Positions 1 through 64,000 are shown, counted from the stretch's first letter. The stretch: DNA of 64,000 bases from Asanoa sp. WMMD1127 (GCF_029626225.1 NZ_JARUBP010000001.1:2666001-2730000), one strand, 5' to 3'. Notes: a model not told the origin generated them from the sequence alone. A program made the numbers and translations.

Positions 1-794
1 ACGCGTCCACCCGGATGCGGGAGGCGCTCGAGACCGCCGACGTCGTCGCGGCCGAGGACACCCGGCGACTGGTCCGGCTCGCCCGCGACCTCGGCATCAC
101 GGTGCCCGGCCGGATCGTCTCCTACTTCGAGGGCAACGAGGAGCGGCGTACGCCCGAGCTCGTCGAGACCCTGCGGGACGGCGCGCTGGTCGCCCTGGTC
201 ACCGACGGCGGCATGCCGAGCGTCTCGGACCCCGGCTACCGGCTGGTGCGGGCCGCCCTCGACGCCGGCCTGCCGGTCACCGCGGCCCCCGGCCCGAGCG
301 CGGTGACCACCGCCCTGGCCCTCTCCGGCCTGCCCACCGACCGGTTCTGCTTCGAGGGCTTCCTGCCCCGCACCGGCAGCGCGCGGCGCGCCCGCCTCGC
401 CGCCCTCGCCGCCGAGGAGCGCACGCTGGTCTTCTTCGAGGCGCCGCACCGGCTGGCCGCGATGCTGGCCGACCTGGCGGGCGCGTTCGGCCCCGACCGC
501 CCGGCCGCGGTCTGCCGCGAGCTGACCAAGACCTACGAGGAGGTCGTCCGCCGACCGCTCGGCGGGCTGGCCGAGTGGGCCACCGACGGCGAACCCAAGG
601 GCGAGATCACACTGGTGGTCGCCGGCGCCACCGCGACGCCGGCCAGCCGGCCGCCCGACGACGAGCTCCGGGACGAGGTCGCCGCCGCGGAGCGGGCCGG
701 CAGCTCACGGCGCGACGCGATCACCGCGGTGGCGGAGCGACACGGCGTACGCCGGCGCGAGGTCTACGCCATCGTCCACGCCAGTGGTCAGTAG
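1..794 (+). CDS. rsmI: 16S rRNA (cytidine(1402)-2'-O)-methyltransferase RsmI, 5' truncated by window edge
   Basis: RsmI transfers a methyl group from S-adenosylmethionine to the 2'-hydroxyl of C1402 in the 16S rRNA decoding centre. The open frame runs in from the window edge (codons from base 3 read ASTRMREAL), so the ATG at 15 is internal and about 20-25 N-terminal residues, including the usual TPLGN loop, are missing. Visible family motifs are ADVVAAEDTRR, the VTDGGMPSVSDPGYRLV segment (the VSDAGTPxISDPG motif of the tetrapyrrole-methylase fold) and AAPGPSAVTTALALSGL. The TAG stop at 792-794 overlaps the 3' end of the convergent membrane-protein gene by 7 bases. The rsmI-metG-tatD-rsmA-ispE order is typical of actinobacteria and supports the call. 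Confidence 0.95.
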   Translation, partial: ASTRMREALETADVVAAEDTRRLVRLARDLGITVPGRIVSYFEGNEERRTPELVETLRDGALVALVTDGGMPSVSDPGYRLVRAALDAGLPVTAAPGPSAVTTALALSGLPTDRFCFEGFLPRTGSARRARLAALAAEERTLVFFEAPHRLAAMLADLAGAFGPDRPAAVCRELTKTYEEVVRRPLGGLAEWATDGEPKGEITLVVAGATATPASRPPDDELRDEVAAAERAGSSRRDAITAVAERHGVRRREVYAIVHASGQ

Positions 795-1654
795 CTGGCG
801 GCCAGGAATCCGACCGTGACCAGCAACGGCGCCGCCAGCCCGCAGACCGTGGCCGTGCGGCGGGCCCAGCGTTCCTCCAGCCGCCGGGCGCCGGTGGCGA
901 ACACGATGCCCACTCCGCAGAGCAGCACCAGCAGCAGGCCGAGCAGCCAGCGCAGCGTCAGCACCAGCCGGTCGTCGAGATAGGTCGACGTGCTCCCGGC
1001 GTGCACCATCTGCGCCCGCACCTGGGTGCCGGGCGCGGTCTGGGCCTCGTCGACGCCGAGCACGCGTACGCCCTGGGTGGTGTAACGCCCGTCCGCGGCG
1101 GTGAACGAGCCCCGGCAGCGCTGGGTGAGCCCCGAGCCGACGCAGCCGGCCACCGTCGCGGTGCCGGAGTCGCCCCGGCCGACCGCCAGCCAGATCGGCT
1201 CGGCGGTGACCCAGGCGAAGAACGTGCCCGTGAGGGCCAGCACGATCAGCATGGCCAGCCCGACCCGGACCCCACGTGGCTTGCGCGGCCGCCTGCCCCG
1301 CTTCGCCGCGTGGCGGGCCGGTCGGGCCGCGGACCGGGCCTTGGCGGCCAGCCGGGTCGGCGACCACGCGTCCCGGTCGACCTCCTCGACGACCAGCGGC
1401 TTCGGCGGCGCCGGCGGGGTGGCGTCCCGGAGCGTGTCGACCCGCCCGCCGCTGCGGGCCACGCTGGCGCCGTGCACGGCGGCGGCCAGGCCGTTGACCG
1501 CGGCCGGCTCGCGGGTCGGGGCCGGCACGTGCGCGACACCGACCGCATCCCGCACCGGGTGCGGCTCGTTGGCGGGTACGGCGATTTCCACCTCGTGCGC
1601 CAGCGGCTCAAGCTCGCCGGTCGTCTCGGGTCGTTCGGCGGTCACAAATCTCAT
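788..1654 (-). CDS. Hypothetical membrane protein with three C-terminal hydrophobic segments
   Basis: I do not recognise this 288-residue protein. The first ~130 residues are hydrophilic, rich in Pro, Ala and Arg and probably cytoplasmic. Hydrophobic segments follow at about 137-157 ([19 protein letters not shown]), 232-257 ([19 protein letters not shown]) and 268-287. The stretch between the first two contains two cysteines ([15 protein letters not shown]) that could form a disulfide outside the cell. I start it at the ATG at 1654 ([10 protein letters not shown]); the frame stays open upstream but would run back towards the metG promoter region. It is divergent from metG across 127 bases and convergent with rsmI. 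No function is inferred. Confidence 0.7.
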
Positions 1655-1768
1655 TGGACAACGCCTCACGTCACGGTTCGTGCAGGCAAAGGGCGTGTCG
1701 GCCGATAAATCCGGACAATGCGGCACCGGCCGGTACGGACTCGCTGGCCGCCCTCCGCGCCGGGTCAC

Positions 1769-1774
1769 TACCCT
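1769..1774 (+). promoter_or_regulatory. -10 element for leaderless metG transcript
   Basis: TACCCT fits the actinobacterial TAnnnT -10 pattern and ends 7 bases before the metG ATG at 1782. Transcription would then start at or next to the A of the start codon. There is no Shine-Dalgarno sequence in front of the ATG, which agrees with a leaderless mRNA. Confidence 0.5.
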
Positions 1775-1781
1775 TGCGCCC

Positions 1782-3575
1782 ATGAGTCACGTTCTCGCCG
1801 CGGTCGCCTGGCCCTACGCCAACGGCCCGCGTCACATCGGCCATGTGTCCGGCTTCGGGGTGCCCTCCGACGTGTTCAGCCGTTACATGCGCATGGCCGG
1901 GCACGACGTGCTCATGGTGTCGGGCACCGACGAGCACGGCACCCCGATCCAGGTGCAGGCCGACAGCGAGGGCGTGACCGCCCGCGAGCTGGCCGATCGC
2001 TACAACCGGGTGATCGTCGAGGACCTGCACGGGCTCGGGCTCTCGTACGACCTGTTCACCCGCACCACGACCGGCAACCACTACCAGGTCGTGCAGGACC
2101 TCTTCGACGGGCTCTACCGCAACGGCTACATCGTCGCGAAGACCACGCTCGGCGCGATCTCGCCGTCGACCGGCCGCACCCTGCCCGACCGCTACATCGA
2201 GGGCACCTGCCCGATCTGCGGGTACGGCAGCGCGCGCGGCGACCAGTGCGACAACTGCGGCAACCAGCTCGACCCCGAGCAGCTGATCAACCCGCGCTCC
2301 CGGATCAACGGCGAGACGCCGGAGTTCGTCGAGACCGAGCACTTCTTCCTCGACCTGCCGGCCGTGGCCGAGGCGCTGGCCGCCTGGCTCGACACCCGTG
2401 AGGGCTGGCGGCCCAACGTGCTGCGGTTCTCCCGCAACCTGCTCGACGACCTGCAGCCCCGGGCGATCACCCGCGACCTCGAGTGGGGTGTGCCGATCCC
2501 GCTCGAGGGCTGGCGCGACCGGTCCGACAAGCGGATCTACGTCTGGTTCGACGCGGTGATCGGCTACCTGTCGGCCTCGATCGAGTGGGCCCGCCGGTCC
2601 GGCGACCCCTCGGCGTGGAAGCGGTGGTGGTCGGCCGACGGCGAGGGCAAGGACGCCGCGGCGTACTACTTCATGGGCAAGGACAACATCGTCTTCCACT
2701 CGGTGATCTGGCCGGCGATCCTGCTCGGCTATTCGGGCCAGGGGGCGCGCGGCGGCTCGCCGGGCGACCTCGGCTCGCTCAACCTGCCCACCGAGGTGGT
2801 CTCCAGCGAGTTCCTCACCATGGAGGGCCGCAAGTTCTCGTCGTCGCGCCAGGTCGTGATCTACGTGCGCGACTTCCTGGAGCGCTACGACGCCGACGCG
2901 CTGCGCTACTTCATCGCCGTGGCCGGGCCGGAGAGCCAGGACACCGACTTCACCTGGGCCGAGTTCCTGCGCCGCAACAACGACGAGCTCGTCGCCGGCT
3001 GGGGCAACCTGGTCAACCGGTCGATCTCGATGGCCGCCAAGAACTTCGGCGAGATCCCGCCGGCCGGTGAGCTGACCGAGGCGGACGAGGCGCTGCTGGC
3101 CTTCGCCAAGGCCGGCTTCCGCACGGTCGGCGAGCTGATCGAGAAGCACCGGCAGAAGCAGGCGATCGGCGAGGCGATGCGGGTCGTCGCCGAGGCCAAC
3201 AAATACCTGTCGGAGCAGGCGCCGTGGAAGCTCAAGGACGCGGCCGACAAGCCGCGGATGGGCACCATCCTGCACGTCGCGCTCCAGGTCGTCAGCGACG
3301 CCAACACGCTGCTGACGCCGTTCCTGCCGCACTCGGCGCAGAAGGTGCACGAGCTGCTCGGCGGCGCGGGCGTGCACGCGCCGATGCCCGTCATCGAGGA
3401 GGTGTCGGACCTCGACGGCGGCCCGTCCTACCCCGTGCTGACCGGTGACTACTCGGTCGGCGCGCGGTGGGAGTCGGTGCCGGTCGAGGCCGGCCGCCCG
3501 CTGGCCGCCCCGAAGCCGGTGTTCCGCAAGCTGGACCCGTCGATCGTCGACGAGGAGCTCGCGCGGCTCGGCTGA
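1782..3575 (+). CDS. metG: Methionyl-tRNA synthetase
   Basis: Charges tRNA-Met and initiator tRNA with methionine in the cytoplasm. The 597-residue class I synthetase shows HIGH at residues 18-21, a zinc-knuckle insert with paired cysteines (CPIC and CDNC), the SGTDEHGTP substrate-pocket motif and a KMSKS-equivalent loop KFSSS at about 351-355. It lacks the C-terminal EMAP/tRNA-binding domain found in longer bacterial MetRS. The open frame extends far upstream, but that part is the shadow of the divergent gene. The start at 1782 is supported by the [15 protein letters not shown] family N-terminus and by a -10 box seven bases upstream. The TGA stop at 3573-3575 runs directly into a perfect hairpin repeat that probably ends transcription. 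Confidence 0.97.
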
Positions 3576-3627
3576 AAGGAACGGTCCGTTATTAACGCAA
3601 TAGCGTTAATAACGGACCGTTCCTTTC
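3574..3627. repeat. Perfect inverted repeat, 25-bp arms with AATA loop (repeat element A, bidirectional terminator)
   Basis: The left arm, 3574-3598, is the exact reverse complement of the right arm, 3603-3627, with AATA at 3599-3602 between them. Within the arms are GGAACGGTCCGTT and TTAACGC. It fills the space between two convergent genes, overlapping the metG stop and ending one base before the TAA of the gene on the other strand. The hairpin could terminate transcription from both sides. Related elements with different arm sequences lie at 6369-6424 and 33851-33902, so it belongs to a dispersed family. Confidence 0.85.
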
Positions 3628-4938
3628 TTAGATCTCGTAGTGGTTGTCGACCACCTGGCGGTCGGTGACCTCGCTCAGCGGCGCCCAGGTCTCGTAGACG
3701 CCACGCTCGTAGCACTGGGCCGCGAGCCGGGCCACCGACTCCGGGTCGGGGCGGCACAGCCGCAGTCGCAGCCAGCCCGACTCCTGCCGGAGCACCAGGC
3801 AGGGCGCGTCGCGCCAGCGCCCGTACTCGTTGCGGCGGGCCAGGGTGTCGACCGGGTAGCGGGCCGCGCGGGTCATCGCCAGCACGCGGAACTCGCCCGG
3901 CGGGTCGGCAACCGCGACGCACTCCTCACCCCGGCAGGTGCCGACCAGGTGCACCGCCGACTGCTGGTCGCCGATCTGCACGTACTCCTGGTCGGGGGAG
4001 ATGCCCGGCAGTTCGGACAGCAGGGCGCGCCAGCGCGGGCCGGCCATCCGCAGCCACCCGCGCTGCTCCGGCTGGAACGAGTAGAGCATCGCCTCGTCGC
4101 CGTCGGCCGTGTAGGCGACCAGCGTCGCGTTGGCCGGCATCGGCAGCTCGGTGAAGTTGCTGGTGACGAACTCGGGGATGACGTGCCGGCCGCTGGGCGC
4201 GAACCCGGTGCCGAGCACCGGCGCGCCCATCCGGTCATGCGCGGGCATGGTCACCAGACCCGGATAGCGGTCGTACGAGGGCACGTCGTAGTCGGACGCG
4301 TCGACGGCCCGCCAGCGCAGCGCGAACGCGATCTCCTCGCGGTCCCGCCCGTTGTCCGCCTCGGTGCGCAGCAGTTGCAGGTCGCCGGGGGTACGCAGGT
4401 GGGCGACGTCGTACTCGCGGTAACAGAACCCGTGCGGCAGCCGCCCCTTGAGGTAGGCCGCGACCTGGTTGGCCGACAGGTGCTTGACCATCCGGGTGCC
4501 GCGCCGGATGTGCGCGCTGGCCCGCACGCCGAGCAGGATCGGGTCGTTCGCCGAGCCCGGGTTCTGGCTGCGGTGGTGCACCTCGCGCCAGCCGACCGCC
4601 CGGCTCAGCGGCAGCATCAGCGGGTCGTCGGGATCTTCGGGGTTGTTGTGGTGCGCCTGGTCCGGGTGGTGCGGGTCGGCCGGGCGGCCGTTGACCGCGG
4701 TCAGCTCCGTGACGTGGGCGAACCGGTGGTACGGGTAGCGCGCGCCGGTCCGGGGATCGCGCTCGAAGCCGTCACCGTCCTCCGCGCTGAACAGCTCGTA
4801 CGCGGCGCCCCGGGCGATCTCCACAGCCGGGTAGCTCGTGTCGCCGAGGGTGACGCGCAGATCGGTGGTGGCGGTGCCGCGCTCTGGGTTGGTGACCTGC
4901 ACCAGGCCGACCTTAGGGGCGCGTCGTGAGCCGCTCAT
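3628..4938 (-). CDS. Conserved-looking hypothetical protein, 436 aa
   Basis: I do not recognise the family. The protein is soluble, with no signal peptide or membrane segment. The N-terminal half is rich in His, Asp and Pro (DPHHPDQAHHNNPEDPDD at about 88-105) and includes GWREVHHRSQNPGSANDP and HLSANQVAAYLKGRLPHGF. The C-terminal half carries Trp/Arg-rich stretches such as WLRLRLCRPDPESVARLAAQ and two cysteines in VGTCRGEECVAV. Codon use is typical of the window. It starts with ATG at 4938, divergent from tatD by 73 bases, and its stop abuts the hairpin shared with metG. No function is assigned. Confidence 0.7.
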   Translation of the reverse strand: MSGSRRAPKVGLVQVTNPERGTATTDLRVTLGDTSYPAVEIARGAAYELFSAEDGDGFERDPRTGARYPYHRFAHVTELTAVNGRPADPHHPDQAHHNNPEDPDDPLMLPLSRAVGWREVHHRSQNPGSANDPILLGVRASAHIRRGTRMVKHLSANQVAAYLKGRLPHGFCYREYDVAHLRTPGDLQLLRTEADNGRDREEIAFALRWRAVDASDYDVPSYDRYPGLVTMPAHDRMGAPVLGTGFAPSGRHVIPEFVTSNFTELPMPANATLVAYTADGDEAMLYSFQPEQRGWLRMAGPRWRALLSELPGISPDQEYVQIGDQQSAVHLVGTCRGEECVAVADPPGEFRVLAMTRAARYPVDTLARRNEYGRWRDAPCLVLRQESGWLRLRLCRPDPESVARLAAQCYERGVYETWAPLSEVTDRQVVDNHYEI

Positions 4939-5011
4939 GAACAGTTCGTGAACATCGGCGATGCGGCGTCGCGCGCGGTGGCGCGGCGTCTATGTGTGAT
5001 GCTGACCGGCG

Positions 5012-5902
5012 ATGACCGAGCAGTCGCAGTCACGTCAGGAGCGGGCCGCCCGCCGCGCCGGGGAGTTCCCGCCGCCGCCGCTCCCGCTGGCGGTGCCGGT
5101 GGCCGACAGCCACACGCACATCGATATCACGGTAAGCGAGGCCGCCGGCGGCGGACGCGACGTCTTCGGCCCCGACCCGGTCTCGGGCGCGATCGCGGCG
5201 GCGGCCAACGCGGGCGTCGACCGGCTGGTCCAGGTGGGCGTCGACGTCGAGTCGTCCCGCTGGGGTCTGGCCAAGGCCCGCGAGCACTCCGCCGTGGTGG
5301 CCACCGTGGCGTTGCACCCCAACGAGGCGCCGCGCCTGCCCAACCTCGACGAGGCGCTGCGGATCATCGAGGGGCTCGCGGCCGACGAGCGGGTGCGCGG
5401 CATCGGCGAGACCGGTCTCGACACGTTCCGCACCGGCGCGGAGGGGCGGTCGGCCCAGGAGGCCAGCTTCCGGGCGCACATCGCGATCGCGAAGCGGTAC
5501 GGCAAGACGCTGGTGATCCACGACCGCGACGCCCACGACGACGTGCTGCGCGTGCTCGACGACGAGGGCGCACCGGACACGGTCGTGCTGCACTGCTTCT
5601 CCGCCGACGAGGCGTTCGCGGCGGAGTGCGTGCGGCGCGGCTACCTGCTCTCGTTCGCGGGCACGGTGACGTTCGGCAGCGCGGGCGCGCTGCGGGCCGC
5701 GGCGGCGATCACCCCGGCGGAGCAGATGCTGGTGGAGACCGACGCGCCCTACCTGACGCCGATGCCCTACCGCGGCCGCCCGAACGCGTCCTATCTCATC
5801 CCGTTGACGGTGCGGGCGCTGGCGCAGGCCAAGAACGCCGACGTCGACGAGCTGTGCGCCGCGATCTCGGTGGCCACGGAGCGCGCCTTCGGGCAGTGGT
5901 GA
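5012..5902 (+). CDS. tatD: TatD family metal-dependent hydrolase (deoxyribonuclease-like)
   Basis: A TIM-barrel metallo-hydrolase of the amidohydrolase superfamily; relatives have 3'-5' exonuclease or DNase activity. Metal ligands are visible in order: DSHTHID near residue 33, GIGETGLD (Glu), VIHDRDAH (His), VLHCFS (His) and VETDAPYL (Asp). The first ~30 residues are a proline-rich extension (EFPPPPLPLAVP) ahead of the barrel. The start is ATG at 5012. The gene lies between metG and rsmA, its usual actinobacterial place. It ends one base from the convergent VOC gene. Confidence 0.9.
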   Translation: MTEQSQSRQERAARRAGEFPPPPLPLAVPVADSHTHIDITVSEAAGGGRDVFGPDPVSGAIAAAANAGVDRLVQVGVDVESSRWGLAKAREHSAVVATVALHPNEAPRLPNLDEALRIIEGLAADERVRGIGETGLDTFRTGAEGRSAQEASFRAHIAIAKRYGKTLVIHDRDAHDDVLRVLDDEGAPDTVVLHCFSADEAFAAECVRRGYLLSFAGTVTFGSAGALRAAAAITPAEQMLVETDAPYLTPMPYRGRPNASYLIPLTVRALAQAKNADVDELCAAISVATERAFGQW

Positions 5903-5903
5903 C

Positions 5904-6275
5904 TCAGCGGTCGGAGAGCACCGAGAGGACGTTGCCGGCCGGGTCGGTGAACCAGGCGATGTCGGGACCGTCGCCCCGCACGATCCCCTTCTCGTCGTGC
6001 GGCATGCCCTCGTAGCGCTCGAACCTGATGCCCCGGCTGGCCAGGTCGTCGACCGCGGAGTCGATGTCGGCGACGGGGAAGTTGAGGATCGTGAACGTGG
6101 CCGGCTGGTGGTTGGCCTTGGGATAGACCAGCACCTCGGCCCCGGCCCCGATGTCGATCATCAACATGCCGTTGAGCTCGGAGACCGGCAGACCGAGCGT
6201 CTCGCCGTAGAACCGCTTGGCGGCCGGGATGTCGTCGACCGAGAAGCCACTGAACGGCCGGGTGGGGTTGAACAT
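5904..6275 (-). CDS. VOC (glyoxalase/bleomycin-resistance-like) superfamily protein
   Basis: This 123-residue single-domain protein has the beta-alpha-beta-beta-beta vicinal oxygen chelate layout. It opens with [20 protein letters not shown], continues with GAEVLVYPK and [18 protein letters not shown], and ends with [13 protein letters not shown], which holds the usual late acidic/Asn position. Members act as glyoxalases, dioxygenases or antibiotic-binding proteins; the substrate cannot be told from sequence. The start is ATG at 6275. It occupies the tatD-rsmA interval where many actinobacteria carry a resuscitation-promoting factor gene. Confidence 0.8.
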
Positions 6276-6368
6276 CGCTGTCGCCTCCTGCTCGGGTCGT
6301 CACCCCGATCGTCACATGCTCAACCCGGCCGCCGCACCGCCGCCACGCCGCGGGTCCGCCGTGCCAGG

Positions 6369-6424
6369 CGTTAGGAACGGACCGTTCCTATGCGGAAAGC
6401 GTTAACAACGGGCCGTTCCTTTAA
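6369..6424. repeat. Imperfect palindromic intergenic repeat (element B)
   Basis: The left arm (about 6371-6392) contains GGAACGGACCGTTCC, itself a 7+1+7 palindrome. The centre is TATGCGGAAAGCGTTA. The right arm (6399-6422) contains AACGGGCCGTTCC. The element has the same plan as those at 3574-3627 and 33851-33902 and shares an 18-base core, CCTATGCGGAAAGCGTTA, exactly with the latter. The ATG inside it (6390) is not a credible start for rsmA. The -10 box of rsmA begins in its last bases. Confidence 0.75.
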
Positions 6425-6427
6425 GCT
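6422..6427 (+). promoter_or_regulatory. -10 element for leaderless rsmA transcript
   Basis: TAAGCT matches TAnnnT and ends seven bases before the GTG at 6435. It overlaps the right end of repeat element B, so the repeat forms the upstream promoter DNA. No Shine-Dalgarno sequence is present. Confidence 0.5.
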
Positions 6428-6434
6428 CGGCGCC

Positions 6435-7298
6435 GTGACCGAACTGCTGGGACCGGCCGAGATTCGTGCGCTCGCGGCGCGGCTCGGGGTGGCGCCGACC
6501 AAGCGGCTCGGGCAGAACTTCGTGCACGACCCCAACACCGTGCGGCGGATCGTCGCGGCCGCCGAGCTCGCGCCCGACGAGGTCGTCGTCGAGGTCGGGC
6601 CCGGGCTCGGCTCGCTGACGCTCGGGCTGCTCGCGGCCGGGGCCCGGGTGCAGGCCGTCGAGGTCGACCCCGTCCTGGCCGGCGCGCTCGCCGCGACCGC
6701 GGCCGACCGCGGCGCCGCCGACGGCAGGCTCACCGTGCACGCCGCCGACGCCCTGCGGATCACCGCGGCGGAGCTGAGCCCGGCGCCGACCGCGCTGGTG
6801 GCCAACCTGCCCTACAACGTCGCCGTGCCGGTGGTGCTGCATCTGCTGGCCGAGCTGCCGACGCTGCGGCACGGGCTGGTGATGGTGCAGAAGGAGGTCG
6901 CCGACCGGTTGACCGCCGGGCCCGGCAGCAAGGTCTACGGGGTGCCGTCGGTCAAGCTCGCCTGGTACGCCGCCGCCCGCCCCGCCGGCCGGGTGCCGCC
7001 GAGCGTGTTCTGGCCGGTGCCCAACGTCGACTCGGGCCTGGTCGCGTTCACGTTGCGGGAGCCGCCGCGGGCCGATGTACCCCGGGCGGATGTTTTCCGG
7101 GTTGTCGACGCGGCCTTCGCGCAGCGCCGCAAGACGCTGCGGGCGGCGCTGGCCGGGTGGGCCGGTGGCGCCGAGCGTGCCGCGCAGGTGCTGGTAGCGG
7201 CCGGTGTCGATCCCGGCGCGCGCGGCGAGGCGCTGGGCGTCGAGGCGTTCGCCGACATCGCGGCGGCGGCCAACGTGCCGGCGACCGCTCCCGAGTAG
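6435..7298 (+). CDS. rsmA: 16S rRNA adenine(1518/1519)-N6 dimethyltransferase RsmA (KsgA)
   Basis: Dimethylates the two adjacent adenines of the 3'-terminal helix of 16S rRNA during 30S maturation, using S-adenosylmethionine. The 287-residue Rossmann methyltransferase shows [11 protein letters not shown] at 23-33, the SAM loop [15 protein letters not shown] at about 55-69, the acidic ribose-binding VEVDP and the catalytic NLPYN at 124-128. I choose the GTG at 6435: the ATG 45 bases upstream lies inside a palindromic repeat, and a TAAGCT -10 box sits seven bases before the GTG, suggesting a leaderless mRNA. Its stop codon forms part of the next promoter. Confidence 0.95.
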
Positions 7299-7334
7299 GC
7301 TGACCGGGTGCTGAGCCGGGACATCACTCCGTGA
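7296..7334 (+). promoter_or_regulatory. -10 box and leaderless eight-codon ORF coupled to ispE
   Basis: TAGGCT at 7296-7301 overlaps the rsmA stop codon and lies six bases before a GTG at 7308. That GTG opens an eight-codon reading frame (MLSRDITP) ending with TGA at 7332-7334. The TGA overlaps the ispE GTG (7331-7333) as GTGA. This looks like a leaderless mini-ORF translationally coupled to ispE, which has no good Shine-Dalgarno sequence of its own. Confidence 0.4.
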
Positions 7335-8284
7335 CCGAAGCGTGGGAGCCGGAGGGGGAGGAACGCCCTCGGCTGGGCGCATCCGGCCCGGTCAAGGTCC
7401 GCGTTCCGGCGAAGATCAACCTGCACCTGGGCGTCGGGCCGGCGCGCGCCGACGGTTACCACGAGCTGAGCACCGTCTATCACGCGATCGCGCTGCACGA
7501 CGAGATCACCGCCCGCCGCGGTGACACGCTCGCGTTGACCATGGAGGGCGTCGGCGCCGGTGAGCTGGCGCTCGACGAGAGCAACCTGGTGATCCGCGCG
7601 GCCCGCGCGCTGGCCCGGCACGCCGGCGTCCCCGCACACGCCCGCCTGCACCTGCGCAAGCAGATCCCGCTCGCGGCCGGGCTGGCCGGCGGCAGCGCCG
7701 ACGCGGCGGCCGCCCTGGTCGCCTGCGACGCGCTGTGGGGCACCGGGATGACCCGCGACGACCTGGCCGCGATCGCCGCCGAGATCGGCTCCGACGTGCC
7801 GTTCCTGGTCTACGGCGGCACCGCGCTGGGCACCGGCCGCGGCGAGACGGTCAGCCCGGTGCTGGCCCGCCCGACCACCTGGCACTGGGTGGTCGCGGTG
7901 GCCGACGGCGGCCTGGCCACGCCGGCTGTCTACGCGGAGCTCGACCGGCTGCGCGCGCTGCGGGCCGCCCCGCCACCGCTCGGCAGCACCGACGACCTGC
8001 TCGCCGCCCTGCGCCAGCGCGACCCCGAGGTGCTGGCCGGCGCGCTCGGCAACGACCTGCAGGCCGCCGCGCTCTCCCTGCGCCCGCAGCTCGCCGACGT
8101 GCTCAAGGCCGGCCGGGCCGCCGGCGCGCTCGCCGGCATCGTCTCGGGCTCGGGACCGACCTGCGTCTTCCTGGCCTACGACGCGGGCGAGGCCAACATG
8201 ATCGCCGGCGCCCTCGAGCAGGCCGGTGTCTGCCGCGAGGCCCGCACCGCCACCGGCCCCGTGGCCGGCGCCCGAGTGATCTAG
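7331..8284 (+). CDS. ispE: 4-diphosphocytidyl-2-C-methyl-D-erythritol kinase
   Basis: IspE phosphorylates CDP-methylerythritol in the MEP pathway to isoprenoid precursors. It is a GHMP kinase of 317 residues with the substrate motif VPAKINLHLGV at about 24-34, the ATP loop PLAAGLAGGSADAAAAL near 112-128 and the C-terminal VSGSGPTCVFL near 271-281. The N-terminus carries about 20 extra polar residues (TEAWEPEGEERPR). The GTG start at 7331 overlaps the stop of a leaderless mini-ORF. The gene ends two bases before the ABC-F ATG, so the two are very likely co-transcribed. Confidence 0.95.
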   Translation: MTEAWEPEGEERPRLGASGPVKVRVPAKINLHLGVGPARADGYHELSTVYHAIALHDEITARRGDTLALTMEGVGAGELALDESNLVIRAARALARHAGVPAHARLHLRKQIPLAAGLAGGSADAAAALVACDALWGTGMTRDDLAAIAAEIGSDVPFLVYGGTALGTGRGETVSPVLARPTTWHWVVAVADGGLATPAVYAELDRLRALRAAPPPLGSTDDLLAALRQRDPEVLAGALGNDLQAAALSLRPQLADVLKAGRAAGALAGIVSGSGPTCVFLAYDAGEANMIAGALEQAGVCREARTATGPVAGARVI

Positions 8285-8286
8285 AA

Positions 8287-10113
8287 ATGGTCAACATCGT
8301 CAACCTGGACCGGGTGTCCAAGGGCTACGGCGCGGCCGGGCCGCTGCTGACCGGCGTCTCGGCGGGGATCGACGACGCCGACCGGATCGGCGTGGTCGGC
8401 CTCAACGGCGCCGGCAAGTCGACCCTGCTCCGGCTGATCACCAGGCAGGAGGAGCCGGACGGGGGCCGGGTGACGCTCCGCCGCGACCTGCGGGTGGCCG
8501 CGCTGCCGCAGACCCTGTCGTTCGCGCCGGACGACACGGTGCGCGACGTCGTGATCGGCACCGCGTGGCTCGCCGAAGGCCTCGGCGCCGAGCACGAGTG
8601 GGCCGGCGACGCCGGCGTACGCGCGATCCTCGACGGTCTCGGCATGCCCCACCTCGGCCTCGACCAGCCGGTCGGCCCGATGTCCGGCGGCGAGCGGCGC
8701 CGGGTCGCGCTGGCGGCGCTGCTGGTCCGCCCGGCCGACCTGCTCGTGCTCGACGAGCCCACCAACCACCTCGACGTGGCCGGCGTCGACTGGCTGGCCC
8801 GGCACCTGCTCGGCCGCAAGGGCGCGCTGGTCGTCGTCACCCACGACCGGTGGTTCCTCGACGCGGTCTGCACGACGACGTGGGAGGTCGCCGACCGGAC
8901 CATCCGGGCGTACGAGGGCGGCTTCGCCGCGTGGACCCTGGCCCGGGCGGAGCGCGAGCGGATCGCGGCGGCGACCGAGGCGCGCCGGCAGAACCTGCTC
9001 CGCAAGGAGATCGCCTGGCTGCGCCGCGGCCCGCCGGCCCGCACCTCGAAGCCCCGCTTCCGCATCGACGCCGCCAACGCGCTGATCGCCGACGTGCCGC
9101 CGCCCCGTGACACGCTGTCGCTGCAGCGGCTCGCCACGGCCCGGCTCGGCAAGCAGGTCTACGACCTGGAGAACGCCTTCCTGACCGCCGGCGCCAAGCC
9201 GATCCTCGACGACCTGACCTGGCAGGTCGGGCCCGGCGACCGGATCGCGATCCTCGGCGCCAACGGGGCCGGCAAGACCACGCTGCTGCGGCTCCTGGCC
9301 GGCCGGTCCACACCGCACGCCGGGCGGTTCACGGTGGGCGCCACGGTCAAGCCGGCGTTCCTCTCGCAGGAGCTGGCCGAGCTGCCGGGCGACCTGCGCG
9401 TGCTGGAGGCGGTCGAAGAGGTGGCCCGCCGGGTCAACCTGGGCGGCCGGGAGCTGTCCGCGGCCCAGCTCGCCGAGGTCTTCGGGTTCGTCGACCGGCC
9501 CTCGGGCGGTGGCACCCGCACGTCGAGCCTGTGGACGCCGGTGAGCGACCTGTCCGGCGGCGAACGGCGCCGGCTGCAGATGCTGCGGCTGCTCGCCGGC
9601 GAGCCCAACGTGCTGCTGCTCGACGAACCGACCAACGACCTCGACACCGACACCCTGGCCTCGCTGGAGGACCTGCTCGACTCGTGGCCCGGCACGCTGA
9701 TCGTCGCCTCGCACGACCGCTACCTGGTCGAACGGGTCACCGACGCCGTTTACGGCATGTTCGGCGACGGCCGCCTGGTGCACCTGCCCGGCGGCGTCGA
9801 CGAATACCTCGCCCGGGTCACCGGCGCCCCGGCCGTGGCCGGCCCGCCGATCACCGAGCCCACGGCGGCGCAGGAGCGGACCGGGATGTCGGCGGCCGAG
9901 GTCCGCGCGGCCCGCAAGGACCTGGTCCGGCTGGAGCGGGCGGTCAGCCGGCTGACCGAGCGCGAGGCGGCGCTGCACGACCAGCTGGCCACCCACGCCA
10001 CCGACTACGCCAAGGTGGCCGAGCTCGACGGTCAGCTCCGGGAGCTGCGGGCGGAACGCGAACGGGTCGAGGAGGAGTGGCTCGAACTGGCCGAGCAGGT
10101 CGACGCGTCGTAA
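8287..10113 (+). CDS. ABC-F family ATPase, Uup-like
   Basis: A cytoplasmic ATPase with two ABC domains and no membrane part; ABC-F proteins act on the ribosome or on nucleic acid. Domain 1 has Walker A GLNGAGKST (38-46), signature MSGGERRR (~132) and Walker B LLVLDEPTNHLD (~153). Domain 2 has GANGAGKTT (~325), LSGGERRR (~422) and LLLLDEPTNDLD (~443). An inter-domain linker rich in Arg (ARRQNLLRKEIAWLRRGPPA) and a C-terminal coiled coil from about 535 to 608 resemble Uup. The start is the ATG at 8287; the open frame reaches upstream through ispE only as a shadow. The rsmA-ispE-ABC-F order is typical of actinobacteria. A role in antibiotic resistance is possible but not indicated. Confidence 0.9.
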   Translation: MVNIVNLDRVSKGYGAAGPLLTGVSAGIDDADRIGVVGLNGAGKSTLLRLITRQEEPDGGRVTLRRDLRVAALPQTLSFAPDDTVRDVVIGTAWLAEGLGAEHEWAGDAGVRAILDGLGMPHLGLDQPVGPMSGGERRRVALAALLVRPADLLVLDEPTNHLDVAGVDWLARHLLGRKGALVVVTHDRWFLDAVCTTTWEVADRTIRAYEGGFAAWTLARAERERIAAATEARRQNLLRKEIAWLRRGPPARTSKPRFRIDAANALIADVPPPRDTLSLQRLATARLGKQVYDLENAFLTAGAKPILDDLTWQVGPGDRIAILGANGAGKTTLLRLLAGRSTPHAGRFTVGATVKPAFLSQELAELPGDLRVLEAVEEVARRVNLGGRELSAAQLAEVFGFVDRPSGGGTRTSSLWTPVSDLSGGERRRLQMLRLLAGEPNVLLLDEPTNDLDTDTLASLEDLLDSWPGTLIVASHDRYLVERVTDAVYGMFGDGRLVHLPGGVDEYLARVTGAPAVAGPPITEPTAAQERTGMSAAEVRAARKDLVRLERAVSRLTEREAALHDQLATHATDYAKVAELDGQLRELRAERERVEEEWLELAEQVDAS

Positions 10114-10187
10114 CCCCCGGTGTGTGGGCGGCCGGCAGGTTGGGCACAATGCAACTCGACCGACGAAGCGCTGGAGGCAGGCAGACC

Positions 10188-10640
10188 ATGCACAACCCCA
10201 TCAACCACCCCGCGCGCTCGACCTATCGCGTGCTGGCCGGGCTTGTCGGGCTCTACCTGGTCGTCTTCGGCGGCATCGGCCTCGCCACGACCGGCGGCGA
10301 CGGCCTGTTCGCGCAGGACGCCGGCCGGGCGCTGGGCCAGGGCACCAACCTGGCCAACTCGCTGGTGAGCATCGTGATCGGCGCGATCGTGCTGATCGCC
10401 GCGGTCGTCGGGCGCAACTTCGACGTCACGGTCAACCGGCTGGTCTCGTACTTCCTCATGGCCCTCGGCCTGCTGACCCTGGCGCTGCTGCAGACCGACG
10501 CCAACTTCCTCGGCCACACGCTGGCCAGCAGCATCGTGATGATGAGCCTGGGCCTCGTGCTGCTGCTCGCCAGCATGTACGGCAAGGTCGGCTCGGCGGA
10601 CGACCACGAGGCGTGGCAGCGGGCCCGTCTCGAGTTCTGA
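10188..10640 (+). CDS. DUF4383 family membrane protein (first of a tandem pair)
   Basis: A 150-residue integral membrane protein with four hydrophobic segments (starting near YRVLAGLVGLYLVVFGGIG, LVSIVIGAIVLIAAVVG, FLMALGLLTLALL and SIVMMSLGLVLLLASMYG) and the HPxRxxYRxLAG opening of DUF4383 proteins. Function is unknown. The start is the ATG at 10188, behind GGAGG at 10173-10177. The next gene encodes a clear paralogue, so the pair arose by tandem duplication. Confidence 0.8.
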   Translation: MHNPINHPARSTYRVLAGLVGLYLVVFGGIGLATTGGDGLFAQDAGRALGQGTNLANSLVSIVIGAIVLIAAVVGRNFDVTVNRLVSYFLMALGLLTLALLQTDANFLGHTLASSIVMMSLGLVLLLASMYGKVGSADDHEAWQRARLEF

Positions 10641-10675
10641 TCCCGAACAAAGCGGCTTAGCCCCACAATTGGGGC

Positions 10676-11155
10676 ATGGCGCACTTCCCGCTCAACCACC
10701 CGCTCCGACCCCTCTACCGGGCGCTGGCCGGGCTCACGGGCACGTACATCCTGATCTTCGGTTGTGTCTCGTTGACCAAGACGGTCGGCGAGACGCTGTT
10801 CGCGCGGGAGAGCAACTGGGCGCTGGGCCTGCGCACCAACCTGGCGTTCGCCATCGTGTCGGTGATCTGGGGCCTGATCGTGCTGGGCGCCAACCTGATC
10901 GGCGGCAACGTCGGCCACTACATCAACCTGGCCGGCGCGGTGGTCTTCATGGTCACCGGCATCTTCATGCTGGCGTTCATGCAGACGGCGGCGAACTTCC
11001 TCAACTTCTCGGTGTCGACGGCCGTCCTGTCGTTGATCTTCGGCGTGGTCCTGCTGCTGGCCGGCATGTACGACAAGACCGGCTCGGCCGAGTCCCAACG
11101 GGCCGAGCAGGCCTACAAGAGCACGTCGATCCCGCGCACCGCCCCCCGGCGGTGA
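10676..11155 (+). CDS. DUF4383 family membrane protein (second of a tandem pair)
   Basis: A 159-residue paralogue of the preceding protein: NHPLRPLYRALAGLTGTYI at the N-terminus, four membrane segments, and LAGMYDKTGSAES matching LASMYGKVGSADD of its neighbour. Function is unknown. The ATG at 10676 is preceded by the small inverted repeat CCCCA-CAAT-TGGGG (10661-10674). The CACAAT inside it could be a -10 element six bases before the start. It is convergent with the TetR gene two bases away. Confidence 0.8.
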   Translation: MAHFPLNHPLRPLYRALAGLTGTYILIFGCVSLTKTVGETLFARESNWALGLRTNLAFAIVSVIWGLIVLGANLIGGNVGHYINLAGAVVFMVTGIFMLAFMQTAANFLNFSVSTAVLSLIFGVVLLLAGMYDKTGSAESQRAEQAYKSTSIPRTAPRR

Positions 11156-11157
11156 CC

Positions 11158-11808
11158 TCAGCGGTGGTCGCGGACCACCAGGGCCGGCTTGGACTCCAGG
11201 TGGGACAGGCCGTTCCAGGCGAGGTTGACCAGGTGGCTGGCGACCACGTCCTTGCGGGGCTTGCGCACCTCCAGCCACCAGCGGCCGGTCAGCGCGACCA
11301 TGCCCACCAGCGCCTGTGAGTAGAGCTCGGCCAACTTCGGGTCGAACCCGCGCGTCTTGAACTCGGCGCCCAGGATGTGCTCGGCCTGGTGCGCCAGGTC
11401 GTTGAGCACGCTGCTGAAGTTGCCGGTCGACGACATCACCGGTGACTCGCGCACGAGCACCCGGAAGCCGTCGGTCTCCTGCTCGATGTAGTCGAGCAGC
11501 GCCAGCGCGGCCTGCTCGAGCAGCTCGCGCGGGTGGCCCGCGGTCAGCGCGTTGGTGATCCGGTCGAGCAGCGAGCGCACCTCGCGGTCGACGACGACGG
11601 CGTAGAGGCCCTCCTTGCCACCGAAGTGCTCGTAGACCACGGGCTTGGAGACCTTGGCCCGGGCCGCCACCTCTTCGATCGAGGTGGCGTCGAAGCCACG
11701 CTCCGCGAAGAGTTGACGCCCGATCGCGATCAGCTGCTCACGACGCTGGGTCGCGGACATCCGGACTCGGGACCGGCCGCCCGCCGGGTTGGTCGGGTCG
11801 GCTACCAC
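11158..11808 (-). CDS. TetR family transcriptional regulator
   Basis: A 216-residue one-component regulator. The N-terminal helix-turn-helix is clear: REQLIAIGRQLFAERGFDAT, then SIEEVAARAKVSKPVVYEHF. The C-terminal ligand domain includes ALLDYIEQETDGFRVLVRES. It is co-oriented with and 60 bases downstream of the acyl-CoA desaturase gene, so control of fatty-acid desaturation is a reasonable guess; a palindrome upstream of the desaturase (12862-12887) is a possible binding site. The GTG at 11808 has CAGGAT six bases upstream, compatible with a leaderless start. The ATG at 11760 (MSATQRREQ) is the alternative. Confidence 0.85.
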   Translation of the reverse strand: MVADPTNPAGGRSRVRMSATQRREQLIAIGRQLFAERGFDATSIEEVAARAKVSKPVVYEHFGGKEGLYAVVVDREVRSLLDRITNALTAGHPRELLEQAALALLDYIEQETDGFRVLVRESPVMSSTGNFSSVLNDLAHQAEHILGAEFKTRGFDPKLAELYSQALVGMVALTGRWWLEVRKPRKDVVASHLVNLAWNGLSHLESKPALVVRDHR

Positions 11809-11868
11809 GCGAGCATCCTGCCAGGCGCCCGGTGCGGGCCGCTGACCCGCACCGGGGGCGTCATCAGA

Positions 11869-12831
11869 TCAGGCGTTCGTCTTGACGAGCTTGGCGGCGA
11901 TCCGCTCGGGCTTCGGCCAGCGCACGTTGGACACCCAGCCGAACTTCTCGAACAGCCAGATCGTCCGGGCGGAGCTGTCGATCTGGCCCTTGAGGACGCC
12001 GTGCCGGGCGCAGGTCGGGTCGGCGTGGTGCAGGTTGTGCCAGCTCTCGCCGAACGACAGGATCGCCAGCGGCCAGAAGTTGGCGGCCTTGTCACCCTGG
12101 CGCACCTCGAACGGGCGCTCACCGTAGACGTGGCACACGGAGTTGATCGACCAGGTGACGTGGTGCAGCACCGCGATGCGGACCAGGCCGCCCCAGAAGA
12201 ACGCGGTCAGCGCGCCCTGCCAGGACCAGGTGACCAGGCCGCCGACCAGGGCCGGCGAGAGCGTCGAGATGACCACCAGGAGCGGGAACAGCGCGTCGAC
12301 CCGGCGGATGTCCTTGTCGGCGAGCAGGTCGGGCGCGAACCGCTGACGGTTGCCCAGCTCGCGCGAGAACATCCAGCCGACGTGCGCGAAGAACAGACCC
12401 TTGGTGAGACCCCAGACGCCACCCCCGAAGCGCCACGGGGAGTGCGGGTCGCCCTCCACGTCGGAGAACGCGTGGTGTCGCCGGTGGTCGGCGACCCACT
12501 GGATCACGTTGCCCTCGATCGCGAACGAGCCCGCCACCGCGAGGGTCACCCGCAGCCAGCGCTTCGCCTTGAACGAGCCGTGCGTGAAGTAGCGGTGGAA
12601 CCCGACCGTGATGCCGAGGCCGGAGACCACGTAGAGGACCAGCGCGATGGCCGCGTCGGTCCAGGACAGCCAACCGCCGACGACGGCCACCGGAATCGCG
12701 GCCATGACCGCCAGGAACGGCAGGACCACGAAACCCCAGAGGGCGACGAGCACCCCGGTTGACTGCTTGCCCTCGGTGAGTGGCTTAGGGCCTGTCGATG
12801 TCGTCTCGGTGGGGGTCGCGGTGATGGTCAT
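11869..12831 (-). CDS. Membrane acyl-CoA (delta-9 type) fatty acid desaturase
   Basis: A diiron membrane desaturase that introduces a cis double bond into a fatty acyl chain, setting membrane fluidity. The three histidine boxes are present: HRYFTH near residue 79, HRRHHAF near 116 and HNLHH near 256. Hydrophobic spans surround them (VLVALWGFVVLPFLAVMAAI, AAIALVLYVVSGLGI, and the LFPLLVVISTLSPALVGGLV region). At 320 residues it is family-sized for bacterial stearoyl-CoA-type enzymes. Electrons probably come from an oxidoreductase encoded elsewhere. The start is the ATG at 12831. The 174-base upstream region carries a palindrome and an iron-box-like site. Confidence 0.93.
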   Translation of the reverse strand: MTITATPTETTSTGPKPLTEGKQSTGVLVALWGFVVLPFLAVMAAIPVAVVGGWLSWTDAAIALVLYVVSGLGITVGFHRYFTHGSFKAKRWLRVTLAVAGSFAIEGNVIQWVADHRRHHAFSDVEGDPHSPWRFGGGVWGLTKGLFFAHVGWMFSRELGNRQRFAPDLLADKDIRRVDALFPLLVVISTLSPALVGGLVTWSWQGALTAFFWGGLVRIAVLHHVTWSINSVCHVYGERPFEVRQGDKAANFWPLAILSFGESWHNLHHADPTCARHGVLKGQIDSSARTIWLFEKFGWVSNVRWPKPERIAAKLVKTNA

Positions 12832-12861
12832 GGCACCTCGCAGCGGGTGGGGGTGATCAAA

Positions 12862-12887
12862 AAGTTACGCTTACGTCACCGTAACTT
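12862..12887. promoter_or_regulatory. Palindromic operator candidate upstream of the desaturase
   Basis: AAGTTACG (12862-12869) and CGTAACTT (12880-12887) are exact reverse complements separated by ten bases. A smaller TTACG-TCAC-CGTAA palindrome lies inside. The site is 31-56 bases before the desaturase ATG, where a repressor would block the promoter. The linked TetR protein is the natural candidate. Confidence 0.45.
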
Positions 12888-12924
12888 ACGGACCCGTAGT
12901 GACGCATCCGCTGGCACGCGGAAT

Positions 12925-12943
12925 TTAGGTTGGGCTAACCCCG
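12925..12943. promoter_or_regulatory. Iron-box-like sequence (DtxR/IdeR-type site)
   Basis: TTAGGTTGGGCTAACCCCG matches the actinobacterial DtxR/IdeR iron-box consensus TTAGGTTAGGCTAACCTAA at 15 of 19 positions, including TTAGGTT and GGCTAACC. It lies between the diiron desaturase and tRNA-Gln. By position it could serve the desaturase. It is one sequence match and remains unproven. Confidence 0.4.
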
Positions 12944-12986
12944 TGGGGGTACCACGTCAACGTGTGTCCCAAACAGCGCGACAGGC

Positions 12987-12992
12987 TAGGCT
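12987..12992 (+). promoter_or_regulatory. -10 element for tRNA-Gln
   Basis: TAGGCT, a common actinobacterial -10 sequence, lies 14 bases before the first base of the tRNA. This would place transcription start just upstream of the mature 5' end. Confidence 0.45.
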
Positions 12993-13005
12993 TACCCGGC
13001 TGTAG

Positions 13006-13077
13006 TGGGACGTGGGGTAACGGCAGCCCGCCGGACTTTGAATCCGGAAGGTCCTGGTTCGAATCCAGGCGTCCCAG
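13006..13077 (+). tRNA. tRNA-Gln (anticodon TTG)
   Basis: The 72-base cloverleaf has acceptor stem TGGGACG/CGTCCCA, anticodon stem CCGGA/TCCGG around loop CTTTGAA (13036-13042; anticodon TTG at 13038-13040), T-arm CCTGG-TTCGAAT-CCAGG and discriminator G at 13077. The 3' CCA is not encoded and must be added after transcription. It reads CAA codons, which are rare in this GC-rich genome. Confidence 0.93.
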
Positions 13078-13166
13078 CACTCTCTTTCGGGTGAGCACGG
13101 ACCACTCGCGAACGGCCCGACTAACATGAGCGGGCACGCCGCACGCCGTCCGACGGGAGCCCCCTC

Positions 13167-14648
13167 GTGACCGAAGTCCGCACCGTCGTCATCCTCGCCG
13201 CGGGCGAGGGAAAGCGGATGAAATCGGCACTGTCGAAGATGCTGCATCCGTTGCTGGGCCGCACGTTGCTGGGTCACGTGCTGACCGCGGCGGCGCCGGT
13301 CGGCGCCGAGCGCACGCTGGTCGTCGTCGGCCACGCCGCCGACCAGGTCGAGGCGCACCTCGCCGAGGTCGCGCCGCACGCGACGCCGGTGCTCCAGGCC
13401 GAGCAGCACGGCACCGGCCACGCGGTGCGGATCGCGCTCGAGGCGGCGCCCGACGCGACCGGCACGGTCGTGGTGCTCAACGGCGACGTGCCGCTGCTGC
13501 GCGGCGAGACGGTCACCGCGCTGGTCGAGGCGCACGAGCGGGCCGGCGCCGCGGCCACCGTGCTGGCGGCCGAGGTGCCCGACCCGAAGGGGCTCGGCCG
13601 CATCGTCCGCGATGCCACCGGCGGCCTCGAGCGGATCGTCGAGGAGCGCGACGCGACGCCCGCCGAGCAGGCGATCCGTGAGATCAACGCCGGCATCTAC
13701 GCGTTCGACGCCCGCCTGCTGCGCGCCGCGCTGGCCAAGCTCACCAGCGACAACGACCAGGGCGAGGAATACCTGACCGACGTGTTCGGCCTGCTCGCCG
13801 CGGCCGGCGAGCCGGTGGCGGTGCACGTCGCGGCGGTCGCCGAGGAGACGCTCGGCTGCAACGACCGGCTCGAGCTCGCCGGGCTGCGGGCCCGGCTGCG
13901 AGACCGGGTCAACGCCGACCTGATGCGCTCCGGCGTCACCATCCTCGACCCGGCCACGACCTGGATCGACGTCACCGCCACGGTCGAGCGCGACGCGGTG
14001 ATCGACCAGAACACCCAGCTCCGCGGCGCGACCCGGGTCGGCCCCGGCGCCACCGTCGGCCCCGACACGACGCTGATCGACACGGTCGTCGAGGCCGGCG
14101 CCACGGTGCTGCGGGCCCACGCGGTGCAGGCCGAGATCGGTCCGGGCGCGAGTGTCGGGCCGTACGCCTATCTGCGCCCCGGCAGCCGGCTCGCCGACAA
14201 GGCCAAGGTCGGCACGTTCGTCGAGACCAAGAACTCCGAGATCGGCGCGGGCTCGAAGGTGCCGCACCTGTCCTACGTCGGCGACGCGACGATCGGCGAG
14301 CACAGCAACATCGGCGCGGCATCGGTGTTCGTCAACTACGACGGCGTCGAGAAGCACCGCACGGTCATCGGCAGCCACGCCCGCACCGGCTCCGACAACA
14401 TGTTCGTCGCCCCGGTCGAGGTGGGCGACGGGGCCTACACCGGCGCGGGCACGGTGGTCCGCCGCGACGTGCCGCCCGGCGCGCTCTCGGTGTCCGGCGG
14501 GCCGCAGCGGATCTTCGAGGGCTGGGTCGAATCCCGACGTCCCGGCACAGCTGCGGCGGAAGCGGCCCGCAGGGCGCGTGACCAACTGCACGAGAGCCAA
14601 GACGGTCATGCCGCCGCCGACGCTCCGGGTGATACTTCAAGCGAGTAA
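13167..14648 (+). CDS. glmU: Bifunctional UDP-GlcNAc pyrophosphorylase / glucosamine-1-phosphate N-acetyltransferase
   Basis: GlmU makes UDP-N-acetylglucosamine for peptidoglycan by acetylating glucosamine-1-phosphate (C-terminal domain) and then adding UMP (N-terminal domain). The N-terminal nucleotidyltransferase shows [11 protein letters not shown] at 10-20 and LNGDVPLL. The C-terminal half is a left-handed beta-helix of hexapeptide repeats ([32 protein letters not shown]), with [20 protein letters not shown] and the catalytic region [14 protein letters not shown]. It has 493 residues with a short Ala-rich tail. The GTG start at 13167 fits the [12 protein letters not shown] family start. 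prs follows after 31 bases, a conserved actinobacterial pair. Confidence 0.96.
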
Positions 14649-14679
14649 ACATCCGCCGAACTCACGGAGCGCCTCACCC

Positions 14680-15660
14680 ATGGGCAGCATCGTCGCCGAA
14701 AACCGCAAGAGCCTGATGCTCTTCTCCGGCCGGGGGTTTCCCGAGCTGGTCACCGAGATCGGCGAGGTGCTCGGCGTGGCGCCGACGCCGACCGACGCCT
14801 ACGAGTTCGCCAACGGCGAGATCTTCGTCCGCTACCGCGAGTCCGTCCGGGGTTCCGACGCGTTCGTCGTGCAGTCCGCCGGCGAGGGCGTCAACAAATG
14901 GGTGATGGAAACGCTGATCATGGTCGACGCGCTCAAGCGCGGATCGGCCAAGCGGATCACCGTGGTCCTGCCCTTCTACCCGTACGCCCGGCAGGACAAG
15001 AAGCACCGCGGCCGCGAGCCGATCTCGGCGCGGCTGGTCGCCGACCTGCTCAAGCAGGCGGGCGCCAACCGGATCCTCACGGTCGACCTGCACACCGCCC
15101 AGATCCAGGGCTTCTTCGACGGCCCGGTCGACCACCTGTTCGCGATGGACACGCTGGCTGGCTACGTCGAGCGGAAATACGCGGGCCGGCCGATGACCGT
15201 GGTCGCGCCGGACTCGGGCCGGGTGCGGGTCGCCGAGCGGTGGACCGACCGGCTGGGCGGCTGCCCACTGGCCTTCATCCACAAGACCCGTGACCCGCTC
15301 AAGCCCAACCAGGTGGTGGCCAACCGGGTCGTCGGCGACGTCGAGGGCCGGGTCTGCCTGATCGTCGACGACATGATCGACACCGGCAGCACGATCTGCA
15401 AGGCGGCCGAGATCCTGCACGACAGCGGCGCCGCCGACGTGCTGGTCGCCGCCACCCACGCGCTGCTCTCCGACCCGGCGACCGAGCGCCTCAAGAACAG
15501 CCGGATCAGCGAGGTCGTCGTGACCAACACGCTGCCGCTGCCGCCCGAGAAGCGGCTCGACAAGATCACTTCGCTGTCGATCGCCCCGCTGCTGGCCCGC
15601 GCGATCCGCGAGGTCTTCGACGACGGGTCCGTTACCACCCTGTTCGGCGGGTTGAGCTAA
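14680..15660 (+). CDS. prs: Ribose-phosphate pyrophosphokinase (PRPP synthase)
   Basis: Converts ribose-5-phosphate and ATP to PRPP for purine, pyrimidine, histidine, tryptophan and NAD synthesis. The 326-residue class I enzyme has the FANGEIFVRYRESVRG substrate loop, the catalytic flexible-loop region PFYPYARQDKKHRGREPISA, VDLHTAQIQGFF, DSGRVRVAERW near 178 and the PRPP-binding CLIVDDMIDTGST near 226-238. The ATG at 14680 gives the normal family length; the longer open frame upstream is a shadow of glmU. It lies 31 bases downstream of glmU, probably in one operon. Confidence 0.96.
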   Translation: MGSIVAENRKSLMLFSGRGFPELVTEIGEVLGVAPTPTDAYEFANGEIFVRYRESVRGSDAFVVQSAGEGVNKWVMETLIMVDALKRGSAKRITVVLPFYPYARQDKKHRGREPISARLVADLLKQAGANRILTVDLHTAQIQGFFDGPVDHLFAMDTLAGYVERKYAGRPMTVVAPDSGRVRVAERWTDRLGGCPLAFIHKTRDPLKPNQVVANRVVGDVEGRVCLIVDDMIDTGSTICKAAEILHDSGAADVLVAATHALLSDPATERLKNSRISEVVVTNTLPLPPEKRLDKITSLSIAPLLARAIREVFDDGSVTTLFGGLS

Positions 15661-15670
15661 ATACGGCGGG

Positions 15671-15706
15671 GCCGGCGGTAAGGTGTCGCGCCGGCTCGGG
15701 TAGAGT
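15671..15706 (+). promoter_or_regulatory. Hairpin and -10 element ahead of rplY
   Basis: GCCGGCG (15671-15677) pairs exactly with CGCCGGC (15689-15695) and could end prs transcription. It is followed by TAGAGT (15701-15706), a TAnnnT -10 box. A start near 15713 would give rplY a leader of about 145 bases. I see no known riboswitch in that leader. Confidence 0.35.
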
Positions 15707-15856
15707 ACTGAGGTTGCCACGGCGAGGGTGACCCAGCTGGTTCTCAACATAGCCACGGGCGCCGTCATCGACGCGGTGTCCGGGCCAGCCCGCGCGCCTC
15801 TCGCCCGGCACCGCCGCCGACTTACGCAGCCCAGACCAAGATCCAGGAGTTCTCCC

Positions 15857-16516
15857 GTGTCCGAGGTAAAGATCGCCGCCGAGCCCCGCACCGAGTTCGG
15901 CAAGGGTGGTGCCCGCCGCACGCGCCGGGCCGGCCTGGTGCCCGCCGTGCTCTACGGCCACGGCGAGAAGCCCAAGCACATCGCGCTCCCCGCGCGTGAG
16001 TTCGCCGCCGCGATCCGCCACGGTGGCGCCAACCAGCTCTTCGCGATCGAGATCAGCGACGGCACCCAGGCCCTGGCCCTGCCGAAGGCGATCCAGCGCG
16101 ACCCGGTGAAGGACAGCTTCGAGCACATCGACCTGCTGATCGTGCGCCGGGGCGAGAAGGTCACCGTCGACATCCCGGTCCAGCTCCTGGGCGAGGCCGC
16201 CGCCGGCACCCTGGTGGTGCACGAGAGCGACACGCTGTCGGTCAGCGCCGACGCGACCCGCCTGCCGGACCACTTCGAGGTCTCCATCGAGGGACTCGAG
16301 GCCGGTTCGAAGATCACCGCCGCCGACGTCCCGCTGCCCGAGGGCACCGAGCTCGTCGCCGACCCCGAGACCACGATCGCCGTCATCAGCGTCGCGCCGA
16401 GCGCCGAGGCGCTCGAGGGCGAGACCGCTGAGGGTGAGGCGGCCGAGGGCGAGGCCGCCGAGGGTGAGGCGCCCGCCGCCGAGGCGAGCGAGGAGTCGGC
16501 GAACGCCGCCTCCTGA
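15857..16516 (+). CDS. rplY: Large ribosomal subunit protein bL25 (CTC/TL5 type)
   Basis: Binds 5S rRNA in the central protuberance of the 50S subunit; the long CTC form is also linked to general stress. The N-terminal 5S-binding domain (TEFGKGGARRTRRAGLVPAV, LYGHGEKPKHIALP) is followed by the CTC-type C-terminal beta domain (HIDLLIVRRGEKVTVDIPV, PDHFEVSIEGLEAGSKI). It has 219 residues and ends in an acidic low-complexity tail with EGEAAEGEAAEGEA repeats from about 185. The start is the GTG at 15857 behind a weak GGAG; the longer open frame upstream is leader RNA. A stem-loop terminator follows at 16536-16576. Confidence 0.95.
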   Translation: MSEVKIAAEPRTEFGKGGARRTRRAGLVPAVLYGHGEKPKHIALPAREFAAAIRHGGANQLFAIEISDGTQALALPKAIQRDPVKDSFEHIDLLIVRRGEKVTVDIPVQLLGEAAAGTLVVHESDTLSVSADATRLPDHFEVSIEGLEAGSKITAADVPLPEGTELVADPETTIAVISVAPSAEALEGETAEGEAAEGEAAEGEAPAAEASEESANAAS

Positions 16517-16535
16517 CGATCAGGTCTGCGTCTGC

Positions 16536-16576
16536 GCGAAAGGCCCCTTCCGGTGCACACCGGGAGGGGCCTTCGC
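16536..16576 (+). terminator. Stem-loop terminator after rplY
   Basis: GCGAAAGGCCCCTTCCGGT pairs, with one bulge, with ACCGGGAGGGGCCTTCGC, around a short CAC-type loop. It lies 20 bases past the rplY stop. No U-tract follows, as is common for actinobacterial terminators. Confidence 0.7.
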
Positions 16577-16610
16577 CAACTCTGTTGCGTCAACCGGGAG
16601 AATGACAAGC

Positions 16611-17198
16611 GTGGAAGCGACAGCGCCCTTCCTCGTGGTGGGACTTGGCAACCCCGGCAAGGAATACGCCAAGAACCGGCACAACGTGGGCTTCATGGTC
16701 GCCGACCTGATCGCCGAGCGGATCGGCGCGCGGTTCGGCCGGCACCGGCGTGCCGTGGCCGAGGTCGCCGAGGGCCGCATCGGGTTCGGCGGGCCCCGGC
16801 TGGTGCTGGTCAAGCCGCTGACCTACATGAACCTCTCGGGTGGCCCGACCGTCGCGCTCGCGCAGTTCTACAAGGTGCCGCCGGAGCAGATCATCGCGGT
16901 GCACGACGAGCTCGACATCCCCTACGGCCAGATCCGGGCCAAGCTCGGCGGCGGCGAGGGTGGCCACAACGGCCTGCGCTCGATCTCCAAGTCGCTGGGC
17001 ACCAAGGACTACGCCCGGGTGCGGTTCGGCATCGGCCGGCCGCCGGGCCGGCAGGACCCGGCCGACTACGTGTTGAACGACTTCTCCTCGGTCGAGCGCA
17101 AGGAGCTCGAGTTCCTGGTCGACCGGGCTGCCGACGTCGCGGAGGCCGTCGCCGGTAAGGGCGTCGAATGGGCGCAGAACGCCTATAACGGATCCTGA
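16611..17198 (+). CDS. pth: Peptidyl-tRNA hydrolase
   Basis: Releases peptide from prematurely dropped-off peptidyl-tRNA so that the tRNA can be recycled. The sequence shows VVGLGNPGKEYAKNRHNVGF near the N-terminus (with the Asn and catalytic His of the family), KPLTYMNLSGGP, VHDELDIPYG and GGGEGGHNGLRSI. I prefer the GTG at 16611: GGGAG at 16596-16600 is ten bases away, whereas the ATG at 16602 has only one base between it and GGGAG. Homologues also begin a few residues before LVVGLGNPG. The ATG would add three residues (195 becomes 198). The prs-rplY-pth order is conserved in actinobacteria. Confidence 0.94.
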   Translation: MEATAPFLVVGLGNPGKEYAKNRHNVGFMVADLIAERIGARFGRHRRAVAEVAEGRIGFGGPRLVLVKPLTYMNLSGGPTVALAQFYKVPPEQIIAVHDELDIPYGQIRAKLGGGEGGHNGLRSISKSLGTKDYARVRFGIGRPPGRQDPADYVLNDFSSVERKELEFLVDRAADVAEAVAGKGVEWAQNAYNGS

Positions 17199-17267
17199 TC
17201 AAGTCCGTATCGCTTGCCCGGTTCCGCCCGTTGTGTCTTAGGCGGAGGTTAAGTCGGGGAGGCGCGG

Positions 17268-18953
17268 GTGGAGCGAGGGCGGTTCGATCCCGCGGCGGTA
17301 CGCGACCTGATGGACCGCGGGCTCGACGCCCGCGAGCGGCCGACCGCCAACCGCCCGCACAACCTCACCTCAGCGACACGCACGCGGCCGCACCGCAGCG
17401 CGCCCGACCGGGGACCGAAGGGCGCGACGCCCGACCACGGCCGCCCGGGCGCGACGGTGCATCGCGGTCGCACCACGGTGGAGCGCGGCCCGACCGAGAC
17501 CGCCCCGCCCCGCCGGCCGCTGCTGCGCCGGATACCCGGCCGGCACGCCGCCCTGTCCCGCCGGGCCGCCTGGGAGTGCCGCTACCTGCGCCTGTTGCTG
17601 CTGGCCGACCTGGCCGTCGGTGGCGCCGCCGGCGGGCTGGCCTTCGAGCTGCGGTTCGGCGACGGGCTCACCGCGTACAACCAGGACTATCTGGTGTTGT
17701 CGGCGCTGCTGCCGGTCGCGCTGGTGGCGTCGCTCGGGCTGGCCCGGGCCTACGAGGCGCGGTTCCTGTTCGTCGGCACCGACGAGTACCAGCGGGTGAT
17801 CCGGGCCGGGCTGGGCCTGATCGCCGGCGTCGCGATGGTCTCCTACGCCCTGGAGATCCAGCTCGCCCGCTCGTACGTGCTGATCGCCCTGCCCGCGGCC
17901 ACCTTCGTCACCGTCGCCGTCCGGTTCGGCCTGCGCAAGCGGCTCCACCGGGCCCGCAAGCGCGGTGACTGCCTGCGCCAGGTGATCGTCGTCGGCCACG
18001 AGCTGGCCGTCATCCACCTCGCCCGCCAGCTGCGCCGCGAGCGCTACCACGGGCTAGAGGTGGTCGGCGCCTGCCTGCCGCCGAAGCACGACGGCGACGT
18101 CGGCCTGCCGGTCTACGGCACGTTCGACGACGTGGCCCAGGCGGTCGAGCTGTCCGGGGCCGACACGGTGATCGTGCTGTCCTGCCCGGAGATCGACGGG
18201 CAGACGCTGCGCCGGCTGGCCTGGCGGCTGGAACGCGACGAGATCGACCTGATCCTGGCCAACGCGCTGATCGACGTGGCCGGCGACCGCACCACGATCC
18301 GGCCGGTCGACGGGCTGCCGATGCTGCACGTCGAGCACCCCCGGCTGGAGGGCGCGGCCCGGTTCGTGAAGGAGATCGTCGACCGGGTCGGCGCCGCGGT
18401 GCTGGTGGCGCTGCTGTCACCCGTCCTGCTGGTGGTCGCCCTCTGCATCCGGATCGACTCACCCGGCCCGGTACTCTTCCGGCAGGTGCGCACCGGTCGC
18501 GACGGCCGGGAGTTCCTGATCTACAAGTTCCGCAGCATGTACCTCGACGCGGAGGCCCGGCTCGCGGAGCTGCGACACCTCAACGAGCACGACGGCGTGC
18601 TCTTCAAGATTCGCAACGACCCGCGGATCACCCCGGTCGGACGCCGACTGCGCCGGTTCTCGCTCGACGAGCTGCCGCAGCTGTTCAACGTGCTGCTCGG
18701 CCACATGTCGCTGGTGGGACCGCGGCCGCCGCTGCCGCAGGAGGTCGCGCAGTACGCCGACGACGTGCGGCGCCGGCTCGCGGTCAAGCCCGGGATGACC
18801 GGGTTGTGGCAGGTCTCGGGACGGTCCGACCTGCCGTGGGAGGAGGCGGTCCGGTTGGACCTGCGCTATGTGGAGAACTGGTCGCTCTCCCTCGACCTGG
18901 TGATCCTCATGCGTACGCTGGCCGCCGTCGTGCGCCCGAGCGGCGCCTACTGA
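17268..18953 (+). CDS. Polyprenyl-phosphate sugar-1-phosphate transferase (exopolysaccharide biosynthesis)
   Basis: Transfers a sugar-1-phosphate from a nucleotide sugar to a lipid carrier, the first step of exopolysaccharide or glycan assembly at the inner face of the membrane. The 561 residues comprise a disordered, Arg/Pro-rich N-terminus (~1-95), four or so membrane spans, a Rossmann-like region (VIVVGHELAVIHLARQL) and the C-terminal bacterial sugar-transferase domain. That domain shows RTGRDGREFLIYKFRSM, RRFSLDELPQLFNVLLG, MSLVGPRPPLP and KPGMTGLWQVSGRS. GTG at 17268 follows GGGGAGG at 17256-17262 with good spacing. No other polysaccharide genes are in view, so the product is unknown. 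Confidence 0.9.
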   Translation: MERGRFDPAAVRDLMDRGLDARERPTANRPHNLTSATRTRPHRSAPDRGPKGATPDHGRPGATVHRGRTTVERGPTETAPPRRPLLRRIPGRHAALSRRAAWECRYLRLLLLADLAVGGAAGGLAFELRFGDGLTAYNQDYLVLSALLPVALVASLGLARAYEARFLFVGTDEYQRVIRAGLGLIAGVAMVSYALEIQLARSYVLIALPAATFVTVAVRFGLRKRLHRARKRGDCLRQVIVVGHELAVIHLARQLRRERYHGLEVVGACLPPKHDGDVGLPVYGTFDDVAQAVELSGADTVIVLSCPEIDGQTLRRLAWRLERDEIDLILANALIDVAGDRTTIRPVDGLPMLHVEHPRLEGAARFVKEIVDRVGAAVLVALLSPVLLVVALCIRIDSPGPVLFRQVRTGRDGREFLIYKFRSMYLDAEARLAELRHLNEHDGVLFKIRNDPRITPVGRRLRRFSLDELPQLFNVLLGHMSLVGPRPPLPQEVAQYADDVRRRLAVKPGMTGLWQVSGRSDLPWEEAVRLDLRYVENWSLSLDLVILMRTLAAVVRPSGAY

Positions 18954-18967
18954 AGGAGCACCCCCTC

Positions 18968-19756
18968 ATGACTCCGCCGGTGATCGACGGCGCGTTCGCC
19001 CGCTGGCTGGCCGGGCGCGCCGGGGACCTGCTGCTGCGCACCCGGGCCGAGGTCGGCTTCGCCGATCCGGACGCGCTGAAGGCGGCCGGTGACAAGCTGT
19101 CACACGAGCTGATGCGCACCGAACTGGCCCGCTGGCGGCCAGCCGACGCGGTGCTGTCCGAGGAGGACAAGGACGCCAAGGCCACCGGCACCGACCGGCT
19201 CGGCGCCGAGCGGGTGTGGATCGTCGACCCGCTCGACGGCACCCGGGAGTACGCCGAGGAGGGCCGCGACGACTGGGCGGTGCACGTCGCCCTCTGGGGC
19301 CGGCACGGCACCAGCCCGCACAAGCTGCTCGCCGGCGCCGTGGCGATCCCGGCCCAGCACCGGACGCTGGCCACCGACTTCCCGCCCGCGTACCCGCCGA
19401 TGGGTCCGCACCCGCGGCTGCGCCTGGCCGCGAGCCGCAGCCGGCCGCCGGCCTTCCTGGCCGACCTGGCCGCGGACCTGGGCGCCGACCTCGTGCCGAT
19501 GGGCTCGGCCGGCGTGAAGATCGCGGCGGTGGTCGGCGGCGAGGTCGACGCCTACGTGCACGCCGGCGGCCAGTACGAGTGGGACTCGGCCGCCCCGGTC
19601 GCTGTGGCGACGGCCACCGGGCTGCACGCTTCACGTATCGACGGATCTGCGCTGGAATACAACGAGACCGATCCGCGCCTGCCAGATCTCGTGGTGTGTC
19701 GCAAGGATCTGGCTCCCCGGTTGCTCGCGGCGCTGCGGCAACACATCCCGGGGTAG
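18968..19756 (+). CDS. cysQ: 3'(2'),5'-bisphosphate nucleotidase CysQ
   Basis: Removes the 3'-phosphate from PAP (and PAPS), the inhibitory by-product of sulfation and sulfate assimilation. It belongs to the Li-sensitive, Mg-dependent inositol monophosphatase family. The metal site is visible as SEEDKD near 65 and WIVDPLDGTREYAEE near 84, with the late QYEWDSAAPVAVA motif near 204. It has 262 residues from the ATG at 18968, behind an AAGGAG sequence. It lies 50 bases upstream of cysD and cysN, matching its role in sulfur metabolism. Confidence 0.9.
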   Translation: MTPPVIDGAFARWLAGRAGDLLLRTRAEVGFADPDALKAAGDKLSHELMRTELARWRPADAVLSEEDKDAKATGTDRLGAERVWIVDPLDGTREYAEEGRDDWAVHVALWGRHGTSPHKLLAGAVAIPAQHRTLATDFPPAYPPMGPHPRLRLAASRSRPPAFLADLAADLGADLVPMGSAGVKIAAVVGGEVDAYVHAGGQYEWDSAAPVAVATATGLHASRIDGSALEYNETDPRLPDLVVCRKDLAPRLLAALRQHIPG

Positions 19757-19806
19757 AGTCGCTCGGGAAAAACCCAGTGGTCCACTAGACAATCCGAAGG
19801 GGTTCC

Positions 19807-20712
19807 ATGCCGCCGGCTTACCGGGTCTCCCACCTCGCGGCGCTCGAGGCGGAGAGCATCTTCGTCATGCGCGAGGTGGTCGCCGAGTTGGAGCGCCCCG
19901 TGCTGCTCTTCTCCGGCGGCAAGGACTCGATCGTGATGCTCCGGCTCGCCGAGAAGGCGTTCGCCCCGGCGCGCATCCCGTTCCCGGTGATGCACGTCGA
20001 CACCGGCCACAACTTCCCCGAGGTGCTCACGTTCCGTGATCGCCGGGTCGCCGAGCTGGGCCTGCAGCTGCTGGTCGCCAGCGTGCCCGAGGCGATCGAG
20101 TCGGGCCTCGTGGTCGAGCCGGGCGACGGCATGCGCAACCGGATCCAGACGCCGGTGCTGCTCGACGCGGTGGAGAAATACCGCTTCGACGCGCTGTTCG
20201 GCGGCGCCCGGCGCGACGAGGAGAAGGCCCGGGCCAAGGAGCGGGTGTTCAGCTTCCGCGACGAGTTCGGCCAGTGGGACCCCAAGAACCAGCGGCCCGA
20301 GCTGTGGTCGCTCTACAACGGCCGGCACCACACGGGCGAGTCGATCCGGGTGTTCCCCCTGTCCAACTGGACCGAGCTCGACGTCTGGCACTACATCGCG
20401 CAGGAGCGGCTCGACCTGCCGTCGATCTACTACGCGCACGAGCGCACGGTGCTCTCCCGCGACGGGATGCTCTACGCGGTCAACGAGTTCATCCAGCCGC
20501 GTGGCGCCGAGGAGCCGTTCACCGCCAAGGTCCGCTACCGCACGGTCGGCGACGCCTCGTGCACCGCGGCCGTCGAGTCGCACGCCGACACGGTGGCCAA
20601 GGTGATCGACGAGGTCGCCGCGACCCGGATCACCGAGCGCGGCGCGACCCGCGGCGACGACCGGGTCAGCGAGGCGGCGATGGAAGACCGCAAGCGGGAG
20701 GGTTACTTCTGA
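19807..20712 (+). CDS. cysD: Sulfate adenylyltransferase subunit 2 (CysD)
   Basis: The catalytic ATP-sulfurylase subunit, forming adenosine 5'-phosphosulfate from ATP and sulfate, driven by GTP hydrolysis in CysN. The 301-residue ATP-pyrophosphatase-fold protein has the PP-loop LFSGGKDSIVML near 34-45, VDTGHNFPE near 66, GGARRDEEKARAKERVFSFR and the PLSNWTELDVWHYI motif. It starts at the ATG at 19807 behind GAAGGGG. Its stop overlaps the cysN start as TGATG, indicating translational coupling. Confidence 0.95.
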   Translation: MPPAYRVSHLAALEAESIFVMREVVAELERPVLLFSGGKDSIVMLRLAEKAFAPARIPFPVMHVDTGHNFPEVLTFRDRRVAELGLQLLVASVPEAIESGLVVEPGDGMRNRIQTPVLLDAVEKYRFDALFGGARRDEEKARAKERVFSFRDEFGQWDPKNQRPELWSLYNGRHHTGESIRVFPLSNWTELDVWHYIAQERLDLPSIYYAHERTVLSRDGMLYAVNEFIQPRGAEEPFTAKVRYRTVGDASCTAAVESHADTVAKVIDEVAATRITERGATRGDDRVSEAAMEDRKREGYF

Positions 20713-22004
20713 TGTCGGCTCCGACCCTGGCTGCCACCGAGCAGCGCGCGATGGACCTGCTCCGGTTCGCCACCGCGGGCAGCGTCGACGACGGAAAGTC
20801 CACGCTGATCGGCCGGCTGCTCTACGACACCAAGTCGCTGTTCACCGACCAGCTCGCGGCCGTCGAGGCGGTCAGCGCGGCCCGCGGCGACGAATACACC
20901 AACCTGGCGCTGCTCACCGACGGCCTCCGCGCCGAGCGGGAGCAGGGCATCACGATCGACGTCGCCTACCGCTACTTCGCGACCCCCCGGCGGAAGTTCA
21001 TCATCGCCGACACCCCGGGCCATATTCAGTACACGCGCAACATGGTGACCGGGGCGTCCACCGCCGACCTCGCGCTGATCCTGGTCGACGCCCGCAAGGG
21101 CCTGGTCGAGCAGTCCCGCCGGCACGCGTTCCTCTGCTCGCTGCTGCGGGTGCCGCACCTCGTGCTCTGCGTCAACAAGATGGACCTGGTCGACTGGTCG
21201 CAGGAGGTCTACGAGCGGATCGCCGACGAGTTCACCGCGTTCGCCGCGAAGCTCGAGGCGCCCGACCTCTCGGTCATCCCGATCTCGGCGCTCAAGGGCG
21301 ACAACATCGCCTCGCGATCCGAGAACATGCCGTGGTACGAGGGCCCCTCGCTGCTGCACCACCTCGAGCGCGTGCACATCGCCTCCGACCGCAACCTGGT
21401 CGACGTGCGCTTCCCGGTGCAATATGTGATCCGGCCGCAGTCGACCACCGTGACCGACTACCGCGGCTACGCCGGCCAGGTCGCCTCGGGCGTGCTCAAG
21501 CCCGGCGACGAGGTGATGGTGCTGCCGTCCGGATTCACCAGCCGGATCGCCGCGATCGACACCGCCGACGGCCCGGTCGCCGAGGCATTCCCGCCGATGT
21601 CGGTGACCGTCCGGCTGGAAGACGAGATCGACATCTCCCGCGGCGACCTCATCTGCCGGCCCAACAACGCGCCGGCGGTCGCCCAGGACATCGAGGCGAT
21701 GGTCTGCTGGATGGACGAGAGCCGGCCGCTGCGGGTCGGCGGCAAGTACTCGCTCAAGCACACGACCCGGTCGGTCCGCGCGGTGGTCCGCGACCTGCAC
21801 TACCGGCTCGACGTCAACTCGCTCCACCGCGACGAGGAGGCGGGGGAGCTCAAGCTCAACGAGATCGGCCGGCTGCGCCTGCGGACGACGGCCCCGCTGC
21901 TGGCCGACGAATACCGCCGCAACCGCACGACCGGCGGCTTCATCCTGATCGACGAAGCCACCAACCGCACGGTCGCCGCGGGCATGATCGTCGAAGCGAG
22001 CTAG
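20712..22004 (+). CDS. cysN: Sulfate adenylyltransferase subunit 1 (CysN), without APS-kinase domain
   Basis: The GTPase partner of CysD. The 430-residue translation-factor-type GTPase shows G1 AGSVDDGKST at about 23-32, EREQGITIDVAYRYF, DTPGH near 100 and NKMDLVDW near 155, followed by EF-Tu-like beta barrels. There is no C-terminal CysC (APS kinase) fusion as in mycobacterial CysNC, so this locus alone makes APS and not PAPS. It starts at 20712, overlapping the cysD stop by one base. Its TAG forms a CTAG overlap with the convergent rhomboid-like gene. Confidence 0.95.
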   Translation: MSAPTLAATEQRAMDLLRFATAGSVDDGKSTLIGRLLYDTKSLFTDQLAAVEAVSAARGDEYTNLALLTDGLRAEREQGITIDVAYRYFATPRRKFIIADTPGHIQYTRNMVTGASTADLALILVDARKGLVEQSRRHAFLCSLLRVPHLVLCVNKMDLVDWSQEVYERIADEFTAFAAKLEAPDLSVIPISALKGDNIASRSENMPWYEGPSLLHHLERVHIASDRNLVDVRFPVQYVIRPQSTTVTDYRGYAGQVASGVLKPGDEVMVLPSGFTSRIAAIDTADGPVAEAFPPMSVTVRLEDEIDISRGDLICRPNNAPAVAQDIEAMVCWMDESRPLRVGGKYSLKHTTRSVRAVVRDLHYRLDVNSLHRDEEAGELKLNEIGRLRLRTTAPLLADEYRRNRTTGGFILIDEATNRTVAAGMIVEAS

Positions 22005-22713
22005 CGCCGGGACGCCGCATAGGTGAGGGCGGCGCCGAGGAGCAGCGGCGGGCCGTGGATGTTGCGCAGGGCCGTGAGGGTGATGCCGACGGCCAGTGCG
22101 CCGGCCGCGACGATGCGGCCCAGGGTGCGGTTGCCGCGGCCGGTCTCGCCGCCGGCCACCAGGGCCACCTGGACCGCCGCGCCGGCGGCGACACCGATGT
22201 AGAGGGCGAGCTCGGAGACCGTGCCCAGCAGGGCCACCGACCACCAGGCGACGCCCGCGGGCAGCCACAGGTGGCGGGGGTGGAGCGCCTCGCCGGTGGC
22301 CTCGGGCCGCCAGGCGGTGGACGGGCGCAGCGGGCGGGTCAGCAGGGCCACCGTGAGCGCGCCGGCCAGGCCACAGATGGCGATGGAGTTGCCGCCGCCG
22401 GTCGGTTCCCAGGCCAGCGCGATGCCTTCGGCCACCAGCCCGCAGCCGACGTAGCAGGTGGCCCAGAGCCAGCGGCGCAGCGTGAGCTCGGCCAGCGCGC
22501 CGACCAGCAGCAGGAAGAACAGGTTGGAGGCGGCACCGAACCAGCCGCCGTCCTGGACGACCAGCGACGTCACCAGCCGCCAGACCTGGCCGTCGCGGAT
22601 CGCCGGTGTGCGCTGCAGCGAGGTCAGCACCCCCGGGTAGGCGAACTGCAGCAGGCTGGGCACCGCGGTGATGACGAAGACGGCCAGGGTGAGCGGGATC
22701 CGCCGCAGGACGG

Positions 22714-22717
<4 letters not shown>
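22001..22717 (-). CDS. Rhomboid-like integral membrane protein
   Basis: A 238-residue membrane protein with six or so hydrophobic segments. The order of elements resembles rhomboid proteases: GQVWRLVTSLVVQDGGWFGA with SNLFFLLLVG, then GGNSIAICGLAGALTVALL (a GxS motif in place of the usual GxSG), and a histidine in RNIHGPPLLLGAALTY near the C-terminus. It could be an active intramembrane protease or an inactive relative; the weakened GxSG motif keeps confidence moderate. The GTG start at 22717 overlaps the galK stop as GTGA, so the two are co-translated. Confidence 0.6.
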
Positions 22718-23874
<1,157 letters not shown>

Positions 23875-23912
23875 CCCATCACAAGTGCTCGGCGGGAGGG
23901 GCGCTACGTGTC

Positions 23913-23918
23913 TACGAT
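23913..23918 (+). promoter_or_regulatory. -10 element for the leaderless CorC-like gene
   Basis: TACGAT lies six bases before the ATG at 23925, placing transcription start at the start codon. This supports 23925 as the true start and shows that no upstream membrane domain is missing from the gene. Confidence 0.5.
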
Positions 23919-23924
23919 CGCTGC

Positions 23925-24947
23925 ATGCAGGACCAACCCGGCACAGCCGGGCCCCGTCGGCGCGGTCCGACGGGGCGTCCCCAACGAAATCCAGGCCCGG
24001 TCGCCCGCCGCCTGGCCCGCCTCGTGGTGCGGACCGCCGACGGGCTGACCGCCGCGCTCGGCGCCGACCCCTCGGCCGGCCGCGAGCAGATCAGCGAGGC
24101 CGACCTGCGCGACCTGGTCGCCGCCAGCACCCGCCTCGACCCGGTGGAGCGCCGGATCATCGACGAGGTGCTGGTCGCCCGCGACACGATGGTCCGCGAG
24201 GTGATGCGGCCGCGCACCGAGGTGACGTTCCTGTCCGCGCGGCAGACGTTGGTCGAGGCGGCCGAGCGGGCCCGGGCCGAGACGCACACCCGCTATCCCG
24301 TGGTCGACGGCACCCACGACGACGTGGTCGGCTTCGTGCACCTGCGCGACCTGCTGATCCGGCCCGAGGGCGACGGCCGGGTGACGATCGGCGAGCTGAC
24401 CCGTGAGGTCAAGCGGATCCCGGCCAGCAAGCGGGTGCTGGTCGCGCTGACCGAGATGCGTCGCGAGCGGCACCACCTGGCGGTGGTGATCGACGAGTAC
24501 GGCGGCACCGCCGGCATCGTCACCCTCGAGGACCTGATCGAAGAGGTGGTCGGCGAGATCCACGACGAGTACGACGTCGAGCCCGACCCCGTGCCGGGCC
24601 GCCCGACCGACCTGGACGGCCGGCTCAACCTGGCCGACTTCGCCGAGCGCGCGGGCTTCGCGCTCCCGCCGGGCCCCTACGAGACGGTCGGCGGCTACGT
24701 GATGGCCAGCCTCGGCCGGGTGCCCCGGATCGGCGACGAGGCCCCGGTGCCAGGCCGCGACCCGGACGAGGGCTGGGTGCTGCGCGTGCTGGAGCTGGAC
24801 GGCCGCCGGGTCGCCCGGGTCGGCATCCGCGCGGTCGAGCCGCCGCCACCGCCCCCGGCGCCGGAGGCCGAGGCGGCGCAGGTGATCGCCACGATCCCGA
24901 TGCCCATGGTCCCGCGCCGCGAGCCGAGCGGCTCCGCGGTCGACTAG
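23925..24947 (+). CDS. CorC/HlyC-type CBS-domain protein without a DUF21 membrane domain
   Basis: A soluble 340-residue protein matching the cytoplasmic half of the hemolysin C/CNNM family. The segment ISEADLRDLVAASTRLDPVE leads into a CBS pair (VREVMRPRTEVTFL through AVVIDEYGGTAGIVTLEDLI), then EEVVGEIHDEYD and a CorC_HlyC domain (ADFAERAGFALPPGPYETVG). The tail is proline-rich. Family proteins act in Mg/Co efflux or, in CorC, as accessory factors. The membrane-spanning DUF21 domain of full-length members is absent, and the leaderless promoter argues against a missed upstream start. Its TAG overlaps that of the convergent beta-propeller gene. Confidence 0.85.
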   Translation: MQDQPGTAGPRRRGPTGRPQRNPGPVARRLARLVVRTADGLTAALGADPSAGREQISEADLRDLVAASTRLDPVERRIIDEVLVARDTMVREVMRPRTEVTFLSARQTLVEAAERARAETHTRYPVVDGTHDDVVGFVHLRDLLIRPEGDGRVTIGELTREVKRIPASKRVLVALTEMRRERHHLAVVIDEYGGTAGIVTLEDLIEEVVGEIHDEYDVEPDPVPGRPTDLDGRLNLADFAERAGFALPPGPYETVGGYVMASLGRVPRIGDEAPVPGRDPDEGWVLRVLELDGRRVARVGIRAVEPPPPPPAPEAEAAQVIATIPMPMVPRREPSGSAVD

Positions 24948-26156
24948 TGCACCTGGAGCTTCTGCCAGTTCGTGCCGTTCGGTGAGTACGCCGTCCAGCT
25001 GCTCTCGAACAGGTTGTAGGCGACGTAGCCGACGTGCGTGCGGCGGATGGTGCCGACGGCCGGCAGGTCCGCGATCGGGCTGAACGTGCGGCCGGCGTCC
25101 GTGCTGACCCACCACGAGCTGGGCGTCCCGCCCGGCTGCGCGAGCAGCAGGCGTCCGTCGAGCAACGGCACCGCGTCGCCCGCGAACGGCGGAGGGCCGT
25201 CGACGTCGCCGGACGGCGCCAGGAAGGTCGCTTCGAAGCTGGTGCCGCCGTCGGCGGAGTGGTAGATCCCGAGCACCTCACCGGTGTTGCCGCGGGCGAC
25301 CGCGTAGACCTCGGCGCCGAGCGTGCTCACCGACACCGCGTCGGTCGGGCGCCCGGGAGCGGGAAGGGAGGTCGTCTTCCACGTGCGGCCGGAGTCGCGG
25401 CTGACGGCGACCGCGGGCGCGGCGCCGGCCACGCCGCCGACCCACCAGGCACCGTCGCCGGCCGCGGCGGGCGCCACCCAGCGGGCGTAGAGGTCCGGCT
25501 GTTGCGCGAGCGGCCCCAGCGGCCCGTGGTTCCAGCTGACCGCCACCACGGCGCCGGTCGCCGGGTCGATACCGGGCAGCTCGCCGGGCCCGATCACCGT
25601 GCGGGGGCCGGCCTTCATCGGCGTGACGGGCTGCCAGCTCGAGCCGGTCTGCGACGACCACCAGCCGCCGGCGGTGCGCGCCAGCCAGTGGCCGGCCGGG
25701 AAGGCCAGCACGTCCGTCGGGCCGTCGCCCTCCGGCGACGCCGGCACCGCCTGCCAGGTCAGCCCGCCGTCGGTGGTGTGGGCCAGAGCCGGGCAGCGCC
25801 GATCGCAGCCGGGGGCCGCGATGCCGTGCGTGCTGTCGACGAACTCCACGTCGGCGGTCTCGCCGGCGATGTCGTGGACCGGGTCGCCGGACAGGCCGGT
25901 GATGACGATGCCACCGCCGCCGTAGACCGGTGCGGTCGGCGACGTCGGCGCGGGTTCCGTCGCGGTGACGGTCGGCGGGCCGTCCTGCTCCCAGGGGCGG
26001 GCGCCGATGCCGATGACACCGAGCAGCGCGAGGGCGGTGGCGCCGGCGGCCGCGGCCCGGCGCCGGCGGATCCGGCCGGCGCGCCGCCGCACGTCGGCCA
26101 GCGGTGGCTGGTCGATCTCGTCGAGCAGGGCCGAGCGGGACCGGGCGAGCCGGTTG

Positions 26157-26170
<14 letters not shown>
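24944..26170 (-). CDS. Membrane-anchored BNR-type beta-propeller protein, ECF sigma partner
   Basis: A 408-residue protein with a short basic cytoplasmic N-terminus (ADVRRRAGRIRRRRAAA), one membrane segment (AGATALALLGVIGIGA, ~42-57) and a large external domain of Trp-rich, BNR/sortilin-like blades (HTTDGGLTWQAV, VSRDSGRTWKTT, YHSADGGTSFEA, VSTDAGRTFSPI). The gene overlaps the ECF sigma gene by 14 bases and is surely co-transcribed with it. By position and topology it may be the sensor or anti-sigma partner, although no zinc-type anti-sigma motif (HxxxCxxC) is visible. Confidence 0.7.
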
Positions 26171-27808
<1,638 letters not shown>

Positions 27809-27842
27809 CGCCGCGCCTCGCGGATTCAGTTGATCCGCAACA

Positions 27843-28811
27843 ATGAGCGTTGTGAACGCGCTCACCCGGCTCGAGGCCGGCATCAACCGGGGGCTCGACA
27901 ACCTCCGGGCCCGGTCCGGCGCGTTCGACCACTTCTACCGGGCGGCCGACCGGTTCGGGTTCGTGCTCGGTGGGCGGCTCGCCGCGGCGATCGCGTACTA
28001 CGGCTTCTTCGCGATCTTCGCATTCGCTCTGGTCGGCTACGCCGTCTTCGGCTTCACGTTGAGCAACGCCGAGGTCAACGAGGCGGTCGTCAGCTTCGTC
28101 GCGGGAAACCTGCCCTTCCTCGACATCAAGAGCGTCGAGGACGCGGTCAGCGGCGTGCAGACCTCCGGGCGCCCGATCGGCATCGTCGGCCTGATCGGCC
28201 TGGTGTTCACGGGCATCGGCTGGGTCGAGGCGATCCGGTCCTCGCAGCGCGCCGTGCACGGCTTCCAGCAGCAGCCCGGCAACCTCGTGGTCCGCCGGTT
28301 CATCGACATCGGCGTGCTGCTGATCGTGCTGGCCATGGTGATCGCCTCGGTGGGCGCGGTCGACGGGCTCAAGACGCTGCTGACCTGGGCGATCGGCGGC
28401 GGCGGAACGTGGTTGATGGTGCTCACCTACGTGCTCACCGTGCTGGTCAACCTGGTGATCGCCTTCGCGCTGCTGTGCGCGATCCCGCGGATCCACATGA
28501 GCCCGCGGCGGCTGGTGATCCCAATGATCATGGTGGCCGGCGGCCTGACCGTGCTGAACTCGGTCGGCCGGCTCTACGTCAACTGGGTGCGGGCGAACGC
28601 GGCGTACGCGCTGATCGGTCCGGTCGGATTGTTGATCTATCTCTACATCTACAACCAGATCATCATCTGGGCCGCCGCGGTGGCCGCCACGGACCGCCAC
28701 GGCACGGTCCGCGACCTGGGCGGCGGCGAGCCTCAGACGGGGCCCCAACACACCGTCTCACCCGTCGACCATGACGAAGATGACCAGGAGAACGGTCACC
28801 AGGGAAGCTGA
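27843..28811 (+). CDS. YihY/BrkB family integral membrane protein
   Basis: A 322-residue protein with about six hydrophobic spans. Family features are AAAIAYYGFFAIFAFALVGY near 38-57, GLIGLVFTGIGWVEAIRSSQRAV, and RRLVIPMIMVAGGLTVLNSV. The C-terminal tail is acidic and polar (HDEDDQENGHQGS). The family was once annotated as ribonuclease BN, which is wrong; a lipid-related transport role is suspected. The start is the ATG at 27843. Its 3' end is 19 bases from the next gene. Confidence 0.85.
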   Translation: MSVVNALTRLEAGINRGLDNLRARSGAFDHFYRAADRFGFVLGGRLAAAIAYYGFFAIFAFALVGYAVFGFTLSNAEVNEAVVSFVAGNLPFLDIKSVEDAVSGVQTSGRPIGIVGLIGLVFTGIGWVEAIRSSQRAVHGFQQQPGNLVVRRFIDIGVLLIVLAMVIASVGAVDGLKTLLTWAIGGGGTWLMVLTYVLTVLVNLVIAFALLCAIPRIHMSPRRLVIPMIMVAGGLTVLNSVGRLYVNWVRANAAYALIGPVGLLIYLYIYNQIIIWAAAVAATDRHGTVRDLGGGEPQTGPQHTVSPVDHDEDDQENGHQGS

Positions 28812-28830
28812 CGCGGCGCATGATGGTCGG

Positions 28831-29277
28831 ATGGGTGCACTGGTGACCTTGCGGCTGCCCGACGACTCGCCGCTCCACGAGCTGCCATGGATCATCACGT
28901 TCGGCCCGCTGGGCGACGAGGAGGACTGGGAGCCGGTGGTGAGCGGGCCCTACGAGCGCCCGCACGCGCTGGCGCTGGCCCAGTCGGTGGTCGCCGACGA
29001 GGAGCTGATGGCGGTCGTGGAGCCGTGCATGCCACACATCTCCACCGACGAGATCCGTGGTGAGATAGAGGCGGCCCGGATCGCGGCGTTCCGCGACGAG
29101 CGGCCCGCCGACGGCTCGCTCGACGACCTCGACCTCGAGGAGGCCGAGGACGTCCCCGAGGCCTTCGGCGAGAACGACGCCGGATATGCGGCACCGCCGC
29201 CCACGCCGGACCAGGTGATGGCCGGCTGGGGCCGGATCGCCGCCAAGCTCACCGCGCCGCGCTCAGACAACCCCTGA
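28831..29277 (+). CDS. Hypothetical acidic protein, 148 aa
   Basis: I do not recognise this small soluble protein. Its first ~60 residues look folded (ALVTLRLPDDSPLHELPWII, FGPLGDEEDWEPVVSGPYE), followed by a helical part (TDEIRGEIEAARIAAFRDE), a strongly acidic stretch (LDDLDLEEAEDVPEAFGE) and a C-terminal helix (DQVMAGWGRIAAKLTA). I start it at the ATG at 28831, six bases after CATGAT, a possible -10 element. An in-frame upstream ATG at 28771 would overlap the previous gene. A strong hairpin follows. Confidence 0.7.
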   Translation: MGALVTLRLPDDSPLHELPWIITFGPLGDEEDWEPVVSGPYERPHALALAQSVVADEELMAVVEPCMPHISTDEIRGEIEAARIAAFRDERPADGSLDDLDLEEAEDVPEAFGENDAGYAAPPPTPDQVMAGWGRIAAKLTAPRSDNP

Positions 29278-29284
29278 ACGTATT

Positions 29285-29320
29285 GGTGCCCCGGCGGACC
29301 GAAGTCGACGCCGGGGCACC
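29285..29320. terminator. Bidirectional hairpin terminator
   Basis: GGTGCCCCGGCG (29285-29296) and CGCCGGGGCACC (29309-29320) are exact reverse complements around a 12-base loop. The hairpin lies between the convergent 28831 gene and the GH13 gene and can serve both. Confidence 0.75.
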
Positions 29321-29363
29321 GTACCCACCACACCCCCACCACAGGGGCCTCGTGGACACCTCT

Positions 29364-30989
29364 CTACCCAAGCACCGCGCTGTTCAACCATGCGGCGCTG
29401 TCGACGGGCAGGAATTGTCCGTCGAGGTCGGCGCTGGCGATGATCGGGGTGCCGTAGCGGCGCACGTCGACCGGCTCGCTGCCCAGGTTGACCACGCAGG
29501 TCAGGTCGCCGCGACGGAACGCCAGCACGTTGGGCTCGGCCTCCAGCCAGGTGAGGTCGTCGGCGCCGCCGAGCGCGGTGCGCCGGGTCCGCAGCGCTGA
29601 CCGGTAGAGCTCCAGCGTCGAGCCGGTCACGTCGAACTGGGCGGCCACCGTGCAGGGCGCCCAGCCGGTGGGCGCCGGCAGCCAGCTCGGGTCGGCGCCG
29701 TCGGGGCTGAAGGCGTACGGCGCGGTGTCGCCCGCCCACGGCAGCGGCACCCGGCAGCCGTCGCGGCTCTCGCCGGTGCGCCGGAACGCCGGGTCCTGGC
29801 GCAGCTCGTCGGGGATGTCGAGCACCTCTTCGAGGCCGAGCTCCTCACCCTGATAGAGGTAGGCGACCCCGGGCAGGGCCAGCATCAGCAGCGCGGCCGC
29901 CCGGGCACGGCGCAGGCCGGCCGCGCCACCGCCGTACCGGGTGACGTGCCGTGGCTTGTCGTGGTTGGACAGCACCCAGGTGGTCGGTGCGCCGACCTGC
30001 GTGGCCTCGGCCAGCGCCGTGTCGATCACCTTGCGGAACGAGTCGACGTTCCAGGTGGCGTGCAGGAAGTCGAAGTTGAAGACCTGGTGCAGCTCGTCGG
30101 GGCCGACATAGCGCGCGAGCCGCTCCGGCGTCGACGCCCACGCCTCGGCCACCGCCATCCGGTGACCCGGGTAGCTGTCGAGGATCTTCCGCCAGGACCG
30201 ATAGATCTCGTGTACGCCGTCCTGGTCGAAGTAGGGCAGCGTGGTGCCCTGCAGCAGGCGGCTCTGGCGCTGGTTGCGGCCGGTCTTGCTGCTGTAGCCG
30301 ACGTCGGGCAGCCCGGGGGCCTTGACGTTGCCGTGCGCCACGTCGACCCGGAAGCCGTCGACGCCCCGGTCGAGCCAGAACCGCAGGATGTCCTCGAACT
30401 CTCCGCGTACCTCGGGCTGCTCCCAGTTGAGGTCGGGCTGCTCGGGGTCGAAGATGTGCAGGTACCACTGTCCGTCGGGGACGCGGGTCCAGGCGTCTCC
30501 GCCGAAGATGGACTCCCAGTCGTTGGGCGGCTCGGCGCCGTCCGGGCCACGGCCGTCGCGGAAGATGTAGCGCTCCCGCTCGGGCGAGCCGGGCGCCGCG
30601 GCCAGCGCCTCCTGGAACCAGCGGTGCGCGCTCGACGTGTGGTTGGGCACCACGTCGACGATCACCCGCAGGCCCAGCGCGTGCGCGTCGGTGGTCATCG
30701 CGTCGAAGTCGGCGAGGTCGCCGAACATCGGGTCCACCTGGCGGTAGTCGGCGACGTCGTAGCCGCCGTCGATCATCGGCGAGCGGTAGAAGGGCGTCAG
30801 CCAGATCGCGTCGACACCTAAATCGCGCAAATACGGCAGTCGGCCACGAAGGCCGGCGAGATCGCCGATGCCGTCGCCGTTGGAGTCGGCGAAGCTGCGC
30901 ACGTAGACCTGGTAGACGACTGCGCTGCGCCACCAGTCTGCGCCTGTTTGATCCGCAATGGTCGCGGAATGACCCCGTTCCTTTGGCAC
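29364..30989 (-). CDS. GH13 family alpha-glucosidase (oligo-1,6-glucosidase-like)
   Basis: A cytoplasmic glycoside hydrolase that would release glucose from short alpha-glucosides. Conserved GH13 regions are present in order: DVVPNHTS (region I), GFRVDVAHG (region II, nucleophile Asp), VAEAWAS (region III, acid/base Glu) and VLSNHDKPR (region IV, second Asp). DSNGDGIGDLAGL near the N-terminus is typical of oligo-1,6- and alpha-1,4-glucosidases. There is no signal peptide. The start is uncertain: I use the GTG at 30989 (541 residues), but a TTG at 31025 is in frame. The gene follows its LacI regulator, with an operator-like palindrome between them. Exact substrate specificity cannot be read. 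Confidence 0.9.
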   Translation of the reverse strand: MPKERGHSATIADQTGADWWRSAVVYQVYVRSFADSNGDGIGDLAGLRGRLPYLRDLGVDAIWLTPFYRSPMIDGGYDVADYRQVDPMFGDLADFDAMTTDAHALGLRVIVDVVPNHTSSAHRWFQEALAAAPGSPERERYIFRDGRGPDGAEPPNDWESIFGGDAWTRVPDGQWYLHIFDPEQPDLNWEQPEVRGEFEDILRFWLDRGVDGFRVDVAHGNVKAPGLPDVGYSSKTGRNQRQSRLLQGTTLPYFDQDGVHEIYRSWRKILDSYPGHRMAVAEAWASTPERLARYVGPDELHQVFNFDFLHATWNVDSFRKVIDTALAEATQVGAPTTWVLSNHDKPRHVTRYGGGAAGLRRARAAALLMLALPGVAYLYQGEELGLEEVLDIPDELRQDPAFRRTGESRDGCRVPLPWAGDTAPYAFSPDGADPSWLPAPTGWAPCTVAAQFDVTGSTLELYRSALRTRRTALGGADDLTWLEAEPNVLAFRRGDLTCVVNLGSEPVDVRRYGTPIIASADLDGQFLPVDSAAWLNSAVLG

Positions 30990-31038
30990 CGCAGAAGCAT
31001 GCCGGATCAGGCGGCGCCTCTGCAAGGACCCGTCAGAC

Positions 31039-31057
31039 CTTGCGCAAGCTTCGCAAG
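31039..31057. promoter_or_regulatory. LacI-type operator upstream of the GH13 gene
   Basis: CTTGCGCAAG (31039-31048) is a perfect 10-base palindrome centred on CG, as expected for LacI-family sites. It is followed at once by CTTCGCAAG (31049-31057), an imperfect second half. The same perfect palindrome occurs upstream of lacI at 32116-32125. Confidence 0.6.
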
Positions 31058-31065
31058 GAGCGCGT

Positions 31066-32085
31066 TCAGCGCGTTTTGGCGATCGCGGTCGACGACCGGA
31101 CGACCAGCTCCGGACGGAACAGGTACTCCGAGTGCGGTGCCGCGTACCCCTCGATCTCGTCGACCAGCGCCCGCACCGCGGCGACCGCCATCGCCTCCAC
31201 CGGCTGCCGGATCGTGGTCAGCGGCGGATCGGTGAAGGCCATCAGCGGCGAGCCGTCGTAGCCGACCACGGACAGGTCCTCGGGCACGGTCAGCCCGCGC
31301 CGGCGCGCGCTGCGGATCGCGCCGAGCGCCATCATGTCGGAGCCGCAGACGATGCCGGTCACGCCGGCGTCGAGCAGCCGGTGCGTGGCCGCCTCGCCGC
31401 CCTCGACACCGAATAGCGACAACGAGATCAGCCCGTCGAGTTCGTGGTCCGCACAGCCGACCAGGGTCCGCATCGCGGCGCGGTAGCCGGCGATCTTGCG
31501 GCGCACCGGCAGGAAGCGGTCGGGGCCGCTGATCAGGCCGATCCGCCGGTGGCCGAGGCTGGTGAGATAGGACACCGCCAGCTCCGCCGCGGCTGCCTCG
31601 TCGGGCGAGACGAACGGTGCCGGTAGCCCGTCGACGTAGCCGTTGACCAGCACGATCGGTAGCTCGCGGGCGACCAGCCGGCGGTAGCGCTCGTGGTCGC
31701 CGGTGGCGTCGGCGTGCAGCCCCGAGACGAACACGATGCCGCTGACCTGGCGGTCCAGCAGGATCTCGACGTACTCGTCCTCGGTCACGCCGCCCGGGGT
31801 CTGCGTGCACAGCACCGGCGTGTAGCCGCGCTGGGCCAGCGCCGACTCGATGGTCTGCGCGAACTCCGGGAAGATCGGGTTGTTGAGCTCCGGCACCACC
31901 AGCCCGACCAGGCCCGCGCTGCGTCTGCGCAGTCGGGCGGGGCGCTCGAAGCCGAGCGCGTCGAGCGCCGCGAGGACGGTTTCCCTGGTGTCGGGGGAGA
32001 CACCCGGCTTGTCGTTGAGCACCCGGGAGACGGTCGCCTCGCTGACCCCCGCGCGGAGCGCGATGTCGGACAGGCGGGCACGCAT
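31066..32085 (-). CDS. LacI family transcriptional regulator of alpha-glucoside use
   Basis: A 339-residue repressor. The N-terminal helix-turn-helix LSDIALRAGVSEATVSRVLN (5-24) and hinge are followed by a periplasmic-binding-protein-like sensor domain (GLVGLVVPELNNPIFPEFAQ, GHRRIGLISGPDRFLPVRR, VVGYDGSPLMAFTDPPLTT). It lies 5' of the GH13 glucosidase gene on the same strand, so maltose-type sugars are likely inducers. The start is the ATG at 32085: TATCGT (32092-32097) six bases upstream suggests a leaderless mRNA, and the operator at 32116-32125 would sit over its -35 region, giving autoregulation. The much longer open frame upstream is a shadow of other genes. Confidence 0.92.
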   Translation of the reverse strand: MRARLSDIALRAGVSEATVSRVLNDKPGVSPDTRETVLAALDALGFERPARLRRRSAGLVGLVVPELNNPIFPEFAQTIESALAQRGYTPVLCTQTPGGVTEDEYVEILLDRQVSGIVFVSGLHADATGDHERYRRLVARELPIVLVNGYVDGLPAPFVSPDEAAAAELAVSYLTSLGHRRIGLISGPDRFLPVRRKIAGYRAAMRTLVGCADHELDGLISLSLFGVEGGEAATHRLLDAGVTGIVCGSDMMALGAIRSARRRGLTVPEDLSVVGYDGSPLMAFTDPPLTTIRQPVEAMAVAAVRALVDEIEGYAAPHSEYLFRPELVVRSSTAIAKTR

Positions 32086-32115
32086 GGCTGCACGATATCC
32101 GCTGCTCTTTCGTGT

Positions 32116-32125
32116 CTTGCGCAAG
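32116..32125. promoter_or_regulatory. LacI-type operator upstream of lacI
   Basis: CTTGCGCAAG, identical to the palindrome at 31039-31048, is centred about 36 bases before the lacI start codon. This is an autoregulatory position. Confidence 0.6.
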
Positions 32126-32162
32126 CCCTTGCTGCCCGGCAACAAATTCGAAACATGCTCGC

Positions 32163-32750
32163 TTACGTCGTGAGGGTGCGTACGCCGTCGAGGTAGGCCT
32201 TGGGGCCCGGGCCGGCGGAGAGGATGCGTTGCAGGGCGTAGCCGGGGACCATGCCGAACAGCACGGCGCCGACCGCGTCGACGTCGGCGTCGGCCGGCAG
32301 CTTGCCGGCGTCGCGGGCCCGGGTGGCCAGCAGCACGAAGTGGCCGCGCATCCGGCCGTAGGCGTCGGCGACGAACTCGGCCAGCACCGGGTCGCGCATC
32401 GCCTCGGCCCAGACCTGCAGGGCGATCCGCAGGAGACCGTCGGGGCCGGTCTGCCGGTCGACGAACTCGATCGCCCGCTCGACCGCCTCCGTCGGCGACA
32501 GCGCCGGCTCGTGCCGGGCCAGGTCCTCGAACATCGCCGACGCGTCGCCCAGCACCGACTCGGCGATCGAGGTGATCAGGTCGTTCTTGCTCTTGAAGTA
32601 GCGGTAGACCGCGCCGACCGACAGGCCCGCCTCCGCGATCACGTCCTGCATCGACGTGTTGTGGAAGCCGTCGCGCATGAAGCACCGCCTGGCGGCGTCG
32701 AGGATCTGCTGGCGACGGGCGGCGAGGTGGGCTTCCGAGACGCGAGGCAT
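32163..32750 (-). CDS. TetR family transcriptional regulator
   Basis: A 195-residue regulator with a typical DNA-binding domain (RRQQILDAARRCFMRDGFHN, TSMQDVIAEAGLSVGAVYRYF) and a TetR C-terminal domain (VDRQTGPDGLLRIALQVWAE). It is divergent from a membrane-protein gene, and the shared 103-base intergenic region holds two copies of one 19-base operator. It probably represses both itself and the membrane protein. The ATG at 32750 (MPRVSEAHL) is preferred; an in-frame ATG at 32762 would fall against the operator. Confidence 0.9.
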   Translation of the reverse strand: MPRVSEAHLAARRQQILDAARRCFMRDGFHNTSMQDVIAEAGLSVGAVYRYFKSKNDLITSIAESVLGDASAMFEDLARHEPALSPTEAVERAIEFVDRQTGPDGLLRIALQVWAEAMRDPVLAEFVADAYGRMRGHFVLLATRARDAGKLPADADVDAVGAVLFGMVPGYALQRILSAGPGPKAYLDGVRTLTT

Positions 32751-32762
32751 GACCCACATCAT

Positions 32763-32781
32763 AAAACGAACGCTCGTTCTT
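32763..32781. promoter_or_regulatory. TetR operator, copy 1
   Basis: On the minus strand this reads AAGAACGAGCGTTCGTTTT, containing the palindrome GAACG-AG-CGTTC. It lies 13 bases before the tetR start. Copy 2 at 32823-32841 is the same 19-base sequence in the opposite orientation with one mismatch. Confidence 0.7.
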
Positions 32782-32822
32782 GACTACCGACACCCATCGA
32801 TGGGAACCTTGGGTCAACAAAG

Positions 32823-32841
32823 AAGAACGAGCATTCGTTTT
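32823..32841. promoter_or_regulatory. TetR operator, copy 2
   Basis: AAGAACGAGCATTCGTTTT matches copy 1 (reverse strand) at 18 of 19 bases. It ends just before the Shine-Dalgarno AAGGAG (32842-32847) of the divergent membrane-protein gene. Confidence 0.7.
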
Positions 32842-32853
32842 AAGGAGATGGTC

Positions 32854-33840
32854 ATGTCTCGCCAGGGTCGCCCGCCGCTCCTCCTCGCCGTGCTGATCGG
32901 CATCGGCATCGTGGTCGTGCAGGCGTTGCTCGTCCCGCTCTTCGCCGCGCCGGCCGCCAACCTCGGCCCGCGCGACCTGCCGGTCGTGGTGGCCGGCCCG
33001 GCGCCGGCAGCCGACGCGCTCGCCGCCCAGCTCCAGCAGAAGGAGCCCGGCGCGTTCGAGATCACCCGCGCGCCCGACGAGGCGGCGGCCGACGCGATCC
33101 TCCGCGACAACGCGGCCTACGCGGCCTTCGTCATGGGCCCGACCGGCCCCGCCGTGCACACCGCCAGCGGCGCCAGCCCGACCGTGGCCCAGCTCGTCGG
33201 CCAGGCCGCGGCGGGGATGAACGCCCCCGTCACCGACGTCGTCCCGGGTTCGCCCGACGACCCGCGGGGCGCGGGCTTCGCGTCCGGCTTCCTGCCGCTC
33301 GCGCTGACCGCGCTGGCCGCCGGCGCCGCGCTCGCCCTGCTGGTCGGCGCCCGGTGGGCCCGGTTCACCGGCGTGCTGGTCTTCGGCGTGCTGGCAGGCC
33401 TCGTCGGGCCGCTCGTGCTGCAGCAGTGGCTCGGCGTGCTGACCGGCGACTACCTGCTCAACGCGGCCGCCATCGGGTTGTTCGCGGCCGCGGCAGCGGG
33501 CATCGTGGCCGGCCTGGGCGCCGCCCTCGGTCGGCCGGGCATCGCGCTCGGCGTGCTCACCGTCTTCCTGGTCGGCAACCCGCTGTCGGCGGTCAGCGCG
33601 GCTCCCGAGCTGCTGCCGCAGCCGTGGGGCACCATCGGTCAGTTCCTGCCGGTCGGTGCGGGCGGCTCGCTGCTCCGGTCGACGGCCTTCTTCGACGGCG
33701 CGGGCGGCGCCGGTCCGGCCTGGGTGCTCGCCACCTACGCGGTCGTCGGCCTGCTGCTGACCCTCGCCGGCGCACCCCGTCGGCACGCGCCCGCGGCGAA
33801 CGCCGTGGAGCCGGCGGAACGTGTGACCGCCGCGGCCTGA
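32854..33840 (+). CDS. Multi-spanning membrane protein, ABC-2/YhgE-Pip-like, under TetR control
   Basis: A 328-residue protein with one N-terminal membrane segment (LLLAVLIGIGIVVVQALLVP), an external domain of about 120 residues (DLPVVVAGPAPAADALAAQL...) and five C-terminal spans (from ALTALAAGAALALLVGARWA to VLATYAVVGLLLTLAGA). This layout is that of YhgE/Pip and ABC-2-type export proteins. It may be an efflux or envelope protein induced when the divergent TetR is released. AAGGAG at 32842-32847 selects the ATG at 32854 (six-base spacing) over the ATG at 32848. No ATPase gene is adjacent. Confidence 0.75.
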   Translation: MSRQGRPPLLLAVLIGIGIVVVQALLVPLFAAPAANLGPRDLPVVVAGPAPAADALAAQLQQKEPGAFEITRAPDEAAADAILRDNAAYAAFVMGPTGPAVHTASGASPTVAQLVGQAAAGMNAPVTDVVPGSPDDPRGAGFASGFLPLALTALAAGAALALLVGARWARFTGVLVFGVLAGLVGPLVLQQWLGVLTGDYLLNAAAIGLFAAAAAGIVAGLGAALGRPGIALGVLTVFLVGNPLSAVSAAPELLPQPWGTIGQFLPVGAGGSLLRSTAFFDGAGGAGPAWVLATYAVVGLLLTLAGAPRRHAPAANAVEPAERVTAAA

Positions 33841-33850
33841 GCGGCATCGG

Positions 33851-33902
33851 TCAACAAGGGTCCCTTCCTATGCGGAAAGCGTTAGGAAGGGGCCCTTCAT
33901 TA
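33851..33902. repeat. Imperfect palindromic intergenic repeat (element C)
   Basis: The left arm contains AAGGGTCCCTTCC, the core is CCTATGCGGAAAGCGTTA (identical to element B) and the right arm contains GGAAGGGGCCCTT. The arms pair with each other although their sequence differs from elements A and B. The element starts 11 bases after the membrane-protein stop, in a terminator position. Confidence 0.75.
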
Positions 33903-33919
33903 CTGGCCGGGCGATTTCG

Positions 33920-33942
33920 CGCAGGCGTTCATCACGCCTGCG
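33920..33942 (+). terminator. Perfect 9-bp hairpin upstream of the BMP operon
   Basis: CGCAGGCGT (33920-33928) pairs exactly with ACGCCTGCG (33934-33942) around TCATC. It may be a second terminator after the membrane-protein gene or a regulatory structure ahead of the nucleoside transport operon. I see no known riboswitch in the rest of the 33943-34061 leader. Confidence 0.4.
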
Positions 33943-34061
33943 TAACGGCCATCCAACAGTCGAGTCTGGATTTTCGTTCCGGGCTGTAGTCGCGCGTACA
34001 GTCCCGAGCAACGTGAACTCACCGCGTATCCCTTGCGGTGTGTAATGGGAAGGAGACCGTC

Positions 34062-35156
34062 TTGCGCTCTGTGCGTGGGATGCGGATCGTCTCGATACTC
34101 GCGGTGGGTGGCCTCGCAGTGGGCCTCGCCGCTTGTGGTGACGCTCCGGAAAGCAGCAGCGGCACCGGCGACAGCAGCGCCGCCCCCGCCGCTGGCACCT
34201 ATAAGGCGTGCATGGTCACCGACATCGGCGGCATCGACGACCGGTCGTTCAACGCCTCCGCTTGGAAGGGCCTCGAGGAGGCCAAGGCCGAGAGCGACAA
34301 GCTGGCCGACCCCAAGAACGTCTCGTCCAAGGCCGAGGCCGACTACGTGCCCAACCTGACGCAGTTCGCGCAGCAGGGTTGCAACTTCACCCTCGCCGTC
34401 GGTGGTCTGATGGGCGACGCGACCAAGCAGGTCGCCGCGGCCAACACCGACAAGCAGTTCGCGATCGTCGACGCGGCGATCCCGGGCGCGACCAACGTCT
34501 ACCCGATGCAGTTCGACACCGCGCAGGCCGCGTTCCTCGCCGGCTACCTCTCGGCGGGTTACTCGAAGAGCAAGAAGGTCGCCACCTACGGCGGCCTGAA
34601 GATCCCCCCGGTGACGATCTTCATGGACGGCTTCGCGGACGGCGTCGCCTACTGGAACCAGCAGAAGAACGACAAGGTCCAGGTGCTGGGCTGGGACAAG
34701 GCCGCGCAGAACGGCTCGTTCGCCGAGAGCTTCACCGACCAGGGCAAGGGCAAGGCCCTCTCGGACGGCTTCGTGGCGCAGGGCGCTGACGTCATCATGC
34801 CGGTCGCCGGCGGCACGGGCCTCGGCACCGCGGCCAACGCGGCCGACAAGTACGCGGTCGTCTGGGTCGACGTCGACGGTTGCGAGAGCGCGCAGCAGTA
34901 CTGCTCGTCGTTCCTGACCACCGTCGTCAAGAACATCCCCGAGGCGGTCAAGGAGGCGGCGGTCAAGGGTGCCGACAGCACCGGCATGCTGACCGGCTCC
35001 TACCTGGGCACGCTCGAGAACAACGGCGTCTCCATCGCGCCGTACCACGAGTTCGACAGCAAGGTCAGCCCCGAGCTCAAGGGCGAGGTCGACAAGCTGA
35101 AGGCCGACATCATCGCGGGCACCGTCAAGGTGACCTCGCCGGCCCAGCCGAAGTGA
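34062..35156 (+). CDS. BMP family nucleoside-binding lipoprotein (ABC transporter substrate-binding)
   Basis: The membrane-anchored receptor of a PnrA/BmpA-type nucleoside importer. A signal peptide (RIVSILAVGGLAVGLAAC) ends in the lipobox LAAC. The mature domain has the family motif DIGGIDDRSFNASAWKGLEE, QFAIVDAAIPGATNVYPMQF, AAFLAGYLSAGYSKSKKVATYGG and ADVIMPVAGGTGLGTAA. I choose the TTG at 34062 because GGAAGGAG (34048-34055) stands six bases before it; the GTG at 34071 and the ATG at 34080 are alternatives. The ATPase and two permeases follow, then deaminase and phosphorylase genes, so the ligand is very probably a nucleoside. A terminator-like hairpin after it would make the lipoprotein mRNA more abundant than the rest. 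Confidence 0.93.
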   Translation: MRSVRGMRIVSILAVGGLAVGLAACGDAPESSSGTGDSSAAPAAGTYKACMVTDIGGIDDRSFNASAWKGLEEAKAESDKLADPKNVSSKAEADYVPNLTQFAQQGCNFTLAVGGLMGDATKQVAAANTDKQFAIVDAAIPGATNVYPMQFDTAQAAFLAGYLSAGYSKSKKVATYGGLKIPPVTIFMDGFADGVAYWNQQKNDKVQVLGWDKAAQNGSFAESFTDQGKGKALSDGFVAQGADVIMPVAGGTGLGTAANAADKYAVVWVDVDGCESAQQYCSSFLTTVVKNIPEAVKEAAVKGADSTGMLTGSYLGTLENNGVSIAPYHEFDSKVSPELKGEVDKLKADIIAGTVKVTSPAQPK

Positions 35157-35169
35157 TCTGATCCCGGCC

Positions 35170-35207
35170 GAACAGCCGGTCCCACCACTGCGTGGGGCCG
35201 GCTGTTC
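35170..35207 (+). terminator. Stem-loop between the BMP lipoprotein and transporter ATPase genes
   Basis: GAACAGCCGGTCCCAC (35170-35185) pairs with GTGGGGCCGGCTGTTC (35192-35207) with a single G-U pair. Lying within the operon, it probably ends part of the transcripts so that the binding protein is made in excess. Confidence 0.65.
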
Positions 35208-35260
35208 CCCGGCCGGGACCGATCGTGAACAATGCTCCGCACCGTCTGAAGGAGGTCACG

Positions 35261-36805
35261 CTGAGACTCGAACTGCGCGGCATCACCAAGCGCTTCGGCG
35301 ACCTCGTGGCCAACGACGACATCCATCTCACCGTCGAGCCCGGCGAGATCCACGCCCTGCTCGGCGAGAACGGCGCCGGCAAGTCGACGCTGATGAACGT
35401 CCTCTACGGGCTGCTCCAGCCGGACGAGGGCGAGATCCTCGTCGACGACAAGCCGGTGCAGATCCGCGGTCCGCGCGACGCGATCAGCGCCGGCATCGGC
35501 ATGGTGCACCAGCACTTCATGCTCGTCCCGGTGTTCACCGTCGCCGAGAACGTGATGCTGGGCGCCGAGCAGACCAGCGGCGGCCCGGTCGGCTTCCTCG
35601 ACCGGCGCCGGGCCCGCAAGCTCGTCCGCGAGGTGTCCGACCGCTACCGCCTCGCCGTCGACCCCGACCGCACGGTCGAAGACCTCCCGGTCGGCGTGCA
35701 GCAGCGGGTCGAGATCGTCAAGGCGCTGACCCGCGACGTCGACCTGCTGATCCTCGACGAGCCCACGGCCGTGCTGACCCCGCAGGAGACCGAGGACCTG
35801 CTCGAGGTCATGCGCACCCTCAAGGCGGCCGGCAAGTCGATCGTCTTCATCACCCACAAGCTCAAAGAGGTCAAGGCGATCGCCGACCGGATCACCGTGA
35901 TCCGGCGCGGCCGCACCGTCGGCACCGCCGCCCCCGACACCAGCGAGGAGGAGCTCGCCTCGTTGATGGTCGGCCGGTCCGTGCTGCTGCGGGTCGACAA
36001 GGGCGCGGCCGAGCCCGGCGCCGCCGTGCTCGAGGTCGCGGGCCTGGCCGTCAACGACGACCGCGGTCACCGCGCCGTCGACGGCGTCGACCTGACCGTC
36101 CGGGCCGGCGAGGTGCTCGGTGTCGCGGGCGTCCAGGGCAACGGGCAGACCGAGCTGATCGAGGCGATCATGGGCCTGCGGCCGGTGGTCGCCGGCAACG
36201 CCACCCTCGACGGCCGCCCGATGCAGGGCCTGACGACCCGCGAGATCCTCCGCGCCGGCGTCGGCTACGTGCCCGAGGACCGCAGCGTCGACGGCCTGGT
36301 CAAGGACTTCACCGTCGCCGAGAACCTGGTCCTCGACATCTACAACACCGCGCCGTACGGCACGCGCTGGGTCGTCCGCCCGGAGGCGATCGCCGAGTCG
36401 GCCCGCGCCCGGATCGAGCAGTTCGACGTGCGCACCGACGCGGCCGGGCAGGCCACGGTCGGCACGCTCTCCGGCGGCAACCAGCAGAAGGTGATCGTCG
36501 CCCGCGAGTTCTCGCGACCGCTCAAGCTCTTCATCGCCGCCCAACCGACCCGCGGCGTCGACGTCGGGTCGATCGAGTTCATCCACCGGCAGATCGTCCA
36601 CGAGCGCAGCGAGGGCACCGCGGTGCTGCTCGTCTCCAGCGAGCTCGACGAGGTGCTGGCGCTGGCCGACCGGGTCGCCGTGATGTACCGGGGGCGGGTG
36701 ATCGCCGTGGTGTCGCCGGACACCCCGCGCGAGGAGATCGGTCTGCTGATGGCCGGCGTCGCGACGGCGGGCGCCGGCAGCGCGAAGGACGGGGTCGATG
36801 ACTGA
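35261..36805 (+). CDS. Nucleoside ABC transporter ATP-binding protein (two fused NBDs), probable CTG start
   Basis: A 514-residue ATPase of the carbohydrate/nucleoside uptake (CUT2/BMP) type. NBD1 has GENGAGKST and [18 protein letters not shown]2 has a degenerate Walker [11 protein letters not shown], with [15 protein letters not shown] and [10 protein letters not shown], as is normal for this family. Homologues begin with the equivalent of [12 protein letters not shown]. The codon at that point is CTG (35261), standing four bases after a perfect AAGGAGGT (35249-35256), so I take CTG as the start. The GTG at 35225 is the conventional alternative but has no ribosome binding site and would add 12 atypical residues. 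It overlaps the first permease by 8 bases. Confidence 0.9.
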
Positions 36806-38090
36806 GCAGACGACGGCCACCGCGGAGGACCTGGCCGCGGCCGGTGCCGACCAGCTGCCGCCGCCCAAGACGTTCGCCGGGCGTTACCTGCGCGCGCTGT
36901 GGACCGCCAACACCTTCACCGTGACCGTGCTCGCCGTGCTGCTGGCCCTGGTCATCGGCGGCATCCTGATCGCGGTCTCCGACGAGAACGTGCGGGCCAC
37001 CTTCTCCTACTTCTTCAGCCGGCCGTCGGACTTCTTCAGCCTGTCCTGGGACAAGGTCAGCGACGCGTACGCCCAGTTGTTCAAGGGTTCGATCGTCGAC
37101 CCCGAGGCGGTCACGGCGGCGGCCAACGGCACCGGCCCCTGGGAGCGGGTGTTCTTCCCGATCTCGGAGACGCTGACCTACGCGGCGCCGCTGGCGCTGA
37201 CCGGTCTCGCGTTCGCGCTGGCGTTCCGCGGCGGCCTGTTCAACATCGGCGTGCAGGGTCAGGCGATCATGGGCGCGGTCGGCGCGGCCCTGGCCGGCTT
37301 CCTGCTGCCGCTGCCGGTGGGCATCCACCTGATCGTCGCGCTGATCGCCGGCGCCGCGTTCGGTGGCGCCTACGGGTTCGTGCCCGGCTTCCTCAAGGCC
37401 CGCACCGGCGCGCACGAGGTCATCACGACCATCATGCTGAACTACGTCGCGCTCTTCTTCCTGGGCTGGTTGATCATCCAGAAGGGCATCCAGGACCCCG
37501 AGCGCAGCGACGCCATCAGCAAGCCGGTCGACGAGTCGGCCCAGCTGACCCACCTGCTCGGCTTCCTCGGCCCCAGCCTGCGGGTCAACCTCGGCATCGT
37601 CGTGGCCATCCTGGTCGTCGCCGCGATCGCCTGGATGCTGCGCCGCTCCACGTTCGGCTTCGAGTTGCGCGCGGTCGGCCTCAACCCCGAGGCGTCGCGC
37701 ACCGCCGGCATCGGCGTCGGTTCGACGTACGCCATGGTGATGACCGTGGCCGGCGCGCTGGCCGGCCTCGGTGGCGCCACCATCGTGATGGGCACGGCGG
37801 TCAGCCTGACCGGCGCCGTGATCGGCAGCGTCGGCTTCGACGGCCTGCTCGTCGGCCTGCTGGGCCGGGCCAAGCCGTGGGGCGTGTTCTTCGCGGCGCT
37901 GCTGTTCGGCGCGCTGCAGGCCGGCGGCAACCGCATGCAGTCGTTCTCCGGGATCTCGCTCGAGCTGGTCAGCGTGATCCAGGCATTGATCGTGATCTTC
38001 GTCGCGGCGCCCGCGTTGGTGAAGACCGTGTTCCGGCTGCGGCCGGCCAAGGTCAGCGGGCTCGGGACCGGCATGTCCAAGGGATGGTGA
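36798..38090 (+). CDS. Nucleoside ABC transporter permease 1
   Basis: A 430-residue inner-membrane permease of the BMP-linked importer (YufP-like). After a cytoplasmic N-terminus come a first span ([20 protein letters not shown]), an external stretch, and about eight further spans with the family motif [20 protein letters not shown]. It continues with [20 protein letters not shown] and [17 protein letters not shown] (the ATPase-coupling helix region). The start is the ATG at 36798, inside the ATPase 3' end, so the two are translationally coupled. Confidence 0.92.
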
Positions 38091-38094
38091 GACC

Positions 38095-39375
38095 GTGACG
38101 GCCAGCACCGTCGACACGGCCCCGGCGGTCGTCGAGCCGGTCCGCTACTGGACCCGGCAGCGCAAGGTGGGCGTCGGCCTCGCGGCCGTGGGCCTGCTCG
38201 CGGCCGTGCTCTTCGGCGCGCTCGCAAGCGGCCGCCAGGCCGAGTTCACCCTGGCCGAGACCATCAGCGGCAGCGCGGCCGGGATCAACGGCCGGGTCGG
38301 CGCGATCGTGTTCGGCGCGATCGCGGCCCTCGCCGGCGCGGCGATGCTGGTCACCGCGCGCCGGTGGTTCGCGTGGCTGCTCGGCCTCGGCATCGTCGCC
38401 GCGCTCGTCTCGTTCCTCTGCTGGCAGCTCTCCCAGGCGCCCGACAACCTCAACACGATCCCGCTCGGCAGCGTCGCCCGCAGCTCCGTGACGTTGGCCC
38501 TGCCGCTGATCCTCGGCGCGCTGGCCGGCGTGCTGTGCGAGCGGTCCGCGGTGATCAACGTGGCCATCGAGGGCCAGTTCCTGATGGGCGCGTTCGCCGC
38601 GGCGATGTTCGCCACGCTGGCCGGCAGCGTCTGGGTCGGCATCCTGGCCGCCGGCGTCGGCGGTCTGATCATCGGGCTGCTGCTCGCGGTGCTGGCCATC
38701 CGCTTCCTGGTCGACCAGGTGGTGCTGGGCGTCGTGCTCAACGTGTTCGCGCTGGGCCTGACCGGCTTCCTCTACGAGCAGCTGATGGCCCAGGACCAGT
38801 CGAAATACAACCAGCCGAGCTTCGTGCCGGAGTGGGACATCCCGCTGCTGTCGAAGATCCCGCTGCTCGGCCCGGCGCTGTTCAAGGGCAACATCTTCCT
38901 GTACGGCGCGATCGTGCTGGTGATCCTGATCCACGTCGGGCTCTTCTACACCCGGTGGGGCCTGCGCACCCGGGCGGTCGGCGAGCACCCCGCGGCGGCC
39001 GACACCCTCGGCGTGAAGGTGCTCGCCCTGCGCTACCGCAACGTGCTGGTCGGCGGTGTCGTGGCCGGCTTCGGCGGCGCGTACTTCACGCTGCTGTCGA
39101 CCACCAACTTCAACAAGAACATGACGTCGGGCCTGGGCTTCGTGGCGCTGGCCGCGCTGATCTTCGGGCGGTGGAGCCCGATCGGGGCCACCCTCGCGGC
39201 GCTGTTCTTCGGCTTCTGCAGCGCGCTGGCGTTCAGCCTCGGCTCGATCAACAGCCCGATTCCCAGCCAGTTCCTCAACATGCTGCCGTACATCGCCACC
39301 ATCGTCGCGGTGGCCGGGCTGGTCGGCCGCGTCCGTGCGCCGGCAGCGGACGGAACGCCCTACATCAAGGGTTAG
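38095..39375 (+). CDS. Nucleoside ABC transporter permease 2
   Basis: The second 426-residue permease (YufQ-like). Characteristic segments are LILGALAGVLCERSAVINVA followed by IEGQFLMGAFAAAMFA, VDQVVLGVVLNVFALGLTGF, and the coupling region WGLRTRAVGEHPAAADTLGV. It has more N-terminal spans than the minimal family member. The GTG at 38095 is four bases after the preceding stop. Its TAG stop forms the first bases of a TAGGGT promoter element for the deaminase gene. Confidence 0.92.
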   Translation: MTASTVDTAPAVVEPVRYWTRQRKVGVGLAAVGLLAAVLFGALASGRQAEFTLAETISGSAAGINGRVGAIVFGAIAALAGAAMLVTARRWFAWLLGLGIVAALVSFLCWQLSQAPDNLNTIPLGSVARSSVTLALPLILGALAGVLCERSAVINVAIEGQFLMGAFAAAMFATLAGSVWVGILAAGVGGLIIGLLLAVLAIRFLVDQVVLGVVLNVFALGLTGFLYEQLMAQDQSKYNQPSFVPEWDIPLLSKIPLLGPALFKGNIFLYGAIVLVILIHVGLFYTRWGLRTRAVGEHPAAADTLGVKVLALRYRNVLVGGVVAGFGGAYFTLLSTTNFNKNMTSGLGFVALAALIFGRWSPIGATLAALFFGFCSALAFSLGSINSPIPSQFLNMLPYIATIVAVAGLVGRVRAPAADGTPYIKG

Positions 39376-39378
39376 GGT
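39373..39378 (+). promoter_or_regulatory. -10 element for a leaderless cdd-deoA transcript
   Basis: TAGGGT overlaps the permease stop codon and lies six bases before the cdd ATG at 39385. The salvage enzymes may therefore be expressed independently of the transporter. Confidence 0.5.
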
Positions 39379-39384
39379 CTGCTC

Positions 39385-40077
39385 ATGGAGATCGACTGGG
39401 TGGCGCTGCGGGCGGCCGCCGTCGAGGTGATGGGCAACGCGTACGCGCCGTACTCGGACTTTCCGGTCGGTGCGGCGGGGCTCGTCGACGACGGTCGGGT
39501 CGTGGCCGGCTGCAACGTGGAGAACGCGTCTTACGGGGTGACCCTCTGCGCCGAGTGCGGGATGGTGTCGGCCCTGCACGCCTCCGGCGGTGGGCGCCTG
39601 GTCGCGGTCTCCTGTGTCGACGGCGCCGGCCAGCCGCTGATGCCCTGCGGCCGCTGCCGCCAGCTCCTGTTCGAGCACGGCGGCCCCGACTGCCTGGTCG
39701 AGGCCGTGCCGGAGCCGCTGCGGGTGGGCGACCTGCTGCCGCACGCCTTCGGGCCGGCCAACCTCGACCGCGGCCGCGCCGCGATCCCGGAGGTCCCGGA
39801 GCGGCTGGCCCGGTGGCGCGGTCGCGGCACGGTCTTCGTGCACACCGACAGTGCGGGCGGCGCGCTGGTCTGGACCGGCTACTGGGAGCGCTCGGCCGGC
39901 GAGGGCGAGGAGACCGGCATCCTCGAAGAAGCGCCGACGTGGGCGGACCCGACCGCGGGCATCGAATGGGCGCGCGCCCGCACGGCCCGCATCGTGATCG
40001 TCGACGAGGCCGGCGAGACCTGGTGGGCCGGCGAGGGCGAGCCTCCGGCCGAGATCGGCAAGCGGTGGGAAGCGTGA
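39385..40077 (+). CDS. cdd: Cytidine deaminase with a ~95-residue C-terminal extension
   Basis: Deaminates cytidine and deoxycytidine to uridine and deoxyuridine. The N-terminal ~125 residues are a complete short cytidine deaminase: AYAPYSDFPVGAAGLVDDGR, GCNVENASYG, the zinc/proton-shuttle motif TLCAECG (Cys and Glu) and PCGRCRQLLFE (two more zinc cysteines). The normal enzyme ends around here. This protein continues to residue 230 with a Trp/Glu-rich segment (TVFVHTDSAGGALVWTGYWE, GIEWARARTARIVIVDEAGE, TWWAGEGEPP) that I do not recognise. The reading frame is uninterrupted and its TGA overlaps the deoA start as GTGA, so the extension is not a sequencing artefact. Leaderless start at 39385. 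Confidence 0.92.
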   Translation: MEIDWVALRAAAVEVMGNAYAPYSDFPVGAAGLVDDGRVVAGCNVENASYGVTLCAECGMVSALHASGGGRLVAVSCVDGAGQPLMPCGRCRQLLFEHGGPDCLVEAVPEPLRVGDLLPHAFGPANLDRGRAAIPEVPERLARWRGRGTVFVHTDSAGGALVWTGYWERSAGEGEETGILEEAPTWADPTAGIEWARARTARIVIVDEAGETWWAGEGEPPAEIGKRWEA

Positions 40078-41351
40078 CTTTCGCGGCGGTCGATGTCATC
40101 CGCACCAAGCGCGACGGCGGTGTGCTCTCCGACGCCGCCATCGACTGGGTGGTCGACGCCTACACCAGGGGCGTCGTCGCCGACGAGCAGATGTCGGCGC
40201 TGGCGATGGCGATCCTGCTGCGGGGGATGACGCCGGCCGAGATCGCCCGCTGGACCGCCGCGATGATCGCCAGCGGCGAGCGGCTGGACCTCTCCGCGGT
40301 CGACCGGCCGACCGCCGACAAGCACAGCACCGGTGGCGTCGGCGACAAGATCACGCTGCCGCTCACCCCGCTGGTCGCCGCGTGCGGCGTGGCGGTGCCC
40401 CAGCTGTCGGGCCGTGGTCTCGGGCACACCGGCGGCACGCTCGACAAGTTGGAGTCGATCCCCGGCTGGCGGGCCCAGCTCGACAACGCGGAGTTCATCG
40501 CCCAGCTGCGCGACGTGGGCGCGGTGATCTGCGCCGCCGGCGAAGGCCTGGCGCCCGCGGACCGCAAGCTGTACGCGCTGCGCGACGTCACCGGCACGGT
40601 CGAGGCGATCCCGCTGATCGCCAGCTCGATCATGAGCAAGAAGATCGCCGAGGGGACCGGCGCGCTGGTGCTCGACGTCAAGGTCGGCTCCGGCGCGTTC
40701 ATGAAGTCGCTCGCCGACGCCCGCGAGCTCGCGCGCACGATGGTCGACCTCGGCACCGCGCACGGGGTGCGCACGGTCGCCCTGCTCACCGACATGTCCA
40801 CCCCACTCGGCCTGGCGATCGGCAACGCGGTCGAGGTCACCGAGTCGGTCGAGGTGCTGGCCGGCGGCGGCCCGCGGGACGTGGTCGAGCTGACCGTAGC
40901 GCTGGCCCGGGAGATGCTCGACGCGGCTGGGCGGCCCGACGCCGACCCCGCGGCCGCGCTGGCCGACGGCCGGGCGATGGACGCCTGGCGGGCGATGGTC
41001 CGGGCGCAGGGCGGTGACCCGGACGCGGCTCTGCCGGTCGCGCGGGAGACGCACACCGTCACCGCGGAGGCCGACGGCTTCGTGGCCGCCGTCGACGCGT
41101 ACGCCATGGGCATCGCCGCCTGGCGGCTCGGCGCGGGCCGGGCCCGCAAGGAGGATCCGGTCTCGGCCGCGGCGGGTGTCGTGCTGCACCGTCGGCCCGG
41201 CGACGCGGTGCGGGCCGGGGAGCCGCTCTACGAGCTGCGGGCCGACGAGTCCGGCCGGTTCGCCGCGGCGATCGAGGCGGCCGCCGGCGCGGTGTCGATC
41301 TCGGCGGAACCGCCGGCCGCGACGCCACTGGTGATCGATCGGCTCGCCTGA
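40074..41351 (+). CDS. deoA: Thymidine phosphorylase
   Basis: Cleaves thymidine and deoxyuridine with phosphate to the free base and deoxyribose-1-phosphate. The 425-residue enzyme shows the family signature SGRGLGHTGGTLDKLESIPG, the phosphate-binding KHSTGGVGDKITLPL, SSIMSKKIAEGTGALVLDVK and a C-terminal domain ending ADESGRFAAAIEAA. It follows the deaminase with a GTGA overlap (start GTG 40074), giving a cytidine to uracil route after uptake by the upstream ABC transporter. The long open frame reaching back into the permease genes is a shadow. Confidence 0.94.
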   Translation: MTFAAVDVIRTKRDGGVLSDAAIDWVVDAYTRGVVADEQMSALAMAILLRGMTPAEIARWTAAMIASGERLDLSAVDRPTADKHSTGGVGDKITLPLTPLVAACGVAVPQLSGRGLGHTGGTLDKLESIPGWRAQLDNAEFIAQLRDVGAVICAAGEGLAPADRKLYALRDVTGTVEAIPLIASSIMSKKIAEGTGALVLDVKVGSGAFMKSLADARELARTMVDLGTAHGVRTVALLTDMSTPLGLAIGNAVEVTESVEVLAGGGPRDVVELTVALAREMLDAAGRPDADPAAALADGRAMDAWRAMVRAQGGDPDAALPVARETHTVTAEADGFVAAVDAYAMGIAAWRLGAGRARKEDPVSAAAGVVLHRRPGDAVRAGEPLYELRADESGRFAAAIEAAAGAVSISAEPPAATPLVIDRLA

Positions 41352-41376
41352 CATTCCGCTGCGCGCTCGGAGCCGC

Positions 41377-41382
41377 TATCCT
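41377..41382 (+). promoter_or_regulatory. -10 element ahead of the DUF4272 gene
   Basis: TATCCT matches TAnnnT, 26 bases after the deoA stop. A start near 41389 would give a short leader with a purine-rich AGAGGAACGA before the GTG at 41424. Confidence 0.35.
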
Positions 41383-41423
41383 CGCTGGCCAGGGGGATCA
41401 CCGACGCCAGAGGAACGAACGCC

Positions 41424-42104
41424 GTGTCCGTGTCTGCTCCCGACCCCCGGCCCATCCGGGCTGCCAGCGTCGATGAGCTGCGCCGACTCCGGCTGCCGGT
41501 CCCACCGACGGGTTATCCGCTGGTCTGGGAGCCGGGCGACGCCGTCGAGCTGCGGCCCACCGGTGACATCGAGGCCCGCACCGCGATCCTGCACCTCGTG
41601 CTGGCCCGCTGCTTCGGCATGCCACCCCAGGCAGCGATGAGCTGGCTGCTCACCTCGCACCTGGTCGAGCTGGTCACGCCGCCGGAGTGGCAGTTCGTGG
41701 TGGCCGAGCGGGGCGACCGCCGGTCGTTCGTGCTGCACCACGACGCCATCTTCGCGCTCGCGTGGCTGCTCGGGCTGAGCAAGCACCTCGACCCGACCGC
41801 GCCCACCGACGAGCGGTTGATGGATGCGTTGCCGCACCTACCGGAAGGCGAGACATTCCGGGCATGGCGTTCACGGATCCTGGCCGCGCCCCGGGACGCC
41901 GCCGAGGCCGCCGCGATGCTCGACTTCTACTACTGCCTCGACTGGAGCTATCTCGAAGCCGAGCGCCGGGGGATGACCCTCCCCGGCGTGATCGACGCCA
42001 ACGCGATCGGGCAGCGGCGCTGGGCACTGGAGTGGGCCGTCGTCTTCAAGGGGCCCTATCACGACCCACCGGGCGGGTGGGAAGAGGTCGACCTCTCCAC
42101 CTGA
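41424..42104 (+). CDS. DUF4272 family protein
   Basis: A 226-residue soluble protein of unknown function. Features resembling DUF4272 are the early helix ARTAILHLVLARCFGM, AIFALAWLLGLSKHLDP, FYYCLDWSYLEAERRG and the closing RRWALEWAVVFK with WEEVDLST. The start is GTG at 41424. The last 46 bases overlap the 3' end of the rlmA-type gene on the opposite strand. It is inserted in the nucleoside salvage locus without an obvious link to it. Confidence 0.75.
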   Translation: MSVSAPDPRPIRAASVDELRRLRLPVPPTGYPLVWEPGDAVELRPTGDIEARTAILHLVLARCFGMPPQAAMSWLLTSHLVELVTPPEWQFVVAERGDRRSFVLHHDAIFALAWLLGLSKHLDPTAPTDERLMDALPHLPEGETFRAWRSRILAAPRDAAEAAAMLDFYYCLDWSYLEAERRGMTLPGVIDANAIGQRRWALEWAVVFKGPYHDPPGGWEEVDLST

Positions 42105-42925
42105 GGGCTCTCCGGCCGTGGGCGGTACACGTCCAAGCGGACCGCGGCGGTCACCTCGACCGGGGTGGGAAGGTCGATGGTCGCCGCGTCGCGGTGCCAG
42201 GCGCTCGGGCCCATGCCGACCACGGTCGCGACCTCGGCCCGGTCCAGCCGCATGGTGGCCCGCAGCGAACGCCGCCGCAGCAGCGTGAAGTGAGTGTCCA
42301 GGCTGGCCGCCAGCCGCTCCTCCTTGGCCGGGTCGACGCGCAGCAGGCCCAGCCCCGTCACCAGCTCGCTCAGGTGGTCGGGCTCGGGAGTGACCACCAG
42401 CAGCCGGCCGTCGGGCCGCAGCACCCGGTGGAACTCGGCGCCGTTGCGCGGCGCGAACACGTCGAGCAGCACCGCCGTGTCGTGGTCGGCCAGCGGCAAC
42501 CGGCCCCACGCGTCGGCCCGCACCGCGCCGGCCCGCTCGTGGGCCCGGGCGGCCCGGCGCAGCGCCGGCTTCGACGCGTCGAGCACGAGGCCGATCAGCC
42601 CGGGGTCGTGGTCGAGCACCGTCGCCAGATGCGCGCCGGTGCCACCGCCGACGTCGACCACGAGCCCACGCGCGCCGGCGGCCGCCTCGGTCAGGGCCGC
42701 GGAGACGAACGCGTAGTGCCCTGCCGCGAGGAACGTGTCGCGGGCGGCGACCATCTCGGCGGTGTCACCGCTGTGGGGCGAACGGCCCGCGCTGAGGTCC
42801 GCGTACCCCTGTCGGGCCAGGTCGAAGCTGTGGCCCCGCGGGCAGCGCAGCGTCCGGGCGTCGGGGGCGTCGAGTGTTTCGCGGCACACCGGACAACGCA
42901 GGTGCGCCACAACGTCACGGTTCAT
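42059..42925 (-). CDS. 23S rRNA (guanine-N1-)-methyltransferase, RlmA/TlrB type
   Basis: Methylates a guanine in helix 35 of 23S rRNA (G745 in the RlmA(I) group, G748 in the RlmA(II)/TlrB group, the latter giving tylosin resistance). An N-terminal zinc finger (HLRCPVCRETL ... LRCPRGHSFDLARQGYADL) precedes a SAM-dependent Rossmann domain (LVVDVGGGTGAHLATVLDH, VLLDVFAPRNGAEFHRVLRP). It has 288 residues from the ATG at 42925 (MNRDVVAHLRCP). Which guanine is modified cannot be decided here. It is divergent from add and overlaps the DUF4272 gene tail-to-tail. Confidence 0.85.
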   Translation of the reverse strand: MNRDVVAHLRCPVCRETLDAPDARTLRCPRGHSFDLARQGYADLSAGRSPHSGDTAEMVAARDTFLAAGHYAFVSAALTEAAAGARGLVVDVGGGTGAHLATVLDHDPGLIGLVLDASKPALRRAARAHERAGAVRADAWGRLPLADHDTAVLLDVFAPRNGAEFHRVLRPDGRLLVVTPEPDHLSELVTGLGLLRVDPAKEERLAASLDTHFTLLRRRSLRATMRLDRAEVATVVGMGPSAWHRDAATIDLPTPVEVTAAVRLDVYRPRPESPQVERSTSSHPPGGS

Positions 42926-42939
42926 CCATTCCCAGCCAC

Positions 42940-42945
42940 TAGGGT
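42940..42945 (+). promoter_or_regulatory. -10 element for leaderless add
   Basis: TAGGGT lies six bases before the add ATG at 42952, the same arrangement as in front of cdd. No ribosome binding site is present. Confidence 0.5.
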
Positions 42946-42951
42946 CTTTCC

Positions 42952-44025
42952 ATGGTCGCAATCGGCATGGAAGAGATCGTCAAGGCCCCCAAGGCGCTGC
43001 TGCACGACCACCTCGACGGCGGGTTGCGGCCCGCGACGGTCGTCGAGCTGGCCGCCGACGTCGACCACGCCCTGCCCACCACCGATCCGGGCGAGCTGGG
43101 CCAGTGGTTCGTCGAGTCGGCCGATTCCGGCTCGCTGGAACGCTACCTGGAGACGTTCGACCACACGGTCGCCGTGATGCAGACCCCCGACGCGCTGCAC
43201 CGGGTCGCCGCCGAGTGCGCGCTCGACCTGGCCGCCGACGGCGTGGTCTACGCCGAGGTCCGGTTCGCGCCCGAGCAGCACCTCGAGCGGGGGCTGACGC
43301 TCGACGGCGTGGTCGAGGCGGTGCTGCGCGGGTTCGCGGCGGGCACGCAGGAGGCCGCCGCCAAGGGTCAGCAGATCCGGGTCGGCACGCTGCTGACCGC
43401 GATGCGGCACGCGGCCCGCTCGCAGGAGATCGCCGAGCTGGCGGTCCGCTACCGCGACACCGGCGTGGTCGGCTTCGACATCGCCGGCGCGGAGGCCGGC
43501 TTCCCGCCCACCCGGCACCTGGACGCGTTCGAATACCTGCAGCGGGAGAACTTCCACTTCACCATCCACGCGGGCGAGGCGTTCGGCCTGCCGTCGATCT
43601 GGCAGGCCATCCAGTGGTGCGGCGCCGACCGGCTGGGGCACGGCGTGCGGCTGGTCGACGACATCACGCCCGGCGGCGAGCCGGTGCTCGGGCGGCTGGC
43701 GGCCTACGTGCGTGACAAGCGGATCCCGCTCGAGCTGTGCCCGTCGTCCAACGTGCAGACCGGCGCGGCCCCGTCGATCGAGCAGCACCCCATCGGCCTG
43801 CTCCGCGACCTGCGCTTCCGGGCCACCGTCAACACCGACAACCGGCTGATGAGCGGCACCTCGATGTCGCGGGAGATGGCGCTGCTGGTCGATGCGTTCG
43901 GTTACGGCTGGGCCGAGCTGCAGTGGTTCACCATCAACGCCATGAAGAGCGCCTTCATCCCGTTCGACGAGCGGCTCGCCATCATCAATGAGGTGATCAA
44001 GCCGGCGTACGCGAAATTGGCGTGA
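42952..44025 (+). CDS. add: Adenosine deaminase
   Basis: Deaminates adenosine and deoxyadenosine to inosine. The 357-residue zinc enzyme has the metal-binding start [19 protein letters not shown] (HxH), [28 protein letters not shown] (His and catalytic Glu), RLGHGVRL (catalytic His) and [13 protein letters not shown] (zinc/catalytic Asp; DN replaces the more common DD pair). Its promoter is separate (TAGGGT), but the gene completes the purine side of the nucleoside uptake and salvage locus. Confidence 0.94.
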
Positions 44026-44401
44026 TGGCCGTCTTCGCTTCATGCACAATCCGGCTTATCGGAAGTCCAATTCAGACGTAACGGATATTTTCCATCGGCT
44101 CTTCGGGCTAATCCACCGTGCGCTTCCCCTATAAGGGGCATTGCGGTGGGGGTGGCGCCGGTCGCCGGCACCGGAAGAAGGAGCCGCCGCCCGAGATCGA
44201 CGCTCACCTAGGGTGACGCCGGGCGAACGGCGTGCTGACAAACGGTCTGAACATCGCATCAGTACGGCTATCGCGGACAGGGTGGGCTTTCTCTTTGCCC
44301 GGCCGACGTGATGGAATGCCGGGGGTCCGACCCGCCCGGGTCGGTCGATCGGCGGTGCCCGTGCGCAATTCCCTGACGGCGCCGAACCGGAGGGCGGTGA
44401 C
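44026..44401. other. Non-coding interval upstream of the conservon operon
   Basis: In these 376 bases I find no credible gene. The first 100 bases are unusually AT-rich for the window (ACGGATATTTTCC). A small inverted repeat CCCCT-ATA-AGGGG lies at 44126-44138. This is probably the promoter and leader region of the cvn operon; I could not assign a definite -10/-35. Confidence 0.5.
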
Positions 44402-47400
44402 GTGAGCAAGCGGCCGAAGACGGCGAATTCCTTCATGTCGCGTCTCCGCCGGCCAGCCGGCCGGCTACGTGATCTGCCGATCTGGTCGAAGCTCGGCCTC
44501 ATCATGATCGTGCCGACCCTGGCGACGATCGTGGTTGGCACCAACGGCCTGATCGATCACATCGAGACGTCGGAGAACGCGGACCAGGCACGTGACCTCG
44601 CCGTGGTGGTGGAAGCGTCCGGGGATCTCGTCCAGAACCTGCAGAACGAGCGGGCCGCGGCGGCGATGCTGCTGGGTGCCGAGTCCGAGTCGAAGACGGC
44701 GCAGGCCAAATACCGCTCCGCCTTCGAGGCCTCGTCGCAGGCGGTCGACCGCGTGGTCAACAACTACTCGACGCAGCGGGCCTCCCTCAACGACCTGCCC
44801 GGCAACTTCGTCGGCACGCTCGGTCAGATCGACGACGGCCTGCAGGGCCTCCCGGGCGTCCGCAGTCAGGTGACCGGCGGCAAGTTCGCCTTCACGGACG
44901 CGGCCCGGGCCTACAACGCGCTCGTCGACAACCTGCTCAACCTCCGTGACGGCGCCGCCCAGCTGGCCGCCAACACGTCACTGAGCGAGCGGATGCGGGC
45001 GGTGGCCGCCGTCGCGCGCCAGAAGGAGTTCCTCTCGCAGGAGCGGCTCGTCGTGCTCCAGGCCTACAGCGCCGGCGCGATGAACCAGAACCTGAAGAAG
45101 GAGTTCATCGCCTCGCAGACCGGCCAGCTGCAGGCCTCCGAGACGTTCCTGTCGGTCGCCACGGTGACCGAGGAAGAGCAATACAACCAGACGGTGGCCG
45201 GCTCCGACCTGCGGTCGTCGACCGCGTTCGCTGGCTGGGTCACCGGCAACATGCCCAGCGACGGCCAGCTCGGCAACGCGCCGTTCACGATCGACTCGTG
45301 GGACAGCGCGCTGCTCGGCCACAGCCGGTTGATCCGCAGCGTCGAGCGCCGCTTCGACAACTCCGTGGTCGATGTCGCCACCACCCTGCGTGACGACGTG
45401 CAGCGCCAGGTCCTCATCGAGACCGGCCTGCTGCTCGCCATGCTGCTGCTGGCCATCCTGTTCGCCTGGTTGGTCGCCCGGTCGATGGCGCGGTCGCTGC
45501 GTGAGCTGCGGCACGGCGCGCTCGCGGTCGCCCAGTACGGCCTGCCGCAGGCGGTGTCCCGACTGCGTGACCCGGCGCTGTCCACCCAGATGTCGCCGGC
45601 CCAGCTGGCCAACCAGATCGCCGAGCCGCTGCCCGTCCGCAGCAAGGACGAGTTCGGCCAGGTGACCGAGGCGTTCAACGCGGTCCACCTCGAGGCCGTC
45701 CGCACCGCGGCCGAGCAGGCCGCCCTGCGCGCCTCCGTCGGCACGATGTTCGTCAACCTCGCCCGCCGTTCGCAGATCCTGGTCGACCGGCTGATCGGCC
45801 ACCTCGACCGGCTCGAGCGCGGTGAGGAAGACCCGGACCGCCTGGCCGAGCTGTTCCAGCTCGACCACCTGGCCACCCGGATGCGCCGCAACGACGAAAA
45901 CCTCCTGGTGCTCGCCGGCGCCGACTCGACCCGTATCCAGCGGGAGCCGGCCGCCCTGATCGACGTGCTGCGCGCCGCGCAGTCCGAGGTCGAGCACTAC
46001 ACCCGGATCGAGTTCGGGGTCATCGACCGCGACATCGAGGTCGCCGCCCACGCGGTCAACGACCTCGTCCACCTGGTCGCCGAGCTGTTCGACAACGCGA
46101 CCGCGTTCTCCCCGCCGGACTCGCACGTCATGGTCGAGGCCCGCCGGATCGGCGAGCACGCCGTGCTCTACGTCGAGGACCGCGGCATCGGCATCACGCC
46201 CGACCAGCTCAACGACATCAACGAGCGGCTCGCCACGCCACCGATGGTCGACGTGGCGGTCTCCCGGATGATGGGCCTCGTCGTGGTCGCCCGGCTCGCC
46301 GCGCGGCACGGCGTCAAGGTCGAGCTCCGGCCCGCCGCCGACCGCGGCACCGTCGCCGACGTCTCGCTGCCCACCTCGGTCCTGGTGCCCCGGGCGCTGG
46401 CCGGTCGTGGCCCGCAGGCCGGCGCCTTCGAGGTGCCGGTGCAGCAGCCGCCGGCCCAGGTCGCCCGCTCGCCGTTCCCCGCGCCGCTGGCGCTGGAGAG
46501 CGGCCCGGTGGCCCGGCCCGACCGCGACCTGGCCGGTGCCGGCGCGGGTGGCGGCCTCGCCAGCGCGTTCGGCGGCAACCGGCCGGGCGACGCGCACACC
46601 AACGGCTTCAACGGCGCCAACGGCAACGGCAACGGTCGCTCCGGCGCCGCGATGCCGGCGTGGTCCGACCTCACCGGCGCCGGCCCGCAGGGCGGCCGCG
46701 GTGACGACCCGTTCGGTGGTCCGCGCGGCGGCAACGGCCAGCGCCACGACCCGCTGCCGCAGCGCCGGGCGAGCGACGGCTGGGCGATGGAGGGCGAGGT
46801 GACCGCGGGTCCGCAGTCGCCGGCCATCCCGCGCCAGACCCCGCGCGACGACGTGGCCTCGCCGTTCTCGGCGCCGCCGGTCATCTCCGTGCCGCCGGTC
46901 ATCTCGGTGCCGCCGTCGTCGAGCCCCTCGTCCGCACCGCGCCAGCCCGAGCCGTGGGAGCAGGGCGGCCCGACGCTGCCGCCGAGCGCGCCCGCCGGCC
47001 CGCCGATCGCGATGCCCGACAGCCCGATCGTTCCCGGCCGCTCCGGTGGTCTGCCCGGTCGCCAGCCGGGTCAGCCGACCGGTCCGAGCGTGCCGCTGCG
47101 CCAGCCGCAGGCCATGACGCCGCCGCCGGCGTCGGCCCCGCCGGCCGCTCCGCCGCAGGCCAGCCCCGCGGCGCCCTACGGTCTCGCGGGCGCCGGCACC
47201 CCGGCCGGTGGCCAGGCGCCGCCGGCTTGGCCGCCGGTCGCGGCCGAGCCTCAGCCGGCCGCCGACCACCTGTCGGCCGGCCTCGACATGACCGCCGAGC
47301 TGCCCCGGGTCGAGCGCCCGGCGGCCGCCGAGGCGGCATCGGCCCAGCCCGCCGTCCCGCCGATCATCCCGGCCACCAACAAGGCCCGGTTCGCCGACGA

Positions 47401-48163
47401 GACGATGGAGCTGCCGATCTTCCGCGAGCTGGAGTCGGCGTGGTTCCGCACCCGCCGGTCCGCCGCGGAGGAGTCCTCGCTCACGCCGACGCCGAGCGCC
47501 GCCGCCGCCCCCGCGGCTGCCGCGCCGGCAGCCACCGCGGCGCCGGCGCCCGCCGACGCCCGGGTGGGCGCCGCCGGCGCGCCGACGCAGCAGTTCGCCA
47601 CCGTCGAGGCCAGCCAGCGGCTCACCAGCTCGCCGCAGTCGCGCACGGCGCCGCCGGCGGCCAGTCCGGTCGGTGGCGGCGGCCTGGGCGGCGGCGGTCT
47701 GGGCAGCGGCCTGCCGACGCGCCCGACGGCGCCGAGCGGTCCGGCGCCGAGTGGCCCGCCGCCGAGCGGTCCGCCGGCCCAGCAGCCCAGCGGCCTGTCC
47801 GGCAACGGCAACGGTGCCGCCCGTCGGCCCGAGCCCGAGTCGTGGCAGACGGCCGCTGACGAGGGGTGGCGGGCAGCGTCCGCCGTCTCCGACATGCAAG
47901 TGAACGAAACCACGCAGGCCGGCCTGCCCAAGCGGGTTCCGATGGCGCAGCTCGTGCCGGGCGGGGTCGACAAGGCGGCTTCCAACGTGCAGAAGCGCAC
48001 GCCGGAAGCGGTACGCGGGCTGCTCTCGGCCTACCACCGAGGTGTGCAGCGCGGTCGCACCCAGCCCAAGGACGAAACTTCGGATACGACTCCGGCCGGG
48101 CAGCCCTCCCAAGCTGGCCACGGTCCGGGTGCCGGGAGCGGTCAGAAGGAGCACGAACGATGA
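44402..48163 (+). CDS. cvnA: Conservon sensor kinase CvnA with NIT-type external domain
   Basis: A 1253-residue membrane sensor. Order: short cytoplasmic N-terminus; span ~29-50 ([20 protein letters not shown]); external nitrate/nitrite-sensing-like helical domain to ~335 ([36 protein letters not shown]); span ~338-361; HAMP-like linker; histidine-containing helix [20 protein letters not shown] (~485); ATPase with N-box [16 protein letters not shown] (~557) and VEDRGIGI. Then ~450 residues of Pro/Gly/Ala-rich, probably disordered tail. The tail ends in short conserved blocks: [11 protein letters not shown] (~1005), DEGWRAA (~1153), [14 protein letters not shown] (~1174) and YHRGVQRGR. In characterised conservons CvnA works with CvnB-D as a membrane G-protein-like complex. 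The GTG start at 44402 is the first of the frame; the stop overlaps cvnB as ATGA. Confidence 0.9.
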
Positions 48164-48564
48164 CAACCACGCAAGATCTCGGCTGGCTGCTCGCCAACTT
48201 CGCCGACCGCGTACCGGGTGTCGCACACGCGATCGCGGTCTCGGCCGACGGTCTGCTCCTCGCATCGTCGCGGGACCTGCCGCGCGACCGGGCCGACCAG
48301 CTGGCGGCGATCTCGTCCGGCCTGGTCAGCCTGACCCAGGGCGCGGCGCGGTGCTTCGAAGGCGGCGCCGTCCTGCAGAACGTGGTCGAGATGGACAACG
48401 GCTTCCTGTTCCTGATGTCGATCTCGGACGGTTCGTCGTTCGCGGTCCTGGCCGCCCGCAGCTGCGACGTGGGCCAGGTCGGCTACGAGATGGCGCTGCT
48501 GGTCGACCGGGTCGGCGACGCGCTGACACCGGCGCCGCGCACCGCCGCGGGCATGCTCGGCTAG
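48160..48564 (+). CDS. cvnB: Conservon roadblock/LC7 domain protein CvnB
   Basis: A 134-residue single-domain roadblock/LC7 protein: [52 protein letters not shown] and [17 protein letters not shown]. MglB-like roadblock proteins bind small GTPases as GAPs or scaffolds, here presumably CvnD. The ATG at 48160 overlaps the cvnA stop. Confidence 0.93.
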
Positions 48565-48661
48565 TCGTTCCCCGGAACGGCGCACCACACAACAACACAC
48601 AGACGCGACGAGTCCCGAGCGGTCGGGCCGTGCGGAACGGATGCGAAGGGGGTGAGCGGCG

Positions 48662-49039
48662 ATGACCGACAGGGACGAGCCGACCGGCGCGTTGGTGCGG
48701 CCGTACGCCGTCACCCGCGGCCGCACCCGGCCCCGGCTCGAGATCGCCCTCGAGGCACTCGTCGAGACGACGGTCCGTGGCCGGACAGCCAACTCCACCA
48801 AGGGTGGGCACGGTCGCGAGCACCAATACATCGCCGCGTTGTGCGACGGCCGGTTGCAGTCGCTCGCGGAGATCGCGGCCCGGATGCAGCTCCCACTGGG
48901 TGTTGCCCGGGTCCTGATCGCCGACATGGCCGCCGACGGGCTCGTCGCGGTCTACGAACCGACCTCACTGGAAGACACGAACGATGCGGTGGGCACTGAA
49001 CTGCTGGAGAGGGTGCTGAGTGGACTTCGCAGGCTCTGA
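48662..49039 (+). CDS. cvnC: Conservon DUF742 protein CvnC
   Basis: A 125-residue DUF742 protein with the family opening ALVRPYAVTRGRTRPR and a predicted winged-helix-like part (EHQYIAALCDGRLQSLAEIA, ARMQLPLGVARVLIADMAAD). DUF742 proteins are found almost only in cvn operons; their biochemical role is not established, though a DNA- or protein-binding winged helix is likely. It is separated from cvnB by 97 bases and overlaps cvnD by 20 bases. Confidence 0.92.
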   Translation: MTDRDEPTGALVRPYAVTRGRTRPRLEIALEALVETTVRGRTANSTKGGHGREHQYIAALCDGRLQSLAEIAARMQLPLGVARVLIADMAADGLVAVYEPTSLEDTNDAVGTELLERVLSGLRRL

Positions 49040-49628
49040 CGTGACGCACCGCCCGAGCGCTGGTCGTGTGACGTCGGCGAAGATTGTCATCGCCGGCGGA
49101 TTCGGCGTCGGCAAGACCACGCTGGTCGGGTCGGTGTCCGAGATCACGCCGCTGACCACCGAGGCCATCATGACCTCGGCCGGCGTCGGCGTCGACGACA
49201 CCCGGCAGGTGCCGGGCAAGACGACGACGACCGTCGCGATGGACTTCGGCCGCATCACGATCGACCGTGACCTGATCCTCTACCTGTTCGGCACACCCGG
49301 CCAGACCCGGTTCTGGTTCATGTGGGACGAGCTGGTTCGAGGCGCGATCGGGGCGATCGTGCTGGTCGACACCCGTCGACTAGCCGACTGCTTCGCCGCG
49401 ATCGACTTCTTCGAGCATCGCCGCCTGCCCTACCTGGTGGCGATCAACTGCTTCGACGGCGTGCAATACCACGACCCCCAGGACGTGCGCGACGCCCTCG
49501 CGATCTCCAGCGACGTCCCGGTCGTGGCCTGCGACGCCCGCAACCGCGAGTCGACGAAGCACGTGCTGATCAGCCTCGTGGAATACGTGCTCAGCATGCG
49601 CCGGTCGCGCGCGGTCGCCCCGGCCTGA
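49020..49628 (+). CDS. cvnD: Conservon small GTPase CvnD
   Basis: A 202-residue Ras-like P-loop GTPase of the bacterial Mgl/Cvn class. P-loop GGFGVGKTT lies at 26-34, switch I around TTTTVAMDFGRIT, and the G3 region LFGTPGQTRFWFMW carries Gly-Gln in the order usual for the family. The G4-like region is VAINCFDG. The GTG start at 49020 is inside the cvnC 3' end. It is expected to be regulated by the roadblock protein CvnB. A strong bidirectional terminator follows. Confidence 0.93.
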   Translation: MDFAGSDVTHRPSAGRVTSAKIVIAGGFGVGKTTLVGSVSEITPLTTEAIMTSAGVGVDDTRQVPGKTTTTVAMDFGRITIDRDLILYLFGTPGQTRFWFMWDELVRGAIGAIVLVDTRRLADCFAAIDFFEHRRLPYLVAINCFDGVQYHDPQDVRDALAISSDVPVVACDARNRESTKHVLISLVEYVLSMRRSRAVAPA

Positions 49629-49662
49629 CCGCCGACTCCGCAGCACCCACCCACTGCGCGAA

Positions 49663-49692
49663 GAAGCCCCACCGCCTCGGCGGTGGGGCTTC
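49663..49692. terminator. Bidirectional terminator between cvnD and the solute-binding protein gene
   Basis: GAAGCCCCACCGCC (49663-49676) and GGCGGTGGGGCTTC (49679-49692) are exact reverse complements with a two-base centre. It lies between convergent genes. Confidence 0.8.
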
Positions 49693-49717
49693 TCGTGTGG
49701 CCTCGGTAGACGACCCG

Positions 49718-50935
49718 TCAGCTGACGCGGATCCAGGCGTTCTCGACGACCTGGAAGACCGCCAGCGAGTCGGCGGTCATGCCACCGTGCTTGATCGGCT
49801 GGAAGTCGTAGGAGCCGGCGATGCCCTCGGTGATGAGGTTTTCCAGGTAGACCCGGATGCGGCCCCGGTCGACGCTGCGACCCAGGCGGGCGGCGTTGGC
49901 GATCAGGCGCACGGCGTCGGAGGTGTAGGGCGCGAAGCCCCGGAACGCACCGTGCTTCTGGATGTAGCGGTAAATGAAGTCACGCCGGTCGAGGTCGGCC
50001 ATCGTCGTGTCGGTCAGCGACGTGCCGGCGAGCGAGGCCGGGTGGATCGCGTAGGCGCCCCGGACGGCGATCTCGTTGTCGCCGGCGAGCGTGTCGTCGG
50101 CCACCGCGCCCGGGTCGAAGATGAACATGCCCTCGAAGCTGGAGTCGCGGGCCGCCTGCGCCGCGGCGCCGGAGTCGGGCGCCTGGGCCCAGATGATGAT
50201 GGCGTCCGGCCTCTCGTTGGTCACCTTGCGGACCGCCGAGGTGACGTTGTTGCCCGTGTTCGGCAGCTGTGACTCGATGAGATTGTTGCCGAAGGCCCTG
50301 CGCAGAGCGGCGATGCCGGCCGCGCCGTAGGCCCCGTCGGCGTAGATCACGCCGAGTTTGGTCGGGCGGTCCTTCTCGGGCAGGTTGTTGCGCAGGTCGA
50401 CCATCGCCCGCGCCACGTCTTCGGCGTTGGGCTGCAGCTTGTAGATGTAGGTGCGCGCGGTCAGCGGCGTGACGATGCCGTCGGCGGAACCCAGCGAGAT
50501 GAAGGGGACCTGCTCCTTCTGCGCGACGTTCAGCATCGCCAGCGAGGTCTCGGCCAGGATGCCGCCGAGCATCGCGTGCACGTTCTCCTTCTGGATGAGC
50601 TCCGTCGCCTGCTGCGCGGCGGTCTCGGGCCGGCTGCCGTTGTCGCGATAGATCATCTTGATCCGGCGGCGCAGGTTGCCGACGGGCACGCCCTCTTCGT
50701 TGAGCGTGTCGACGGTGATCCGCAGCGCCCGCTCCTGCAGCACGCCGTGCGCGGAGCCGGGGCCGGTCAGCTCCAGGCTGGCGCCGATGATGAGCTCCTC
50801 GGAGCCGCGCGTGGTGGGGCCGGGGCTGTCGCGCTCGTCATCGGCACCGCAGGCGGCGGTGAACAGGGTGCCGGCCGTGGCGACGAGGAGACCGCGCCGG
50901 GACAGCTGGACCCGGCTGAGCGCCGGCTTCGACAT
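49718..50935 (-). CDS. Tat-type solute-binding lipoprotein, branched-chain amino acid/amide (type I) family
   Basis: A 405-residue extracytoplasmic receptor. The N-terminus has a twin-arginine motif and lipobox (LSRRGLLVATAGTLFTAAC), so it is probably exported folded by Tat and then lipid-anchored. The mature part fits LivJ/AmiC-type binding proteins: IIGASLELTGPGSAHGV, RALRITVDTLNEEGVP, AMLGGILAETSLAMLNVAQK, YGAAGIAALRRAFG, RPDAIIIWAQAPDSGAAAQA. No transporter permease or ATPase is near. Its place facing the cvn operon suggests a sensing role alongside the kinase, but that is inference. ATG at 50935; AAAGG upstream on the minus strand. Confidence 0.85.
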   Translation of the reverse strand: MSKPALSRVQLSRRGLLVATAGTLFTAACGADDERDSPGPTTRGSEELIIGASLELTGPGSAHGVLQERALRITVDTLNEEGVPVGNLRRRIKMIYRDNGSRPETAAQQATELIQKENVHAMLGGILAETSLAMLNVAQKEQVPFISLGSADGIVTPLTARTYIYKLQPNAEDVARAMVDLRNNLPEKDRPTKLGVIYADGAYGAAGIAALRRAFGNNLIESQLPNTGNNVTSAVRKVTNERPDAIIIWAQAPDSGAAAQAARDSSFEGMFIFDPGAVADDTLAGDNEIAVRGAYAIHPASLAGTSLTDTTMADLDRRDFIYRYIQKHGAFRGFAPYTSDAVRLIANAARLGRSVDRGRIRVYLENLITEGIAGSYDFQPIKHGGMTADSLAVFQVVENAWIRVS

Positions 50936-51044
50936 CTGGTGCCGCCTTTCCACAGCCCGGCGACGCCCGTCGCCAGACACCACGCGGGTATGCTCCCGGG
51001 CCGGCGGGCCCGCAGTCAAATCGCCCTCATATCCGGCCGGAAGG

Positions 51045-54000
51045 TCACGTCCGGGCAGACCGGTATTCGTATTCCTGGCTCTCGTCACGGCCACCGTGGT
51101 CGCGGCTGAAGTCCCAGCCACCGGCGGATTCGCGGCCGGGACGGCCGCCCACGGCGTAGCCACCGATCTCCTGACCGCGACGCCAGCCGCGGAAGTAGCC
51201 GGTGGTGTGCGCGGCGATGCTCGCGGCGTCGCGGACGATGCGCAGTGGCCGCTCCTCGCGCAACGGCGAGCCGGGCACGAGGTTGGCCTGCGGGACCCGG
51301 CGCGGGAGGCCCGACTTGGTCTCGACGCCCACCGCAGGCGAGGAGGCCTTCTCGGCGGCCTGCCAGCCCGTGTCGGCGACCGACGCCCAGGCCAGGTCTT
51401 CGCTCTCGTCCGGGTGACCGGTGAACCACGCCGAGCGGGCGGCCGCGAAGATCAGCAGGTCGCCGTCGCCCTCGTCGGAGACCGGCGGCGCGCTGATGCC
51501 GATCGGGAGCTGGTGGCTGCCGGTGTCGGACGGGCTCTCCACCAGCCGCAGCGGCGGCGCGTCATAGCGGGCGGCGTAGTCGTCGCGGTTGCGGCGGTCG
51601 CGGTTGCGGGTCTCGCGCGGGCTGTCGTCGCGCAGGGCGCGGTCGGCCAGCGGCGGCGGCTCCACCAGGCGCAGGATCGGCGGCTCCGGCGGCATGTCGT
51701 CGGCCAGCCACGGCGGCGGCACCCGGTCGTCGCCGACGGCCGAGTAGGTCGGCCGGTCGAGCTCGCTCGGCGGCAGCTCGCTCAGGTCGGGGAAGCGCGA
51801 GTCGCCGTTGGCCCGGTCGTCGCTGGTGTTGTCGACCAGCGGCCAGTTGGCCCGGGCGCCCGGCTCCGGTCGCGGGGCAGGCACCGGAACGCTCAGGTCG
51901 GTGGCCTGGAAACCGGTGACCGGCGGCTGCGGCGGAGGCGGCGTGCCGGCCGCGCGGCCGTTGGCGCGCGGCGGGATCACGGTCGGCCGCTTGCGCTCGG
52001 CGCGGGCCGAGTTGAGGGCGGCGTTGGTCAGCGTGGCCCGGAACGGCTCACCGGCCTCGGCCGGCGGCACGGTCGGCCGCTGCGCCGGGATCGGGGTGAT
52101 GCCGGGCGGCGGGGGCGGCACGGAGACCGGCTTGTTGGCCGGGCTGGCCGAGACCGGCCGGCCGGGCAGCGGCGTCGTCGAGGCGGCGGGCGACTGCGGC
52201 GTGGCCGGCAGCCGGGGCGCGGTGGAGTAGCGATCGGCCGGCGACTGGGACGCGGCGGGCAGCTGCGGCGCGGCCGGCAGGTGCGGTGCGGCCGGGTAGC
52301 GCTCGGTGGCCGGCGTCTCGGGCGTGGCCCGGTAGCGGTCGGCGGCCGGGGAGTGCGGCGCGGCGGGCAGGTGCGGTGCGGCCGGGTAGCGCTCGGCCGC
52401 GGGTGCCTCGGGTGTGCTCCGGTAGCGGTCGGCGGCCGGTGCGGCGGGCAGGTGCGGCGCGGCCGGGTAGCGCTCGGTGGCCGGCGTCTCGGGCGTGGCC
52501 CGGTAGCGGTCGGCGGCCGGGGAGTGCGGTGCGGCCGGCAGGTGGGACGCGGCCGGGGAGTGCGGTGCGGCCGGCAGGTGCGGTGCGGCCGGGTAGCGCT
52601 CGGCCGCGGGCGCCTCGGGCGTGGCCCGGTAGCGGCCGGCCGCCGGTGACTGCGGCGCGGCCGGCATGCGCTGGGCGGCGGCCGGCGACTCGGGCTGCTG
52701 GTGCGGCGCCGCCGGAGAGTGCGGTGCGGCCGGCAGTGGCGTCGGGGGCTGCAGCGTGGCCGGGGTCGGCGGCTGCGGTGTGGCCGATCGCGGCTGCTGG
52801 TAGCGGCTGGTGCCGTCGAAACCGGTCGACCAGGCGTGACCCGGGCTGCGGGACGGCATCGGCGTGCCGCCGCTCGGCGTCGGCGTGGTCAGGCCCGGCG
52901 CGGCCGTCTCGGCGGACCGGTTGGGGTTGCGCTCGGTCGAACGGCTCGTGCGGGACTCGGTCGACCGCCCCGGTGTGCGCTGGTCGGCGGCGCGGGCGGC
53001 CGGGTTGCGCGGCTCGGCGGCGCGTCGCCCGGCGTTCGGGGGCCGGGCCGGGCTGGCGGCCCGGGCAGCCGGCTCGGCTGGCTCGGCGAACGGCGTGGCC
53101 GAGGTGACCGGGGCCGGCGCGGTCGGCGGCGGCGTCACCGGGGTGGGCGCGACCGGCGGGGTCGTCAGCGCGCGCGGCGTGGTCGCCGCGGCGGCCGGCT
53201 CGGGGCGGTGCCGGCGGCCGGTCGCGCCGCGCTCGGGCAGCGGGACCGGCAGCGCGTGCAGCCCGGCCGGCGTCGCCGCCGGCTCGGTGGTCTCGGTGGT
53301 GGCGGCGGCGCGGCGCATCGGGCGGCGCGGGACCGCGGTGATCGGCGTCGTGCGGGCGGCCAGCGTGGCGACCAGCGCGGCGCAGCCCTCGTCGCAGGAG
53401 CGCACGGCGGCGACGGCCTGCCGGACGGCATCGGCGGACGCGCTGGCGAGCGCCTTGCTGATGGTGCCGCGGCGCGGCGTCTCGGCGATCGCGACCCGCA
53501 GCGCGGTGATCGCCTCGGCCACCTCGGCCTCGTCGCCGAGCCCGTCGGCGGCCAGCCGCTTGACCACCGCTTCGGCGGTCGCGGGCAGGTCACGGCCGCG
53601 GGCGGCCACGCCGGAGACCAGGCCGGGCTCGGGCAGGGCGTCGAGGACGGCGAGCGTCAGCGGCTCGGCCGGGTCGGAGTAGGCGCGCAGCGCGGCCGGG
53701 TAGAGCTCCCGGAGCACCTCACGCAGCGTCGCCGCGGCGGAGTGGCGGCCACCGGCGAGCGCGGAGTGCGCGGCCAGGACGGGCCGGTAGGGCGCGAGGT
53801 CGCGGGGCACCGGCAGGCCGACGGCGAAGATCGCACCCGCCTGGAGCGCCCGGGCCAGGCCGACCGCGCGGCGCTCGGCGGCCGGGGACTCCATCTCCTC
53901 GAGCGACTCGTCGTCGGCGAACCGCTCGGCGAAGTCGTCGACCGCGTCGTCGTCGGCGATGGCCAACGGCCGGCCGGCGGCGGACAACAGGGAGGTCACC

Positions 54001-54230
54001 TCGTGGTCGTCGCTGTCAGCGGCGATGGCGGCGGAGCCGGGGCCGTTGGCCCGCTCCGCCAGCAGGGCGCCTAGCTCGGCGTAACCCGCCGGGTCGTCGG
54101 TGATCTCGCAGACGTCGAGCAACCGCCCGGCGTCGTCGACGACGGCCGCCGTCAGACCAGTGCCGGCAGTAGCCGGCCGACCCGTCGGTTCCGCCGATGC
54201 GAGACCGCAGTACACCCGCACGAGCGCCAC
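51045..54230 (-). CDS. Mosaic protein: IS110-transposase-like N-terminal domain, Pro/Ala repeats, sensor-kinase-tail module
   Basis: A 1061-residue protein. Residues 1-~230 resemble the RuvC-fold N-terminal part of IS110-type transposases in strand/helix order (VALVRVYCGLASAE; VVDDAGRLLDVCEITDDPAG; EVTSLLSAAGRPLAIADDD; AERRAVGLARALQAG), but the expected catalytic acids are not at the matching places. A Thr/Pro/Ala-rich region (~290-870) contains degenerate repeats of the SPAADRYRATPETPATERYP type. The C-terminus has IFAAARSAWF (~925), ADTGWQAA, GLPRRVPQANLVPG (~975) and YFRGWRRG, the same blocks as the CvnA tail. I choose the GTG at 54230, eight bases after AGGAGG (minus strand, 54239-54244); the GTG at 54254 is the longer choice. 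Not an active transposase: no terminal repeats, and the fused tail argues for a recruited scaffold in cvn signalling. Confidence 0.75.
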   Translation of the reverse strand: MALVRVYCGLASAEPTGRPATAGTGLTAAVVDDAGRLLDVCEITDDPAGYAELGALLAERANGPGSAAIAADSDDHEVTSLLSAAGRPLAIADDDAVDDFAERFADDESLEEMESPAAERRAVGLARALQAGAIFAVGLPVPRDLAPYRPVLAAHSALAGGRHSAAATLREVLRELYPAALRAYSDPAEPLTLAVLDALPEPGLVSGVAARGRDLPATAEAVVKRLAADGLGDEAEVAEAITALRVAIAETPRRGTISKALASASADAVRQAVAAVRSCDEGCAALVATLAARTTPITAVPRRPMRRAAATTETTEPAATPAGLHALPVPLPERGATGRRHRPEPAAAATTPRALTTPPVAPTPVTPPPTAPAPVTSATPFAEPAEPAARAASPARPPNAGRRAAEPRNPAARAADQRTPGRSTESRTSRSTERNPNRSAETAAPGLTTPTPSGGTPMPSRSPGHAWSTGFDGTSRYQQPRSATPQPPTPATLQPPTPLPAAPHSPAAPHQQPESPAAAQRMPAAPQSPAAGRYRATPEAPAAERYPAAPHLPAAPHSPAASHLPAAPHSPAADRYRATPETPATERYPAAPHLPAAPAADRYRSTPEAPAAERYPAAPHLPAAPHSPAADRYRATPETPATERYPAAPHLPAAPQLPAASQSPADRYSTAPRLPATPQSPAASTTPLPGRPVSASPANKPVSVPPPPPGITPIPAQRPTVPPAEAGEPFRATLTNAALNSARAERKRPTVIPPRANGRAAGTPPPPQPPVTGFQATDLSVPVPAPRPEPGARANWPLVDNTSDDRANGDSRFPDLSELPPSELDRPTYSAVGDDRVPPPWLADDMPPEPPILRLVEPPPLADRALRDDSPRETRNRDRRNRDDYAARYDAPPLRLVESPSDTGSHQLPIGISAPPVSDEGDGDLLIFAAARSAWFTGHPDESEDLAWASVADTGWQAAEKASSPAVGVETKSGLPRRVPQANLVPGSPLREERPLRIVRDAASIAAHTTGYFRGWRRGQEIGGYAVGGRPGRESAGGWDFSRDHGGRDESQEYEYRSART
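52255..52660 (-). repeat. Degenerate coding tandem repeats, units of about 81-126 bp
   Basis: The sequence GCGGCCGGGTAGCGCTCGG recurs near 52288, 52378, 52459 and 52585 inside the mosaic gene. It encodes four copies of a TERYPAAPHLPAAP / PAADRYRATPE unit of about 27-42 residues. Copies differ by whole codons, so the repeats are kept in frame. They are coding, with no spacers of constant length. Confidence 0.8.
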
Positions 54231-54289
54231 GGCGTCGTCCTCCTCCCCGGGCACAAATGTGCCAAGGACTGATGTTCCCTGGTTAGGGG

Positions 54290-55372
54290 TCAGTCGCGCC
54301 AGTCCACAGCGGCAGAGATCTTGCCGATAATCGTGCGCCAGCCCAAACTTGCGGTTTGTGCCCCGATTTTCCGGAGTCGGCGGCGTGCCATGAACCCGCC
54401 GATGCCGCCGTCCACGACCCCACGCAGGGCTTCGTCGAGGTCGTCGAGGCTCGAACCGGGAGACAGCATGTCGAGAACAGCGGGCAGGCGCAAGGCGTAC
54501 GCCAGGTCGCGGGCCACCTCGCCGGCTTCGATGATCAGCGGCGGGTCCCAGCTGTCGTGGCCGCCACGCAGGTTCTCCACCACGAGGTCGAGCTCGTAGG
54601 AGTCCTCGTCGAGCGGCGCCACGTTGACGGGCTCGATGCGCTCGGCGAGGGTCGCCCAGGCGTCGACCTGAGCCAGGTCGTGGGGCGCGCCCGAACGGAT
54701 GAAGCTGACCAGCCCCTCGGGGCTGCGGAAGAGCAGCAGCTTGCCGCGGTGGGTGAGGAAGACGGGGACCTCCTCGGCCGCCTCCTCTTCTTCCTCTTCC
54801 TCTTCTTCTTCGGCGTGCTCCTCGGCCTCGACGTCCGCCTCGGCGTCTTCGTCGTCCGCCCGGTCGGTGTCGGCCTCGTCGTCGTCCTCGTCGGCGTCGC
54901 GGGCGCCGGCGCGGGCCTTGCGGCGCTCCTCGCGGCCGGCCGCCTCGGCCTGCTCGGCCAGCTCCTCGTCGGTGAAGACGAGGTCGTCCTCGTCCTCCTC
55001 GGCCAGGCGCGCCCGGGCCGAGAACGGGTCGTCCTCGTCGCGGTCGGAGGTGTCGGTCGGCGTGAGCTCGTTGGACATCCGGTAGGCCCGCAGCGTGTAG
55101 CCCGTGCCCGCCGGAAGGGCGATCTCGACCGGGTCGATCCGCAGGTCTTCCCAGAAACCTCGGTGGTCGGCGGGGTCGACACCGACCTCGTCGGCCTCGG
55201 TCGCCTCGTCGGTCACCTCATCGGCCTCGTCGGTCACCTCATCGGCGGCAACGGCCTCGTCGGTCACCGCCGCTTCGGGCGTGTCGGCGCCGGGCGTGGT
55301 CTCCTCGACCTCGGCCACGGGCTCGTCCGGGGACGGCGACTTGGCCTTGGACCGGTTGGACTGGCGCGCCAC
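54290..55372 (-). CDS. Acidic hypothetical protein with poly-Glu tract, 360 aa
   Basis: I cannot assign a function. The first ~65 residues are an acidic low-complexity region with VTDEADEVTDEATEADEVG repeats. A conserved-looking block follows (DHRGFWEDLRIDPVEIALPA), then a second acidic region (~110-205) with a run of ten Glu (~194-203). The folded C-terminal part reads VPVFLTHRGKLLLFRSPEGL, APHDLAQVDAWATLAERIEP and ALRLPAVLDMLSPGSSLDDL. There is no signal or membrane segment. The ATG at 55372 is used. It lies upstream of and co-oriented with the mosaic gene (60 bases apart) and may be co-expressed with it. Confidence 0.7.
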   Translation of the reverse strand: MARQSNRSKAKSPSPDEPVAEVEETTPGADTPEAAVTDEAVAADEVTDEADEVTDEATEADEVGVDPADHRGFWEDLRIDPVEIALPAGTGYTLRAYRMSNELTPTDTSDRDEDDPFSARARLAEEDEDDLVFTDEELAEQAEAAGREERRKARAGARDADEDDDEADTDRADDEDAEADVEAEEHAEEEEEEEEEEAAEEVPVFLTHRGKLLLFRSPEGLVSFIRSGAPHDLAQVDAWATLAERIEPVNVAPLDEDSYELDLVVENLRGGHDSWDPPLIIEAGEVARDLAYALRLPAVLDMLSPGSSLDDLDEALRGVVDGGIGGFMARRRLRKIGAQTASLGWRTIIGKISAAVDWRD

Positions 55373-55504
55373 GCTGACCTCCGGGAGTGGTGTGTTTCGG
55401 GCGTGCGTCGGTGAACTCGCGCACGAACACCCTAGTGTGCTCCGGCCGCGTTGACCGCCCGCACCCCGGGTGGCGAGTTCCTGGCGTCGCGGCGCGCCTA
55501 CGAG

Positions 55505-55510
55505 TAGCCT
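55505..55510 (+). promoter_or_regulatory. -10 element for leaderless padR
   Basis: TAGCCT lies eight bases before the padR ATG at 55519, and there is no ribosome binding site between them. It marks a probable leaderless start. Confidence 0.4.
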
Positions 55511-55518
55511 TCCTACCT

Positions 55519-55842
55519 ATGAAGGCGCAGGCGCTGCACGGCCACCTCGACGCGCTCCTGCTGTCGGTGCTCGAAGGCGGTCCGCTGCACGGCTACGCCG
55601 TGATCGAGGCGCTCAAGGCCCGCAGCGGCGGCTCGCTCAACCTGCCCACCGGCACCGTCTATCCCGCGCTGCGCCGGCTCGAGCGGGCCGGCTTCGTCGA
55701 CAGCAGCTGGAGCACGGTCAACGGCCGCGAGCGCCGCACCTATGAGTTGACCGGTTCGGGCCGCCGTGCGCTGGCCGGTGAGCGGGCGAGCTGGACCGAG
55801 TTCAGCTCCACTGTGGGCCGTTTCCTCGGCGCGGAGTCCTAG
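55519..55842 (+). CDS. PadR family transcriptional regulator
   Basis: A compact 107-residue PadR-type winged-helix repressor (subfamily 2 length): LDALLLSVLEGGPLHGYAVI, IEALKARSGGSLNLPTGTVY, PALRRLERAGFVDSSWS and RRTYELTGSGRRAL. It is expected to control a neighbouring membrane or transport gene. Its last 41 bases overlap, tail-to-tail, the gene of the HAAS-type membrane protein that usually accompanies padR. Confidence 0.9.
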   Translation: MKAQALHGHLDALLLSVLEGGPLHGYAVIEALKARSGGSLNLPTGTVYPALRRLERAGFVDSSWSTVNGRERRTYELTGSGRRALAGERASWTEFSSTVGRFLGAES

Positions 55843-56500
55843 TTACCGCGCCGAGCCCGGTGACCGCAGCCCGGCCGATCCAGGCCGTCGCGATCGTCAT
55901 GGCGGCGCCGCCGACGAGCATCGGTGGCCAGGTGAGGGCGCCGGACCACATGCCGGCGGACCAGCCGTAGAGAGCCGTGCCACTGGCGGCGATCAGGCCC
56001 AGCACCACGACGAGAGCGACCATGGCGCCGCGCAGCAACCGCGGTGACACCGCCCGCCCGCGCCGGGTGGCCAGCCACAACGCGAGGCTGCCCAGCAGCG
56101 CGCCGGCGATCGCGACCCGGCCCAGCCAGTCGACGCTCTCCGAGAGGAGCAGGTAGCCGGCCGGCGGCTGCGGGCCCGTCCACGGCGCGCCCTGCCACAT
56201 GAGGTCGCTGCAGAAGGCGGACACCCCGAAGACGGCGACCACCCGCAGCCCGAACACCCGGGCCGCGGAAGCGGCCAGCTCCGCCTGGAACGCCGGCGCC
56301 ACCTCGTCGACCGAGCCGAACTCGGCGACCGCCCGGCGCTGCGCCACGACCCGCGGCTCGCCGGCGTCGCACAGGTCGCGCACCGCGTCGTCGAGGCCGT
56401 CGCGGGCCTCGGTCAGCATGCGTCGCTTGACCGCCGACGGTCCCGACAGCGCCCGGTCGAGCCGGTGGATGTGCTGGTCGACGAGGCTGTCCGGGCGCAT
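55802..56500 (-). CDS. HAAS/permease-prefix-domain membrane protein, PadR partner
   Basis: A 232-residue protein. The N-terminal helical domain (LVDQHIHRLDRALSGPSAVK, RRMLTEARDGLDDAVRDLCD, AQRRAVAEFGSVDEVAPAFQ) is of the HAAS/permease-prefix type found next to PadR regulators. Four or so membrane spans follow (VFGLRVVAVFGVSAFCSDL, LGRVAIAGALLGSLALWLA, GAMVALVVVLGLIAASGTAL, MLVGGAAMTIATAWIG). It may be the sensor that PadR responds to. The ATG at 56500 is preferred over an upstream GTG. It is encoded convergently with padR, not downstream of it as is usual. Confidence 0.75.
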   Translation of the reverse strand: MRPDSLVDQHIHRLDRALSGPSAVKRRMLTEARDGLDDAVRDLCDAGEPRVVAQRRAVAEFGSVDEVAPAFQAELAASAARVFGLRVVAVFGVSAFCSDLMWQGAPWTGPQPPAGYLLLSESVDWLGRVAIAGALLGSLALWLATRRGRAVSPRLLRGAMVALVVVLGLIAASGTALYGWSAGMWSGALTWPPMLVGGAAMTIATAWIGRAAVTGLGAVTRTPRRGNGPQWS

Positions 56501-56548
56501 GCGCCAACACTGCCACGGCCGGGCCCGGGTCACCTCCGGTGCTTGCCC

Positions 56549-58237
56549 CTAAGTAAGGGCGAGGTAGCCCCGCTCGTCGGCCTGCTGGCTGCGCCACTGG
56601 TCGCGGTACCAGCCCGGCTGGGTGACGAGGTCGGCGTGCCGGCCGCGCTGGACCACCCGGCCCGCGTCGAGCACCAGGACCTCGTCGAACGCGTCGAGCC
56701 CGTGCAGCCGATGGGTGACGAGCAGGACCGCGCCCGGCGTGGCGGCCACGACGGCGGCGAGCACCGCGTCGGCGGCGGCCGGGTCGAGGCCCTCGGTCGG
56801 TTCGTCGAGTACGAGCACGTCGGGGCGCAGCAGCAGGGCGCGGGCCAGGGCCAACCGCTGTCGCTGGCCGCCGGAGAGCTGGCCGCCGTCCTCGCCGACC
56901 TCGGTGTCCCAGCCGGCGGGCTGGTCGCGCACCCAGTCGAGGAAGCCGGCGGCGGCCGCCGCGGCGGTGAGGTCGTCGTCGGTGGCGTCGGGGCGGGCGA
57001 GCAGCAGGTTGTCGCGTACCGGAGCGTGGAAGACGTGGGCGTCCGCGAACAGGCCGCCGACCCGGTGCGGGTCGCCGGCGCCGACCACCCGGCCGGCGTC
57101 GGGCCGGACCGCTCCGGCCAGCACGGCCAGCAGGGTGCTCTTGCCGGCGCCGCTCGGGCCGACCACGGCCACCCGACGGCCCGGTGGCAGCCGCAGCGTG
57201 ACTCCGTCCAACGCCGGCGCCGCCCCCGCCCGGTAGGTCACCGACACGCCCTCGACCCCCGGCACCCCGCCGGCCGATGGGGCGGGCTCCGGTTCCGGAT
57301 CGGCCGGTGTGAGGAGGGCGGCGACGCGGCTCAGCGCCGTGCCGAGCTGGGCCCGCTGGCGGGCCGCGCCGACCAGGGCGAGCGCCGACTCCACGGCCGC
57401 GAGCGTGCCGACCGCCAGCACGCCGACCAACGTCCCGGACGTGCCGCCGTGCAGCGCGGCTAGCACCACGAGCGCGGCGGTGGCGCCGGCGAGCAGCACA
57501 CCGGCCCCGTCGACGGCCCAGCCAACCAGGGCCAACCGCCGTTCGAGCCGGGCCAGCGCGGCGGCCCGGCCGGCGGCCTTGGCCAGCGCCGACTCGGTGG
57601 CCCCGAACGCCGCCAGGTCGGCCGCGCCCGCGGTCAGGTCGATCGCGTCGACGGCCAGCGCGCCGCGCAGCGGCGCCACCTCGGCCGCCGTGCGCCGGGT
57701 GAGCCGGGACGCCAGCCAGGGCAGCCCGACGCCGGCCAGCAGCAGCCCGGCCGCGAGCGGCAGCGCGGCCAGCGGGCTGATCAGCGCCGCGCCGCCGACC
57801 GCCAGCACGGCGACCAGGCCGGCGGCGGCCCCCGGTACGAGCACCCGCAGCAGCAGGTCCTGCACCGCGTCCACATCGGACACCAGCCGGCTGAGCGCGT
57901 CGCCGGAGCGGTCGGTGGCGCGGGCCGGGCGGGCGGCCAGCGTGGCGAAGATCCGGGTGCGGACCTCGGTGACGATCCGGAGCACGGCGTCGTGGCCGGC
58001 CAGCCGTTCGGTGTAGCGCAGCACGCCGCGGGCGATCGCCAGCGTCCGCACCGCGACGATGGCGACCGTCAGCGCGGCCACCGGCGGTTGCCCGGCCGCG
58101 GTGATGAGCAGCCAGGTGGCGGTCGCCATCAGTGCCAGGGCGGCGAGTTCGGTGCCGGCGGCCAGCAGGCCGGCGCCGACGAGCCGGCTCAGCCAGGGGC
58201 GGGCGACGCGCAGGACGGCGCGTTCGGCGACGGTCAC
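56549..58237 (-). CDS. cydC: ABC exporter subunit CydC (cytochrome bd assembly)
   Basis: One half of the heterodimeric CydDC thiol (cysteine/glutathione) exporter needed to assemble cytochrome bd. The 562-residue protein has an N-terminal membrane domain (ELAALALMATATWLLITAAG, RYTERLAGHDAVLRIVTEVR) and a C-terminal ATPase with GPSGAGKST, LSGGQRQRLALARALLLRPD, VLVLDEPTEGLD and the H-loop VTHRLHGLD. GTG at 58237 overlaps the cydD stop as GTGA. The longer open frame reaching into cydD is a shadow. Confidence 0.93.
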   Translation of the reverse strand: MTVAERAVLRVARPWLSRLVGAGLLAAGTELAALALMATATWLLITAAGQPPVAALTVAIVAVRTLAIARGVLRYTERLAGHDAVLRIVTEVRTRIFATLAARPARATDRSGDALSRLVSDVDAVQDLLLRVLVPGAAAGLVAVLAVGGAALISPLAALPLAAGLLLAGVGLPWLASRLTRRTAAEVAPLRGALAVDAIDLTAGAADLAAFGATESALAKAAGRAAALARLERRLALVGWAVDGAGVLLAGATAALVVLAALHGGTSGTLVGVLAVGTLAAVESALALVGAARQRAQLGTALSRVAALLTPADPEPEPAPSAGGVPGVEGVSVTYRAGAAPALDGVTLRLPPGRRVAVVGPSGAGKSTLLAVLAGAVRPDAGRVVGAGDPHRVGGLFADAHVFHAPVRDNLLLARPDATDDDLTAAAAAAGFLDWVRDQPAGWDTEVGEDGGQLSGGQRQRLALARALLLRPDVLVLDEPTEGLDPAAADAVLAAVVAATPGAVLLVTHRLHGLDAFDEVLVLDAGRVVQRGRHADLVTQPGWYRDQWRSQQADERGYLALT

Positions 58238-59904
58238 GGCCGACCACCGACCGTGGCCGGCGTGGGCAGCGCGAGCTCGGTGACCACGCCGTCGTCGACC
58301 CGCAGCACCCGGTCGGCGACCGCCAGCAGCGCCGGCCGGTGCGCGACGAAGACGCTGGTGCGGCCGGCGAGCAGGCCGATCGTGGCGTCGACCACGGCGG
58401 CCTCGGACGCCGCGTCCAGCCGGGCGGTCGGCTCGTCGAGCAGCACCAGCGTGGCCTCCGACCGGAGGAAGGCGCGGGCGAGCGCGATCCGCTGCCGCTG
58501 GCCGGAGGAGAGCCCGTGGCCCCGCTCGCCCAGCATAGTGTCCCAGCCCTCCGGCAGGGCGGCCACCACCTCGTCGAGCGCGGCGGCGGTCGCCGCCTCG
58601 TGGAGGTCGGCAGTCGAAGGTGCGCCGAGCCGGACGTTGTCGGCGACGGTGCCGGCGAACAGGTGCGCGCGCTGTGGCACCCAGGCGACCTGCCGGCGCC
58701 AGGCGCCGAGGTCGGCGGCGGCCAGGTCGACGCCGGAGACCAGGACCTGGCCGGCGGTCGGCTGGACGAAGCCGAGCAACAGGCCGAGCAGGGTGCTCTT
58801 GCCGGCGCCCGACGGGCCGACGATCGCCACCCGCTCGCCCGGCCGGATGGTCAGCGAGACGTCGCGCAGGGCGGTCGTCCGGTCGTACGCGACGGTCACG
58901 CCGGACAGCACGATGGGCCCCGGCCGCGGCACCGCCGTGCCCACCGACGACGCCGGCGGTGACGGGAAGCTGAGCGCCTCGTCGAGGGCGGTCAGCCCTT
59001 CGAGGCTGGCGTGGAACTTGCTGCCGGCGGCGCGCAGCGGCAGGTAGGCCTCCGGCGTCAGCAACAGCACGAGCAGCGCGACCTGGAGCGTCATCCCGCC
59101 GGAGAGCAGGCGCAGGCCGACCGGCACCGCGACCAGGGCCACCGAGATGGTGGCGACGAGCTCGAGCACCAGCGCCGAGAGGAACGCGATGCGCAGGGTC
59201 CTCATCGTGGCGGCGCGATGGGCGTCGGCCATCCGGCGCACCACGTCGACCTGGGCCCGGGCCCGGCCGAACGCGCGCAGTGTGGGCAGCCCGCTCAGCA
59301 TGTCGAGGAAGTGGCCGCCGAGCCGGGACAGCCGCCGCCACTGGCGTTCGGTGGCCGCCTGGGCCTGCCAGCCGACCAGCGCGCCGAAGATCGGGATCAG
59401 CGGGATGGTGACGGCGACGATCACCGCCGAGGTCCAGTCGGCGAACACCAACCGGGCCAGCACCGCGATCGGAATGGTCACGCCGAGCACGAGCTGTGGC
59501 AGGTAGCCGGTGAAGTACGCGTCGAGCCCGTCGAGACCGCGGCCCACCAGCGTCGCCAGCGAGCCGCCGCGCTGGCCGGCGAGCCAGGCCGGGTCGCGAC
59601 GGGTGACCGTGCCGAGCAGCTCGACCCGGAGGGCCTCTTTGACCGCGGCCGCGCTCCACGCGGTGACCGCGCCCTGGGCCCAGGCCAGCGCGGCGCGGCC
59701 GGCGACGAGGGCGACGAAGAGGCCGAGGGCGACGCGGTCGAGCCGGCCGCCGGCGGCCGCGGCGAGCACCGCCGCCAGCGCTGTGGCCTGGAGCACGACG
59801 ACGACCGCGGTCGCCACACCGCACAACCCGAGCACGGCGAGATGGCGCCGGGTGGCAGGCACCCGGCGCAGCAGCCGCGGGTCGAACGGTCGTCGGCGGC
59901 TCAC
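58234..59904 (-). CDS. cydD: ABC exporter subunit CydD (cytochrome bd assembly)
   Basis: The partner of CydC. The 556-residue half-transporter has N-terminal spans (HLAVLGLCGVATAVVVVLQA; PQLVLGVTIPIAVLARLVFA; VIVAVTIPLIPIFGALVGW) and an ATPase with GPSGAGKST, SSGQRQRIALARAFL and TLVLLDEPTARLD. The membrane part shows GGHFLDMLSGLPTLRAFGRA, typical of CydD. GTG at 59904 overlaps the cydB stop as GTGA, so cydB, cydD and cydC are translationally coupled. Confidence 0.93.
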   Translation of the reverse strand: MSRRRPFDPRLLRRVPATRRHLAVLGLCGVATAVVVVLQATALAAVLAAAAGGRLDRVALGLFVALVAGRAALAWAQGAVTAWSAAAVKEALRVELLGTVTRRDPAWLAGQRGGSLATLVGRGLDGLDAYFTGYLPQLVLGVTIPIAVLARLVFADWTSAVIVAVTIPLIPIFGALVGWQAQAATERQWRRLSRLGGHFLDMLSGLPTLRAFGRARAQVDVVRRMADAHRAATMRTLRIAFLSALVLELVATISVALVAVPVGLRLLSGGMTLQVALLVLLLTPEAYLPLRAAGSKFHASLEGLTALDEALSFPSPPASSVGTAVPRPGPIVLSGVTVAYDRTTALRDVSLTIRPGERVAIVGPSGAGKSTLLGLLLGFVQPTAGQVLVSGVDLAAADLGAWRRQVAWVPQRAHLFAGTVADNVRLGAPSTADLHEAATAAALDEVVAALPEGWDTMLGERGHGLSSGQRQRIALARAFLRSEATLVLLDEPTARLDAASEAAVVDATIGLLAGRTSVFVAHRPALLAVADRVLRVDDGVVTELALPTPATVGGRP

Positions 59905-60890
59905 CAGTAAACCGGCGCCTTGCCGTCGATCCGGCCGCGGAACACCCACCAGCACATCGCCTGGAAGCCTATAAGCACCGGAACGAACGGTGCGGCCACC
60001 CAGCTGAGTAGGCGGAGGGTCGAGGGCGCGGCTGCGGCCTCCGTCACGGTCAGCGTCGCGGCGGGGTCGATCGTGGAGACCAGCACCGCCGGGTAGCGGC
60101 CCAGGCCGACCACCAGCACCGGGGCGACCAGAGCCAGCGAGCTGGCGACGAACGCCCAGCCCGGCCGGCGCGGCGCGAGCGAACGGACCGCCATCAGGGC
60201 CGACACCAGCACCAGCAGTGGCGCGGCGACCCAGAGGCGCTGCCCGGCCCGGACGTCGGCGGAGAGCAGGCCCAGCAGCGTCGCCACCGCCACGGCGCCG
60301 AGGGCCACCCCGACGAGTCGGCGGGCCAGCGCCGCCCACCGCGCGTCCGGCATGCGCAGCGCGAGGAACGTCGCACCCTGCACTGCGACGAGGCTCACCA
60401 GTGTGATCGCGGTCGCGGCGACGAACGGCGTGGCCAGATGCCCGATTCCGGCGACGTGCCCGCCGGCGTCGATCGGCAGGCCCTGGAGCAGGCCGCCGAG
60501 CAGCGCGCCCCAGCCGGCCGCGGCCAGCGCGCTGCCGGCCACCACGGTCCGGTCCCAGCGCGCCCGGGCGGCGACGTGCTCGGGCCGCCCACGCAGCTGC
60601 ACGGCCACGGTCACCAAAATCACGCCGACCAGCGCCGCGACCACCGCCGGGTAGTAACCGGACAGCAGCTCACCCTCGAGCCGGGGGAACGCGCCGAACA
60701 GGATGCCGACGGCGGCGACCAGCCAGACCTCGTTGCCGAGGAAGTACGGCCCGACGGCGGTGAGCACGGCCCGGCGGTCCCGGTCGTCACGCACGCCGGA
60801 GAGCAGCAACCCGACGCCGTAGTCGTAGCCGCCGAGCACGAGGTAGACGGCGAAGGCGAGCCCGAGGGCGGCGTACCAGATGAGTTCCAT
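59901..60890 (-). CDS. cydB: Cytochrome bd ubiquinol/menaquinol oxidase subunit II
   Basis: The CydB subunit of the bd-type terminal oxidase, which reduces oxygen to water at the membrane. The 329 residues form about eight or nine spans and show the N-terminal family motif YAALGLAFAVYLVLGGYDYG, GPYFLGNEVWLVAAVGILFG near 46-65 and FPRLEGELLSGYYPAVVAAL. The ATG at 60890 lies ten bases after the cydA stop. Confidence 0.95.
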   Translation of the reverse strand: MELIWYAALGLAFAVYLVLGGYDYGVGLLLSGVRDDRDRRAVLTAVGPYFLGNEVWLVAAVGILFGAFPRLEGELLSGYYPAVVAALVGVILVTVAVQLRGRPEHVAARARWDRTVVAGSALAAAGWGALLGGLLQGLPIDAGGHVAGIGHLATPFVAATAITLVSLVAVQGATFLALRMPDARWAALARRLVGVALGAVAVATLLGLLSADVRAGQRLWVAAPLLVLVSALMAVRSLAPRRPGWAFVASSLALVAPVLVVGLGRYPAVLVSTIDPAATLTVTEAAAAPSTLRLLSWVAAPFVPVLIGFQAMCWWVFRGRIDGKAPVYW

Positions 60891-60900
60891 GGTGTGGCTC

Positions 60901-62166
60901 CTATCGGGCCAGGACCGGCTCGGGCCGGCGCTCGTCGTCGTCGGAGGCGGTGACGTCGGCCAGCGACCGGCCGAGCGCCGGGTCGCCCACGCCGCGGGCG
61001 GCCCGTTTGGCGATCAGCACCCAGTTGGTCACCGCGAGGGTGAGCAGCAGGGCGGTGAAGCCGAGGAACGACGCGAGCATGACCCCGCCGCTGACGGGAC
61101 TGACGGCGTCTTCGACCTTGAGCAGCCCGTACGCCGCCCAGGGTTGCCGTCCGCCCTCGCGGGTGAGCCAGCCGAGGATCGCGGCGACGAACGGCAGCGG
61201 CAGCGCGAGGACGACGATGACCAGCGGGAACTTTAGCCGCACGATCCAGTCGCGATAGAACAGCGGCAGCATGACGAACGCCCAGGCCAGCGTGAAACCG
61301 ATCAGGATCATGAAGCCGAGACTGACGTTGGCGTACGCCGGTGGCAGGTAGTCGCCTGGTCCGAAGCGGGCGGTGAAGTCGGCGACCGCCTGGGCCCGGG
61401 CCGCTTCGTCGCCGAACTTGGTCGGCTGCACCGCGCCCACCACGCCGAACTGGGCGAAGCCGAAACCCATCAGCGGCACGCCGGCGATGGTCACGGTCAC
61501 CAGGCCGATCCACAGCGACTTGCGCAGCAGCTCGTAGTCGGGTGTGCGGCGCAGCAGCAACCACGCGCTGATGCCGGCCAGCACCATCCCGCCGGTGAGC
61601 AACGCGGCCGCCGTGACGTGGCCGAGGGCCATGGTGAACGTCGGGTTGGTCAGCAGCGCGGTGAAGTCGGTGAGGTGCGCGATGCCGTCGCGCACCTCGT
61701 AGCCCACCGGGTGCTGCAGCCAGGCGTTGGCGGCCATGATGAAGAACGCCGAGAGGTACGCGGTGATGGCGACGCCGTAGAGCAGGGCGAGGTGGACGCC
61801 GCGGCGGAGCCGGTGCCAGCCGAAGATCCACATGCCCAGCAGGGTCGACTCGAGGAAGAACGCGAGCAGCGTCTCGAGCGCGATCGGCGCCCCGAACACG
61901 TTGCCGACGTAGCGCGACAGCCCGCTCCAGTTGAGCCCGAACTGGAACTCCATCACGATGCCGGTCGCGATCCCGAGCACGTAGTTGATCAGGTAGATCG
62001 TGCCCCAGAAGCGGACCATCCGCTCGTAGACGGGCTTGCGGGTGACGTAGGCGGCGGTCTGCAGGTAGACGAGCAGCGTCACCAGGCCCAGCGTCACGAG
62101 CACGAACAGGAAGTGGATCGAGGTCGTGGTGGCGAACTGCAGGCGGGCGAGCGGCAAGGGGTCCAT
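60901..62166 (-). CDS. cydA: Cytochrome bd ubiquinol/menaquinol oxidase subunit I (short Q-loop)
   Basis: The catalytic, heme-carrying subunit of the high-affinity bd oxidase. Visible features are the heme-ligand histidine in TTTSIHFLFVL (H18), the acidic residues in APIALETLLAFFLEST, GLNWSGLSRYVGN, TMALGHVTAAALL (second histidine) and the quinol-loop motif GGRQPWAAYGLLK. At 421 residues it lacks the long Q-loop insertion of the E. coli type and belongs to the short-loop class. The ATG at 62166 sits five bases after GGAGGGG on the minus strand; a GTG two codons upstream is less likely. First gene of cydABDC. Its upstream region has BlaI-like half sites. Confidence 0.95.
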   Translation of the reverse strand: MDPLPLARLQFATTTSIHFLFVLVTLGLVTLLVYLQTAAYVTRKPVYERMVRFWGTIYLINYVLGIATGIVMEFQFGLNWSGLSRYVGNVFGAPIALETLLAFFLESTLLGMWIFGWHRLRRGVHLALLYGVAITAYLSAFFIMAANAWLQHPVGYEVRDGIAHLTDFTALLTNPTFTMALGHVTAAALLTGGMVLAGISAWLLLRRTPDYELLRKSLWIGLVTVTIAGVPLMGFGFAQFGVVGAVQPTKFGDEAARAQAVADFTARFGPGDYLPPAYANVSLGFMILIGFTLAWAFVMLPLFYRDWIVRLKFPLVIVVLALPLPFVAAILGWLTREGGRQPWAAYGLLKVEDAVSPVSGGVMLASFLGFTALLLTLAVTNWVLIAKRAARGVGDPALGRSLADVTASDDDERRPEPVLAR

Positions 62167-62213
62167 GGCCACCCCTCCGAGGGGATAGTGAGCTTCGCTT
62201 GTTATAGCGACTC

Positions 62214-62280
62214 TACACGTAGCGTACCTACCTATATGTCCTACGTCTTGTAGTAGTCATGGACATGACTCTACTACGTC
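62214..62280. promoter_or_regulatory. Cluster of TAC/GTA half sites and a palindrome upstream of cydA
   Basis: The region contains ACACGTAG (62214-62221), CTACGT (62241-62246), GTAGTA (62250-62255), the perfect palindrome GTCATG-GA-CATGAC (62256-62269) and TACTACGT (62272-62279). GTAGTA/TACTAC half sites are of the kind bound by BlaI/MecI repressors, and a blaI gene lies just upstream. A role in cydABDC control is likely. Confidence 0.45.
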
Positions 62281-62299
62281 GTGTCGTAAATGGGTGCGC

Positions 62300-63205
62300 T
62301 CAGGAAAGGAAGAGCGCGATGGGGAGCGCCGCCAGCACGGAGGTGACGGTGAGGGCGACCATGGCCGCCAGCGGGGTGGGGCCCAACGGCGCGCGGAGCC
62401 GGCGCACGCGGGCGACGATGTCGTGGTCGGCCGCGGCGAGCATGCCGGCGGGCGTCACGCGCGACGGCGCGGTGGCGAACCGGGCCAGCGCGGCGGCCAG
62501 CAACGCGTCGGTGTGCTGGCGGCGGGCCCGGTCGTCGGCGCGCATCTCCACCAGCAGCGCGACGGCGGCCATGGCGCGGACCACCCAGCTCACCCCCGGC
62601 AAGGCGCGGACGAGGGCGGAGAACGGCAGCAGCACCAGGTCGTGCCGCTCCTTGGCGTGCGCCTGCTCGTGGCTGAGCACGGCGGCCAGCTCGTCGCGCG
62701 GCAGCAGGCTGAGCACGCCGGCGCTGATCACCACCCGGGGGCGCAGGCCGGGCACGCAGTAGGCGGCGGCGCCGGGATGGTCGAGCACCAGGGCGCCGGG
62801 CGCCGCCGGATCGGCCCGCGCGACCAGCGCGAGCAGGTCGCGTTGGCGCTGCCGGGCCTTGACGGCGTGCCGCAGGCTGGCGCCCGTCGACCAGAAGAGC
62901 ACCGCCCCGATGCCGAGGCCGATGCTGATCAGGGCGAGGTGACCGAGGCCGAGCTCGGCCGGGAGGCGGCCGCCGGCCAGGTCGTGGGCCAGCGTCCGAA
63001 TGGCCGTGCCCGGTGGTTGGCCATAGGGCTGGAGGCCGATGGAGATCGGAATGCCGATCGCCGAGAGGCCGACCGCGAGGCCGATGCCCTGCCAGCAGAG
63101 AATCGCGATGGTCGGGCTGGTGGCCGGCCAACGGGACCGGAACATCACCAGGGCGACCAGATAGCAGCCCAGCACCGCCGCGCCGAAGTGTGCGGTGTAG
63201 AGCAT
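62300..63205 (-). CDS. M56/M48-type zinc membrane metallopeptidase (BlaR-like partner of BlaI)
   Basis: A 301-residue membrane peptidase. Spans at ~7-22, 32-53, 86-106 and near the C-terminus (TPLAAMVALTVTSVLAALPI) flank a cytoplasmic zinc site HEQAH at 179-183 (SHEQAHAKERHDLV), with the more distal EMRADDRA as the likely third ligand region. Such proteins cleave BlaI-type repressors. There is no penicillin-binding sensor domain, so beta-lactams are not the obvious signal. The ATG at 63205 is four bases after the blaI stop, in one operon. Confidence 0.88.
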   Translation of the reverse strand: MLYTAHFGAAVLGCYLVALVMFRSRWPATSPTIAILCWQGIGLAVGLSAIGIPISIGLQPYGQPPGTAIRTLAHDLAGGRLPAELGLGHLALISIGLGIGAVLFWSTGASLRHAVKARQRQRDLLALVARADPAAPGALVLDHPGAAAYCVPGLRPRVVISAGVLSLLPRDELAAVLSHEQAHAKERHDLVLLPFSALVRALPGVSWVVRAMAAVALLVEMRADDRARRQHTDALLAAALARFATAPSRVTPAGMLAAADHDIVARVRRLRAPLGPTPLAAMVALTVTSVLAALPIALFLS

Positions 63206-63209
63206 CGGA

Positions 63210-63563
63210 TCAGCCTTTGTCCTTGTCGAGCGCCGCGCGCAGCACGTCGGCCTCGTCGCCGGTCACCGACCGGGCGAACCGCACGAGCGCGGCGTCGCGC
63301 TCACCGGCGAGGTCGAGCGCGTCGAGCATGAGCTGCGCGATGTAGGCGTCGCGGCCGGCCACCGGCTGATAGCTCCAGGCCCGCCCGGTGCGCTCGCGGT
63401 TGACCATGCCCTTGCCGGCGAGCCGGTCGAGCACCGTCATCACGGTCGTGTAGGCCAGGTCACGCCCGTCGAGGCCGTCGACGACTTCGCGGACCGTGGC
63501 CGGCGCGGAGCGATCCCACAGGACGTCCATCACCGCCCGTTCGAGATCTCCCAACCGTGTCAC
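63210..63563 (-). CDS. BlaI/MecI/CopY family transcriptional repressor
   Basis: A 117-residue winged-helix repressor: LGDLERAVMDVLWDRSAPAT, REVVDGLDGRDLAYTTVMTV, LDRLAGKGMVNRERTGRAWS and a C-terminal dimerisation helix. It binds as a dimer to TACnnnnGTA-type sites and is inactivated by its M56 partner. GTG at 63563. Possible sites lie just upstream (63573-63588) and in front of cydA (62214-62280), which would link this pair to respiratory control. Confidence 0.92.
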   Translation of the reverse strand: MTRLGDLERAVMDVLWDRSAPATVREVVDGLDGRDLAYTTVMTVLDRLAGKGMVNRERTGRAWSYQPVAGRDAYIAQLMLDALDLAGERDAALVRFARSVTGDEADVLRAALDKDKG

Positions 63564-63572
63564 GCGTCGATC

Positions 63573-63588
63573 CTACCTTCCGTAGTAG
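63573..63588. promoter_or_regulatory. BlaI-type operator candidate upstream of blaI
   Basis: CTAC-CTTCC-GTAG followed by TAG (63573-63588) lies 10-25 bases before the blaI GTG, at the very 3' end of the preceding gene. It shares CTAC/GTAGTAG half sites with the cydA upstream region, which suits autoregulation. Confidence 0.4.
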
Positions 63589-64000
63589 CGAATGGCTGTG
63601 CCCCCTGCCACTGCCGCGACGAGGCCGGCGGCCAGCGCGATCAGCGGCAGGTTGGTCGGGATGCCGAGATAGACCGTGATGCCGAGGATCCGCGACAGGC
63701 CCCAGGGGAGCAGGGCGAGCTGGTCGTTCCAGATGGTCAGGGCGCGCTCGAGGCCCAGCGCGGCGATGCCCGCGGCGACCGTGGCACAGGCGGTCCCGGC
63801 GGCCGCCACGGTGGTGGCGACGGCACGCCTACCGCCGTTCTGCGCGAGTGTGGTCGCGACGAAGAGCCAACCGAAGGCCGCGAAGGCCACGGTGATGTAC
63901 GCGGCCCGGGCGCCCGGCGCAGTCCAGAACTCGAGCCAGTAGTGGCCCGGGCCACGCACGGCCAGGACGGCGAGCAGCAGGACCGTGCGGAGCAGGATCA
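63573..64000 (-). CDS. Hypothetical membrane protein, 5' part outside the window
   Basis: The frame is open to the window edge (reading ILLRTVLLLAVLAVRGPGHYW before the GTG at 63959), so the true start is probably beyond 64000 and the GTG is internal. The visible ~142 residues contain four hydrophobic segments: LLRTVLLLAVLAV, AAYITVAFAAFGWLFVATTL, TTVAAAGTACATVAAGIAAL and NLPLIALAAGLVAAVAGGTA. I do not recognise the family. It ends nine bases before blaI and may share its operon. Confidence 0.6.
   Translation of the reverse strand, partial: ILLRTVLLLAVLAVRGPGHYWLEFWTAPGARAAYITVAFAAFGWLFVATTLAQNGGRRAVATTVAAAGTACATVAAGIAALGLERALTIWNDQLALLPWGLSRILGITVYLGIPTNLPLIALAAGLVAAVAGGTAIRYYGR

Follow-up and report, generated by a model that had tools for sequence, protein, structure and literature searches.

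What would a transposase-like domain be doing on the same polypeptide as the C-terminal end of a signalling kinase? The question is raised by a long minus-strand gene in the stretch of Asanoa sp. WMMD1127 DNA analysed here (64,000 nucleotides in all, below called the window). Its product, which we refer to as the fusion, is laid out as follows:

51045..54230, minus strand: whole fusion gene, IS110-derived domain plus disordered linker plus CvnA-type tail, 1061 aa; start placed by its ribosome-binding site and the conserved N-terminus VRVYCGLA
53808..54230, minus strand: residues 1-141, RuvC/RNase H-like, with the DEDD acids exchanged (D1 for A, E2 for D, D3 for A, D4 for R)
53346..53807, minus strand: helical, coiled-coil-like part, residues 142-295; corresponds to the helices between the IS110 domains and to the coiled-coil region of Nop5; conserved LREVLRELYPAALRAY
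51486..53345, minus strand: Pro/Ala-rich linker, presumably disordered, residues 296-915; tandem repeats at about 52252-52740
51048..51485, minus strand: CvnA-type tail, residues 916-1061; motifs LLIF..SAWF, W..ADxGWxAA, TxxGLPRRVPQANLVPG and R..YFRGWRRG, among them GLPRRVPQANLVPG and SAWF
Within the tail: crown-lineage extension, GGYAVGGRPGRE..GGWDF

The frame is open over 51045-54254 on the minus strand (longest ORF reading), and translation probably begins at the GTG at 54230, judging by the strong ribosome-binding site GGGGAGGAGG immediately upstream; this agrees with the end coordinate of 54230 in an earlier reading made from the sequence alone (the sequence-only reading). The linker consists of 22% P and 19% A, and an NCBIfam match of the window protein to an IgA-binding protein, which sits in this low-complexity region, was rejected. 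The closest named relatives of the fusion are found in Asanoa species (91-94%). Of 61 named loci, 58 have the N-domain and the tail in a single frame.

Where does the N-domain come from? The window protein by itself had no Pfam match, and single-sequence searches of its N-domain against Pfam, NCBIfam and PDB gave nothing useful, so we turned to family profiles to establish homology. Aligning 40 family N-domains with 14 true actinobacterial IS110 transposases by hhalign gave 99.2% probability and E = 2e-19 over 257 columns, and the deep-branch N-domain set aligned with true IS110s at E = 2e-16, both being single-comparison E-values. With an HMM of true IS110s the window N-domain scored 47.2 bits and 50 of the 51 family members 30.7-72.1 bits (10.8 for the remaining one); among 1020 shuffled controls the highest score was 9.1 bits. 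As the true IS110s used in the profiles had been collected by their similarity to the query, the support from Pfam counts as the independent one: PF01548 (DEDD_Tnp_IS110) matched 20 of 40 family members with a best E of 1.7e-10, and in a separate scan one member (L081) was above the Pfam gathering cutoff for this domain. In a tree, a 100% branch has the fusion family on one side and the true IS110s on the other.

The AlphaFold model is of moderate confidence (mean pLDDT 65.7), and its strands and helices follow the RNase H order. ISCro4 and IS621, both IS110 recombinases, were its sole Foldseek matches at E ≤ 1e-3, with Nop5 as the third match; the top matches had low TM-scores over the whole length (0.23). 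VIA-align gave Z of 6.4-6.6 for IS621/ISCro4, among many other RNase H folds, and residues 143-296 align with the coiled-coil region of Nop5 (Z about 7). A family profile searched against PDB sequences returned matches at chance level only. The modelled structure supports an RNase H fold and its Foldseek E-value ranking supports IS110, although structure alone is no proof of IS110. The fold search that had been proposed as a check on the sequence-only reading placed IS110 recombinases first, which leaves the IS110 fold standing. The IS110-like N-terminus claimed in that reading is borne out beyond chance by the profiles, the Pfam matches in relatives and Foldseek, and we conclude that the RuvC-like and helical parts together are homologous to IS110 recombinases.

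The residues that serve catalysis in IS110 proteins are another matter. None of the 51 family members keeps the first D of DEDD, where A, T, V or S stands instead; the E is replaced, mostly by D, the third D is lost in 47 of 51 (kept in 4) and the fourth in 46 of 51 (kept in 5). The loss of the catalytic acids had been recognised from the sequence alone, with different letters: the positions had been given as Gly/Ala/Leu or as displaced, and the window has A, D, A and R. The invariant GIDW tryptophan and the aspartate of HHD have gone from the family as well, as has, for the most part, the KSD lysine; among the structural positions of the IS110 columns, CG keeps its G, YPAAL its P and DA its A. 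The hhalign alignment ends at template column 262 of 408, ahead of Transposase_20 (PF02371, which carries the conserved Ser), and Pfam detected this domain in 14/14 true IS110s and in neither the window protein nor the 10 relatives scanned. Judged by these replacements, the N-domain of the fusion is probably catalytically dead.

Is the gene still mobile? We found no convincing transposon ends around it, as the sequence-only reading had said, and such inverted repeats as occur there belong to the GC-rich background. Their absence says little on mobility, because IS110 elements are typically without terminal inverted repeats (PMC11208160). Better evidence against mobility is provided by the fixed position of the gene in about 100 genomes, its essentially single copy (extra copies, as L095 and L096, are rare) and the lack of any match in the plasmids and phages searched.

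The gene is also nearly universal in its family: an even sample of the GTDB family Micromonosporaceae has it in 119 of its 121 genomes. In an order-wide search the long fusion was confined to Micromonosporaceae (E < 1e-78), and the other families yielded ordinary IS110s, mostly of 410-440 aa, that matched far more weakly (best 1e-26). True IS110 elements are common in the fusion-bearing genomes, often in multiple copies. Within Asanoa, the N-domain has a dN/dS of 0.11-0.14, the tail 0.09-0.13 and the linker 0.29-0.38; the N-domain and the tail are under strong purifying selection, and constraint on the linker is relaxed. That the gene is a functionless, decaying remnant, or an active IS110 relative present here by accident, might be suggested by the abundance of true IS110 elements around it, but is hardly credible given dN/dS of about 0.1 in both conserved ends, its presence in nearly all genomes, nearly always at one locus, a single well supported clade apart from all IS110s, the loss of the catalytic residues and its absence from plasmids and phages.

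What, then, does the tail connect this domain to? A complete conservon (an actinobacterial G protein system), cvnA-cvnB-cvnC-cvnD, lies at 44402-49628 on the plus strand, convergent to the fusion gene. The neighbouring genes in the window are:

44402..48163, plus strand: cvnA, sensor kinase with NIT, HAMP and HATPase domains; the tail of the fusion recurs at its C-terminus (about 47831-48058)
48160..48564, plus strand: cvnB, Roadblock/LC7; its first 4 nt (ATGA) are also the last 4 of cvnA
48662..49039, plus strand: cvnC, DUF742 (Pfam)
49020..49628, plus strand: cvnD, Ras-like GTPase family (Pfam)
49718..50935, minus strand: Peripla_BP_6 substrate-binding lipoprotein gene, between the fusion gene and cvnD; patchy among relatives (40/105 loci)
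54290..55372, minus strand: SatS-like ('primosomal protein'-like) gene, directly upstream of the fusion gene; kept in 102/105 loci

The SatS-like gene and the fusion gene are likely to form one transcript; a class-wide search with the SatS-like protein gave matches in the fusion-bearing family alone, at a limit that was probably too strict. The 105 loci counted are those with at least 9 kb downstream, and they are non-independent, many being from Micromonospora. All 105 have the tail and 95 have the convergent conservon, which in the other 10 is beyond reach of the fusion; the nine deep genomes checked hold conservons elsewhere. Homologues are tied to cvn loci, not scattered, and the expectation that they adjoin cvnABCD holds in these 95 loci, short of the 'always' under which it had been framed.

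The fusion and the adjacent kinase share a C-terminal module, as had been noticed from the sequence alone: a tail-only HMM gave the window CvnA 63.8 bits, and shuffled kinases used as a control scored at most 6.9 bits. The tails of the fusion and of CvnA share four motifs in an identical order, namely [DE]LxIFxxxxSAWF, WxxxADxGWxAA, TxxGLP[RK]RxP..xLVPG and R....Y.RG..RG. The module is not peculiar to this pair, being the general CvnA C-terminus across Actinomycetota: the HMM, built from fusions, finds the C-termini of CvnA from several conservons, those of other families included (E down to 4e-22). Searches of the window genome and of a phylum sample showed the tail proteins other than the fusion to be conservon kinases, with cvnB directly after nearly every one, and the window fusion is the sole tail protein of its genome that is not a conservon kinase followed by cvnB. 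It has no HATPase domain by Pfam. AlphaFold predicted no stable fold for the tail, only two short helices, which fits a set of short docking motifs.

A clue to the partner of this tail comes from the deep lineages, where a Roadblock gene, identified by domain search and called here CvnB2, stands right behind the fusion (19 of 105 loci). At this position it is absent in the window and in most crown lineages. Its start overlaps the fusion by 4 nt in 9 of the 11 cases examined, as cvnB does with cvnA in the window, and by parsimony it is ancestral and was lost towards the crown. In crown members without CvnB2 the C-terminus is extended by about 40-50 conserved aa (GG.AVGGRPGRE..GGWDF), which CvnB2-bearing members do not have; the exceptions are L106, in which CvnB2 goes with part of the extension, and L095, a stray copy lacking both. 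The idea of CvnB2 as a young duplicate of the neighbouring cvnB was dropped, because a tree of CvnB proteins gives CvnB2 a long branch of its own, and a simple local duplication of cvnA-cvnB is for the same reason unsupported. Elsewhere in the window genome CvnB2 was not found, only ordinary CvnB paralogues at 32-44%.

We propose that the fusion is a domesticated, dead IS110 fragment that has turned into a kinase-less, CvnA-like scaffold and docks CvnB-type proteins by its tail, and we put the probability of this reading at roughly 0.55. An IS110 transposase gene would have landed in, or recombined with, a pair of the cvnA-cvnB type, its IS110 part replacing the sensor-kinase half while the linker, the tail and the coupled cvnB were retained. 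The dead RuvC/coiled-coil part would then form a cytoplasmic, probably dimeric platform; in Nop5, the inactive RuvC domain recruits fibrillarin and the coiled coil dimerises (PMC12045711). The tail would dock Roadblock proteins of the CvnB type, which in deep lineages would be CvnB2. For the crown lineages, where CvnB2 was lost, our guess is the CvnB of the neighbouring conservon, a guess that covers most window-like genomes, as these have no CvnB2. By competing with CvnA for CvnB, or bridging to CvnA, the fusion could tune the GTPase CvnD with neither kinase nor nuclease activity. CvnB is thought to connect the CvnA input with CvnC/CvnD, and MfpD, a homologue of CvnB, acts as the GAP of its cognate GTPase (PMC13343842). 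Docking of the tail to CvnB is suggested by gene order and shared motifs, and the Roadblock gene directly after the fusion in deep lineages points to CvnB-type docking over a vague scaffold role. The partner of the tail could instead be CvnC, CvnD, the membrane or another kinase.

The accessory protein CvnF8 binds and stimulates its kinase CvnA8 (PMC13343842). The tail might make a contact of the CvnA-CvnA type or be a kinase substrate, with the fusion pairing with CvnA or being phosphorylated by it and acting upstream, as CvnF does, and not via CvnB; that the tail and the locus are common to the fusion and CvnA would fit. We consider this possible but rather unlikely, since CvnE and CvnF go with kinases that have no extracytoplasmic sensor (PMC13343842) and the window CvnA has NIT, and since the gene coupled to the fusion in deep lineages encodes a Roadblock protein and not a kinase.

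The dead domain might also still bind DNA or a small RNA, in which case the tail would tie it to the conservon and the fusion would be an output arm to nucleic acid. IS110 recombinases do bind bridge RNA and DNA (PMC11208160), the RuvC-like fold is retained according to Foldseek, and a DNA-binding output is not known for any conservon, the effector being named as unknown (PMC13343842). The Transposase_20/Nop-type RNA-binding half was not found, however. Pfam gave no Nop match in the window fusion, where residue 295 is followed by low-complexity linker. What is left of the domain is acidic, with a median pI of 4.8 and, in the window, a net charge of -14, whereas the same region of true IS110s has a pI of 6.25 and a median charge of -3. 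Rfam gave no match for a flanking RNA at the locus, and the gap to the upstream gene, about 40-60 bp in most loci, would usually be too short for a bridge RNA. This makes a nucleic-acid adaptor quite improbable. Of the sequence-only reading, which had left the choice between a scaffold and nucleic-acid binding, the domesticated dead IS110 domain, the conservon tail and the cvn link stand, and the nucleic-acid half is not favoured in view of the missing Transposase_20/Nop-like half, the acidity of the domain and the usually short upstream gap.

Going beyond the CvnB-docking scaffold, the fusion and its own CvnB2 may form a second, kinase-free conservon input, a stand-alone module feeding the G protein of the conserved cvn system of the family; this is possible, with the odds somewhat against it. 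If true, it would make the fusion the first IS110 protein known to have been exapted for signal transduction.

In the literature searched, which covered few subscription journals, we found no IS110 protein in a conservon, no exapted or domesticated IS110 and no transposase in a conservon. Few domesticated transposases of bacteria have been described, and TnpA-REP was presented as the first in prokaryotes (PMC8266576). It shares with the fusion the takeover of a transposase by the host, but TnpA-REP is tied to REP DNA and its dissemination, whereas the fusion is predicted to be catalytically dead and is linked to signalling. With the IS110 recombinases themselves (IS621, ISCro4; PF01548 and PF02371) the fusion is collinear over about 257 columns, through the RuvC-like domain and the following helices; unlike them, it has no intact DEDD and no serine/Transposase_20 half, is not mobile, and carries the linker and the kinase-type tail instead. 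Among the Nop5/Nop56/58 and TIGR-Tas proteins (PMC12045711), Nop5, a structural relative of IS110, likewise has an inactive RuvC-like domain plus coiled coil, and its dead domain recruits a protein partner, but the RNA-binding Nop part was not found in the fusion, no guide RNA is seen for it, and lineage and context differ. If our reading is right, a recombinase of the bridge-RNA type was cut down to a dead core and reused as a protein scaffold, in parallel to the inactive RuvC of Nop5.

On the signalling side, the fusion resembles CvnA kinases in its Pro/Ala-rich linker, its four-motif tail and, in deep lineages, the Roadblock gene that follows it, usually with a 4-nt overlap; it differs from them in having a dead RuvC/coiled-coil domain in place of NIT, HAMP and HATPase. 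If our reading is right, the CvnA tail also emerges as a portable module, by which the exchange of the kinase end with CvnB and the GTPase would become directly testable. Conservons and their accessories CvnE (P450) and CvnF (GAF) are already known (PMC13343842), and the fusion is likewise an extra gene attached to a conservon, but it has no P450 or GAF Pfam match, lies convergent on the opposite strand and accompanies a CvnA with a sensor domain. Since it is neither CvnE nor CvnF and no matching description was found, it represents a new type of accessory or scaffold in the conservon system, and the dead IS110 part kept beside a G-protein-like operon suggests that a selfish gene has become a part of signalling.

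The fusion protein ends in a conserved extension that was found in crown lineages that lost CvnB2 but is missing where CvnB2 persists, with the relative's locus L106 as an intermediate case. A lipoprotein gene occupies the same place as the CvnB2 gene of deep lineages; its occurrence among relatives is uneven, with about seven changes on the tree.

51048-51200, minus strand: C-terminal extension, GG.AVGGRPGRE..GGWDF
49718-50935, minus strand: Peripla_BP_6 lipoprotein gene

The full-length protein varies strongly in length from species to species (about 480-1126 aa), and its linker contains tandem repeats. Diverged additional copies of the fusion, both with the tail, were found at two relatives' loci, in genomes that also carry the main copy; neither has a conservon near it.

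51486-53345, minus strand: linker, with repeats of a unit of about 90 bp
L095:9579-11021: additional copy
L096:9762-10794: additional copy

Directly upstream of the fusion gene and on the same strand lies a gene retained at 102 of 105 fusion loci.

54290-55372, minus strand: SatS-like or 'primosomal protein'-like acidic protein

The two genes possibly share one transcript, and the SatS-like protein may be a functional partner of the fusion protein.
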